Shown: positions 1 to 44,387 of the stretch, one piece after another
How positions within the stretch are numbered: position 1 is the first letter of the stretch
Layout of the letters: the number at the start of each line of letters is the position of its first letter
IMG/VR virus record: IMGVR_UViG_3300025141_011461
Location: 1 to 44,387 of that record
DNA: 44,387 nucleotides
Direction: 5' to 3' (one strand)
Source of the DNA: a virus
Made by a program: the position numbers and the translations under genes
The notes under the pieces: model-generated
Databases searched by the model: none
What the model saw: the letters and a program-made list of their open reading frames with translations, nothing else
What the model was told of the DNA's origin: nothing

Positions 1-1
1 T

Positions 2-208
2 GGATATGGTAGTAAAGGCGCGGCTTTCGAAGATATGAAAGATATGACTGACAATAGTGCCACTACTAATAATACGTTACATAATCATCTATCAGAATTA
101 GTTTTAAATGATTTTTTCAAAGATACATCAGAGATGGAAAGTAGTGACCCACTCTATGATATGATGAGTTATGATGATTTTGAAGATTCTGAGTATTACT
201 TAGACTAA
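2..208 (+). CDS. C-terminal end of an unidentified acidic protein (partial)
   Basis: The open frame runs from the left edge to a TAA at 206-208 and gives the last 68 residues of a protein whose start lies outside the window. The tail is rich in Asp, Glu, Met and Ser and ends in a run of acidic and aromatic residues (DDFEDSEYYLD). No motif identifies it. It lies 31 nt upstream of a CobS/MoxR-type ATPase. In many phages and bacteria such ATPases follow or precede a CobT/von Willebrand A partner, so this could be the end of that partner, but that rests on position only. Confidence 0.6.
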   Translation, partial: GYGSKGAAFEDMKDMTDNSATTNNTLHNHLSELVLNDFFKDTSEMESSDPLYDMMSYDDFEDSEYYLD

Positions 209-239
209 AATTTTAATAATAAAAAAAGGAAATAAAAAA

Positions 240-1415
240 ATGAATTCAAAACCAAAATTCGGAACTGTCGTTCAAGTCGTTAAATCGGGAAATAGATTTA
301 ATGCTTGGGATAATGATGGTAATAAATTAACGTCCTATATAGGGACTTCCACGAGGAAATCAGCATTTGAAGCTGGTATGGCCTTAGAATGTAGAGAAGG
401 TAAAGGTGGTCGTGTATATTGGTGGAAAGTACCAATGGACAAATTTGATACAAAATCTACCGTTCTCACGCCCGACTCTGATGTAGAAATACCAGAAGGT
501 CATGATGAAGTTGTAGATTTTATACATAATTCATATTCACTTAAACCAAAAGGTTTGGTGATGAATGAACTAAAATGGAAATATCTCATTAGGTCAGCCG
601 TAAGAGGTAAGAACATTATGATGACTGGTCAAGCCGGTTGTGGTAAAACCTTGTCCGCCAAGTCTCTTATCAACGCTCTTGATAGACCTAACTTCTACTT
701 TAACTTGGGGGCTACTCAAGACCCACGATCTACCTTAATTGGTAATGTCCATTATGATAAAAAGAAGGGAACGTTCTTTTCCGAGTCATTATTCGTCAAG
801 GCAATTCAGACCCCTAACGCGGTCGTACTGTTAGACGAACTTACAAGAGCCCATCCCGACGCGTGGAACATCCTTATGACAGTCCTTGACTATGGTCAAA
901 GATATCTTAGGTTGGATGAGGCTGACGGTCAGGCGACAATTAAAGTTGCGGATGGTGTCACCTTTATCGCGACTGCGAACATAGGTAACGAATATACCGC
1001 GACTCGTCAATTGGATAAAGCTCTTCATGATAGGTTCACGGTAATCGAAGTTGACCTACTTAATGAAGAAGAAGAATATGGTCTTCTTACTTACATGTTC
1101 CCAACTGTTAATCCTGACACTCTTAGTAATGTAGCAAAAATATCTTTCTTAACTCGTACCGAAGCTATGACTGATAACCCACGTATAGGTAGTGGTATAT
1201 CGACAAGAACATCAGTAGAAATTGCTGGTCTCTTATTCGATGGATTCTCATTATTGGAATCAGCTGACATCACCATTTATCCTCAGTATGACGCGAGTGG
1301 TGGAGTCGATAGTGAACGTACCTTTGTCAAACAGATCGTTCAGAAGTTCGTAACAGACGGTTCAGCTGAAGAGCTCTTTACAGAACATGATATAGACGAT
1401 GCCAATAATAACTAA
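240..1415 (+). CDS. AAA+ ATPase of the MoxR/CobS type
   Basis: This is a 391-residue AAA+ ATPase. The Walker A motif GQAGCGKT is at about residues 130-137 and Walker B AVVLLDEL at about 194-201. A sensor-1-like stretch (TFIATAN) is near 241-247 and a candidate arginine-finger region (DKALHDRF) near 259-266. The first 90 residues form a separate N-terminal domain. MoxR/CobS family members work as ring chaperones that remodel a partner, often a von Willebrand A protein; in phages the target is usually unknown. The start follows an AAAGGA ribosome site, about 8 nt upstream. Codon use is richer in C-ending codons than the AT-rich genes that follow, so it may have a different history. The molecular class is secure; the partner and role are not known. 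Confidence 0.88.
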   Translation: MNSKPKFGTVVQVVKSGNRFNAWDNDGNKLTSYIGTSTRKSAFEAGMALECREGKGGRVYWWKVPMDKFDTKSTVLTPDSDVEIPEGHDEVVDFIHNSYSLKPKGLVMNELKWKYLIRSAVRGKNIMMTGQAGCGKTLSAKSLINALDRPNFYFNLGATQDPRSTLIGNVHYDKKKGTFFSESLFVKAIQTPNAVVLLDELTRAHPDAWNILMTVLDYGQRYLRLDEADGQATIKVADGVTFIATANIGNEYTATRQLDKALHDRFTVIEVDLLNEEEEYGLLTYMFPTVNPDTLSNVAKISFLTRTEAMTDNPRIGSGISTRTSVEIAGLLFDGFSLLESADITIYPQYDASGGVDSERTFVKQIVQKFVTDGSAEELFTEHDIDDANNN

Positions 1416-1422
1416 TTAAACA

Positions 1423-1490
1423 TCACCCAACCTCCGAGGTTGTCATGTGGGTCCAATCCATACGACTTAAAAGGCCTCCGAGGTGGGTGA
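1423..1490 (+). other. Long interrupted hairpin downstream of the AAA+ gene
   Basis: TCACCCA at 1423-1429 is complementary to TGGGTGA at 1484-1490. Just inside these, two copies of CCTCCGAGG (1431-1439 and 1475-1483) can pair with each other with one central C/C mismatch, and each copy can also fold on itself. No T-run follows, so it is not a classical terminator. It opens a 343-nt stretch (1416-1758) without any convincing gene and may be an RNA structure or a processing site. Confidence 0.5.
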
Positions 1491-1503
1491 CTCACTTTTA
1501 CCA

Positions 1504-1546
1504 AAGAGTCGGGGGTATATTCATTATTTCCTTCCCCCCGGCTCTT
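1504..1546 (+). other. GC-rich stem-loop
   Basis: AAGAGTCGGGGG at 1504-1515 pairs with CCCCCGGCTCTT ending at 1546, giving 12 pairs with one U-G wobble and a pyrimidine-rich loop of about 19 nt. It lies 13 nt after the hairpin at 1423-1490. It is unusually GC-rich for this genome. It lacks a strong T-run, so it could be a factor-dependent terminator, an mRNA 3' end protector or part of a small RNA. Confidence 0.5.
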
Positions 1547-1653
1547 CCTTATAGCGACCCCCTAAGTTAAACAATATCTTCATTTGGTTGACCAACGTTT
1601 AAGCGCTACTTGAAGTCCGGCTATACTGACAAACATTTCGTGGTCAATTTTTC

Positions 1654-1725
1654 ACCTATAGCTTTTTTATAACATTACCCTATAGCTTTTTTATAACATT
1701 ACCCTATAGCTTTTTTATAACATTA
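1654..1725 (+). repeat. Three tandem 24-bp direct repeats
   Basis: The unit contains CTATAGCTTTTTTATAACAT and recurs with an exact 24-bp period (CCTATAGC starts at 1655, 1679 and 1703). Copies 2 and 3 look identical; copy 1 differs only at its first bases. There are no unique spacers, so it is not a CRISPR array. It ends about 34 nt before the next gene. It could be a protein-binding iteron set, for replication or transcription, or a simple tandem duplication. Confidence 0.8.
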
Positions 1726-1758
1726 CAAAGAAACTACAATATTATACTTATTGATATA

Positions 1759-2022
1759 ATGAGATTTAAAATAAAAGAAGATACTTATGAATTTAAAACA
1801 GATAAAAAGGCTCATCTTGGTATATCATTTGGATTGTTTTATTTTTTCTTAACTTATATACATAGCATTCCATTATCTATTATATTATCTTTATTAGTTG
1901 GTTTATCCTTTGAAACATATCAAGGTATATTTACCACAGGTTATTCGCATCATGATATGCTATATAATATATTAGGTGTAGTATTATCAAGTTCAATGTA
2001 TATGTTATATTTATCTATATGA
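1759..2022 (+). CDS. Small VanZ/YfiM-like membrane protein
   Basis: This 87-residue protein has at least two hydrophobic segments (about residues 23-48 and 66-86). Polar motifs DKKAHLG near the N terminus, FETYQG in the middle and SHHDMLYNILG near the C terminus recall the D-K-x-x-H ... E ... D-x-x-x-N pattern of VanZ/YfiM-like inner-membrane proteins. The family match is by eye and tentative. Its stop overlaps the start of the next gene (ATGA), so the two are probably translated together. A role in lysis or envelope modification is possible but unproven. Confidence 0.6.
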   Translation: MRFKIKEDTYEFKTDKKAHLGISFGLFYFFLTYIHSIPLSIILSLLVGLSFETYQGIFTTGYSHHDMLYNILGVVLSSSMYMLYLSI

Positions 2023-2420
2023 AAGACAACTGGAAAAAACTGCAAGCTGATACTATAGAGAAAACAAATATAGTAAATAAGAAGTATAAACAATTATTAA
2101 ACGTAATTAAAGATCCAGATGGTTATAATACTAACTTAGCTAGCAAGAGAAGAGTAGAAAACCTTGAAGAAACTCAAGAAGAAATAAAGACTCAGATTGA
2201 AGACTTATCAATTAACTCTCATCCGCCAGTTGAGTTTACAAAGAAATTAAATGAACTACATGATAAGATTGATTCTATATATAGTATAATAGAAGTATTA
2301 TCTGATAGATTAAATAAATTAGAATATGAAGGGGAACTTACATATGGTGAGCCTTTCAATGTAGGACGATCAAGTAAATATGTTACAGTTTTACTAAGAC
2401 GTAAAGATAAAGAAAAATAA
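2019..2420 (+). CDS. Coiled-coil protein of unknown function
   Basis: This is a 133-residue soluble, charged protein with long heptad-like stretches (about residues 35-110) and no Cys or catalytic motif. The last third (GEPFNVGRSSKYVTVLLRRKDKEK) is basic. Its ATG overlaps the stop of the upstream membrane gene by 4 nt, which suggests coupled translation and perhaps a joint role at the membrane. I do not recognise a family. Confidence 0.6.
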   Translation: MKDNWKKLQADTIEKTNIVNKKYKQLLNVIKDPDGYNTNLASKRRVENLEETQEEIKTQIEDLSINSHPPVEFTKKLNELHDKIDSIYSIIEVLSDRLNKLEYEGELTYGEPFNVGRSSKYVTVLLRRKDKEK

Positions 2421-2446
2421 TCCTTGTATTTTATGTAATAATGTAT

Positions 2447-2456
2447 TATATTTATT
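2447..2456 (+). promoter_or_regulatory. Late-promoter-like motif TATATTTATT
   Basis: This is one of six near-identical copies in the window, each in an intergenic gap upstream of a gene or operon (others at 4145, 6229, 18115, 37678 and 40247). T4-like phages use a single -10-like late element (TATAAATA) read by gp55, and a gp55-like gene is present at 17393. Assigning this motif as the late promoter of this phage is inference. Confidence 0.5.
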
Positions 2457-2488
2457 ACTGACAATAAAAGTTTCATATCATTAAAAGA

Positions 2489-2572
2489 ATGGGGAGCACA
2501 GTTACTTTAAGTAATGGAGAATATGTTTATTTTCTCAAACAAACGTTACCCGCTCTACTTTTGGTGGTATGA
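2489..2572 (+). CDS. Possible 27-residue ORF (doubtful)
   Basis: ATG at 2489 opens a short frame ending at TGA 2570-2572, in the gap between two better genes. There is no strong ribosome site and no recognisable motif. It could be a leader peptide downstream of the TATATTTATT motif, or chance. Confidence 0.2.
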   Translation: MGSTVTLSNGEYVYFLKQTLPALLLVV

Positions 2573-2585
2573 GTATATATAATAA

Positions 2586-2711
2586 ATGAAAAAGAAATAT
2601 AACTTTGATCACGCATTAAAATTCATTCAATTTATAACTGTTATACGATGGTTACAAGAACAATGGAAGAAAGATAAATTAATCGTAGACCAAATACAAG
2701 GTCGAGCATGA
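2586..2711 (+). CDS. 41-residue basic protein, coupled to the selenoprotein candidate
   Basis: ATG at 2586 opens a 41-codon frame beginning MKKKYNFDHALKFIQF and ending in QGRA. It is amphipathic and basic, with no signal peptide and no Cys. Its stop (TGA 2709-2711) overlaps the ATG at 2708 of the next gene (ATGA), the same coupling seen again at 3829. That supports a real three-gene operon (2586-4137). The function is unknown. Confidence 0.5.
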   Translation: MKKKYNFDHALKFIQFITVIRWLQEQWKKDKLIVDQIQGRA

Positions 2712-3832
2712 AGAAAGATACGATGCCAATAGTTTTATTACGTTGGATTACAATTATTGCAATAGCATCTATATTCTATACGACATTTTTAAAGGGTCAA
2801 ACTTATACTGTAGGTGATACAGTTAATAACTTTGGTGCTGATATATGTGATAATGGTGAAGGTTACTGGGATTATAATACAGATGGTTTACATAATATTA
2901 CATGGATGAATCTATTTACATCCTGGTGACCATCATGTCAAGTGGAGGCTCCGCTTACAGAACAAATATGGCAAGTACATCAAAACCAACAAGTAGTAGT
3001 ATTAGGTGTAGGTAGTGATTGGAGTACTTACTCGTGTGAAGGATGGGTTAATGCATTCGGAATAACATATCCTATGTTGGATGATTCTGATTCGGATATC
3101 TATTCGATGTTTGGTGATGGGTATGTACCATACAATGTTATTATAGACCATCAAGGTATCGTATTATATGCACAATCAGGATTCAATTCAGGTGTTATTG
3201 TAAATATTATTAGTGAAGCATTAGCAAATATAGACGGTGATAACGATGGTGTTTATAATGGAATGGATAATTGTCCTGATGCTTATAATCCAACCCAAGA
3301 AGATATCGACTTAGATGGTGTTGGTGATGCCTGTGATAATTGTGATAATTTAATATTCTATACTGGCAATTTAAATGGTGATGATTTCATTGATATATTT
3401 GATATTCTGGTGTTAGTAGATGTTATATTAGGACATAATGAAAGTGAATGTTCTATAGAAACTTCAGATGTAAATAATGATGGTACTTCAAATGTATTAG
3501 ATGTTATTGTATTACTACAGCAGATATTAAATGGAAATAGACAACAAGCAATACAATACTTACAACAAATATTAACACCAACAGAATTTAAAGAATTGAC
3601 AGACGAATACTCTCTATTATTAGAACCGAAGATGATAGCATATCCTAATCCATCTAATAGTAGTATAAATATAATTGGAAATGGTTATGTTACTATTTAT
3701 GATATGACAGGTAGATTAATAAAACAAATGGATATAAGTGGTAAATACATATGGGATACTAAAGATATACCAACTGGTATTTATCACATAATCAATCAAA
3801 CAGAAACAATTAAAGTAACGGTATTAAAATGA
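2708..3832 (+). CDS. TlpA-like thioredoxin with in-frame TGA (Sec) and T9SS-type tail
   Basis: The frame is continuous from ATG 2708 to TGA 3830 apart from one TGA at 2927-2929 (codon 74). In order it has an N-terminal hydrophobic segment (about residues 8-27), a TlpA/AhpC-like thioredoxin domain (about 32-170), an Asp-rich thrombospondin-3-like calcium repeat (about 175-212), two dockerin-like repeats (about 220-276) and a C-terminal sorting domain (about 311-374; [29 protein letters not shown]). The TGA sits exactly at the first Cys of the WCxxC motif: [14 protein letters not shown]. If read as selenocysteine it gives a UxxC redox site in a 374-residue exported protein. A nine-pair hairpin follows at the right distance (2936-2959). 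The alternative is a nonsense mutation or sequencing error of a Cys codon. Downstream reading would otherwise need a GTG at 2942 that starts inside the fold, which is unlikely to be useful. Confidence 0.75.
2936..2959 (+). promoter_or_regulatory. Candidate bacterial SECIS hairpin
   Basis: TGT 2936-2938 pairs with ACA 2957-2959, and AAGTGG 2940-2945 pairs with CCGCTT 2951-2956 (one U-G wobble). C2939 is bulged and the loop is AGGCT at 2946-2950. The loop begins 17 nt after the in-frame TGA and has G at its second position. Bacterial SECIS elements lie directly after the UGA, within the coding region, with an apical loop roughly 16-37 nt downstream and a G in the first loop positions, so this fits by shape and spacing. 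Confidence 0.6.
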
Positions 3833-4137
3833 CTAAATGTATATTATGTACTGCAGTAGTTGAATCAGGTCAAAAGTTTTATGACCATTTAGAAGATGTC
3901 CATATGATGCCTATTAGACGGCAAAGAATAGTTACTGCTGGCATTGACAAGTATGGTGAAGAGAAGGCTTTAGTAAGAGAAGAAACACATAGTGAATGTA
4001 TGGAAAGATTTAAACATACTCATCCTGAATATGGTACAGAAATATGTTGGTGTCCTGAATGTGTGGGTGGTGAGACATTAGCAAGAATAAATGAAGTAAG
4101 TGCTAAGTATGGACAACTTTATATTACTCATAAATAA
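3829..4137 (+). CDS. Small zinc-finger-like protein
   Basis: This 102-residue protein starts with a C-x2-C ... H-x4-H pattern (CILC at 4-7, HLEDVH at about 20-25), like a C2H2 finger. A second Cys pair is in CWCPEC at about residues 74-79. The spacing suggests two metal sites. Its ATG overlaps the stop of the selenoprotein candidate (ATGA), so it belongs to the same operon. The function is unknown; nucleic-acid binding or a structural zinc site is plausible. Confidence 0.6.
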
Positions 4138-4144
4138 TTTGGAT

Positions 4145-4154
4145 TATATTTATT
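4145..4154 (+). promoter_or_regulatory. Late-promoter-like motif TATATTTATT
   Basis: This copy lies 38 nt before the ParB-like gene. The surrounding segment (about 4137-4176) closely matches the segment around the copy at 6229, including a following ATGG-TATA. The short frame opened by the ATG at 4161 stops after four codons, so it looks like a remnant of a gene start similar to that at 6245. Confidence 0.5.
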
Positions 4155-4191
4155 TACATAATGGATATACATTAAAAGGTTATATAAAAAA

Positions 4192-4626
4192 ATGAAAGCA
4201 TATTACTTCCCCAAATTACCTCTACATGTAATAACGTTATCGAGTTTGCCCAGCCATCCTGAATATTTAAAAGATGAGAATATCAATGTTAAATTTAATG
4301 ATTGGAAGCAAACTTATAACGAAGATATTTTAGAAAGTATATCTTCTAAAGGACAACTTGATCCCAACATAGGAAGATGGTCTGGAACCCACTGGGTTGT
4401 GGAACCGGGCCAGTCAAGATGGTTAGCGTTATATAAATTAGGTAAAACAACACAACGTATTTTAGTTAGAGTAGAAGAGAAGGATGAAAAGCATTTTCAT
4501 CTACTTTCCAAGTATGAACATCGTGAGATTAAAGATATGGAAGAAGCTGCTCCACTATTTAAAAACACTACAATTGAAAGCCATACAGGACTTGGATATT
4601 TAAGACGAAGAGATTGGTTTAAGTGA
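4192..4626 (+). CDS. ParB-like domain protein
   Basis: This 144-residue protein carries a ParB/sulfiredoxin-like core: SISSKGQLDPNIG at about residues 49-61 followed by VVEPGQSRWLALYKLGK at about 69-85. This matches the G-Q-x-x-P-I ... (D/E)-G-x-x-R-x-x-x-x-x-x-L-G pattern of ParB N-terminal domains, which bind CTP or cut DNA in different members. There is no helix-turn-helix after it, so it is not a plasmid-type partition protein. In phages such short ParB-like proteins often sit beside glycosyltransferases or modification genes, as here. Its stop overlaps the GTG of the next gene (GTGA). Confidence 0.65.
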   Translation: MKAYYFPKLPLHVITLSSLPSHPEYLKDENINVKFNDWKQTYNEDILESISSKGQLDPNIGRWSGTHWVVEPGQSRWLALYKLGKTTQRILVRVEEKDEKHFHLLSKYEHREIKDMEEAAPLFKNTTIESHTGLGYLRRRDWFK

Positions 4627-5288
4627 AACCTTTGTTATGTATCGCTACTCCCGCATACGGCGGAATGGTTCACACGGATTGGCACGATTCTATCATGTCA
4701 ATGCATCAAGCCGGTATAGAAGTTATAACAGTCTGTTTAGGTAATGAATCTCTGATTACTCGGGCTCGCAATACATTGATTAGAATTTTCTACGAACAAC
4801 TTACCAGAGTTGATCGTTTGTTCTTCTTGGATGCAGATTGTGGAATTGATGGTCGGGATGTTCTTTCAATGATGAATTCTCAATATGATGTAATCGGTGC
4901 ACCAGTTGCTTTGAAGGGGGTCCGACCTGATGGATCACCTGTTCTAAATATAGATGACCCGAAGAATCTTGGAAATGGATATTTCGAAGTGAAACATCTT
5001 GGAAATGCAGCAATGATGCTTTCCAGGAAAGCAGTTACAAGTTTGATTGATAATGCAATCCAGAATGGGGATGTCTATGTAAAGACTTCTATGGAAATAA
5101 CTAAAGAGCGACAACAAACACAAGAAGGTCAGTACTATGATGTTTTTAAGACTTCGATTGATCCGGATGGAATCTACTTGTCAGAGGATTATCATGTTTG
5201 TAGAACACTGCAACAACTCGGTTATAAAGTCGTAGTTGACCCTAGAGTAAAAACTCGACATAATGGAAACTATGTATTCCTTAGCTAA
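4623..5288 (+). CDS. GT-A fold glycosyltransferase-like protein
   Basis: This 221-residue protein starts at GTG 4623, coupled by a GTGA overlap. The N terminus (KPLLCIATPAYGG) and the stretch RLFFLDADCG, with a DxD motif at residues 70-72, are typical of GT-A glycosyltransferases of the GT2/Anp1-like kind. A late acidic motif (YLSEDYHVCRTLQQLGYKV) near residues 182-200 matches the ED base region of such enzymes. It probably transfers a sugar from a nucleotide-sugar donor; the acceptor (DNA, virion protein or host glycan) is unknown. The gene is GC-richer than most of the window, consistent with recent acquisition together with its neighbours. Confidence 0.75.
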   Translation: MKPLLCIATPAYGGMVHTDWHDSIMSMHQAGIEVITVCLGNESLITRARNTLIRIFYEQLTRVDRLFFLDADCGIDGRDVLSMMNSQYDVIGAPVALKGVRPDGSPVLNIDDPKNLGNGYFEVKHLGNAAMMLSRKAVTSLIDNAIQNGDVYVKTSMEITKERQQTQEGQYYDVFKTSIDPDGIYLSEDYHVCRTLQQLGYKVVVDPRVKTRHNGNYVFLS

Positions 5289-6213
5289 ACAAAACACACA
5301 AGTCTCAAATATAGAGGCGGATCCAATAATGCGACCGACTACTTTTCGGATTGCACAGATTGAAAATAATACGAATTGCAATTGGCGGTGTTGGTTCTGC
5401 CAGAATGCTCATTATGAGACACCGAAAACCCGTCATATGGATCTAGATTTCTTCCAGTTCATTCTTCGAGAGGTCCGATCTATTTATACACCAGCTCAGT
5501 TGAATGTGATTTCATTTTCCGTGTATAACGAACCCACAATGGATCCAACCTTCCAGGAGAAACTTCAGATCATGACTGACATGGGATTCGATTATTGGTT
5601 TCTCAGTAACGGATCTGGGATAACAAAAGAACTTGTGGATTTTCTTATTGAGCATCCACAGAATATCTATGATGTTCGATTAAATATACCAACTATGGAT
5701 GAGCAAGATTGGAAAAATGTCACCGGAACATCAGTCAAGATGATGTATAAGCAGTATTATCAGCTTTGTTACTTCCTTGAAAGGATTCCACAGTTTAACT
5801 TTCCAGTCTCTATCATGGTGAACGGAGATGGTTCTGAATCTCATAAGAGGACTTTTTTATCCGTGTATGAGAAGTTCAAAAGATTTCCTAATCTACAACT
5901 TCAGATGACCGGTCTGGTGGATCGGGCAGAGATGCTCAAGGGGGTGAAAAGTGCTGAACAATCAATGCCACATCAGACAACTAACTATCAGGGTAAAAAA
6001 CTCGTTTGTGGGATGAATTATTTTAATAATCTGTATTTTGGAATTGATGGAAATGTATATTTTTGTTGTCATGATTATTTCCAGAAGTATAGTTTTGGTT
6101 CAGTGAAGGATAAACCACTAAAGGAGTTGATTCAATCTGATGAACGAGCTACACAAATGGCTCGGTTCAATGATGACTTCTGTGCTAAATGCTCACAAGC
6201 GATCATAATATGA
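5263..6213 (+). CDS. Radical SAM protein with SPASM-like C terminus
   Basis: This protein of up to 316 residues has the radical SAM signature C39-x3-C43-x2-C46 (NCNWRCWFC), which binds a 4Fe-4S cluster that cleaves S-adenosylmethionine. The C-terminal third has a further set of Cys (C249, C268-C269, C307-x2-C310) in the order G-x-V-x-x-C-C ... F-C-x-x-C, as in SPASM/twitch domains that hold auxiliary clusters. Such enzymes often modify peptides or sugars. The start is uncertain: ATG 5263 overlaps the glycosyltransferase by 26 nt, while ATG 5329 has a GAGG upstream. It shares the GC-rich character of the glycosyltransferase, and the two may act on the same product. Confidence 0.82.
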   Translation: METMYSLAKQNTQVSNIEADPIMRPTTFRIAQIENNTNCNWRCWFCQNAHYETPKTRHMDLDFFQFILREVRSIYTPAQLNVISFSVYNEPTMDPTFQEKLQIMTDMGFDYWFLSNGSGITKELVDFLIEHPQNIYDVRLNIPTMDEQDWKNVTGTSVKMMYKQYYQLCYFLERIPQFNFPVSIMVNGDGSESHKRTFLSVYEKFKRFPNLQLQMTGLVDRAEMLKGVKSAEQSMPHQTTNYQGKKLVCGMNYFNNLYFGIDGNVYFCCHDYFQKYSFGSVKDKPLKELIQSDERATQMARFNDDFCAKCSQAIII

Positions 6214-6228
6214 ATAAACAATTTGAAT

Positions 6229-6238
6229 TATATTTATT
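6229..6238 (+). promoter_or_regulatory. Late-promoter-like motif TATATTTATT
   Basis: This copy lies 6 nt before the ATG of the Kelch-like repeat gene, so the transcript would have almost no leader. The flanking sequence almost duplicates that around 4145. Confidence 0.5.
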
Positions 6239-6244
6239 TACATA

Positions 6245-7249
6245 ATGGGTATATATAAAATATCAGGTAAACTTACTACACAAATAGATTCTGTTAGTGA
6301 CATACAAACTACTCAAATTGATGATATAATTGTTGAAGGTAGGTCATGGCCACAACCTGTTGCAGCTGCTGAAGAAGATACTGCTGCTTTTTATGGTGGC
6401 AGAGGTCTTTGGAATGGAGGCAGCGCCGGCGGCTCGAACCAGTACAACTTCATAGATTACTTAACAATTGCTACGACTGGTAATGCAACTGATTTTGGTG
6501 ATTTAAGTTCTGCAAGGACTAATGCTGGTGCTTGCTCAAACGGAACCAGGGGTATTTTTGGTGGAGGATGGTCTAGCGCGGGATGGACTAAGCATAACAC
6601 CATAGATTACGTAACAATTGCTACACCTAGTGATGCAACTGATTTTGGTGATTTAACTAATAAAAGGGGCAGTCCAGGTGCTTGCTCAGACGGAACTTAT
6701 GGTGTTTGGGGTGGTGGGGACAATAACACCATAGACTACGTAACAATTGCTACACCTGCTAATGCAACTGATTTTGGTGATTTAACTGTTGCAAGACGTT
6801 ATCTTGGTGCTTGCTCAAACGGAACCAGGGGTGTTTGGGGTGGTGGATATTCGACGTATAACACCATAGATTACGTAACAATTGCTACGACTGGTGATGC
6901 ATCAGATTTTGGTGATTTAACTGTTGGAAGAAATAACTTGGGTGCTTGCTCAGACGGAACTTATGGTCTTTGGGGTGGTGGAAGTGGTGGAGGAGAGCAT
7001 AACACCATAGATTACGTAACAATTGCTACACCTAGTGATGCAACTGATTTTGGTGATTTAATCGCTGTAGGTGTCGGCGGCGGCCTTGATCGTCCAGGTG
7101 CTTGCTCAGACGGAACTTATGGTCTTTGGAGTGGTGGCAGTTACATAAACAACATAGATTACGTAACAATTGCTACGACTGATGATGCATCAGATTTTGG
7201 TGATTTAGTAACTACTTGGAAGTACCGTACTGCTTGCTCAGGAGACTAA
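6245..7249 (+). CDS. Kelch-like repeat protein (probable virion or tail-associated)
   Basis: This 334-residue protein is built from six repeats of about 42-50 residues, starting near residues 68, 118, 160, 206, 252 and 302. Each has IDYVTIAT, ATDFGDLT, ACS-(N/D)-GT and (V/L)WGGG blocks. The GGG-ended repeat and period recall Kelch-type beta-propeller blades; six to seven blades would close a propeller. Such repeats are common in marine phage tail or fibre proteins and may bind host glycans. The N terminus (first 55 residues) is different and could anchor it to the virion. The repeat DNA is highly similar between copies, so copy number could change by recombination. Confidence 0.7.
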   Translation: MGIYKISGKLTTQIDSVSDIQTTQIDDIIVEGRSWPQPVAAAEEDTAAFYGGRGLWNGGSAGGSNQYNFIDYLTIATTGNATDFGDLSSARTNAGACSNGTRGIFGGGWSSAGWTKHNTIDYVTIATPSDATDFGDLTNKRGSPGACSDGTYGVWGGGDNNTIDYVTIATPANATDFGDLTVARRYLGACSNGTRGVWGGGYSTYNTIDYVTIATTGDASDFGDLTVGRNNLGACSDGTYGLWGGGSGGGEHNTIDYVTIATPSDATDFGDLIAVGVGGGLDRPGACSDGTYGLWSGGSYINNIDYVTIATTDDASDFGDLVTTWKYRTACSGD

Positions 7250-7303
7250 GTAAAATTAATAAAATAACAATAAACAGCACATTATATGTGCATGGAGTTA
7301 CAA

Positions 7304-8113
7304 ATGGATTTAACAATACTGAATAAAAATAAAACTGATTTAATAGTAAATAATAAAAGTAGTGAATTACAAGCACGAGTATCTGCTGGATTACCTGCTA
7401 TTTATAATCAAACAAGAGTTTTTGATAGAAATAATAGTCAAACAACATTAACTTTATCAACATTAACAATGCTTAATGGTCAATCTCCTATGAGAATGAT
7501 GCGACAAGTAATGGCTGAAATAGAAAAGAGACAAAGTGCATTATATGAAGCACAACATAATGTGGCAAAAATGAAAAGTAAGTTAGAAAAATTACTTAAT
7601 AGGAAAGATGATTTAAATAATGTTGAACAAGCAAAAGCCATTAAGTTACAACATAATTTAACCATGACAGAAAACAAAGCCAATGGTTCTTTAAAAGATA
7701 TAGCGATATTAATGGATGCTTATGATTCTATTAAAGAGAATAATGATATTGATAATTGGAGTGAGTTTGAATTTGAACAAGAAGAGAAAGCTCATCATGT
7801 TCGTAGGGGATTTGAGTTATTGTATAGAAATTTAGTAGAATATGGTAGAGGGAAAGAAGCTACATTGGAATATTTACAACAATATGGCGTTCATGTTCAA
7901 ATTGCAATTGCAGAAGTAACCGGTTATATAAAATTAGTAGATAGTCTTGTTAATCGCGGAACTAAAATTACATCATTACATCTTGAAGATTTCTTAGATG
8001 AAATGAAAGATAAATATGCAAATAATGCTGATGAAGTTAGTCAGCGACTTTTTGGAACAAGTGATATAACAAATAAAGAATATATGACCTTAATTAAAGC
8101 AAGTAAAAAATAG
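7304..8113 (+). CDS. Conserved-looking phage protein with coiled coil, function unknown
   Basis: I place the start at ATG 7304 because GGAG at 7294-7297 sits 6 nt upstream. An ATG at 7286 in the same frame has no ribosome site. The protein is then 269 residues. Residues around 65-115 are strongly helical and charged, a likely coiled coil, and the rest is mixed. There is no signal peptide or catalytic motif. It ends just before a strong terminator, so it closes the transcript that begins near 6229. I do not recognise it. Confidence 0.65.
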   Translation: MDLTILNKNKTDLIVNNKSSELQARVSAGLPAIYNQTRVFDRNNSQTTLTLSTLTMLNGQSPMRMMRQVMAEIEKRQSALYEAQHNVAKMKSKLEKLLNRKDDLNNVEQAKAIKLQHNLTMTENKANGSLKDIAILMDAYDSIKENNDIDNWSEFEFEQEEKAHHVRRGFELLYRNLVEYGRGKEATLEYLQQYGVHVQIAIAEVTGYIKLVDSLVNRGTKITSLHLEDFLDEMKDKYANNADEVSQRLFGTSDITNKEYMTLIKASKK

Positions 8114-8123
8114 CAAAAACCGT

Positions 8124-8160
8124 GGGGATGATGAAAGTAGGAAATCATCATCCCCGTTTT
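8124..8160 (+). terminator. Rho-independent terminator, probably bidirectional
   Basis: GGGGATGATG at 8124-8133 pairs perfectly with CATCATCCCC at 8146-8155, followed by GTTTTT. On the other strand the same stem is followed by ACGGTTTTTG. It sits between convergent genes (7304-8113 on + and 8168-8389 on -), so it can stop both transcripts. Confidence 0.93.
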
Positions 8161-8167
8161 TACTTAC

Positions 8168-8389
8168 CTACTTACGAAATAAACCCACCAACACCAACAA
8201 GGCGACGAGCCCAGCAAATCCGGACTCACCGAATGTGTTTATGATTGATGTCAGGTTTCCAATAACATTAACACCAAAGATACCAGTACCAAATATTACT
8301 TCAGCAACAGCACCTATGGCTACAAAGGACATCATAAGATAAGCTAAGTCATCTACATATCCTTTGACCGTTTTAATGGCTTCCTTCAT
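8168..8389 (-). CDS. Small membrane protein, holin-like in size and topology
   Basis: This is the only convincing minus-strand gene. It gives 73 residues with two hydrophobic segments (about 15-45 and 56-71) and a charged N terminus. GGAG stands 7 nt upstream of its ATG on the minus strand. The size and topology fit a class II holin or another small phage membrane protein, but the lytic transglycosylase is 6 kb away on the other strand, so the role is unproven. Its leader carries a hairpin with a U-run (8416-8437). Confidence 0.7.
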   Translation of the reverse strand: MKEAIKTVKGYVDDLAYLMMSFVAIGAVAEVIFGTGIFGVNVIGNLTSIINTFGESGFAGLVALLVLVGLFRK

Positions 8390-8411
8390 GTTTATTCTCC
8401 GTTAGTTAAGG

Positions 8412-8437
8412 AAAAAAATGGGCATTAAAACCCATTT
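8412..8437 (-). terminator. Terminator-like hairpin in the leader of the minus-strand gene
   Basis: Read on the minus strand, AAATGGG (8437-8431) pairs with CCCATTT (8422-8416) around an 8-nt loop, and the T-run continues to 8412. It lies 23 nt upstream of the start of the membrane gene, which suggests attenuation of that gene, or insulation of it from incoming minus-strand transcription. Confidence 0.55.
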
Positions 8438-8473
8438 ATCTATAATAAATAACAAAAAAATACAAAAAAGTAC

Positions 8474-8503
8474 TTGACTTATATAGTAATTTCTTTGTAA
8501 ATT
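8474..8503 (+). promoter_or_regulatory. Sigma70-type promoter
   Basis: TTGACT (8474-8479), 18-nt spacer, TAAATT (8498-8503), immediately before the phosphatase gene at 8510. The spacer starts TATATAG, as in the promoter at 12349. This leaves almost no leader, so TATACT at 8504 is probably not the -10 box. Confidence 0.65.
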
Positions 8504-8509
8504 TATACT

Positions 8510-9031
8510 ATGAAAAACACAATAATATTCGATTTAGATGGCACTCTTGCTATCATAGATAAAAGAAGAAAGATGGCTAGTAGCCCATCAGGTAAAAAAC
8601 CTACTTTAAGTAAAATGGATTGGGATGTTTTTTTTGATCCTGTTAATATAATGTTTGATAAACCAAATCGTCCTGTTATCAAGATGGCACAACTATTTAA
8701 GAAAGATGGTTTTAAGATAGTTATATTTAGTGGTAGGAATGATAGATCATTTGATGCAACTAAAAGGTGGTTAAGTTCTTATAAAGTTCCGTTTGATATG
8801 TTAATTATGAGACCTGACAAGTTTAAAGACAAATCGTGGCCAATCGCTGATGGTAATCCTGCCACTCCCGATATGAGATTTATGCCGGATGACATTTTGA
8901 AGAAGAAGATGTTAGATACCTTTGTTGATAAGAATGATGTTTTCATGACAGTTGATGATAGACAAAAGGTTGTTGATATGTGGAGAGATAATGGTATTAC
9001 TTGTTTCCAAGTAGCACCTGGAGACTTTTAA
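8510..9031 (+). CDS. HAD phosphatase, like the 3'-phosphatase domain of T4 polynucleotide kinase
   Basis: This 173-residue protein has the HAD motif I DLDGT (D8, D10) at its N terminus, motif II in VIFSGR near residues 71-76, and a C-terminal acidic motif (TVDDRQKVVDMWRDNG) near 146-161. The last motif is very like the C-terminal phosphatase half of T4 Pnk/PseT, which removes 3'-phosphates from nucleic acid ends. The kinase half is absent, so it is a stand-alone phosphatase. It may act in tRNA or DNA end repair, which fits the tRNA that follows 1 nt later. The HAD assignment is firm; the substrate is inferred. Confidence 0.82.
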   Translation: MKNTIIFDLDGTLAIIDKRRKMASSPSGKKPTLSKMDWDVFFDPVNIMFDKPNRPVIKMAQLFKKDGFKIVIFSGRNDRSFDATKRWLSSYKVPFDMLIMRPDKFKDKSWPIADGNPATPDMRFMPDDILKKKMLDTFVDKNDVFMTVDDRQKVVDMWRDNGITCFQVAPGDF

Positions 9032-9032
9032 T

Positions 9033-9103
9033 GTGTCGGTGGCCGAGTGGTTAGGCAACGGATTGCAAACCCGTATAGATGAGTTCGATTCTCATCCGGC
9101 ACT
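9033..9103 (+). tRNA. tRNA-Cys (GCA)
   Basis: The cloverleaf can be drawn: acceptor GTGTCGG (9033-9039) with CCGGCAC (9096-9102, one U-G), D arm GCCGAGTGGTTAGGC, anticodon loop TTGCAAA (anticodon GCA, Cys) and a T arm with loop TTCGATT. The discriminator is T and no CCA is encoded. The last pair of the anticodon stem is an A-C mismatch (ACGGA with CCCGT). It is wedged between two coding genes with 1 and 3 nt to spare, so it must be cut from an mRNA-like transcript. Confidence 0.9.
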
Positions 9104-9106
9104 CAA

Positions 9107-9322
9107 ATGTTAATATTATATCCAAGAATATCTAATGGAAATATACTTTGGTCGTGTGACGATTGTAAAGATACGAAACAAGTAATATATGGTAGAACTC
9201 ATGCTGTAGCATTAGTTTGTCAATGTGATGGTAAGATACATCCAAAATGTAATAGTGATTGGTATTATAAAGGATTATATTGGGAAAGAATTCCAATAGA
9301 AAAAAGAAATGATAGACAATAA
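9107..9322 (+). CDS. Small Cys-rich protein, probable zinc binder
   Basis: This 71-residue protein has CDDC (about residues 17-20), a CQC pair near 38-40 and a further Cys near 48, enough for one zinc ribbon. Aromatic residues are frequent in its second half (WYYKGLYWERIP). It follows the tRNA by 3 nt and its end overlaps the next gene by 14 nt. I do not recognise a family. Confidence 0.5.
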   Translation: MLILYPRISNGNILWSCDDCKDTKQVIYGRTHAVALVCQCDGKIHPKCNSDWYYKGLYWERIPIEKRNDRQ

Positions 9323-9536
9323 AGAATTAGCCGCTCATATAAGAAAGCGGATGAAAGAAGATAAAGTAGAAAATATATGGGTGCCACTACCAGAAAGAAA
9401 AGATTGGAGAGAAATACCTACCGATGATGAATTAGCACTTTGGATACATCAATTTAAAACAAAAGATTGTTGTGGTCACAGTGAATGGTCAGAAAGGTTT
9501 CAAAGAAATATATGGATAAAGGACGAAGAAAATTAA
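9309..9536 (+). CDS. Small protein of unknown function
   Basis: This is a 75-residue, Trp-rich, charged protein with a CC-x-H pattern (KDCCGHSEW) near residue 53. It starts within the upstream gene and ends one base before the next ATG, typical of tightly packed phage operons. No function can be assigned. Confidence 0.5.
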   Translation: MIDNKELAAHIRKRMKEDKVENIWVPLPERKDWREIPTDDELALWIHQFKTKDCCGHSEWSERFQRNIWIKDEEN

Positions 9537-9962
9537 ATGATTAACCAAAAAATATTAGCAGAAAAGTTATTACTATTACGAAGTCGTATAGAAGATTGGA
9601 CTCATATACATGGCTGGGAGAATATGGATAATCGTACAGTACGGAAAAATAAAGAAGGTTCAATAGTATGGAAACAAACAGATTGGGAGTTTGTAGATAA
9701 TATGTATTGTGCTGTAATTAATAGTAAAAAAGGATTTGGTACTGATTACTCTTTTAACAAGGATACTGTAAAGGCTTGGAATAAAATGTGGCATAGATAT
9801 AAAATAGATGTACCAATTGAGAATGCTAACTTAGAACCTGATTGGGAACTATTACAAAATATGTCTTGGAGTGATATAGATGACGAAATATCATTAAGAC
9901 AAGGAAATCAAGTAAATATACCGGGTGGGGGTTATTATAAAGGACGTATAGCTGGACGCTAA
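9537..9962 (+). CDS. Hypothetical phage protein
   Basis: This is a 141-residue soluble protein, helical at the N terminus and rich in Trp and Asn, with a Gly-rich end (IPGGGYYKGRIAGR). Its ATG directly follows the TAA of the preceding gene. It has no recognised motif. Confidence 0.5.
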   Translation: MINQKILAEKLLLLRSRIEDWTHIHGWENMDNRTVRKNKEGSIVWKQTDWEFVDNMYCAVINSKKGFGTDYSFNKDTVKAWNKMWHRYKIDVPIENANLEPDWELLQNMSWSDIDDEISLRQGNQVNIPGGGYYKGRIAGR

Positions 9963-9977
9963 GAGAGTTAAAGGATA

Positions 9978-10433
9978 ATGGATAAAACACTTATATTAAA
10001 TAAGTTGGATATGCTAGTTAAGTTATGTGAAGAAACTGAACCAGAGGAGTCAGGTGAAAAGAATTCATTGTTTAGTATTCAATTTGTAACAGCAATGGAA
10101 ATGTTAAAGAAAGTAGAAGATTGGCATGCTGGTAAAAACGTACAAGACCTGGAAGGGAAAGAAGACTTAATTTCTATGATGAAATGTGCAAATAGAATAT
10201 GGAAGTTCAGAAATAAAATTAAAAATGGTGAACTTGATGGTGATAATGTAGATTTAATGGAAGTACATGAAACCATTGAAGAACAATTAGCTCAAGGTGC
10301 TAAAATAACTGCTATTAAATATTATAGAGAAGTGATGGATACGCATTTTGATACGAAAGTTTCTTTAAGAGAAGCTAAAGACTTTGTAGATGCTATACAG
10401 AATGATATGAAAAGAAAAGGAGTTATTAATTAA
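9978..10433 (+). CDS. Protein with L7/L12 C-terminal-like domain
   Basis: This 151-residue protein is helical and acidic in its first two thirds. The last 50 residues (AKITAIKYYREVMDT ... SLREAKDFVDAI) follow the pattern K-I-x-x-I-K-x-x-R-E ... S-L-x-E-A-K-x-x-V-x-x-I of the ribosomal protein L7/L12 C-terminal domain, which in ribosomes recruits translation GTPases. A phage copy could contact the translation apparatus or be a general protein-binding module. An AAAGGA ribosome site precedes the ATG. The stop overlaps the next ATG (TAATG). Confidence 0.55.
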   Translation: MDKTLILNKLDMLVKLCEETEPEESGEKNSLFSIQFVTAMEMLKKVEDWHAGKNVQDLEGKEDLISMMKCANRIWKFRNKIKNGELDGDNVDLMEVHETIEEQLAQGAKITAIKYYREVMDTHFDTKVSLREAKDFVDAIQNDMKRKGVIN

Positions 10434-10963
10434 TGGACGATCTTTATCTTGATCGATTAAGAGCTAAGTATAATTATTTTGTATTAGAAGAGAAACATCA
10501 AAAAAATGTTTTTAATGATGCAACTGCTAAATTTGATAAGTATTTTAAGAACAAACTTGATATAGTAAAAACTGAAAAAGAAGCTTCTGCTAGAATAAAG
10601 GAAGATATCGTAGAGCCTAAAGAACGAGGTAAGTATATAGATAAAATATATAAGAAGTTAGCTTTGAAAATTCATCCAGATACTAAAACAGGAAACCATA
10701 AAGATTTTACTAAATTAAAAAAAATAGTCGATGAATATGATTTTGATGAGATAATAATAATGGCTGTCAAATACGAAGTAGATGTATTAGATGATGTTGA
10801 TTGGGAAGAATTATATTTAAGTAAATTAAAAATATTAGAAGATAAGATATTAGGTTATTCTGTAAGTTTAGTGATGCAGTGGTATAATGTTGACGATGAT
10901 AAAAAGGAAAATTTAGAAAAAACTATATTAAAAAATTATGGAAAAAGTAAAAATAATGCTTGA
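10433..10963 (+). CDS. J-domain-like (DnaJ-type) protein
   Basis: This is a 176-residue helical protein. Around residues 66-105, YKKLALKIHPDTKTGN carries the J-domain signature H81-P82-D83 between two amphipathic helices. J domains stimulate Hsp70/DnaK ATPase, so the phage may steer host DnaK to a target. The flanking helices are unlike classical DnaJ, with no Gly/Phe or zinc region. Its last codons (KSKNNA, TGA) overlap the -35 box of the promoter at 10960, and two other genes here end the same way. Confidence 0.6.
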   Translation: MDDLYLDRLRAKYNYFVLEEKHQKNVFNDATAKFDKYFKNKLDIVKTEKEASARIKEDIVEPKERGKYIDKIYKKLALKIHPDTKTGNHKDFTKLKKIVDEYDFDEIIIMAVKYEVDVLDDVDWEELYLSKLKILEDKILGYSVSLVMQWYNVDDDKKENLEKTILKNYGKSKNNA

Positions 10964-10989
10964 CTTGTATAGGTTTTTGTTCGTATATT
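10960..10989 (+). promoter_or_regulatory. Sigma70-type promoter (cassette copy 1)
   Basis: TTGACT (10960-10965), 18-nt spacer, TATATT (10984-10989). The stop codon TGA of the upstream gene lies inside the -35 box. Downstream, ATGGAAAAAAGGG provides the ribosome site of the next small gene. It is nearly identical to the copies at 11904 and 12349. Confidence 0.8.
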
Positions 10990-11015
10990 CACATATGGAA
11001 AAAAGGGAAAAAACG

Positions 11016-11102
11016 ATGATTTGTCAAAAATGTAAAAAAATTAAGGCAGTTATCAAGTATCATAATGGTAATTATTGTACTTGGTATTGTGCAAAAAAAT
11101 GA
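11016..11102 (+). CDS. 28-residue Cys-motif peptide
   Basis: ATG 11016 has AGGGA about 8 nt upstream. The in-frame ATG at 10995 belongs to the promoter cassette and also occurs before 12405. The peptide has C3-x2-C6 and C21-x3-C25, the layout of a minimal zinc finger (MICQKCKKIK ... YCTWYCAKK). The stop overlaps the next ATG (ATGA at 11099). It is too short for family assignment, but the overlap, ribosome site and promoter support it. Confidence 0.6.
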   Translation: MICQKCKKIKAVIKYHNGNYCTWYCAKK

Positions 11103-11392
11103 AAATTTGGACTAAAGAAGAAATTAAAGGTTTGATAGAAAGTCGTGATGACGCTGTCATTCGTGGTATGAAACGAATTTATGACTTACAAACCGAAAGT
11201 GAAAAGGCTTTTGGTGATACTCATGTTCATAATGGAGTCGGTTTTAGTGGCGTAGACGGTGAAATAATGAGTTCTTTTGTGGAGTTTTATAATAAAGCTA
11301 ATTTTCTTTCATATAAACAAATGAAAATTGCTCGTAAGAAAATGCTGAAATATGCTGGTCAGTTAACTAAGATATCTAATAAAGAACTGTGA
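11099..11392 (+). CDS. Small helical protein, possible paralogue of the next gene
   Basis: The start is ATG 11099, overlapping the previous stop; 97 residues. It is mostly helical and basic at its C terminus. The region EIMSSFVEFYNKANFLSYKQMKIARK resembles a stretch of the next protein (EYREFIVSMYTALTSGRKISVK), so the two may be diverged duplicates. The function is unknown. Confidence 0.55.
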   Translation: MKIWTKEEIKGLIESRDDAVIRGMKRIYDLQTESEKAFGDTHVHNGVGFSGVDGEIMSSFVEFYNKANFLSYKQMKIARKKMLKYAGQLTKISNKEL

Positions 11393-11907
11393 ACTCAAAA
11401 AAGTATTATAAGAAACCAAAAACTAATTCTAAATTAGTTAAAGAAAATGCTGATAAATACAGTAAGCAAATACAACAACTTGACCATATATTAAAAGACT
11501 CGTCTTTTTTAACTGATGGTGAATATCGTGAGTTTATAGTTTCTATGTATACCGCTTTAACAAGTGGTAGAAAGATTTCAGTTAAGATGGAATCAGCAAT
11601 TAAAGGTATTATTAGTAGATATACTAAATGGTATATAAAAGAAAAAGATCCTAATTATCAAGTAGAAAAAAAAGTATATGTAGATGAATCTATGAAAAAA
11701 ATTAAACTTATCAAAGATACATTATTTGATGCTAAATACTCTACTGATTATGAATCTGGTGCTGAATATTTCTTAAACAGCATAGGAGAGCAAGTTAAGA
11801 AAAAGGGCAGTCTTACTTTGAAACAAAGACAATCATTAAATAAAATGTATAACAGATTTAAAAAAAGAGTTGAAAAAAATACTAAAAAAAGTAAAAATAA
11901 TGCTTGA
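11389..11907 (+). CDS. Basic helical protein of unknown function
   Basis: This 172-residue, Lys-rich protein starts at GTG 11389, coupled to the preceding stop (GTGA). It is predicted helical throughout, with two similar halves (FLTDGEYREFIVSMY near 38 and YESGAEYFLNSI near 122). It ends KKSKNNA, the same tail as the J-domain-like protein, because the promoter cassette overlaps the gene end. Confidence 0.55.
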   Translation: MNSKKYYKKPKTNSKLVKENADKYSKQIQQLDHILKDSSFLTDGEYREFIVSMYTALTSGRKISVKMESAIKGIISRYTKWYIKEKDPNYQVEKKVYVDESMKKIKLIKDTLFDAKYSTDYESGAEYFLNSIGEQVKKKGSLTLKQRQSLNKMYNRFKKRVEKNTKKSKNNA

Positions 11908-11933
11908 CTTGTATATGTTTTTAGCAGTATATT
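11904..11933 (+). promoter_or_regulatory. Sigma70-type promoter (cassette copy 2)
   Basis: TTGACT (11904-11909), 18-nt spacer, TATATT (11928-11933). The upstream stop TGA (11905-11907) is in the -35 box. It is followed by AAAAAAAGGAAATAA and the ATG at 11960. Confidence 0.8.
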
Positions 11934-11959
11934 TAGGTGTTAAAAAAAGGAAATAAATA

Positions 11960-12352
11960 ATGAACTTAAATGAATGTATAATAGACGAATTCCCATCACC
12001 AGAATATGATAGGGATTTTATAAATGAGTTGGTTAATAATTACTCAGGTGATATCAATCCTAATGGTGATTTTCTGGATAACATAGACTTATGGGATTAC
12101 ATATGGGAATGTTTAGAAGCAATAGAACATCCAAGTACAATCCGTGTAGATTGGAATGCGGAGTTAGCATATGATGCATTATGGAACTCTTTTAAATCAG
12201 GGATTCCCGTAGATGTTAATGAAAGGGCAGAGAAGGATAAAAAATATAAAGTAGTGCTAGCACCATCCTTTCCTGAGGAGTACCGCTCAGTATTTGAAGA
12301 TATACTGGAAGAATGGGAAAAAGAAGATAAAAAAAGTGAAAATAATGCTTGA
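11960..12352 (+). CDS. Acidic hypothetical protein
   Basis: This is a 130-residue, strongly acidic, Trp-rich protein (ECIIDEFPSPEYDRDF; DLWDYIWECLEAIEH). There is no metal or nucleotide motif. The charge and size resemble small phage inhibitors or DNA mimics, but nothing in the sequence proves that. It ends KKSENNA because of the overlapping promoter cassette. Confidence 0.5.
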   Translation: MNLNECIIDEFPSPEYDRDFINELVNNYSGDINPNGDFLDNIDLWDYIWECLEAIEHPSTIRVDWNAELAYDALWNSFKSGIPVDVNERAEKDKKYKVVLAPSFPEEYRSVFEDILEEWEKEDKKSENNA

Positions 12353-12378
12353 CTTATATAGGTTTTTATGTGTATATT
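12349..12378 (+). promoter_or_regulatory. Sigma70-type promoter (cassette copy 3)
   Basis: TTGACT (12349-12354), 18-nt spacer, TATATT (12373-12378). The stop TGA (12350-12352) of the upstream gene lies in the -35 box. Confidence 0.8.
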
Positions 12379-12404
12379 AAGGTATGGAAAAAAGGGAAAA
12401 AATA

Positions 12405-12623
12405 ATGAAAACAATGAAATTTAGAACTTTAGAAAATCCAACGGAAACTGTCACCGTCAATGGTGTGGAGATAGTTCCAGACGAGGTAATCGAAGTTACA
12501 TTACCTAAAAATGCTAACAAAGTTATGGTTGGTGGAAACTGGCCTACTGAAGAACCAACCGAGGAAGATTGGTTACTTGGTAAACTTAATGTTGGGGAAC
12601 CTGAATACTTGGGGGGTAAATAG
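12405..12623 (+). CDS. Small acidic protein
   Basis: I choose ATG 12405 (AAGGG upstream) over the in-frame ATG at 12384, which is part of the repeated promoter cassette. The protein is 72 residues, beta-rich, with TVTVNGVEIVPDEVIEV and a Gly/Glu-rich end. No family is recognised. Confidence 0.5.
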   Translation: MKTMKFRTLENPTETVTVNGVEIVPDEVIEVTLPKNANKVMVGGNWPTEEPTEEDWLLGKLNVGEPEYLGGK

Positions 12624-12626
12624 ATA

Positions 12627-12950
12627 ATGTCTAATTTAAACGAAACAATTTTTGGAAAAACTTATATGATTGCTGTAGACAGACCCAATAGTAGAGTTGA
12701 AAATATTACTCTTGGTGACTTGATGGATGAATTGGATTTAATACCAGATGGTGCTGTACCGTCAACGTTATCTGTTGTTTGGCACGAAAAAGATAATGAT
12801 GCTTATATCATAGAAATTTATGACTATGATTCTGGTGAAGTTTATTGGGAAGAACCATCTGATGAGATGTGGACAGAAAATGATGATGTTCTTACAAACT
12901 CACTATTAATGTGGGGTGGATTGGAAAATACTGTTGGGGAGATATATTAA
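12627..12950 (+). CDS. Acidic hypothetical protein
   Basis: This is a 107-residue, very acidic protein with many Asp, Glu and Trp (YDYDSGEVYWEEPSDEMW). Its TAA overlaps the ATG of the next gene. No motif is recognised. Confidence 0.5.
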   Translation: MSNLNETIFGKTYMIAVDRPNSRVENITLGDLMDELDLIPDGAVPSTLSVVWHEKDNDAYIIEIYDYDSGEVYWEEPSDEMWTENDDVLTNSLLMWGGLENTVGEIY

Positions 12951-13309
12951 TGAGTTTTTATTTCAATCCAAAAACAGATTATGAAAATCGTCTTGTTGAC
13001 CTTCTCGAAGGTATCAATGAAGATTATAAGAATTGGACAAGTGGTTGGGATGACTCAACAGGAACAAGGGAAAATTTCAAAGAAGGTTTATCAGTAAAAT
13101 CTGGTAGAAAATTTGATAAGATAATCAAAGAAAATTCGGTATGGGGATTTGTCGCTAAAACAGATGGAATACATAAGGGAATTCCTTATAAAAAAGGTGA
13201 TGTATTTAAAGCTGCTAGTTGGAGAGCTCCAGCAAAACATGTTAGAGGTTCTATCTATGATACTAATACCAATTGGTATCAATGGACAGGTCCAAATTAT
13301 TTAATATAA
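12950..13309 (+). CDS. Hypothetical phage protein
   Basis: The start is ATG 12950 (TAATG overlap, GGGGAGA upstream); 119 residues. The C-terminal half (KSGRKFDKIIKENSVWGFV ... KGDVFKAASWRAPAKH) resembles a small domain found in T4-like marine phages, by recollection only. It is basic and Trp-rich. The function is unknown. Confidence 0.55.
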   Translation: MSFYFNPKTDYENRLVDLLEGINEDYKNWTSGWDDSTGTRENFKEGLSVKSGRKFDKIIKENSVWGFVAKTDGIHKGIPYKKGDVFKAASWRAPAKHVRGSIYDTNTNWYQWTGPNYLI

Positions 13310-13321
13310 AGGAGAGTTAAA

Positions 13322-13531
13322 ATGACTTTAAAAGAAATATTAGTTGAATTAGAAATAATAGAAGGTACATTAGATGATGCTTTCTATTCTTTACCAGAAT
13401 ATAACGCTAATGAAGATAGTAGGTCTTATGTGGATAGTGCTAGAAATGAATTATACGGTTTGAAAGATAATCTTGAAAAAGCTATTTTAGATGGCGCTGA
13501 TTTAACAGTAAGTTATGAAGTAAAAAATTAA
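13322..13531 (+). CDS. Small acidic helical protein
   Basis: This is a 69-residue helical protein preceded by AAAGGAG. It is acidic and lacks Cys. It is the last gene before the 608-nt gene-free stretch with a candidate structured RNA. Confidence 0.5.
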   Translation: MTLKEILVELEIIEGTLDDAFYSLPEYNANEDSRSYVDSARNELYGLKDNLEKAILDGADLTVSYEVKN

Positions 13532-13536
13532 ACATT

Positions 13537-14111
13537 TGGGTTGACTAGGATATTAAGTTATCACTGCTTGTCTTAACGACATCTGGAATCAACCCATAGT
13601 TTTTTGACAATTTGGAAATAGGAAGCACGAAGACTTGCTATCTTCGTGTGGGATTGACAGAATAAACCTTTTTCTGGAGAAGGGGGTTATTGTTGAGTAA
13701 GTTCGTTTATGGTGAACTCCCTAAGGGCAGAACCCGGCTCGAATGTGGGCGATAGGAATCAAGACATTGTGAACTGAAAGATGTGTCATGAAACAGAAAA
13801 CGACTACTTTTCTGGCTCATTGTAAGAGAGTGGTAGAAATACTGAGGTTCTTACTTTATTACCTAATAATCCGTGAGTGATGGATAAGGTGTGCTAACAG
13901 AAGTTGTGTTCACTTCAACGTAGTTAACCACTATAAGAAGTAACCAATCATAACCGATTGGGTTAGTAGCATGAGTATTCAAAATCATTCAAGACCGATG
14001 ACACTTGTGGTATGTCAGTATCACATCCCACCTAAATTCCAAATACTTAAATAGTGGCTCCAATTCTTAGTCCTCACATATTAACGACTTAAAGATAAGG
14101 GGTCACTATTT
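13537..14111 (+). ncRNA. Candidate large structured non-coding RNA (about 575 nt)
   Basis: Between 13532 and 14139 no credible frame exists on either strand, and the DNA is less AT-rich than its neighbours. Many short-range perfect stems occur: 13537-13544 with 13589-13596 (8 bp), 13553-13557 with 13572-13576, 13626-13633 with 13641-13648 (8 bp), 13665-13675 with 13678-13688 (11 pairs, three wobbles), 13794-13800 with 13808-13814 (7 bp), 13822-13827 with 13849-13854, 13900-13904 with 13912-13916, 13944-13949 with 13956-13961, and 13999-14003 with 14013-14017. A 13-pair stem, AAATAGTGGCTCC (14049-14061) with GGGGTCACTATTT (14099-14111), closes the 3' domain and encloses a further hairpin. Phages carry large ornate RNAs (GOLLD, ROOL) of similar size; whether this is one of them is untested. 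No clear promoter of its own was seen, so ends are approximate. Confidence 0.62.
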
Positions 14112-14139
14112 ATTAATAATAACGAAAGGGAACATAATC

Positions 14140-14718
14140 ATGATAAATGATAATAATAAGTTACATTTTTTATTAGGTATTTTAGTGACTTCTTTATCTA
14201 TAGTTTTATATAAAGAAATTATTTATAAACCACCTGTACTTAAAACCAAAACAGAGACAATAGTCAGGATGGTCGATGAGCCTTTTATAAGAGGTAACTT
14301 TGAAATAGAAGCATCAGAAATTAAATCTACTTTAAATGAATCTAAACTCAAACATCTACTTATATATGTAAATGCTTTATGTGATGAGTATGGTGTAGAT
14401 TATGAAATGGTTAAAGCTGTTATTCAAACTGAATCAAGTTGGAATCACAAAGCAGTATCAAAAAGTGGAGCTATTGGTTTAATGCAAGTGTTACCTGAAA
14501 CTGCTATAACAGAATTCAATACACCCAAAGATGATTTATTTGATCCGTATGTGAATGTTACGGTTGGTATTAAATATTTATCTAAATTGAATAATCATTT
14601 TGATAATTTAGATGCTTTGCTAACTGCATATAGTCACGGTCCAACTGTCACAAAAAAGTATAGTGAAAAATATATAAGGTCTAACTTCTATGTTAAACGA
14701 GTATACAACAATATGTAA
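14140..14718 (+). CDS. Membrane-anchored lytic transglycosylase (SLT family), endolysin candidate
   Basis: This 192-residue protein has an N-terminal hydrophobic anchor (about 8-25), a linker, then an SLT/lysozyme-like domain (about 70-190). The catalytic Glu is E98 in QTESSWNHKA, followed by GAIGLMQVLP and LLTAYSHGP, the canonical family blocks. It would cut the glycan strand of peptidoglycan between MurNAc and GlcNAc. The signal anchor fits a SAR-type or membrane-tethered endolysin. AAAGGG stands upstream of the ATG. It sits directly after the candidate large RNA and 3 nt before a Popeye-like gene. Confidence 0.88.
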   Translation: MINDNNKLHFLLGILVTSLSIVLYKEIIYKPPVLKTKTETIVRMVDEPFIRGNFEIEASEIKSTLNESKLKHLLIYVNALCDEYGVDYEMVKAVIQTESSWNHKAVSKSGAIGLMQVLPETAITEFNTPKDDLFDPYVNVTVGIKYLSKLNNHFDNLDALLTAYSHGPTVTKKYSEKYIRSNFYVKRVYNNM

Positions 14719-14721
14719 AAA

Positions 14722-15375
14722 ATGAATATAGGTATTATTGCAGGACATTTAGCTTTTGGGCTAATAGCTTTTTCTTTCTTAGTAAAGGATATATTATGGT
14801 TACGAACTGTTTCTATTATAGCAAGTTTGTTTAGTGTTTTTTACAACTACTTTATTCCTATAGAACCAATGTGGATTGCTATTGGGTGGAACTTTGTATT
14901 TGTTACAGTTAATCTATATCATATAGCGGTTATCATTTATGAAAAACGACCAGTTCATATGAGTCCTAAACATAAGGAGTTATATGAAACTATGTTTAAA
15001 AATATGACACCTGTAGAATTTTTAAAAATTACAAAGATTGCAGATTGGATACATTTTAAATCCGGTGAAGTTATTACTCAACAAGGTCGTCCAGTTCCAG
15101 ATTTAAATTTAATCTATAATGGAACTGTTGATGTTGCTGTAGATAAAGAAAAAGTAGCAGAATTAAAGGACGGGCAATTTGTCGGTGAGATGTCATTCCT
15201 TACAGAGAAACCGGCGACTGCAACTTGTGTTGTAAAACATGATTCGGAAATATTGGTGTGGAAACAAGAACAATTTAAAGAGTTATTAAAAAGAAACCCA
15301 TCGTTATATTTTACAATTCAATCCTTATTAAGTGCTCAAGTATCGAGCAATTTGGTTAGTAGTAGTAAAAAATAG
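14722..15375 (+). CDS. Popeye-like protein: three membrane segments plus cyclic-nucleotide-binding domain
   Basis: This 217-residue protein has three hydrophobic segments in the first 75 residues (about 5-22, 27-45, 50-72), then a cyclic-nucleotide-binding domain (about 100-205). It carries HFKSGEVITQQG, LIYNGTVDV and the phosphate-cassette-like GQFVGEMSFLTEKPATATC. This layout is that of Popeye-domain proteins and their bacterial relatives. The usual cassette Arg is replaced (PATA), so ligand preference may differ from CRP. It shares a transcript with the lytic transglycosylase. A phage membrane sensor or sponge for cyclic nucleotides would be notable. The domain call is good; the role is inference. 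Confidence 0.75.
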   Translation: MNIGIIAGHLAFGLIAFSFLVKDILWLRTVSIIASLFSVFYNYFIPIEPMWIAIGWNFVFVTVNLYHIAVIIYEKRPVHMSPKHKELYETMFKNMTPVEFLKITKIADWIHFKSGEVITQQGRPVPDLNLIYNGTVDVAVDKEKVAELKDGQFVGEMSFLTEKPATATCVVKHDSEILVWKQEQFKELLKRNPSLYFTIQSLLSAQVSSNLVSSSKK

Positions 15376-15376
15376 C

Positions 15377-15405
15377 TTGACAATTAGAAATTTTATTCGT
15401 ATATT
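15377..15405 (+). promoter_or_regulatory. Sigma70-type promoter
   Basis: TTGACA (15377-15382), 17-nt spacer, TATATT (15400-15405), directly after the stop of the Popeye-like gene. It drives the block starting at 15541 and leaves a leader of about 130 nt. Confidence 0.75.
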
Positions 15406-15470
15406 ACATTGGATATTCAAATAGGTTATCGTTCTATAAAAGAATTGAATCTCAATTTAGAGGTTCTAAT

Positions 15471-15507
15471 GGGGGCATAGTTCTTTCTTCCTTTCTTCTG
15501 TGTCCCC
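15471..15507 (+). other. Leader stem-loop
   Basis: GGGGGCA (15471-15477) pairs with TGTCCCC (15501-15507, one wobble) around a pyrimidine-only stretch. A smaller AATTG/CAATT stem lies upstream at 15443-15457. No T-run follows, so this looks like a structured 5' leader rather than a terminator. Confidence 0.45.
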
Positions 15508-15540
15508 AACAATTAATTAATAAACAATAAGAGGTTACTA

Positions 15541-15780
15541 ATGAAAAAGAAAATAGACTTATCACAGTTTATGTTAACTGATGATGATAAAAAACAAATG
15601 AAATCTATCGATAAAAAAACAATGAAAGATGATCCTAATTATCCAAAAAATAAACGAGTCAATCTTGAGTATTATGCCGAAGAAGACCTTGATGATATCG
15701 GAGTAGATGATTATTCTGATTGTGATGGCAGAGAAGAAGTAGAAACTCTTAGTGATGCTGGGATGGATATATATCAATAA
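15541..15780 (+). CDS. Very acidic small protein
   Basis: This 79-residue protein is preceded by GAGG 6 nt upstream. The first third is Lys/Asp-rich (DDDKKQMKSIDKKTMKDD) and the last third strongly acidic (EEDLDDIGVDDYSDCDGREE). The stop overlaps the next ATG (TAATG). It may be a DNA-mimic or binding protein; nothing further is visible. Confidence 0.5.
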   Translation: MKKKIDLSQFMLTDDDKKQMKSIDKKTMKDDPNYPKNKRVNLEYYAEEDLDDIGVDDYSDCDGREEVETLSDAGMDIYQ

Positions 15781-16148
15781 TGAATAAGTTTGAGCACATT
15801 GGTAAGAAAGTAATTGATTGGTGTGTAAATGAATTCGGATTAAGTAAATATCATGAACATGACCCGTGGTTGGATTTTGAAAATGATGATTTAAAAATGA
15901 TGGGTGAATATAATATTGATGAGAATACAATAACAATATATGTCAATGAAATAAAAAATATTGATGATTTAATTGAAACAATTATCCATGAATATGTTCA
16001 TTATTTACAAAGACCATCTTGGTATACTAGATATATTAATATGGGATATGAAGATGAAAATAATCCATATGAAATGATAGCAGAAACAATTGCTATTAAT
16101 AATTGGAAACAATGTAAGAAAGAGGCGTTAAATGAAACAGTTAATTAA
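15780..16148 (+). CDS. HExxH zinc metalloprotease-like protein
   Basis: This 122-residue protein has the zincin motif H70-E-Y-V-H74 in a helix (ETIIHEYVHYLQ). A downstream Glu in PYEMIAETIA, about 31 residues later, could be the third zinc ligand as in gluzincins. It is small for a protease and has no signal peptide, so it would act in the cytoplasm; phage HExxH proteins of this size are often ImmA/IrrE- or SprT-like. It overlaps the next gene by 17 nt. The substrate is unknown. Confidence 0.68.
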   Translation: MNKFEHIGKKVIDWCVNEFGLSKYHEHDPWLDFENDDLKMMGEYNIDENTITIYVNEIKNIDDLIETIIHEYVHYLQRPSWYTRYINMGYEDENNPYEMIAETIAINNWKQCKKEALNETVN

Positions 16149-16620
16149 AGATGTATTAGATGATATGTCTACGGGACAAATAACTTTATCTTCTAATAGT
16201 GCACGTGAACTTATTGCTACTACGGTAGCTGCGACTTTAAAGTCCAATGGTACATATCTTAAAGATAGTGAAGTGGATAAACAAATAGCACGTGAACGAG
16301 AAAAATGGGTATGTTCTATTTGTGGTGAAAATACTTTTGATGTAGATTATGATTACATTGGTTCAGATACTAATCATTTGGGTTGTGAATTGAAAGTGGA
16401 GATGGGAAGTGAAGCAGATGCGGCAGATTATTATACAGGACCAGATGGTCATTATGAAAGATATGGTGATATACCTCATTCATTAACTGATGATGAAGAA
16501 GTATATCATATAATTAAACATTTAGGATATGATACTAAAGATAAAAAACAAACTATAGTTGGTAAAATTTCCAAATCACAATTAAATAGTTTATACCCCT
16601 GGCACGAAGAAGAACAATAA
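16132..16620 (+). CDS. Hypothetical protein with a CxxC pair
   Basis: This 162-residue protein has WVCSICGENTFD near residues 60-71 and a later Cys in HLGCELK, probably one half-ribbon zinc site. An acidic Tyr-rich middle (AADYYTGPDGHYERYGD) follows. Its start overlaps the HExxH gene, and AGAGGCG lies upstream of the ATG. The function is unknown. Confidence 0.55.
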   Translation: MKQLIKDVLDDMSTGQITLSSNSARELIATTVAATLKSNGTYLKDSEVDKQIAREREKWVCSICGENTFDVDYDYIGSDTNHLGCELKVEMGSEADAADYYTGPDGHYERYGDIPHSLTDDEEVYHIIKHLGYDTKDKKQTIVGKISKSQLNSLYPWHEEEQ

Positions 16621-16675
16621 TAATTAAACATAACAATAATTGATTTTTTTTAACGAAGAAACTACTTATGAATAT

Positions 16676-16987
16676 ATGGCAATTACAGAAAATGAGATCG
16701 TTAATACAATCACTATCATCTTAGATAGATTAGACAGTCTTGAAAATGAAACTAAAAGAAATAAAGAGTTTATGTCTGTTCTTAGGGACAGATTATTAGA
16801 ATTAAATGAATGTGTAAATGATATATTAGATATTATTTCAGATGATGATGAAAAATTACTTGCTAATAAAATGAAACAATATTCAAAAATGAAAGCTTTA
16901 TTTTTAAAAGAATTAGATACACAAATTTTTGAATTTGACGATAATGAAATTCATCAATTAATGAATGAAATTATTGGAGAATCTTAA
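16676..16987 (+). CDS. Small coiled-coil protein
   Basis: The best start is ATG 16676 (103 residues). The frame is open upstream to a TTG at 16640, but neither has a clear ribosome site. It is strongly helical with heptads (IILDRLDSLENETKRNKEF) and acidic. The stop overlaps the next ATG (TAATG). Confidence 0.5.
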   Translation: MAITENEIVNTITIILDRLDSLENETKRNKEFMSVLRDRLLELNECVNDILDIISDDDEKLLANKMKQYSKMKALFLKELDTQIFEFDDNEIHQLMNEIIGES

Positions 16988-17127
16988 TGGAAGATGATAT
17001 ATTAATATTTTTAGAAGAAATAAAAGATTTATTAATACAAGCAGAAGACGAAAAAGATTTTGAATATGTCTTAAATGTAATTGAAATAGTTCTAGATAAG
17101 ATAGAAGAAATAGAAAAAGCTTATTAA
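16987..17127 (+). CDS. 46-residue acidic helical protein
   Basis: ATG 16987 overlaps the preceding TAA; the frame ends at TAA 17125-17127, directly before the TTG of the next gene. The protein is almost entirely Glu/Asp/Ile/Leu helix (MEDDILIFLEEIKDLL ... IEEIEKAY). The tight packing supports it; no function is visible. Confidence 0.5.
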   Translation: MEDDILIFLEEIKDLLIQAEDEKDFEYVLNVIEIVLDKIEEIEKAY

Positions 17128-17421
17128 TTGTTACACTTAATAATAACCATTTTACTTGGAGTTATTGCATTATCATTTGGTGTAATGACTTTTTATGCAT
17201 TAAAACGAATTACTATATATGAAAACATAATACTAAATATAAATAATACTATTGAAACTATAAACCGTCAACTTAAATTGATAGATGATAAGGGACACTT
17301 TGAAGCCGATGATGAAGTTGGTTTTTTCTTTGATGAATTAAAACAACTTGGTAATCAATTGGAAGAGTTATTTGAAACAGAAGAGGTTGACAATGAAACG
17401 CAAGAGAAAAAAGAAAAGTAA
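17128..17421 (+). CDS. Single-pass membrane protein with coiled coil
   Basis: This 97-residue protein starts at TTG 17128, directly after the preceding TAA. It has one N-terminal membrane segment (about 4-26) and then a helical, acidic cytoplasmic-type region. It overlaps the sigma-factor gene by 29 nt. The topology resembles small phage inner-membrane proteins of unknown role. Confidence 0.55.
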   Translation: MLHLIITILLGVIALSFGVMTFYALKRITIYENIILNINNTIETINRQLKLIDDKGHFEADDEVGFFFDELKQLGNQLEELFETEEVDNETQEKKEK

Positions 17422-18100
17422 AATATATTTTGGTACTCCAGTACATGATGCCATTGTAGAATATAATCGTTCAGACGATATTCAATTTAGACATAAAATT
17501 TATACAGAAGAGATACATCCTGCTTTTATGAAATTAGCAGAGAATATAATTAATACATATAAGTTTTCATATTTTGATTATGGGTTTATAGATTTACAAC
17601 ACGAAGTAGTATCTAATTTAGTAATGAATATGCATAAGTTTGATGAAACCAAAGGTAGTAAAGCATTTAGTTATTTTTCTGTAGTTGCTAAAAATTATTT
17701 AATTCTTAATAATAATGCTAATTACAAAAAATTAAAAACTCACGATGATATAAATTCTTTGTATGATAAAGGAAAGACTGATGATGTAATAGAATATTCT
17801 GTGACAAATGATATATTTAATAAGACTTTAGAATATTTTGACAAGAAATTAGAATTTTTATTTCCAAAAGAAAATGATAGAAAAATTGCTGAATCAATAT
17901 TGTATTTATGTAAGAATAGAGATTCTATTGATAACTTTAATAAAAAAGCAATTTATATTATGATACGTGAAATGACTGATGTTAAAACATCTAAAATAAC
18001 TCAAGTATCTAATGTATTTCGTAAAATATATCCCAAGATTCATGAAGAAGTATTATCGCGTGGCCACCTTAATAACTTAAACGAAACAGGTTCTATATAA
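17393..18100 (+). CDS. gp55-like late sigma factor
   Basis: I use ATG 17393 (GAGG upstream), giving 235 residues with a basic start (MKRKRKKKSKIYFG). The central block (FMKLAENIINTYKF ... DLQHEVVSNLVMNMHKFDE ... AFSYFSVVAKNYLI, about residues 45-105) matches sigma70 region 2, which binds core RNA polymerase and the -10 element. There is no region 4. That is the layout of T4 gp55, which reads late promoters with help from the sliding clamp. It lies immediately before the structural genes and one of the TATATTTATT motifs. Confidence 0.8.
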   Translation: MKRKRKKKSKIYFGTPVHDAIVEYNRSDDIQFRHKIYTEEIHPAFMKLAENIINTYKFSYFDYGFIDLQHEVVSNLVMNMHKFDETKGSKAFSYFSVVAKNYLILNNNANYKKLKTHDDINSLYDKGKTDDVIEYSVTNDIFNKTLEYFDKKLEFLFPKENDRKIAESILYLCKNRDSIDNFNKKAIYIMIREMTDVKTSKITQVSNVFRKIYPKIHEEVLSRGHLNNLNETGSI

Positions 18101-18108
18101 CTTTCCAC

Positions 18109-18134
18109 ACATTCTATATTTATTATTAGAATGT
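18109..18134 (+). promoter_or_regulatory. Late-promoter-like motif inside an inverted repeat
   Basis: TATATTTATT is at 18115-18124. It is framed by ACATTCTA (18109-18116) and TAGAATGT (18127-18134), a perfect 8-bp inverted repeat that touches the motif. It lies just upstream of the first gene of the structural block (18136). The palindrome could be an operator or a transcript-end hairpin. Confidence 0.55.
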
Positions 18135-18135
18135 T

Positions 18136-18528
18136 ATGGAAAAAGATTTTAACATATTCGGTGATAAAAAATTCTCGGATTTATCTCAAGAGATATACGA
18201 GAATTCTAAATTAAAAAAGACTCAGATTGATCTTTTAATCCAAGAGGTACATGGTTACATTCAGGGAATAGAAGATATCGCTATTGTAGGTCCAGTTCTA
18301 AAAGAACTATTTGATGTTGCAGTAAAGAATGATGATAATCTTTTAAAATTAGCAACTGTTATTCAGCGTATAATGAATAAACAATTTGATTTAACTGAAG
18401 ATACATCATTATTATCTGATGATGAAAAACAAGAACTGATGGATTCTTTAGAAGAAGCAGCAGCTTCACTTCAAGATAAATCGGATGGAATGCAAATGGA
18501 TAAGATTAGAAAAAGGATAGAGAGTTAA
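18136..18528 (+). CDS. Unknown protein at the head of the baseplate operon
   Basis: This 130-residue acidic helical protein has no recognisable domain. It starts right after the late-promoter-like motif and its stop overlaps the start of the spike-like gene (TAATG). By position it may be a baseplate assembly factor or chaperone. Confidence 0.55.
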   Translation: MEKDFNIFGDKKFSDLSQEIYENSKLKKTQIDLLIQEVHGYIQGIEDIAIVGPVLKELFDVAVKNDDNLLKLATVIQRIMNKQFDLTEDTSLLSDDEKQELMDSLEEAAASLQDKSDGMQMDKIRKRIES

Positions 18529-19922
18529 TGTCGAATAAATATAGACATCCAATATCATCTGTTATAAATAGATTTGGTCAAACAGTAGATTCAACTATTA
18601 ATCCTGATTTTGAATTTAAGCTGGGTCACGTAGAAAGAGTTTTTTCATCAGCTGTTGATGTTTCAAATTATATTGGTAATTTAGATTTAAAACCGCCAGA
18701 TTCAAGTCAATTAATTTTACTTTCTCCTACACGTGGTTTGTTACCATCTATAAAAAAATCAATATTAGCTCAGCCATTGTTGAGAGGAATAAATGATTCT
18801 ATAACAAGAGGTGATGCTGTAATTTATACAAATATTGAAGGTAAGATTTTTTACTTGGGCCCAATAAATGTATCTAATAATCCCAATTATACTCCAGATC
18901 ATACCTTTAGAAAAGCAATAAAGGCGAGTGATGACTCTCGTGGTTATGGTAAATTATTTCCAAAAAAGATTGTATCTAAATTAGAAAAATATCAATCACC
19001 ATTGGATTTTCCACAGGAAGGTCTTCCTGGCGTAGAAAGATCAGTAGATAGAAATTCAGAACCCGACCTTGTATCAAAATTTACTGATTTAGTATTAGAA
19101 GGTAGACATTCAAATTCCATACGAATAGGATCTAAAGGGATTTATCCATTGATAACCATATCAAATAATAGAAATGGATTTGTTGAAAACAGAAATGATG
19201 GGTCTAACATATCTATGTTTTCTGATGGTTCTATTAAAGAACATTTCCCTACTGGACCATTTGAAAACTCTGAAGATTATTTATTATCATCTGATAGTAA
19301 AATTATAAATGAGATGGAAAGTGAAACTGGTTATAAAGGATTCAAAATAGGATATGGTAATGATAATATAGATAAGGAAAATGAATTTGATTATAATTAT
19401 GGTTTATCAACTGTACCTGAAATTAAAAAAGATCAAATGATAATTTTTTCTGATAAGATAACCTTTGATGCAAAAGAAAATGATATAACCGTTTCAGCAT
19501 TTCGTAACATAAACTTTGGTGCTGGAAAAAACTTTACATTAACAAATAAAGGATTCACAGTATTAGAGTCAAAGAATATTTATATAGGTAAGAGTGCTAA
19601 ACAACGGACTCAACCTATGGTATTAGGTGATAAATTAGGAGAATTTTTAGCAGTAATTACAAGTATTTTACAAGATGCACATGCTCTTGTTCAAGGTGTA
19701 CCAATACCACTGGTGGATGCTAAGGGTATATCATTGACTACAAGGATAAATGAAGTAATGAAAGAATTAAGCAATGAATATAAACCACAATATGATACAG
19801 AAAAAGGTGTACCATTATCTGATAGATCAATTGGTGGTCCAAGATTTTATAGTCGTCATCATTTTATAGAACCAAATCCAGGTGAACCTGGGGGTCGGCT
19901 AAAAGCAAAACAACAGGGGTAA
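18528..19922 (+). CDS. Baseplate hub/spike-like protein
   Basis: This 464-residue protein has a beta-rich N-terminal half (ISSVINRFGQTVDS ... GKIFYLGPINV). A C-terminal repetitive beta region (KITFDAKENDITVSAFRNINFGAG, about 300-345) follows, then PMVLGDKLGEFLAVIT. A PMVLGDKL motif followed by a helix is typical of the end of phage and T6SS spike proteins of the gp5/VgrG class. No lysozyme domain is visible, unlike T4 gp5. It lies upstream of the gp25 and gp6 genes, as expected for baseplate parts. The name is by analogy. Confidence 0.6.
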   Translation: MSNKYRHPISSVINRFGQTVDSTINPDFEFKLGHVERVFSSAVDVSNYIGNLDLKPPDSSQLILLSPTRGLLPSIKKSILAQPLLRGINDSITRGDAVIYTNIEGKIFYLGPINVSNNPNYTPDHTFRKAIKASDDSRGYGKLFPKKIVSKLEKYQSPLDFPQEGLPGVERSVDRNSEPDLVSKFTDLVLEGRHSNSIRIGSKGIYPLITISNNRNGFVENRNDGSNISMFSDGSIKEHFPTGPFENSEDYLLSSDSKIINEMESETGYKGFKIGYGNDNIDKENEFDYNYGLSTVPEIKKDQMIIFSDKITFDAKENDITVSAFRNINFGAGKNFTLTNKGFTVLESKNIYIGKSAKQRTQPMVLGDKLGEFLAVITSILQDAHALVQGVPIPLVDAKGISLTTRINEVMKELSNEYKPQYDTEKGVPLSDRSIGGPRFYSRHHFIEPNPGEPGGRLKAKQQG

Positions 19923-19926
19923 AATA

Positions 19927-20373
19927 ATGAAGTTATCAGCATTTAAAAAGTTAATTAGAGAAGTAGTAAGAGAAGAGTTAGATTATAGTTTTTCTCGACT
20001 TCGTAAAGAGTTAAATGAAATAGTAGTTAAGAGTAATTCTAGTAATATGAATAAAGCTAGTACACATACGAGACAAGATAGAAGTCTTAAAAACGTGATA
20101 AAAAAACCTGTCAGTTCCGATACTAACGTTACCAGTGTTACACAAAAAGTTTCCGTACCTAAAACACACAATAAAATGCTACATGAGTTACTTAAAGAAA
20201 CTGCACAATCTGATGATTGGAAATCTGTTGATGGTAAAGGTGAAGCTGAAGTTCAATCCGTGCAAGATAATACAGAACAATTACCAGAACATTTGGCAAA
20301 TGCATTTACGAAAAATTATTCTGAAGTAATGAAAAAAGTAGACGAAAAGGCGAAGTTTAAAAATGGGGCTTAA
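19927..20373 (+). CDS. Small structural-operon protein with N-terminal helix
   Basis: This 148-residue protein begins with an amphipathic helix (FKKLIREVVREELDYSFSRLRKELNEIV). A Ser/Thr/Lys-rich linker and a helical C terminus (HKMLHELLKETAQSDDW) follow. It overlaps the next gene by 11 nt. It could be an assembly factor; no family is recognised. Confidence 0.55.
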   Translation: MKLSAFKKLIREVVREELDYSFSRLRKELNEIVVKSNSSNMNKASTHTRQDRSLKNVIKKPVSSDTNVTSVTQKVSVPKTHNKMLHELLKETAQSDDWKSVDGKGEAEVQSVQDNTEQLPEHLANAFTKNYSEVMKKVDEKAKFKNGA

Positions 20374-20692
20374 ATCGGATTTATATGATGTCTTAGTTGA
20401 AAACTTAGGTGAAGAGTATGTAAACAATTCATCGGAAGGTCAAAAGAAAGTTGATAAGCTTGCTAGTGGTTTAGCTAAAGCGATTACAGAATATATGAAA
20501 AGACAAGATTGGGTGATTGTGGAAATGAATGCACCAGTGATGACCGGTGCTGGTCCAGGTATGGCGAGTTTAAGTAGAACAGGAAAGGGTATGACGGGAA
20601 TGCCGTTAGAGCCAATAAATACATATACAACTAAAGTTAAAGTAGGTTCAATTCATGCATCCGAGACAACTGATTTTCCGGCTGGAATATAA
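20363..20692 (+). CDS. Baseplate-operon protein of unknown function
   Basis: This 109-residue protein has a helical first half (about 1-50) and a Gly/Met-rich segment (VMTGAGPGMASLSRTGKGMTG). It lies between a helical protein and the gp25-like gene. The position and lack of signal sequence suggest a virion or assembly part. Confidence 0.55.
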   Translation: MGLKSDLYDVLVENLGEEYVNNSSEGQKKVDKLASGLAKAITEYMKRQDWVIVEMNAPVMTGAGPGMASLSRTGKGMTGMPLEPINTYTTKVKVGSIHASETTDFPAGI

Positions 20693-20702
20693 TAGGTAAG
20701 AG

Positions 20703-21140
20703 ATGCCAATACTAGATAGAAGAACAAATCAATTTGTTGAAGATAAAGACACTAGAGTAAGTGTTGGGATTGATTTTCCATTTGGTCGTGTACCAGATGG
20801 TGATGGATATTTTAAAACAAGTAAGACTACTGTTGATGCAATTAAAAATAATATAAAGCTTTTATTAAAGACTGAAAGAAGTGAAAGATTGTTTCAACCA
20901 TTTCTGGGGATGAATTTAAAACGATTTGTATTTGAACAAATTACAGAAGATGTTAGGATTCAAATTGAAAATGATATTGTGGATACATTTGAAACTTGGC
21001 TTCCATTTGTTGAGTTGAGAGATATAGAAATAAGTTCTGATTCAATCACAGAAGATAGGAATAAAATTAACATTAACATAGTATTTAATATTAAGAAAGC
21101 ACCTAATTCTTTAGAAACAGTTGGGGTTGTGTTGGAGTAA
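20703..21140 (+). CDS. 25: Baseplate wedge protein, gp25/GPW family
   Basis: This is a 145-residue protein with the gp25 pattern: VDAIKNNIKLLLKTERSERLFQP, then GMNLKRFVFEQ, then a C-terminal strand pattern INIVFNIK. gp25 sits at the inner wedge of contractile-tail baseplates and starts sheath assembly, and relatives occur in T6SS (TssE). The length fits the family. It is followed 4 nt later by the gp6-like gene. Confidence 0.88.
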   Translation: MPILDRRTNQFVEDKDTRVSVGIDFPFGRVPDGDGYFKTSKTTVDAIKNNIKLLLKTERSERLFQPFLGMNLKRFVFEQITEDVRIQIENDIVDTFETWLPFVELRDIEISSDSITEDRNKININIVFNIKKAPNSLETVGVVLE

Positions 21141-21144
21141 AAAA

Positions 21145-23106
21145 ATGCCATATTCAGAAAAACAAAAATATAAACCATCGAATATCAACTACACAAGTAA
21201 AGATTTTTCTACGATTAAGTCAGACTTGATTGAATATACTAAGGCTTATTTTCCAGATACTTATAAAGATTTTAATGAAACATCTCCTGGTATGATGTTG
21301 ATTGAATTGGCAAGTTATGTTGGTGATGTTTTGTCTTATTATATAGATTACAATTATAAAGAAAATGTTTTAGCTACTGCTACAGAGAAGAGAAATGTTA
21401 GACGGCTTGCAGAGTTTATGGGATATAAAACCACACCATCAACTCCATCTTTAGTTAAATTGAAGGTCACTACTAATATTAATGCTGATAGTAATTATGA
21501 GCCAGATTATGGTAGTTTACCTATTAATTTACAATCACCAATTGATGTTGGATTACAAGTTAAATCAAATGTTAATACTGAATTAATATTTGAGACGTTG
21601 GGTGAGGTGGATTTTACAATTTCCGGCTCACCGGATGTACCTGCAGTTGGCGCACCGACTTCTTTTAATGCAAATGGCGAAGCTATTGGTTATACTTTAA
21701 CGAGATATGTCCAAGCAGTTTCCGGTGAAACAAAAACAAAATCTTTTACTATATCAAGTCCAACGAAATTTTTAGAATTGGACTTGGGTGTAACCAATGT
21801 GGTTGAAATATTAAATGTAAAAGATAGTTCAGATAACAAATGGTATGAAGTAGATTATTTGACACAGGATAGAATACTTAAAGAAACTCATTATTCAAAT
21901 GATGGAAGAGGCCGTGCTGATAATCAAGATCCAGTAGGCGGTCTTTCTGCTTCTATTGATATACCATATACTATAGAGTATATTAAAACTAATAAGAAAT
22001 TTGTTAAGAAAGTCGATCCGGATACTAATAATACAAAGTTACAATTTGGAAATGGTTTGTATAGATTAAATATATCAGGTTCTTCTGGTGCTAGTATTTT
22101 TTCTATGGTCGAACAACAAGGTATAAATTTATCTGGTGTACCGAGTTCAGTAATAAATGCTAGTATTAATAATTTAACTACAAACAATTCATTAAATTTA
22201 GGAGAGACTCCTGCAAACACTATAATGACTGTGACTTATAGAGTTGGTGGTGGACCAAATGCTAATGCACAAGCTGGCGAAATAACGGATGTGCAGAATG
22301 CACCTGCGGGTGTGACTATAACTGTAACTAATCCAGAACCAGCAAGTGGTGGAACTGATGGGCAAACTGTTGATGAGATTAGGGAAAATGCAAAAACACA
22401 TTTTGCTTCTCAATTAAGATGTGTTACTCGTGAAGATTATCAAGCAAGAATTCTTAATTTACCAGCTAAGTTTGGTAATATTGCCAAGTGTTATGTTCAT
22501 AGATTGAATGATATAAGTGGGTTAAAAATATACACTTTATCTTATAATCAAAATAGACAATTAGTACAAACTCCTTTGTTAATATTGAATAATTTAAGAT
22601 ATTATTTAGAACAATTTAGAATGATAAATGATGCTTTGGATTTTGGATTTGAATTGAATGATATTACATTTTCTGGTTATCATATAAATTTTGGAGTTAA
22701 TTTTGAAGTTAATTATGATAGACGATTTAATTCGGCAGATGTTAAATTGGAAACTATTGATGTGATAAAAGATTTTTTTAAAGTTGGAAAGATGCAATTT
22801 AAACAGGCAATTAATTTAAGTGATTTAAGATATAATATTTTAAGTCTTGATGGAATCATTGGAATTAAAACATTAAAATTATTTCAAAATTCTTCTGGGA
22901 TATTAGATTATCCATCCGGTGGTACTGTTAGAACTTTATCTTATTATCAAGGAGATGGAACGCTTGTTTCAAACGGAGAATCAGGATATGGTTTTGCTTA
23001 TGAGATGGGTAATGCAACCGTAGATGATGTAGTTAGACCATCAGCAACACCTGCTGTATTTGAACTTAGAAATCCAGATAAGGATATTTACGGGAGGGTA
23101 ATCTAA
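21145..23106 (+). CDS. 6: Baseplate wedge protein, gp6/J-like
   Basis: The start is ATG 21145, 4 nt after the gp25 stop; 653 residues. The N terminus (INYTSKDFSTIKSDLIEYTKAYFPD ... ETSPGMMLIELASYVGDVLSYY) and the central GTDGQTVDEIRENAKTHFAS ... CVTREDYQARI block are the hallmarks of the gp6/baseplate J family. In T4, gp6 dimers tie the wedges together round the hub. The order gp25-gp6 is conserved in T4-like phages. Its TAA overlaps the next ATG. Confidence 0.9.
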   Translation: MPYSEKQKYKPSNINYTSKDFSTIKSDLIEYTKAYFPDTYKDFNETSPGMMLIELASYVGDVLSYYIDYNYKENVLATATEKRNVRRLAEFMGYKTTPSTPSLVKLKVTTNINADSNYEPDYGSLPINLQSPIDVGLQVKSNVNTELIFETLGEVDFTISGSPDVPAVGAPTSFNANGEAIGYTLTRYVQAVSGETKTKSFTISSPTKFLELDLGVTNVVEILNVKDSSDNKWYEVDYLTQDRILKETHYSNDGRGRADNQDPVGGLSASIDIPYTIEYIKTNKKFVKKVDPDTNNTKLQFGNGLYRLNISGSSGASIFSMVEQQGINLSGVPSSVINASINNLTTNNSLNLGETPANTIMTVTYRVGGGPNANAQAGEITDVQNAPAGVTITVTNPEPASGGTDGQTVDEIRENAKTHFASQLRCVTREDYQARILNLPAKFGNIAKCYVHRLNDISGLKIYTLSYNQNRQLVQTPLLILNNLRYYLEQFRMINDALDFGFELNDITFSGYHINFGVNFEVNYDRRFNSADVKLETIDVIKDFFKVGKMQFKQAINLSDLRYNILSLDGIIGIKTLKLFQNSSGILDYPSGGTVRTLSYYQGDGTLVSNGESGYGFAYEMGNATVDDVVRPSATPAVFELRNPDKDIYGRVI

Positions 23107-24209
23107 TGCATAGATTTTTCTTCGCAACCAAAGATGCTTTTATCAGTAGTGGTTCAAATCAAATTACTGGTGAAGATTGGTTAGATAAGAATACTGGACA
23201 GGATGAAGTACTTGAGTTAAAGAAAGTATTTTGGAATAGAGATTTTCATTATCCAACTCGTTTATTGATTAAATTTGATGCTGACGAAATAGAAAATTTT
23301 ATAAGTTCATCTAATGTATACACTAAAGACCCATCTTATAAAACCAATTTAAGACTTTGGGAAACTAAAGGAACAAGTGGATTAAGTGAAACTTATAAAA
23401 TTGCCGCTTATCCAGTTAGTGAGTCGTGGGATGAGGGTGTTGGTAAAGAGTCGGATAATCCAAAAACTACAGACGGGGTTAGTTGGAAAAATAGACAATA
23501 TCCAGCAGGTGGTGCCGAAGTGGCGTGGGCAACTGTTGGTGGAAGTTATATAGCATCGGATGAAGTAACACAATCTTTTTCAGCCGAATCGCCAGATATT
23601 AATATGGATATAACTTCTATTGCAAAGAAATGGTTTGGTGGTACAAATAATAATTATGGATTACTATTAAGATTATCTGGTAGTAGAGAGACATCAACTG
23701 GTAGTTTCGAAGATTTAAAATTCTTTTCAAGACAAACCAATACAATATATTCACCAAAAATTGAATTAAAATGGGACGACCATCTACCAGCAACAGGTTC
23801 AAATACAGGTAGTTTAACTGCATTAGATTTATCTGGTACGGTAGAGAATTATGTTTATCCAATACATTTCAGAGAAGCGTATAAAGAAACGGAACAAGTT
23901 AAATTTAGATTTGGGGCTAGAAAAAGATATATCAATAAGAGTTTTACAACATCAGTACAGACTGTAAGTGGAAGTTATTTTGCAGAAGGTTCTGCATCTT
24001 ATTCAATTATTGATATGGCAACTAATGAATCAGTTGTTCCGTTTAGTGCTTATACTTCTATGAGTTGTGATTCTACATCTCCGTACTTTGTACAAGATTT
24101 AAATGGTTTTGAACCAAATCGTGCTTATAAAATATTAATACAAGTAAATCACAATGATGATCAAAGGATAATATACGACGACGATTTTGAATTTATATTG
24201 AGGGTATAA
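23106..24209 (+). CDS. Tail-associated protein with DNRLRE/CBM96-like domain
   Basis: This 367-residue protein has a first 230 residues with the pattern of DNRLRE-type beta-sandwich domains: PVSESWDEGVG, VSWKNRQ, DITSIAKKWFGG, NYGLLLRLSGS, FFSRQT and PKIELKW. Such domains occur in secreted carbohydrate-binding or collagen-like matrix proteins. The last third is beta-rich. It follows the gp6 gene with a TAATG overlap, where T4 has gp7/gp8, so it is probably a baseplate-peripheral or adhesion part. The domain call is by eye. Confidence 0.55.
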   Translation: MHRFFFATKDAFISSGSNQITGEDWLDKNTGQDEVLELKKVFWNRDFHYPTRLLIKFDADEIENFISSSNVYTKDPSYKTNLRLWETKGTSGLSETYKIAAYPVSESWDEGVGKESDNPKTTDGVSWKNRQYPAGGAEVAWATVGGSYIASDEVTQSFSAESPDINMDITSIAKKWFGGTNNNYGLLLRLSGSRETSTGSFEDLKFFSRQTNTIYSPKIELKWDDHLPATGSNTGSLTALDLSGTVENYVYPIHFREAYKETEQVKFRFGARKRYINKSFTTSVQTVSGSYFAEGSASYSIIDMATNESVVPFSAYTSMSCDSTSPYFVQDLNGFEPNRAYKILIQVNHNDDQRIIYDDDFEFILRV

Positions 24210-24211
24210 TT

Positions 24212-25381
24212 ATGCCATATCATGATAAAGGTAGCAAAACCAAAGGTGATAAGGATACTGATGCTAATGCTCAATTTGGTTCTACACCACCATTATTTAC
24301 TGAAGAAGGACATCAACAGGAACAACCATTAAATCCAATAGTACAAGTTAATTTGAATGCTTTACCTGGAGAAATGATGTTTCAAATCACAGGTAAAGAA
24401 TATGTAGGTAAATTTCATATTCATCAAGATGGAACTATTATGGCCGGTTCAGGTGATTTGGGGGAGGATCATGAAATAGTACCGGAAAAAGTAATTGTTC
24501 GACAACTACCTGAAATCCTAAAAGAAGACGATATGACAGTTGATTATTATGGATTGGGTGAAGGATTAGCAGAATTTCCAGCACTTACAACTGCTCCGTC
24601 AAATGAGTTTGCGGAATTTATAGTTACAAAACCATATACTTGGTTAGTTGAAAGAGTTCCAAATATAACTAATTTTTTGACTGTTTTTTCTAATTTAATA
24701 AATAACTATAATGGAGCTATAGGTGGTGGATATCTTCGGAGAGTGGTCCAATCGGGTGATGCTCTTCAATTTCAAAATGCTGATATTGATTTTTGGTTTC
24801 CAACAGCAGATAAATTATTTGGTGCAGTTAATTTTATTAATCAGGGTCATCTCGTAGAGTTTTATCAACCAGAATTACAAGAAATACAACAAGATAAATT
24901 TTTATATAGTTGGAATTTAGTACCTAAAACAAGTGAGATTCCAAATGTAAAATTACAAATAATTAGTAGATTGGTGGGTAGTATAGAAAATATATTATCC
25001 CAGTTTGATATTACAAATGCAAAAATAGCAACAAATTTAAATCAAGTTGCTATAGATAGTAGATGGGAAGGGTTTGAATCAAATAAGTTTGTGAATATAG
25101 ATATATTGAAACCACCGGTATTTTGGAGATTATTAAAATATTTACATAGTGAAGGAGAACCATTCAAACTTAATGGTCCAAGTGCTTTGATATTTTTGAC
25201 TTGGGTTGCACCAAGAGTTTCGTATTCACCTTATATGCAACAACTATACGATGTACTTTTGAATGCAAGTGAAATGAATTATGAAACCATTTCTTTTATT
25301 GAACCTTATTTAAATGAATTGAATTTACCAACAGGTGATTTACCTCCAGTTAATTTACCATTAAATGTGAGTTTGTCATAA
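24212..25381 (+). CDS. Tail/baseplate-operon protein, function unknown
   Basis: This 389-residue protein has a polar N terminus (HDKGSKTKGDKDTD). A beta-rich domain (PGEMMFQITGKEYVGKFHIH, GTIMAGSG, about 50-85) and a mostly helical C-terminal half follow. No signal or catalytic motif is seen. Tight coupling to its neighbours (TAATG at the end) makes it a structural protein candidate. Confidence 0.6.
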   Translation: MPYHDKGSKTKGDKDTDANAQFGSTPPLFTEEGHQQEQPLNPIVQVNLNALPGEMMFQITGKEYVGKFHIHQDGTIMAGSGDLGEDHEIVPEKVIVRQLPEILKEDDMTVDYYGLGEGLAEFPALTTAPSNEFAEFIVTKPYTWLVERVPNITNFLTVFSNLINNYNGAIGGGYLRRVVQSGDALQFQNADIDFWFPTADKLFGAVNFINQGHLVEFYQPELQEIQQDKFLYSWNLVPKTSEIPNVKLQIISRLVGSIENILSQFDITNAKIATNLNQVAIDSRWEGFESNKFVNIDILKPPVFWRLLKYLHSEGEPFKLNGPSALIFLTWVAPRVSYSPYMQQLYDVLLNASEMNYETISFIEPYLNELNLPTGDLPPVNLPLNVSLS

Positions 25382-27780
25382 TGGCTTTTTATCGTACACA
25401 TAATAGCGAAACTCATGTTTCTGAATCAATTTTTGATGTTAATTTAGAAATTCAAAATGATGGTTATCCAACTCCTATTAATTTTGCTAGTTCTATTGAC
25501 CCAAGTGATTACGATAATTTTAATATTACAATTGACCAACTTGAAGGTGAAATTAATGTTCCATATCAATATGTTGACCAGAATGTTAATAATGTAGTGA
25601 CAAGAAAAATAATTGTTCCTGATAGTATATTGGGTGGGTTTGGTCAATGGAGGATCAATTATACTTACATTCAGTATCCGGATCAACAATGGGTCACTGG
25701 AACTGCATATCAAGGAACTTTTATTGCTGGAAGTATTGATACGGAAAGAATAACTGTTCCAAAAATAGTATATGACCCAGATGTATCAGTAGGTGTTACC
25801 ACTTTTACTTTTGATAAAAATACAATTAGAGAGGCATTCGCTGATAAAATATATCAATCATTTTTCTCATCGTTATCTGAAATACCAAGTGATATTGGAG
25901 ACTTAAAATCTTTACAAACAACTATTAGAGATGGGTTTATAACTACTGGTAGAAGTGAAGATGAAAAGTTGGTATTTTATAAGAAGGATAGAAACACACC
26001 TGAGAATATAAAAGATTTTAATGAAGGTACTTTAAGTTTAATTATAACTGATATAAGTAGTAGTTTATCATTTGGAGGAGCAGGGGCTGGGCCACAAGAT
26101 ATTGATCATCTTTTAGATGACGAGTTAACGATAGTTGGACCGACTATTGGTGATAGGACTGCATCAGACGAGACAAATGATAATAATGATCCTTTATATT
26201 ATTATGAATCAACAACATATGAGTTGCGATATAAAAATGATAATATGAAAATACCTTTTGCATCATATAATACATTTTATGTAGATAGTGGTGCTACCGA
26301 TGCTTTATATGAACCTAAACCCGATGTTGAATGGACGAATGTTTTTAATTTATCTCAACTAACAACTCCAAATCTTTCTGGAAAAAGAGTTAAGCCAGAG
26401 AAAGCAAGAGAAGTATTGGATACGAGTATATTTGAATTGTTACCAAATCAAAGAACTCGTCAAGATGATATAAATGAATTTTTTAGTGATTTTAATGATT
26501 TGATAGGTGGAGCTCCTGTATTTGATGACGTTGATTTTGATGGGGTTGGTGAAAAACTTATTACAGATGTTTCAAGGATAAGCACCGCACCAAATGATCC
26601 ATCTGCGTATATAACAAGAACTGATGAAGATGCTACTCAAAGTTCACAGAATCAAGATAAAACTCTTGAGTCAATGAGAAATAGATTGAATCAATATCTC
26701 GGTGATGTTGATAATGTTGTTACTGAAATTCAAGATGAAAGACCTGAGTATGAAAATAAATCAGAAGGATTCTTAAAAATAAGAAAACCAAATCAAGCAA
26801 TTATCATTCGTGATATGAGTGGTGGAGAGTTGGAATTTCAAAAAAGTGATTCATTTCTTACTGATGGATTTACAATAACTCAATGGGTTAGATTTGTAGG
26901 AAAGACCGGTGGGGGAACTTTATTTAGTTTTGGAAATCCATATAAAGGAGAAGATGCACCTACATTTGATAGATATGGATTTAGGTTAGAAACTTTTACA
27001 GAACAAAATGATAATGATGATTATGAAAGATTTGTTAGGCTGGTTGTTTGGGATCATATAAATAATAAATTATATGATAGTCACTTTGGAATTCAAGATC
27101 AATCAAGAGTGAATACTCATTTCAGTTTGCCGTATCCAAAATATCCACATTTCAAATATAATTATTTGCAAATACCAACTGATGATTTAAGTGAATGGTA
27201 TTTTATCTGTGCAACTTATGATCCATCAATTAATGAAGGGGATTCAATTACGGATTCAAGTTATGCTAATATGTTAACCAACAGAGATTTTTGGTTGAAT
27301 CATTTGGATGTTGCACCATCACCACCTACAGGTGATGCAATTTACACTGCACCAGTAAGTTTCTTTCAAGTAACATTTACATCTACTATTACAGTACCTC
27401 ATTGGCAAGACATATCAATGTCTCAGGGAATAGCGAGACAGCGGTATATCGGCCGCGCAATAAAAATTACATATGGTGGTACTAATTATATAGCTGGTAT
27501 ATCATCTATTAATCGAATTCAAAATCAAAATCAAAGTCAATGGTTGATAAGGTTATCTTCGACGCCAGGTTCTACTGATTTTGCTGATATATTTAATCCA
27601 ACTATACCTGATAATAGTGATATTACATTTCAAATAGGAGATGATGAAGGTACACCATTTTTTGTTTCGAATAGTGGACTGGGTGCAAAATGTAAAGTGG
27701 AAGCAATAAGTCGTAGTGAATTATTAAGAGCTCGTGGATATAAAGTTGATAAGTTTGATATTCCATTAGAACAGGGGTAG
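25381..27780 (+). CDS. Large tail protein with LamG/concanavalin-like domain
   Basis: This 799-residue protein has a beta-rich N-terminal region and an acidic middle. A LamG-like jelly-roll at about 465-640 shows GFTITQWVRFVG, GTLFSFGNPY, FRLETF and EWYFICATYDP. Such domains bind glycans or proteins. The C terminus ends KVDKFDIPLEQG. The next two large proteins end in EQAF, so the three may share a virion-anchoring tail. It is probably a fibre or baseplate decoration. Confidence 0.6.
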   Translation: MAFYRTHNSETHVSESIFDVNLEIQNDGYPTPINFASSIDPSDYDNFNITIDQLEGEINVPYQYVDQNVNNVVTRKIIVPDSILGGFGQWRINYTYIQYPDQQWVTGTAYQGTFIAGSIDTERITVPKIVYDPDVSVGVTTFTFDKNTIREAFADKIYQSFFSSLSEIPSDIGDLKSLQTTIRDGFITTGRSEDEKLVFYKKDRNTPENIKDFNEGTLSLIITDISSSLSFGGAGAGPQDIDHLLDDELTIVGPTIGDRTASDETNDNNDPLYYYESTTYELRYKNDNMKIPFASYNTFYVDSGATDALYEPKPDVEWTNVFNLSQLTTPNLSGKRVKPEKAREVLDTSIFELLPNQRTRQDDINEFFSDFNDLIGGAPVFDDVDFDGVGEKLITDVSRISTAPNDPSAYITRTDEDATQSSQNQDKTLESMRNRLNQYLGDVDNVVTEIQDERPEYENKSEGFLKIRKPNQAIIIRDMSGGELEFQKSDSFLTDGFTITQWVRFVGKTGGGTLFSFGNPYKGEDAPTFDRYGFRLETFTEQNDNDDYERFVRLVVWDHINNKLYDSHFGIQDQSRVNTHFSLPYPKYPHFKYNYLQIPTDDLSEWYFICATYDPSINEGDSITDSSYANMLTNRDFWLNHLDVAPSPPTGDAIYTAPVSFFQVTFTSTITVPHWQDISMSQGIARQRYIGRAIKITYGGTNYIAGISSINRIQNQNQSQWLIRLSSTPGSTDFADIFNPTIPDNSDITFQIGDDEGTPFFVSNSGLGAKCKVEAISRSELLRARGYKVDKFDIPLEQG

Positions 27781-27784
27781 AAAA

Positions 27785-30715
27785 ATGGGTGAAGTTGCCA
27801 TAACAATAAACCCAGTTGGTGGTGGAGAAGTGGGAGGTGGGGGGAATATAACTCCTACTTTTGGAGTAGATCTTGTTAATCTTACAGCAACGCCAGCATC
27901 TGGTTATGTATTTACTCATTGGTCCGATTTAGTTTGGCAACCCACAGGAGCGTTATCACCACAGCCGCTTATGTTATTTCAGGGAGATGATAATAATCCC
28001 GAAATTCAGTTTGCTTATCCATATATGGGTTCGCCATTTGATTCTGATCCTGGTTTAAATATTACTGCTCATTTTTCTTCAACAGCAGTAGATCCACATG
28101 ATGTTGAAGTGGTGTTATCTTCAGTACCTTCTACAATTGATGTTACACTTACCGGTGGGGGTACTTTTGTGACGGGTGATACAATAACTATTTATGCTTC
28201 AACTGATGTTCAGAATTATACTTTTTCTCATTGGGATGGTCAGTTTTGGCAAAATAATCAAGAATTATTTGGTGATAATACTTTACCTAGTCAGACGTTT
28301 ACTATACCAGAAGATTATGTCGGCAGCATACTTAGAATGAGGGCTAATTACGAACCAGCAACCGGGGATGATGACGGCGCGGGGGAGAATGAATTTCAAT
28401 TTACCGTTGGGGAATTAGACATTGCTAATATACCAAGCGGTACTACTGCGGAACAACTTGCCATAATAGAAGAAAGATTTGGTGGACTTGTTTATGGGCA
28501 AAATAATATTGATTTTGAGTTTGGCCAATCACTTCCTTATGTGCATAATGAACCAGTTAATTTAAGTGTTGAGTTAAATGAAGGATATCAATTTGTAGAA
28601 TGGTACGGTGGAGATTCTTATATTATTGAACAGAACACTGGTTTTGATGGTACATCCAATCCTATAACTTTTAATATGTTAGATGTTGATACATCCTTTG
28701 ATTTAAGAGTTAATGCGGGTGGTCCATTTTATTTAACTACTAATTACACCATAATTGATTCTGATACTGGTGAAACTCCAAGTGATAATAATAGTGTAAT
28801 TGGGGGATCAAGTGATCCACTCCCAACGGGAATTACTGATGTTGAGGCAATTGTTTCTTACGGTTATGAGTTTGTAGAATGGGCGGGAGACGTGGAGTTT
28901 ATCGTAGAAGGTTCAGTTGATGTACCTGAAATAAAAGTTAATCTGTTAACAAATATTAATTTAGAGGCAGTACTTCAACAAACATTAGCATTAGAAGCTT
29001 TTGTTTATAATCAATCTGTTGGACCTTATACAGATAATTATGCTAGTTCCGCTCCGTTGCGACTAGTATTTGAACCAAAACAAGGTAGAGATTTAACAGT
29101 ATTGAATCCAGATAGTCCAGCTTCCAATGGTTCATCGGCTATTTTTGAAGAACGAGATGGTCGTTTTCCACTTGGGACTTATACATTAAATAATAGAGAT
29201 TTTTGGGAAAATATAACATTTGATAGAACAACACAAGATTCACAAATAAACCCAAAGAATTTTGATGGGGAAGTTAGAACTGCATTTGGTAGGCTGATGG
29301 ATACACCAGATGGACCTACTGTTTCAACGAAAGCTGACAATTATTTTTCAGTTGAAACATTACCGTATGTTAGAAATTTAACTACTCGTGAAGTAGTTCC
29401 AGTAAATGAATATTATGATAAAAAACTTGAAAGTGATAAGTACGAGTCGGCGACGGAAGGTAAAGTAAAATTGAAATTTGGATTGAGGTCGTCTGGAAGA
29501 ACAAGTGAAGGTAATATAAATTTATTTGGTAATAGATGGGAAAATAATGAAGTATTAAAACAATTTGCATTATATTGGCCTGATGAGCCAGGTAGTGGAT
29601 TGTATTTAACAAGTTTGGATTGGGGTGATGGTAGTGAAAAAGAATTCATGTCAGAACCAAAGTTAGTGGAAGAGTTATCACTATTTGAACACGTATATGA
29701 AAAACCAGGTTTCTATACTATAAGTGGTGTAATATTTGTTTGGGATAATAAAAATAAATATGTATCATGGTGGGAAAAATTTGAATCAAATTTATTGTTA
29801 AATCCATCAAATAATTATGAAAATGGAATGTATAGTTTTAATAATTTTGCTATGATAGGCGGAATATCTGAAAACTCTTCTTTTGGAAAGACACTTTATA
29901 ATTTGGCTGGGTATGATCCAATTAATAAAGAACCAAGAGAATCATCGGTTATTGATGATTTTAATGAAATTGATAAGATACATTTATTAGATACATTAAG
30001 TAAGTTTGATTCACAAAACATGTTAGATGATTATAGGGATATGATAAATGCATATTCTGGCTCAATTGTTGATGAGAATAATGATATAATACACAATGGG
30101 TTTATAGACAAAAGATTTTTTGATTCATTTAAAAATACATCGTTAGTTGATATAGATATGGCGTCAACAAAAATGTATAAGGGTGTTAGATCGATGGAGA
30201 AACATTTAGGATTTAAAAATGATGATAGTGATAATCCAGGAAATAATTTTTATTGGAAAAATATAGTACCAAAAGATAATACTTTTCAAGATTTGGTTGG
30301 TATTTCAGTTAGAGATAATCCTGATCCTACGAAAGGTTCTAAAGTACCGAGAACTCCATACAAAGAAATAATTATAAATGAAGATGTAACTCAAAAATGG
30401 GATAATGGGTATTATCCTGTGTTGCCAAGAATAGATATATTTGGAAGTTTTGAAAAGGATGTCAATGTTGAAACTTCATATGGAAGTGCATCATTAGCAC
30501 CAATAACAAATGTAAATGAAGATAATGAAAAATTAATTATGAATATAGATTTCAATCAAACCGTTACTGATGATTTGATTGATCTTACAGGTATATTTGA
30601 TATGCAATATAATATTGATTATGAAGTTAAGTTGAATGATAGTTTAAGAATAGAAAAGTCATCTATGGCTTATCCAGATGTCATTAGTAGAGACAGCAGA
30701 GAGCAGGCATTCTAA
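27785..30715 (+). CDS. Adhesin-like tail protein with InlB-type and PKD-like repeats
   Basis: This 976-residue protein has a first 400 residues that contain about four divergent InlB/Flg_new-type repeats, with motifs such as LTATPASGYVFTHW, YTFSHWDG, GYQFVEWYGG and GYEFVEWAG. A PKD-like beta-sandwich follows at about 590-660 (LDWGDGSEKEF ... HVYEKPGFYTISG). The C-terminal 280 residues are like those of the next protein (IGG-(I/L)-x-E-N-S, MYKG and a terminal EQAF). These surface-protein modules suggest host recognition. It overlaps the next gene (TAATG). Confidence 0.65.
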   Translation: MGEVAITINPVGGGEVGGGGNITPTFGVDLVNLTATPASGYVFTHWSDLVWQPTGALSPQPLMLFQGDDNNPEIQFAYPYMGSPFDSDPGLNITAHFSSTAVDPHDVEVVLSSVPSTIDVTLTGGGTFVTGDTITIYASTDVQNYTFSHWDGQFWQNNQELFGDNTLPSQTFTIPEDYVGSILRMRANYEPATGDDDGAGENEFQFTVGELDIANIPSGTTAEQLAIIEERFGGLVYGQNNIDFEFGQSLPYVHNEPVNLSVELNEGYQFVEWYGGDSYIIEQNTGFDGTSNPITFNMLDVDTSFDLRVNAGGPFYLTTNYTIIDSDTGETPSDNNSVIGGSSDPLPTGITDVEAIVSYGYEFVEWAGDVEFIVEGSVDVPEIKVNLLTNINLEAVLQQTLALEAFVYNQSVGPYTDNYASSAPLRLVFEPKQGRDLTVLNPDSPASNGSSAIFEERDGRFPLGTYTLNNRDFWENITFDRTTQDSQINPKNFDGEVRTAFGRLMDTPDGPTVSTKADNYFSVETLPYVRNLTTREVVPVNEYYDKKLESDKYESATEGKVKLKFGLRSSGRTSEGNINLFGNRWENNEVLKQFALYWPDEPGSGLYLTSLDWGDGSEKEFMSEPKLVEELSLFEHVYEKPGFYTISGVIFVWDNKNKYVSWWEKFESNLLLNPSNNYENGMYSFNNFAMIGGISENSSFGKTLYNLAGYDPINKEPRESSVIDDFNEIDKIHLLDTLSKFDSQNMLDDYRDMINAYSGSIVDENNDIIHNGFIDKRFFDSFKNTSLVDIDMASTKMYKGVRSMEKHLGFKNDDSDNPGNNFYWKNIVPKDNTFQDLVGISVRDNPDPTKGSKVPRTPYKEIIINEDVTQKWDNGYYPVLPRIDIFGSFEKDVNVETSYGSASLAPITNVNEDNEKLIMNIDFNQTVTDDLIDLTGIFDMQYNIDYEVKLNDSLRIEKSSMAYPDVISRDSREQAF

Positions 30716-32919
30716 TGAGTTATACAAAATATAATGAATATCCATCGTTATTAAAACCTGGTATTTATCCTGATGGTACAATAGATCAACTTGGACTTGG
30801 GACTGATGTTGATTTAGAAAAGTTTTCTTTGGGCAATTGGAATTCTATTGTAAAAAATAATAGAACCTTTTTTTCACCTTTATCTAGTGTTGCTGATTTA
30901 CTTGATGAAGAAAGTGGGTATGCAGGTAGACCGATACGGATAACTTTAGAAGGTAAAGGTCAAATGAAATTCTTTTATCAACGAATAGTAAGGGAATCAG
31001 ATGACCCCTGGTCATATGACCCAACTGGTGATATAACAGAAGTTAAATTTGAGTCTATGTATTCTATTAGTGATCTGGGGAATCCGGATACTCAACCATT
31101 TGTTAGTGGAGACCTATATTCATCTCCTAGCGTGAATGAACGAGAATCAACAATAGAATGGTTAGAAAATAATTATATGTCTATGTCAGCTATACTTAGT
31201 GAAAATGATGGATTTATACTACAAAATGATAACTTTGATGAAAGTTTGGATGAACATCAAATTCCTATTAGAATAAAATTTGAAGATGATGTTCAGGAAT
31301 CACTCGATGAAATTCTTAATAGGTCACATCAGGTATTCTATCACGATGATAGTTCGACTACTGAAAAAGTCTTTCATTATTTTAAAGTTACATTAGATAT
31401 ACCTACTGAAAATATTTTGGGTGAATCAATTCAGGTTGAGGATAGTGTATTATATGATGGTCGTCCAGTTGAGGCGACTGCACAACTTGTGTGGGCAGAT
31501 CCAGATGCACCCGCTGGGTGGGCTGCAGGTGCAGGTGAAAGTTTTACGATAGAAAGGAAACCATCAGAAGATATTTATGCTTTTAAGTTGAGAACCGTTC
31601 CTGGCTTACTTCACGACCCTCCGAATCTTGATTTATTACAATCTTGGGGACATCCTTCTTATACTCGTAATTTTCCACTTATAGAAACAAATAGAGAAAT
31701 AGATCCAGTTGATTTTCAAGTTTCTTGTTTTACAGAAGAAGAAAATAATTTACTTTATTATGATTTTAAATTAGAAAAAGATAAATTTACTGATACATCT
31801 TATCCAGTTAAAGTTAATGTTGGAATAAATCTTTTTGGTGTAATATCTTTTGATAATAGTGTTACCGCCGGAAATGCTTCGGAATTAATTGATTTATTTT
31901 ATACAATACATACTGATTCCGGTTCGGCCAACTTAACGGAAATACTTGAAGATTCAAGGTCACCAGAGGAAAGTGTTTATTATTATGAAGTTGTCCAGTG
32001 GGGGGATGAAGAAATTTTATTAAGTGATGATGCCTTTTTAAATACATCGTATTTTCAATTATATGAAATGGAAGAATATCCTGGATATAATGATTTTAAT
32101 ATGAAACGACTTAATCAATCTCAGTTAATTTATTCAAAACCAATAATGGTTGATGGTGAATTGAATTTATCTAGTCATGTTTATTCTACTCCTGGACCCA
32201 AAAGTATAAAAATAATAGTTTATAGATACATAAAGGATTTATCTATTTTAAATGAAACAATATTAGTAACAAAAAATATTAATATTAATGATGGTACTTT
32301 ATTGACTCAAGATTTTGAAATATTTGGTGGAACTGATTTTAACTTTTTACCATTAAAGGATCGAGAAGCAATTATAGGTGGGTTAGATGAAAATTCCAAA
32401 TATAGTAAGTCGGTGGGAAAAATTGCTAAAGATGCAGTTTATACTAAAGATGATTTTTTACAAAGAAAAACAATTTTAGATAGTGTTGAAAAAGTTACAA
32501 GTGGTGAGTATGGAAAATCGCCCGGACATGTAGATTTAAGTACAATTAGAATATTTAAGGGAACGTCGGATATTTATGATTTTTTAATGACCGATGATCA
32601 AAAAGATAAAGTCATTTCAAATAAATTCCCAAATTTTTCAGGAAGTTTTTACGGAGAAGATGATATAGTTAAATTCAATAGTGAGACTACCGACATATTT
32701 ATAAATGATGGGGATTCCGAATTAAAACAAAATTGTATGATAGAAATTAATCCACAAAAAATGGAATATTTAACAATACCAAATACCGTGGGTAATAAAG
32801 ATAAAGGAATTTTAATTGGAGATTTTGAGGTTAAAAAAGAAAAAAATCAACCTATTCGGAAAGATGGAATAATGCAAACTCCTTTACTTGAAGATTGGTC
32901 AGAAGAACAGGCATTTTAA
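30715..32919 (+). CDS. Adhesin-like tail protein, paralogue of the upstream gene
   Basis: This 734-residue protein shares its C-terminal half with the preceding protein. It has a PKD-like stretch (VVQWGDEE ... SSHVYSTPGPKSIKI, about 425-500), then IIGGLDENSKYS near 552, a helical DILDSVEK-type region, IRIFKGTSDIYD and the final EEQAF. It lacks the InlB-like repeats. The pair looks like a tandem duplication with N-terminal replacement, as is usual for phage host-range proteins. Confidence 0.62.
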   Translation: MSYTKYNEYPSLLKPGIYPDGTIDQLGLGTDVDLEKFSLGNWNSIVKNNRTFFSPLSSVADLLDEESGYAGRPIRITLEGKGQMKFFYQRIVRESDDPWSYDPTGDITEVKFESMYSISDLGNPDTQPFVSGDLYSSPSVNERESTIEWLENNYMSMSAILSENDGFILQNDNFDESLDEHQIPIRIKFEDDVQESLDEILNRSHQVFYHDDSSTTEKVFHYFKVTLDIPTENILGESIQVEDSVLYDGRPVEATAQLVWADPDAPAGWAAGAGESFTIERKPSEDIYAFKLRTVPGLLHDPPNLDLLQSWGHPSYTRNFPLIETNREIDPVDFQVSCFTEEENNLLYYDFKLEKDKFTDTSYPVKVNVGINLFGVISFDNSVTAGNASELIDLFYTIHTDSGSANLTEILEDSRSPEESVYYYEVVQWGDEEILLSDDAFLNTSYFQLYEMEEYPGYNDFNMKRLNQSQLIYSKPIMVDGELNLSSHVYSTPGPKSIKIIVYRYIKDLSILNETILVTKNININDGTLLTQDFEIFGGTDFNFLPLKDREAIIGGLDENSKYSKSVGKIAKDAVYTKDDFLQRKTILDSVEKVTSGEYGKSPGHVDLSTIRIFKGTSDIYDFLMTDDQKDKVISNKFPNFSGSFYGEDDIVKFNSETTDIFINDGDSELKQNCMIEINPQKMEYLTIPNTVGNKDKGILIGDFEVKKEKNQPIRKDGIMQTPLLEDWSEEQAF

Positions 32920-32923
32920 TTAA

Positions 32924-35900
32924 ATGGAAATAATAACAAATTATAGCAACGATACACGTAATATGATTTCAGGGTCATCTTATACATTACCTTCTGATTT
33001 AACGAATGATATGTATAAAATAAAATTATCTGTTTTTAGTGAAGCTGGTACTTTTTTAGGTGATTATATTTTAAAGGTGGGTGAAGAATATTATGTAAAA
33101 GATGGAAATTTATTTTTACGACCAAATGAATTATTAGATACTGAGAATTTTACTGAAGGTAATTATACTTTACGATTTGATTTTATTATAAGATATGAAG
33201 AACAATCTTTTTATATATCGGAAATATCTCCTACAAGAAAAGAAGTAAGGTTAAGTCATCATCCGGTAGGTGAAGGCGAAGTAAGTAGTAGTATTGCTGA
33301 CGATTTTTTAATTGAAAGTGGTAGTACATCATATACTTTTAATTCGTTCCTAGAATTAGGTCAGGGTAGATTAATTCCAATAAATTCTTATGCTTTTGAT
33401 ACTGTAACTGGTGGTGTAAGCACATTAATTTTAAAATTAAATACATCATTACCTGGAGATATTTCCACATTATCAACTGATTTTTATATTTCTAATAAGT
33501 GGTTAGGTTCACAAGAAGAAGATATATTTTTTATTGATAGAGAAAAACTTGCTATATCAGGTAAAGGATTGGAGATTGATGAAGGTTATATAACAGACCC
33601 AGTAGAAGGTACGGATAGTTATACAAATTATAATGACTTAATTTCAGGGTCGGGTTTAAGTGTAATTAAAGATTTTCAAAGAGCGAAAAAGGACAGAAAT
33701 CTTAATATTGATTATTCAAAATTTTCAAATCATACGTTCTTTGGTTCAGCAGAACAAAAATTAAAAAACTTTAAAGATAAAGCGGTAAAACTTGAAGGAC
33801 TTTATAACGAGTTGTCATCTTCATTAAGTTTTAGTAGCAGTAAACATACAATTCTACGTCGTAAAGATTTATTTAATAAGATAAATAATGTAAAGGACGA
33901 GTTTACTGCATATGAATATTTTTTATATAATGATAATCAAAATTATTCTACGGCATCTGCGCCAGGTCTTGGATCAAATTTGGCTGGAGTAAATTTTATA
34001 AATAAAGTAGTTAAACCAGGTAACAATTATTTTACAAAAATTAATAACTCAGAAGGGTTTGATACTGTATATCATAAATCATCAAGTGCTTCAACTTATT
34101 TACATCTGTTTACAGACATTTATAATGTAGAAGAACCACCATTTTATAATACGAATGATGATGTATATCTATCATTTATTGCAAAGGGATTTACTGGTAG
34201 TGCCGATTCACCAAATAGTGGATTTAATTTACATATAAGTGGTGGTGATGCTAATGTAAGTTTTGGAAATACTAAGTATAAAAATTATGATTATGGGAGA
34301 AATAGGAGAATACCATTTGAAGCATATAGTAGTGGCAGTTCTTTAGATTTCTCTCAAATATCAAATTCAACTATTACTGGATCTCATTATCAAAGATATA
34401 TTTTTAAAGGAAAACAAGAGTATTGGAGACCATTGAATGATGACCAAATGCTCGGTGATATATTTAATATGTCACTACATTCATTTTGGAAAAATAGTGT
34501 AGGTACTGTTACATTTGAAGTTTTATCTGGATCTAATAATGTACTTTCTGCTTCAATAAGTGGTAGTGCTGGTGATGGATATGCTTATGGAATAAAGGAT
34601 TCATCTGGACAGCATACTCCATATTTATTTCCAAATTATTTGGATAAAGATAATTTAGGACAAACATTTACTTCTAATACTGCTTCTGTAATGCCACAAG
34701 GAGATTTATTTCCAGTAGTTGTTGGCAAACAAGACTCTAGTAATGTATTTTTTACTGATGTACATGTTTCATATAATAATCCAACAGATGTTCATCCATT
34801 TTCTTCAATTTATAGACCACCGTCTGGTAGTTATGCTGGTTCTAGTAAATGGAATACTTGGTATGATGGTTTAATAACATCAGCATCCAATTATGATAAT
34901 GATAATATACATTCGTTTGTAAATAATTTACCATTTTTTTTACGAACTGATGCTGATCATGAAGTATTGAGAAAATTTGTTAATATGTTAGGTGAACAGT
35001 TTGACCTATTGAGAAATTATATTGATAATTATCATAATTTTTATAAGTTAGGGTATAAGAATCCAAGTTCTATGCCGGATAATTTATTACCAATCTTAGG
35101 AGATTCTTTAGGTTGGAAGGTGTTAAGTCCATATTCCGGTAGTTCATTAAATGATTATATTTCAAGTAATTTGGGTGAAGGTGCCGGCATTCAGGAAGCA
35201 ATAAATGCTACTTGGAAAAAAATATTAAATAATTTAATTTATGTTTATAAAGCAAAAGGAACAACTCAGGCAATAAGTTCATTATTGAATTTATATGGGT
35301 TTGATGCAAATTCTTTTAGAATGAGAGAGTATGGTGGTTCTGTTGCAGATCACAATCCAACTATAATAACAAATGACTCTGCTAACTTTTTAGAAGGAAT
35401 GAAAAATATAAAAGGTAATGTTTCATATGTAAAAGAAATATCTCCTTTTTGGTTGACAAATTTTAATGGGTCTAGTTCTATGGCAATTGATTGGTGGACA
35501 AATGATGCTAAGCCAAATGGAATAGAATTTTTATTTAATACAAATAAATCAACTAATAATCAAACATTATTAAGGTCAAGTGGTTCTAATGATTATTGGG
35601 ATTTGAGAGTAATCCCATCTGGTTCGTCAAATACAAAAGGGAAGATTGAATTTAGATTAAATTATAAAAAGAATGTATCAAGTGCTATTGGTACAAATCA
35701 TATTTCTATGTCAACTGCTTATATTGATAATATAATGGGTGGTAATATTTTTAATGTAATGGTACAAAGAAATATTGTTACTGCAAGTAATGCACTTGGG
35801 GATTGTGATTTTTCTCAATCTTATCATATGTTTGTAGCTCGTAAAGATGATGATAAAATCAAAGATGTTAATTTTATTAGTATGTCTTCACATGATTCGA

Positions 35901-37660
35901 CTGCTGGAAAATTAAATAGTACTGGTTCTTTTACTAATCAAAATTTTATAACATCGTCTGCTATGACAAGTAAAAATTTATTTGTTGGAGAAACATTAAC
36001 TGGCTCGATTGCTGAAGTAAGGGCTTGGGACAGTTATGTTAGTATGTCTAAATTTAAACAACATGTTATTAATTATCAAAGTATTGTAGGTAATAAGATT
36101 TCATCATCGGTTGCTGATTTAATTTATAGATATAAATTGGATGAAGGAATTGCTAATTGGAATACATCACCTAATTCAGGATCATTAAAAATTTATGATG
36201 CTAATTCAAATAATATTAAAGATTATACTTTTAATATATCATCACAATCTATTAGTAATAATTTTAATCCAAGAGCTGTTCTTACTGAACAAACTTTTTA
36301 TAAATTAACTGTAAAAGGAACTGATTCAGTACCAAATGATAATCAAACTAATTTAACACCAAAGTTGACATCGGTAGGACAATTAAATCCGGATGTAGAT
36401 ATAGTTTCTGAGCCTGAGGATTCTGTTGGTAAAGTAGAAAGAGTTGCTTCAAATAGATATGGTAGAGAGATATCTTATGTGAATGTTATTGATTCTCTTA
36501 TTATGAATATGTTACCTGATTTTAAAATAGATGATTTTATAGGAGATCCGGATGAAGATTTAACAGAGACGTATCAAGATTTATTAAAGTTGAGAAAAAG
36601 TATAATACAAGATTCAAATATTTCTGTTAATATTGTAGATAATCAACGTGCTGTTGAAAATCTACTTAATAATGCGGTAATGGAAAATTTAGAAACATTA
36701 ACTCCTGCTAAAACAAAATTTGATTTTTCTTATGATGTTAAGAATGATATATTGTTTAGATCAAAAATGAAAAGAGCAAAAGTACAGACAAAATTAAATC
36801 CAAATTATGCGACTGCTACTATAGATGCAGATAAGTGGGATGAACCAAGTATTACGTCATTTGCAAATCAAAATTATAAAACTGCTACTATAGATGCAGA
36901 TAAGTGGGATGAACCAAGTGTTTCTTCAACGGCTAATGAAAAATATAAAACTTCTACTGCAATTATATTGGATAATAGAGTTACAACAAGTGGTTTATAT
37001 CAAAATATACGTGGTGGTACGGCAGTATCTATGGTAGATACATCCAATTCGGCAAGACAACCAGTTTATAAAGTTGTACCAAAAGTTGGTGGTGGTAATG
37101 ATATGACTCGTGTTTTCTTGGGTTGGAAAAATGATATTGCAAAAAATTATGGAACTGCGAGTAATAATAGATTTTTTAAATCATCAAAACAAGGAGTACA
37201 CGGAGATTATAATACTTATAAATACGAAACAAGGTATACTTTTAAAACTATAGGCGATACAGAAGTTTTCATGGGTTCTGCCAGTATTCATGATAATTAT
37301 AGATTATTTCAAAATAGACATCTTGTTGATCAGAATAGTGGATATACTTATGCATCTTATTTTGGAGTTGGTGCTGGAATTACAGGAAATGCACCTAAAG
37401 ATGGGAGGATGGTTGGTAGGACAAGATTTTTTAGTTCTTCAAATGGTGAGATATTTTATCCATCAAATCATTATATTCATGCGAGAACAAGTAAAGATGT
37501 TTTGAATAATTTAATTTACAAAGGAACTCAACATAATGGTAGTCCATCTACAAAGGATCCATTGGGATTAGATACACAACCTTCAAGTTCTGCGTATACT
37601 ATCCAAGTTGGTGGTTCAGATACGAAGAGGAGATTAAAAGTGATAAGGGATATTAAATAA
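32924..37660 (+). CDS. Giant tail protein with tail-protein-I-like and LamG-like regions
   Basis: At 1578 residues this is the largest gene of the window. A helical stretch near 260-345 is coiled-coil-like. Around 655-790, FFLRTDADHEVLRKFVNML ... LLPILGDSLGW ... IYVYKAKGTTQAISSLLNLYG resembles phage tail protein I-type wedge proteins. A LamG-like sandwich lies at about 845-1045 (FVGETLTGSIAEVRAW). TATIDADKWDEPS occurs twice near 1297 and 1320. It probably joins the baseplate to fibres and may be a gp7-like wedge. There is no signal peptide. Confidence 0.6.
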   Translation: MEIITNYSNDTRNMISGSSYTLPSDLTNDMYKIKLSVFSEAGTFLGDYILKVGEEYYVKDGNLFLRPNELLDTENFTEGNYTLRFDFIIRYEEQSFYISEISPTRKEVRLSHHPVGEGEVSSSIADDFLIESGSTSYTFNSFLELGQGRLIPINSYAFDTVTGGVSTLILKLNTSLPGDISTLSTDFYISNKWLGSQEEDIFFIDREKLAISGKGLEIDEGYITDPVEGTDSYTNYNDLISGSGLSVIKDFQRAKKDRNLNIDYSKFSNHTFFGSAEQKLKNFKDKAVKLEGLYNELSSSLSFSSSKHTILRRKDLFNKINNVKDEFTAYEYFLYNDNQNYSTASAPGLGSNLAGVNFINKVVKPGNNYFTKINNSEGFDTVYHKSSSASTYLHLFTDIYNVEEPPFYNTNDDVYLSFIAKGFTGSADSPNSGFNLHISGGDANVSFGNTKYKNYDYGRNRRIPFEAYSSGSSLDFSQISNSTITGSHYQRYIFKGKQEYWRPLNDDQMLGDIFNMSLHSFWKNSVGTVTFEVLSGSNNVLSASISGSAGDGYAYGIKDSSGQHTPYLFPNYLDKDNLGQTFTSNTASVMPQGDLFPVVVGKQDSSNVFFTDVHVSYNNPTDVHPFSSIYRPPSGSYAGSSKWNTWYDGLITSASNYDNDNIHSFVNNLPFFLRTDADHEVLRKFVNMLGEQFDLLRNYIDNYHNFYKLGYKNPSSMPDNLLPILGDSLGWKVLSPYSGSSLNDYISSNLGEGAGIQEAINATWKKILNNLIYVYKAKGTTQAISSLLNLYGFDANSFRMREYGGSVADHNPTIITNDSANFLEGMKNIKGNVSYVKEISPFWLTNFNGSSSMAIDWWTNDAKPNGIEFLFNTNKSTNNQTLLRSSGSNDYWDLRVIPSGSSNTKGKIEFRLNYKKNVSSAIGTNHISMSTAYIDNIMGGNIFNVMVQRNIVTASNALGDCDFSQSYHMFVARKDDDKIKDVNFISMSSHDSTAGKLNSTGSFTNQNFITSSAMTSKNLFVGETLTGSIAEVRAWDSYVSMSKFKQHVINYQSIVGNKISSSVADLIYRYKLDEGIANWNTSPNSGSLKIYDANSNNIKDYTFNISSQSISNNFNPRAVLTEQTFYKLTVKGTDSVPNDNQTNLTPKLTSVGQLNPDVDIVSEPEDSVGKVERVASNRYGREISYVNVIDSLIMNMLPDFKIDDFIGDPDEDLTETYQDLLKLRKSIIQDSNISVNIVDNQRAVENLLNNAVMENLETLTPAKTKFDFSYDVKNDILFRSKMKRAKVQTKLNPNYATATIDADKWDEPSITSFANQNYKTATIDADKWDEPSVSSTANEKYKTSTAIILDNRVTTSGLYQNIRGGTAVSMVDTSNSARQPVYKVVPKVGGGNDMTRVFLGWKNDIAKNYGTASNNRFFKSSKQGVHGDYNTYKYETRYTFKTIGDTEVFMGSASIHDNYRLFQNRHLVDQNSGYTYASYFGVGAGITGNAPKDGRMVGRTRFFSSSNGEIFYPSNHYIHARTSKDVLNNLIYKGTQHNGSPSTKDPLGLDTQPSSSAYTIQVGGSDTKRRLKVIRDIK
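36812..36919 (+). repeat. Exact 39-bp direct repeat inside the giant tail gene
   Basis: 36812-36850 and 36881-36919 are identical over 39 bases, spaced 69 bp apart, so in frame. They encode TATIDADKWDEPS twice. A third, weaker element (KYKTST) follows. Sequence identity at the DNA level points to a recent duplication. Confidence 0.9.
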
Positions 37661-37677
37661 AGAAAAATTTTTTTGGA

Positions 37678-37687
37678 TATATTTATT
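37678..37687 (+). promoter_or_regulatory. Late-promoter-like motif TATATTTATT
   Basis: It lies 20 nt upstream of the ATG at 37708 and just after the giant tail gene, so it may start a new late transcript for the next structural genes. Confidence 0.5.
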
Positions 37688-37707
37688 ACTAAATAAGGAT
37701 ATTTGAT

Positions 37708-38364
37708 ATGGGAATATTGGACAGTGATACAGTTATTGTAGATGCCATTTTAACTAAGTTAGGTAGAGACAAATTAAGACAGGGACAACCTCTTGGAATT
37801 ACTCAATATGCATTTGGTGATACGGGGGTTGATTATACTTTATATAATTCAAACCATCCGTCAGGCTCAGATTCGTATGGTAGTGCTATAACTTCACTTC
37901 CCATGTTGGAAGCAGTTCCAGATGATGATGTGTTTATGAGATCAAAACTTTATGGGACAGGCCAAAGGGGAATACAAAATTTTGCTTGGATTAGTGTGGT
38001 GAGTCCACAAACAATACAAAGAGCTGGTAGTGGAAATAGTCAAGCAATTACTATTAGTCCATTAGTTTTTAGTGCTGGTGAACAAGTAGAAGGTAAAACT
38101 TTTAGGTTTACTGTTTTAGATATGAGAGGATTGACGGTAGAAGTTCCTTCACTAGATGTTGGTAATGGTTTTACTGCTGCTGATGTTGATAAAAGAAGTT
38201 ATGTGGGTACAGCTTTATCATTGAATGCAACAACCTCTGAAATAACTAGAGATATTACTAGAACTATAAATGTTGAATTGGAAGCCGGTGGAGCTGCTCC
38301 AGCTACTGTTTCTGTTACTGTTAAACAAAATAGTGATGCATCGTTATCTGCTACTACTAGTTAA
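37708..38364 (+). CDS. Probable structural protein
   Basis: This 218-residue protein has a helical N terminus (DSDTVIVDAILTKLGRDKLRQG) and then a beta-rich body with Ser/Thr-rich ends. It has no signal peptide or catalytic motif. It follows its own late-promoter-like motif and leads two related proteins, so a virion or fibre part is likely. Confidence 0.55.
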   Translation: MGILDSDTVIVDAILTKLGRDKLRQGQPLGITQYAFGDTGVDYTLYNSNHPSGSDSYGSAITSLPMLEAVPDDDVFMRSKLYGTGQRGIQNFAWISVVSPQTIQRAGSGNSQAITISPLVFSAGEQVEGKTFRFTVLDMRGLTVEVPSLDVGNGFTAADVDKRSYVGTALSLNATTSEITRDITRTINVELEAGGAAPATVSVTVKQNSDASLSATTS

Positions 38365-38377
38365 GGAATAAAAAGAT

Positions 38378-39406
38378 ATGAAACCTTTTAATTTTAATGA
38401 AGATGTTGTTTCAACTAATGTTGTAGTAACAGATGGTTTTTTTGATGGCGGGGCTGGTGTAAAGGCCGGTTCAAATTATACAACTTCATCTTTAACTACA
38501 GCTCAAAAAAATTATTATTATAATATACAATTTAATTCAAAAGATCATTTTTCGTGTACCTATGGACATATAGCAGGTAGTGGAAGTTCAGAACAATCTA
38601 CAACTGTAGAAGGTACAACTCAAGCAGTTTATAAACAATTTTATAATTTTACTGAAAATGATAGAACGAAATTAAGAGATCAAATTGGTTGGATAATTAA
38701 TAGTGCTACAGCATCTGATGCTTATATGATAGCTGCAGAACGACTTCAAATGAAAGATAGGTTGAATCCGGGAACATGGACTATTACATTATCTGGTTCA
38801 ACTACGGCTGGTGTTGGTAATTCATTATCTTTAACAGATAATAGCAAAACGACTGATCCAACAGCTGCTCCTTTTGGAGAAAAATATATTATTTATTCTG
38901 GTTCTGCTGGAAGTGTACAGAGTACGAGTACTGAATATGGTCATTTTTATCCTGATGCTGGATTATTTGTTTTAGGTGCTGCTCAAGTTTCTGGAAGTTT
39001 GCCAGGGTCATCGGGATGGATTCAAAGTGGTAGTGGAGATGTTGGTCAACATAATGGATTAGCACCAGATACGCGAGTTGCTGATGCTGTTGATAATGCA
39101 TGGAAACTTACAAGAGCTTTATCACTTGGTAGTATAACACTTAGGTCTGAAGAAAATCAATATATTTACGATTATTTTTGTAGAGCTAAAGCAAATGAAT
39201 TTAATTATTCTGAAAATTATACCTTTTGGAGTGGTTCAAATTTTGAAATAAGACATTCAGATATGCAGAATAATCCACAAACTTATATTAGTGAAGTTGG
39301 TCTTTATGATGCTGCTGGCGCTTTGATGGCTGTTGGTAAACTTAGTGCTCCATTAGAAAAGAATTTTAGTTCAGAGGCAATTATAAAGGTAAGATTAACA
39401 TATTAA
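38378..39406 (+). CDS. Probable fibre or decoration protein, paralogue of the next gene
   Basis: This 342-residue, beta-rich, Ser/Gly/Thr-rich protein has a C terminus (NPQTYISEVGLYDAAGALMAVGKLS ... KVRLTY) that matches that of the next protein. Both also have an NEFNYSEN/NEMNFTEN block about 35 residues earlier. The shared C terminus suggests a common trimerisation or attachment module with variable N-terminal parts. Confidence 0.6.
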   Translation: MKPFNFNEDVVSTNVVVTDGFFDGGAGVKAGSNYTTSSLTTAQKNYYYNIQFNSKDHFSCTYGHIAGSGSSEQSTTVEGTTQAVYKQFYNFTENDRTKLRDQIGWIINSATASDAYMIAAERLQMKDRLNPGTWTITLSGSTTAGVGNSLSLTDNSKTTDPTAAPFGEKYIIYSGSAGSVQSTSTEYGHFYPDAGLFVLGAAQVSGSLPGSSGWIQSGSGDVGQHNGLAPDTRVADAVDNAWKLTRALSLGSITLRSEENQYIYDYFCRAKANEFNYSENYTFWSGSNFEIRHSDMQNNPQTYISEVGLYDAAGALMAVGKLSAPLEKNFSSEAIIKVRLTY

Positions 39407-39415
39407 TGTTATGGA

Positions 39416-40246
39416 ATGTTTAAGAATTTTACTACCGAACATCAAAATGTTTATGAGTTTACAGCTCATAAAACTTACAAGTTAAATCAATCAGATTTAT
39501 CACGGTATCAGTTTTTATCGGCATCTAATAATTCTACTTCTGCAAGTTATTATCATTTCGCTCGTATAAATTTTTATTTAAGTGGTTCTGATTTAGTAGG
39601 TTCTAATCCTAAATTTAATTCTTATCCAACAGTAGGAAATAAATTTAATAATGATAAAATGTTTTTTAATAAGTTTTATAAAACTGGGTCATTGATATCA
39701 ATTCCACAATCTCAATTTGGGGATAAAATAAAACGAGGTTCGTTTACATTAACTGATAGTTCGACTGCATCAACTATAAAAATTATAGATGATTCTAATG
39801 GAAATCTTTATTCAACTAATGCAACTTTTTCCCAATCTGTTAGTGCTTTATCATCTTCGGATAATTATGTTGGTAATATTTTTTATGATATAGGTGTGTT
39901 TAGTATAACTGAAACTGCTTCATTTAATGGAAGTGTTAATTATTCAGATGTTACTTCTGGTGATTATACAGTTCAGTATCAAGGAACTCGTGATTTGACA
40001 ACTTATGAATGGGCATGTGGTGTTCAACCAAATGAAATGAATTTTACTGAAAATGTAACTATTTTTAAAGGGGGAGCCGGTGGTAATTTAAAAGATAGTT
40101 TGACATCAAGTTTATTTCCAACTTATATATCAGAAGTTGGGTTATATGATGATGATAAAAATTTAATGGGTATAGCTAAACTTTCAAAAGTTATACCTAA
40201 ATCGACAAAAATGCCTATGAAATTTTTTGTAAGAATGGATTATTAG
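39416..40246 (+). CDS. Probable fibre or decoration protein, paralogue of the previous gene
   Basis: This 276-residue, beta-rich protein ends with FPTYISEVGLYDDDKNLMGIAKLS ... FFVRMDY, the same module as the preceding protein. The N-terminal part is different. The start at 39416 has no strong ribosome site and lies 9 nt after the preceding stop, so re-initiation is likely. Confidence 0.6.
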   Translation: MFKNFTTEHQNVYEFTAHKTYKLNQSDLSRYQFLSASNNSTSASYYHFARINFYLSGSDLVGSNPKFNSYPTVGNKFNNDKMFFNKFYKTGSLISIPQSQFGDKIKRGSFTLTDSSTASTIKIIDDSNGNLYSTNATFSQSVSALSSSDNYVGNIFYDIGVFSITETASFNGSVNYSDVTSGDYTVQYQGTRDLTTYEWACGVQPNEMNFTENVTIFKGGAGGNLKDSLTSSLFPTYISEVGLYDDDKNLMGIAKLSKVIPKSTKMPMKFFVRMDY

Positions 40247-40256
40247 AATATTTATT
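40247..40256 (+). promoter_or_regulatory. Late-promoter-like motif AATATTTATT
   Basis: It lies 23 nt upstream of the poly-lysine peptide gene, with one mismatch from TATATTTATT. It would put the 3' envelope cassette under late control. Confidence 0.45.
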
Positions 40257-40279
40257 AATATAAACAATGGAGAAATAAA

Positions 40280-40474
40280 ATGAAAAATTTACTTAAACTT
40301 ATTCTTGCTTCTTTTATATTCTTATCTGCAACACCAGCTCCTGCTATGGATTTTAGTGCTGGGATGGAAGAAGTAAAGAAAAAGAAAAAGAAAAAAAAGA
40401 AAAAAGGCGAAAAAGCCGGAAAAGGAAAGAAGAAGAAAAAAGGTTTCTTTTCCAAAGTCTTTGGAGCAAAATAA
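40280..40474 (+). CDS. Secreted poly-lysine peptide
   Basis: This 64-residue protein follows GGAG. Residues 1-22 form a clear signal peptide (KNLLKLILASFIFLSATPAPA). The mature part is about 42 residues. It starts with a short acidic stretch (DFSAGMEEV), then two Lys runs (ten and five Lys) separated by GEKAGKGK, and ends GFFSKVFGAK, a short amphipathic tail. The A-run in the DNA could cause slippage. A strongly cationic exported peptide could bind LPS, DNA or peptidoglycan, or disturb membranes. No family is known to me. Confidence 0.62.
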   Translation: MKNLLKLILASFIFLSATPAPAMDFSAGMEEVKKKKKKKKKKGEKAGKGKKKKKGFFSKVFGAK

Positions 40475-40500
40475 TATAAAAACTATTTAGGAGAAAACAG

Positions 40501-41838
40501 ATGTTAAAGAAATTTGTAATGGGTCTACTATTGACCTCATCTTTGTTTGGACAAGATTTTTTATTAAACTTTGTTAAGTATTCCACAGCTTATGCAAGTT
40601 TTAGTTTAAATGCGCCAAGATATCAAGATGATAAATTTGCTATAGTTGGTGGTTTATCCACAGGTGATTTAGTAGTTGAACGAGATGAAAGAGAGTTAAA
40701 AGCTGATTTTCAAAAATCTTTTGGGATAAGAAAAATTGGTAGATTTAAATACGAACCAAAACGTGGTGTTAAAAATGCTGGTAATGGTGGAACTTGGTAC
40801 GATGGTTCAGAACAAAATGCAAATGAAACTGCTACACTTGGTCCTGTCAAGGGGTGGGAATATTTAATTAAATGGTCAGAAGGTCGCCAATGGGGTAATG
40901 AATATGTTAATCAAGAATATTGGTTAAGATACATTGGTGATTGGATGATTGCAAAAGTTGGTTGGACAGCGTTGGGATTAGAAGATATTAAATATGGACA
41001 AGGTGATTTAAGATTTAAATGGACACCACCAATTTTAGATGATAAATTAACATTTAGTGTTGGTGCTAAACATAGACAACATCCAGTATATGGATTTGAC
41101 GCTATGGTTCTTGATACTACTTGGTATAAAGGACAATGGTGGAACTTTGCAGAAGATGCTTTTGGTATTGATGATAATATGTGGTTTGATCCAACAATGA
41201 TTGATGAAGATGGTAATTGGATACATCAAGAACTTTATGAATTAGATCCTGTAACAGGTGACCTTGTACCAATAGAGGGTGATGGTCCTTTCTGGAACGA
41301 AGGTGGAGAATATTGGGGGCATGATTGGTTGTGGAGAGATGATAATGGAAGAATTTTTGCTTATACTGATAGAGAGTATTTCTTATATCATTTTCCAGGT
41401 ATGTTAGAAAATTATATTGGTGGTGTAAAGAAAGATTTAGGATATCAGAGAGAAACATCATTAGTACTTGGTGTTGATTATTATCATTATGCTGATAATT
41501 GGTGGGTGCATGCTTGGGGTAATTTTTTACCTTATCACTATGGGCATGATAAGTATTCTTATCATAATGCAATGCATTATCATAATCATTTAGATGGTAA
41601 AAAAGAATGTGATAAATGTGTTGCTCTTATAGGAGATGGAAGTGGTGATCCATCTAGATTTAAATTTTCAGAAGCTGGTATGGCTCATACTTGGACTGAT
41701 TATGACTTTGGTGCAATTTTTGGTGTAAAGATACAAGACAACTTAGGTGTGTTTGCTGAAGGTCGTTATCTTTATTATTGGGAACGGCCAGCATATGATT
41801 TTAAATTTGGATTAAACTATCAGTTTGTAGGATTCTAA
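40501..41838 (+). CDS. Putative outer-membrane beta-barrel protein
   Basis: This 445-residue protein has a signal peptide (about 1-18, MLKKFVMGLLLTSSLFGQ). It is rich in Trp, Tyr, Gly and Asp with alternating strand patterns (YLIKWSEGRQWGN, QEYWLRYIGDWMIAKVGW, KLTFSVGAKHRQ) and ends in an aromatic residue (KFGLNYQFVGF), as porin-like barrels do. The His-rich loop (YHYGHDKYSYHNAMHYHNHL) and the DKC near residue 379 could bind metal. A phage-encoded outer-membrane protein could change the host surface or receptor. AGGAG stands upstream of the ATG. The barrel is inferred from pattern only. Confidence 0.6.
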   Translation: MLKKFVMGLLLTSSLFGQDFLLNFVKYSTAYASFSLNAPRYQDDKFAIVGGLSTGDLVVERDERELKADFQKSFGIRKIGRFKYEPKRGVKNAGNGGTWYDGSEQNANETATLGPVKGWEYLIKWSEGRQWGNEYVNQEYWLRYIGDWMIAKVGWTALGLEDIKYGQGDLRFKWTPPILDDKLTFSVGAKHRQHPVYGFDAMVLDTTWYKGQWWNFAEDAFGIDDNMWFDPTMIDEDGNWIHQELYELDPVTGDLVPIEGDGPFWNEGGEYWGHDWLWRDDNGRIFAYTDREYFLYHFPGMLENYIGGVKKDLGYQRETSLVLGVDYYHYADNWWVHAWGNFLPYHYGHDKYSYHNAMHYHNHLDGKKECDKCVALIGDGSGDPSRFKFSEAGMAHTWTDYDFGAIFGVKIQDNLGVFAEGRYLYYWERPAYDFKFGLNYQFVGF

Positions 41839-41982
41839 ATGCCAAACAGAACTGCAAAAGATAGAAAAATTAAAAGACGCAAACTTAATGAAAGATGGAA
41901 AACAGAAGGTCGAACTGCAGTTCAACATAAAAAATGGTTAAAGAAAAATAAAGGTAAACCATTAAACCCATATGGGAGATAA
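41839..41982 (+). CDS. 47-residue very basic protein
   Basis: ATG 41839 directly follows the stop of the barrel gene (TAAATG); the frame ends at TAA 41980-41982. The product (MPNRTAKDRKIKRRKLN ... KKWLKKNKGKPLNPYGR) is over a third Lys and Arg with no signal peptide. It could bind nucleic acid. The compact packing supports it as a gene. Confidence 0.55.
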   Translation: MPNRTAKDRKIKRRKLNERWKTEGRTAVQHKKWLKKNKGKPLNPYGR

Positions 41983-41985
41983 AAA

Positions 41986-42588
41986 TTGAACGGAGATATT
42001 AAAATAGGAAAATTACTTTGTGATGAAGATATAATCACAAAAAGACAATTGAATCAAGCTTTACAAGCTCAAATTAAAGGTGATAAAAGGTCACTTGGTG
42101 AGATACTTGTCGATAAAGGATTCTGTACGCTTGATGATATAACAGACGTTGTTATGAGAGCTGGTGATGAAAATGGTCATGAAGAACATCAAGAAGTGAT
42201 TGCTGAAAAGATAGAACCTAAGAAAAAAGAACCAATCGAATTAAGTGAGGATAAAGTATTAGATACTAAGTTTACATTATCAGTACAGACTATGATAGGA
42301 GTTGGAATGGGAATGGCATCTTTAATTGGAATGTGGTATACATTACAAGGAGAAATTCAAGAAGCAAAAGAATTACCGAGTTTAGAAAGTTTATATCAAC
42401 AAGAATATCCATCAAGACCAGAAGGATATAACTGGCCTCGCTCTTTTGAACAATATAAGGAAAACGTTGGCACTCTACAAGAAGATATGGATGAAGTATA
42501 TGAAACAATTGAAGAGATGGAAGAAACTATAAAGGAATTACAAAAAGAAATACGTGACCTTGAAAAGCGGAAACGGGACAAGAAATAG
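41986..42588 (+). CDS. Membrane protein with PilB/MshE N-terminal-like domain and coiled coil
   Basis: The start is TTG 41986 with GGGAG upstream; 200 residues. Residues 5-60 (KIGKLLCDEDIITKRQLNQA ... LGEILVDKGFCTLDDITDVV) match the N-terminal repeat of type II secretion and type IV pilus ATPases (GspE_N/MshEN), which in MshE binds c-di-GMP. There is no ATPase part. A membrane segment follows at about 100-120, then a periplasmic-type linker and a C-terminal coiled coil (about 150-198). It lies just upstream of three prepilin genes. A docking or decoy protein for the pilus machine is a fair inference. Confidence 0.68.
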   Translation: MNGDIKIGKLLCDEDIITKRQLNQALQAQIKGDKRSLGEILVDKGFCTLDDITDVVMRAGDENGHEEHQEVIAEKIEPKKKEPIELSEDKVLDTKFTLSVQTMIGVGMGMASLIGMWYTLQGEIQEAKELPSLESLYQQEYPSRPEGYNWPRSFEQYKENVGTLQEDMDEVYETIEEMEETIKELQKEIRDLEKRKRDKK

Positions 42589-42598
42589 GAGATAAGTT

Positions 42599-42973
42599 AT
42601 GAGATACTTAATTGGATTAATACTTTTCTTATCGACATTAACTGCTCAAGTTACTGATAAGAATTTTAAAGATAAAATAGGAAGCGGGTTTGCAGTAGTC
42701 ATATTTACTTCTAATTATCAAGAAAAAGATTTAGATGATTCTATTTTGAAAGGAGTAAAGGGTTATGAAGATGCTCAAATATACTCAGTTCATTCATCTG
42801 ATTTAAGAAAGGTTATTAAGAAATTGAGAATTAGAAATTATCCATCTATAGCTTTATTTCACGATGGTTCAAAGAAGGAAGTGTGGAAAGCAGATATGGA
42901 TGGTGAAGTCGATTGTACTTCTGGTGATATTAAATCAGCTATCGATGAAGTCAAGGCTGGGGATGTATTCTAA
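42599..42973 (+). CDS. Exported thioredoxin-fold protein without active-site Cys
   Basis: This 124-residue protein has a signal peptide (about 1-16, ending TAQ). The order is VVIFTSNYQEKD (in place of the W-C-x-x-C strand-loop), then IYSVHSSDLRKVIKKLRIRNYPSIALFHDG, where YPSIALF is the cis-Pro region typical of thioredoxins. The redox Cys pair is missing, so it is probably a binding or chaperone version. A lone Cys occurs near residue 101. AGGAG lies about 8 nt upstream of the ATG. Confidence 0.6.
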   Translation: MRYLIGLILFLSTLTAQVTDKNFKDKIGSGFAVVIFTSNYQEKDLDDSILKGVKGYEDAQIYSVHSSDLRKVIKKLRIRNYPSIALFHDGSKKEVWKADMDGEVDCTSGDIKSAIDEVKAGDVF

Positions 42974-43026
42974 TGATACACATGTAACAAATAGTTATTA
43001 TCAAAAAGTTACATTTGAGGTTATTT

Positions 43027-43042
43027 TGTGATAAAAATCACA
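43027..43042 (+). promoter_or_regulatory. Perfect CRP-type operator upstream of the prepilin genes
   Basis: TGTGA (43027-43031), six bases TAAAAA, TCACA (43038-43042) is the exact CRP half-site arrangement, set in AT-rich DNA. It stands 113 nt before the first prepilin start, in a 166-nt gap (42974-43139). The gap also holds an ATGTAAC/GTTACAT stem (42982-42988 with 43008-43014). A weak -10 (TATAGT near 43092) is possible. CRP-like control of pili is well known in bacteria. Confidence 0.55.
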
Positions 43043-43139
43043 CATTTTCACATTTTTTAAGATATTTTTGATTATTAGTAATTGTGGTATAGTTATTGTA
43101 TTATATAGGTGTAACTAATAACTAATGAGGAGAACTGAA

Positions 43140-43805
43140 ATGTTCAAAAACCTAAAGAAAAAACTGAAGAGTAACGCTGGTAATTCACTTGCTGAATTTG
43201 CCGTTGTTACTGCAATGATGGGTACTTTGGCTTCAACTGCCGCACCAAAATTTGGTGGTGTTGGTGATGGTGCTAAAGCTAAACAAACAATCGCTACTCT
43301 TGATAAAATCAAGACAGCGGCTAACAACTTCTACAACGCTAAAGTGTCTGAAGAAGGTCGTGGAAGATTTCCAGGACAATCTAAGTACGATTCTAAAGTG
43401 GGTGGATTTGATCTTCCAGATAGCACTCTTACAGATGCTGCATTGGAAACCTATTTAGAAACTATTCTTGCTAACCAAACTGCATATACATCAACATTAG
43501 ATGACTATGTGTATGTGTTTTCAACATCTCTAACAGATGAAGATGCACTTGCAGGTGGTTGGATGAGTATGTTAGGTACAGGAGCTTCAGCTACACATCA
43601 ACTTGATGTTGAATTTGATGTAGATGGTGCAACTGATATGAAATCAAACTTTGGTAATCAAGGAATTAAATCGCCGTTTCAGGATGGTGCTTACATTTAT
43701 CTTGTGATTCCAGGGTCAGGTAGTGGTTCAGACGCTCAAGCACCTTGTATGATTATAGCTGATGCTGAAAATCCATCAGAACTTCATAAAGTATTAACAC
43801 CGTAA
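43140..43805 (+). CDS. Type IV prepilin-like protein (major pilin size)
   Basis: I choose ATG 43140 (AGGAG 7 nt upstream; the in-frame ATG at 43125 precedes that site); 221 residues. After a basic leader (MFKNLKKKLKSNAG) a prepilin peptidase site G/NSLAE is followed by a 20-residue hydrophobic helix (FAVVTAMMGTLASTAAPKFG) with the invariant Glu at +5. The rest is a globular pilin-like head. It is less AT-rich than the phage core, suggesting host origin. It is part of a three-gene prepilin run. Confidence 0.8.
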   Translation: MFKNLKKKLKSNAGNSLAEFAVVTAMMGTLASTAAPKFGGVGDGAKAKQTIATLDKIKTAANNFYNAKVSEEGRGRFPGQSKYDSKVGGFDLPDSTLTDAALETYLETILANQTAYTSTLDDYVYVFSTSLTDEDALAGGWMSMLGTGASATHQLDVEFDVDGATDMKSNFGNQGIKSPFQDGAYIYLVIPGSGSGSDAQAPCMIIADAENPSELHKVLTP

Positions 43806-43825
43806 TTGGTGGAAGGAGAATGACA

Positions 43826-44251
43826 ATGAAGAATAATAAAGGATTTACTCTTATTGAACTAATAATGGTTACAATCATTTTAGGTATTCTCGCTGCTGTC
43901 GCTATTCCTAGATACGCTTCAACCGTTGAGGCTGCTGAAGAAGCGGCAGAAGAAGCAGTAATATCTTCTATCAAAGCTGGTTTAGAAACCTATGCTGTAG
44001 AACAATTAATTGACAATGGTCGTAGGTCTTGGCCAACGAATCCGTGGGATGCGTTATCCAAGAAACCAGAGAAATATTCAACGGCTAATGAAGATGCCAA
44101 TGAAGATGGAGAATGGACTTATAACTCTAGTGATTCAACAATCACACATCAACGTAATGACAATTCACGTCATGGTTGGTCATATGATCCCGGTACTCAA
44201 ACGGGAGATAATGCCGATGTAGGATCAGTTGGTTCTAGAGCAGACTTATAG
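43826..44251 (+). CDS. Type IV prepilin/pseudopilin
   Basis: ATG 43826 is 7 nt after AAGGAG (the ATG at 43820 is too close to it); 141 residues. The leader MKNNKG is cut before FTLIELIMVTIILGILAAVA, a textbook prepilin N terminus with Glu at +5 and an IPRY end of helix. The head domain (SWPTNPWDALSKKPEKY ... GEWTYNSSDSTITHQ) resembles GspG/minor pilin heads. The coupling to its neighbours suggests a shared filament. Confidence 0.9.
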   Translation: MKNNKGFTLIELIMVTIILGILAAVAIPRYASTVEAAEEAAEEAVISSIKAGLETYAVEQLIDNGRRSWPTNPWDALSKKPEKYSTANEDANEDGEWTYNSSDSTITHQRNDNSRHGWSYDPGTQTGDNADVGSVGSRADL

Positions 44252-44261
44252 GAGTCTAACA

Positions 44262-44387
44262 ATGAATAACTCAGCCGGATATACTTTGGCAGAGTTGGTC
44301 GTAACTATTGTATTGTTGGGGACACTCACCGCGATGGCTGTCCCCACTTACAATAAAGTGATAAACAGAGCTCAAAAACAAGCAAAT
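44262..44387 (+). CDS. Type IV prepilin (partial, cut by the window end)
   Basis: ATG 44262 follows GGAG by 7 nt. The first 42 residues have a leader MNNSAG, then YTLAELVVTIVLLGTLTAMA and VPTYNKVINRAQKQ, again with Glu at +5. It is the third consecutive prepilin gene; its head lies beyond the edge. Confidence 0.85.
   Translation, partial: MNNSAGYTLAELVVTIVLLGTLTAMAVPTYNKVINRAQKQAN

Follow-up and report, generated by a model that had tools for sequence, protein, structure and literature searches.

The autogenous leader of T4 gene 32 is a structured RNA with pseudoknots. Two further phage RNAs, GOLLD and ROOL, are large, contain multiple pseudoknots and have unknown functions (PMC12286853). 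The manA RNA (RF01745) is smaller, with a length of ~190 nt; Rfam classes it as cis-regulatory, and Weinberg et al. (2010) rank it as a riboswitch candidate located in 5′ UTRs (PMC2864571). No ligand for manA was reported in the literature searched, and the P-HM2 transcriptome paper gave no match for manA-region gene tags or for non-coding RNA. Here we describe a larger relative of manA in a DNA stretch of 44,387 nt (IMG/VR record IMGVR_UViG_3300025141_011461), the whole of which we call the window. We consider it probable, judging from comparative sequence data, that a T4-like marine phage encodes this relative, an enlarged variant of manA, as an RNA gene that stands on its own and acts in trans.

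Results

An ORF-free interval with a manA match

Between a 69-aa ORF without a family match (13322..13531) and a 192-aa ORF encoding an SLT-domain transglycosylase (14140..14718; Pfam PF01464, E 4e-26), both on the plus strand, neither strand of positions 13533-14139 has an ORF that reaches 60 aa. An earlier note on this DNA had claimed that no frame and no repeat explains the interval and that its base composition is distinct, all of which was borne out: a search of the record with the interval returned just the interval itself, and its GC content is 0.38-0.40 compared with 0.26-0.35 in adjacent windows of sequence. The minimum free energy (MFE) of the interval is -162.3 kcal/mol versus -140.2 +/- 6.1 for shuffled sequences (z -3.61), with none of 20 shuffles as good. 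The same note proposed a new large phage RNA. The RNA is large and structured, but it is not wholly new, since its 3′ core is homologous to manA RF01745.

When the window was scanned with Rfam at gathering thresholds, the only hit was tRNA-Cys (9033-9104). This is the sole tRNA in the window; within the interval itself neither ARAGORN nor Rfam found a tRNA or tmRNA. Under a permissive E-value search manA emerged at 13843-14030 with 46.2 bits (E 1.2e-10), the gathering cutoff being 55.2 bits. That cutoff is passed by contig L365 and by 10 of 12 further contigs scanned, at 56.6-73.4 bits. The likeness to GOLLD and ROOL suggested earlier lies in size, in complexity and in the unknown function but does not extend to homology, as the GOLLD and ROOL models did not match the interval either at the gathering threshold or at E values up to 10. 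Another point of likeness is a tRNA adjoining the RNA in L276 and a tRNA-Pro adjoining the 5′ module in L365. The window RNA is, however, shorter than GOLLD and ROOL.

Elsewhere in the window, the product of positions 2942-3832 combines a dockerin domain with a Por-secretion C-terminal sorting domain; in a T4-like phage this hints at a host with a Por secretion system. A gene-free gap at 1640-1740 holds three tandem copies of CCTATAGCTTTTTTATAACATTA, the first slightly different at its start.

Relation to manA

A covariance model of the core, R1, was built from the large RNAs. It gives the window RNA 115 bits and retrieves cyanophage manA RNAs with E values of 9e-9 to 8e-5; the large RNAs and manA are therefore homologous. 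The manA core motifs, helices P1, P2 and P3, the 3′ hairpin and the closing helix are all present in the large RNA (46-73 bits to the RF01745 model), and both groups occur in marine T4-like phages with gene 32 among their neighbors. In size they differ, manA being ~190 nt and the large RNA ~430-580 nt. Whereas the closing helix adjoins the core in manA, with a total of ~190 nt, a domain of ~220 nt parts the two in the large RNA, which is therefore a manA variant and not an ordinary member. Two long-range helices also enclose its core, and it has an extra outer stem, a 5′ module, a 3′ terminator hairpin and, in some relatives, its own promoter. By sequence and predicted fold, the window RNA is an enlarged manA variant whose new parts are the inserted domain, the outer stem, the 5′ module and the 3′ hairpin.

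Fold and covariation

The fold was derived with RNAalifold and with our own helix scan, which agree on the main helices. The alignment (A1) holds 19 non-redundant sequences, with an effective number of ~11, from metagenomic contigs. In the helix scan the best eight helices score 0.98-2.24, all above the maximum (0.86) of 20 column permutations. In the resulting 82-pair structure 98.5% of cells pair, and changes on both sides are seen in 45 of the 82 pairs, compared with 22.8 +/- 2.4 in shuffles. When the partners are slid by 1-3 columns, the count is 10 or fewer, a control that favors the 82-pair structure because that structure was chosen on the same 19 sequences. The covariation score is 0.394 versus 0.153 in shuffles and no more than 0.079 with slid partners. 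Four-way exchanges, for instance CG, GC, AU and UA at column pair 33/51, are not explained by bias in selecting the structure. Covariation among homologues, the test on which the earlier note had staked its proposal, is thus strongly positive. That the interval might be a decayed coding region, a caution of the same note, or might fold by chance can be ruled out with near certainty given the compensatory changes, the 98.5% of paired cells and the lack of an ORF.

Without its 3′ hairpin the RNA is ~515 nt long (13533..14047, plus strand, as are all elements below), as delimited by a family profile match at 13531-14045, homologues and covariation; with the hairpin it measures 580 nt. It begins with the 5′ module (13536..13597), a stem formed by TGGGTTGA and TCAACCCA that encloses the conserved CTAGGAT..ATCACTGC and is kept in L005, L267 and L276. 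The U-rich motif AGUUUUUUGACA(A) at 13598..13610 follows, with near-invariant columns in A1; we dropped a possible pairing of this motif with the 3′ hairpin's A-rich loop, as it shows no covariation. The outer stem P0 (13610..13622 with 14031-14044) is paired in the window MFE structure, and its columns 12-15/473-476 are 96% paired with a UA/AU exchange. Hairpin H1 (13625..13649) has eight pairs, 100% paired, four of them with changes on both sides (CG/GC/AU/UA). The closing helix GGGAU (13650..13654) with AUCCC (14025..14029, its 3′ strand placed by the covariation analysis) is likewise 100% paired, with GC exchanged for AU in two sequences; it is probably the counterpart of the outer helix of the manA model.

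Alignment A1 delimits the inserted domain (13655..13811), which canonical manA does not have. It contains the covarying helix 5 (columns 106-109/193-196), a manA-like GACAGAAUAA repeat and a hairpin at 13665-13687. A weak match resembling the 5′ part of manA, at 13626-13740, was considered as a second manA copy and rejected; it corresponds to the inserted domain with its repeated GAAUAA motif. From within this domain the helix UGUGUCA/UGACACU (13782..13788 with 13999-14005) reaches across the core, with changes on both sides in four of seven pairs and the second-best helix score (1.69 versus the null maximum of 0.86). Since many of the real helices are long-range, as this one is, the earlier picture of short local stems was incomplete. 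The manA core itself (13814..13979; Rfam match and covariation) comprises P1, P2, P3 and inner hairpins and is enclosed by 13814-13820/13971-13979. Downstream lies hairpin P5 (14007..14024), the stem of which is invariant across the 19 sequences.

In pseudoknot PK1 the P2 loop UGAGUGA (13874..13880) pairs with UCAUUCA (13985-13991), the 3′ strand before P5, and this pairing covaries with exchanges UA, AU, GC and CG (columns 305-310/424-429). A second loop-loop contact, PK2, is proposed between GACUAC (13802..13807) and GUA(U)GUC (14010-14016), the window pairing being read by eye. It is less supported than PK1: in relatives it takes the form ACGAUU/AAUCGU, 96.5% paired, with one of six pairs covarying (A-U to G-C, three sequences). 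The rows of the window and of L005 are faulty in A1 around columns 87-95 and 305-310. Both PK1 and PK2 could be drawn for the window after re-reading the register by eye, A1 being several columns off at PK1.

Homologues, neighbors and copy number

In marine phage contigs, profile search recognized a homologue of 420-520 nt, complete or nearly so, at ~40 loci, which had been gathered via the downstream gene and short sequence motifs. Identity to the window RNA is ~77% in L005 and L267, which have it at the same genomic place, and lower in the other loci. For the large form, searching 50,697 GenBank phage records directly at the DNA level gave no relevant match, and one strict pattern gave none in bacterial and archaeal genome contigs; matches to the patterns TTGACAGAATAAAC, GGGTTGANTAGGATNT and AATTTGGAAN{0,1}TAGGAA were mostly due to chance.

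The neighbors of the RNA change from contig to contig. It precedes gene 32 in 37 loci, six of them with an intervening methyltransferase gene; the identity of gene 32 is given by the L529 product, which matches Pfam gp32 (E 2e-10). Other downstream neighbors are the transglycosylase gene in the window group and tRNA-Gly in L276 and L280. Each contig examined holds one copy or none: R1 matched exactly once in 24 of 32 phage records and not at all in eight, a count that does not prove one copy per genome because the contigs are mostly fragments. In a record of 130 kb, ~70 kb separate the RNA (at 32.4 kb) from gene 32 (at 102 kb), and nothing RNA-like was found before that gene 32. The T4 gene 32 leader is similarly structured and pseudoknotted, and most relatives of the window RNA stand before gene 32 as it does. 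They differ from it in that a terminator parts the RNA from gene 32 in most gp32-linked members and in that gene 32 of the 130-kb contig has no such RNA before it.

Cyanophage manA behaves in the same way. It is single-copy in each of 39 records, and in 37 of 37 with a second query, and lies next to purL/hsp20, psbA/ferredoxin, gp32, pstS, gp23/gp3 or talC. On metagenomic contigs it also adjoins tRNA-Asn and terminators. The manA of P-HM1 lies beside gp23 and that of P-HM2 beside gp32, though both phages are filed under one species name. Among 116 pattern matches, 15 canonical manA RNAs stand shortly 5′ of a cyanophage gene 32 homologue (L037, L038, L049, L052, L064, L077 and others), a neighbor not named in the part of the 2010 paper considered here (PMC2864571).

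These neighbor and copy-number data appear to speak, if indirectly, against cis-regulation by manA, the role under which Rfam files it and which its ranking as a riboswitch candidate in 5′ UTRs implies (PMC2864571). A cis-acting leader would sense a metabolite or a phage protein and control the downstream gene, with the 3′ hairpin as a switchable terminator. The downstream genes share no common theme, and a dedicated sensor that is present once per record must have switched its target gene repeatedly. A single copy at an ever-changing location suggests instead an RNA gene in its own right.

Neighboring genes often encode abundant phage products (gp32, gp23, psbA, hsp20 and talC). The put and EAR elements modify RNA polymerase to read through terminators. 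A ligand-free leader might accordingly boost whatever gene follows, either in that manner or by protecting the 5′ end of the mRNA, and several copies are indeed directly followed by terminators. We regard such a leader as quite improbable, since it should occur in several copies per genome while one was found, and a pseudoknotted RNA of 500 nt seems larger than such a role requires.

Promoters, terminators and gain or loss of the RNA

Promoters and terminators were called by sequence consensus (sigma-70 consensus; stem plus T-run by script). In L005, L267 and L276 a sigma-70-like promoter with 10-11 of 12 matches lies 7 nt 5′ of the module that begins the RNA. Agreement with the sigma-70 consensus is poor in most gp32-linked members. 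A stem with T-run follows the RNA in 17 of 25 distinct members. For the window copy, the consensus scan found neither a clear promoter of its own nor a T-run or terminator, so the window RNA could be the 5′ leader of the transglycosylase mRNA.

A cis-acting leader would fit the terminators directly 3′ of the RNA in many members, as well as the window group, where the hairpin lacks a T-run and at most ~30 nt separate it from the gene. It would also explain the short distance to the next ORF in many cyanophages, where manA lies 10-50 nt before an ORF and a terminator was not found. However, at least two gp32-linked members, L530 and L529, have a second promoter-like copy after the terminator, and the RNA therefore need not be in the gp32 mRNA. 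We judge cis action to be unlikely, though less so than a boosting leader.

The RNA also comes and goes at one site. L004 represents the empty site, with only a hairpin between the same two flanking genes that in L005 and L267 enclose promoter and RNA; L003 has the promoter and hairpin without the large RNA. As read from these sites, the promoter and RNA are a discrete cassette that is gained or lost. ACTTAAA (or ATTTAAA) occurs on both sides of the promoter-plus-RNA cassette in L005 and L267 and once in empty L004.

Separable end elements

The 13-pair stem 14049-14061/14099-14111 of the earlier note is present, with two G-U pairs, but it forms a separate 3′ hairpin (14049..14111) and does not close the RNA. 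In the window this hairpin, with the conserved inner part AAUUCUUAGUCCUCA..ACGACUUAAAGA, belongs to the transglycosylase gene's leader. In the gp32-linked group, the large RNA is followed by a look-alike with T-run, which is a terminator in most of these relatives. The hairpin pattern was found once per locus, and at least 11 phage contigs have the hairpin 5′ of the transglycosylase gene at sites where no large RNA is seen. The hairpin before the transglycosylase gene thus qualifies, on its distribution, as a predicted small RNA element of its own. Its inner part UUCUUUAGUCC..GACUUAAAAGAA is conserved and its outer stem variable across the window (14049-14111) and L003, L004, L006, L008, L009, L012, L017, L026, L027, L028 and L030.

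The 5′ module is separable as well. L365 has a detached copy 2.3 kb from its large RNA, directly 5′ of tRNA-Pro; weak matches in L284 and L300 were rejected on inspection. On the reverse strand of L365, a second ORF-free stretch of ~450 nt lies 5′ of this tRNA-Pro (reverse-complement ~1500-1945). A promoter-like TTGACT..TATATT precedes it, and the detached 5′ module with tRNA-Pro forms its end; no clear relative of its main body was found among the loci collected here. This stretch may be another phage RNA.

Discussion

A trans-acting RNA gene would account for the single copy per record, the changing neighbors, the gain or loss of the cassette and the terminator that follows the RNA. The product would be an RNA of ~515 nt, or 580 nt with the 3′ hairpin, in which the manA core is combined with the inserted domain, the outer stem and the 5′ module. 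In relatives it is apparently transcribed as a separate unit, bounded 5′ by a sigma-70-like promoter and 3′ by a terminator hairpin. Because no clear promoter of its own and no U-run was found for the window copy, this copy is likely co-transcribed with the flanking genes and then released by processing. We infer that the RNA is transcribed, processed and active in trans, either by itself in folded form or within an RNA-protein particle, and not as a switch of the next gene. That it so often adjoins gene 32 may be due to early or middle expression common to both.

It is conceivable, and we offer this tentatively, that in marine T4-like phages all manA RNAs, small and large, are mis-filed RNA genes that are single-copy and act in trans, and that the large form works as an entire RNA machine or as an RNA-only assembly comparable with GOLLD and ROOL. 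A riboswitch candidate since 2010, manA now has a large, probably free-standing relative that occurs once per record with changing neighbors. The question would thus move from which metabolite is bound to what the manA RNA does in trans during infection. Canonical manA is present in the cultured cyanophages P-HM2, P-SSM2 and S-SSM5, so experiments on this role are feasible now.
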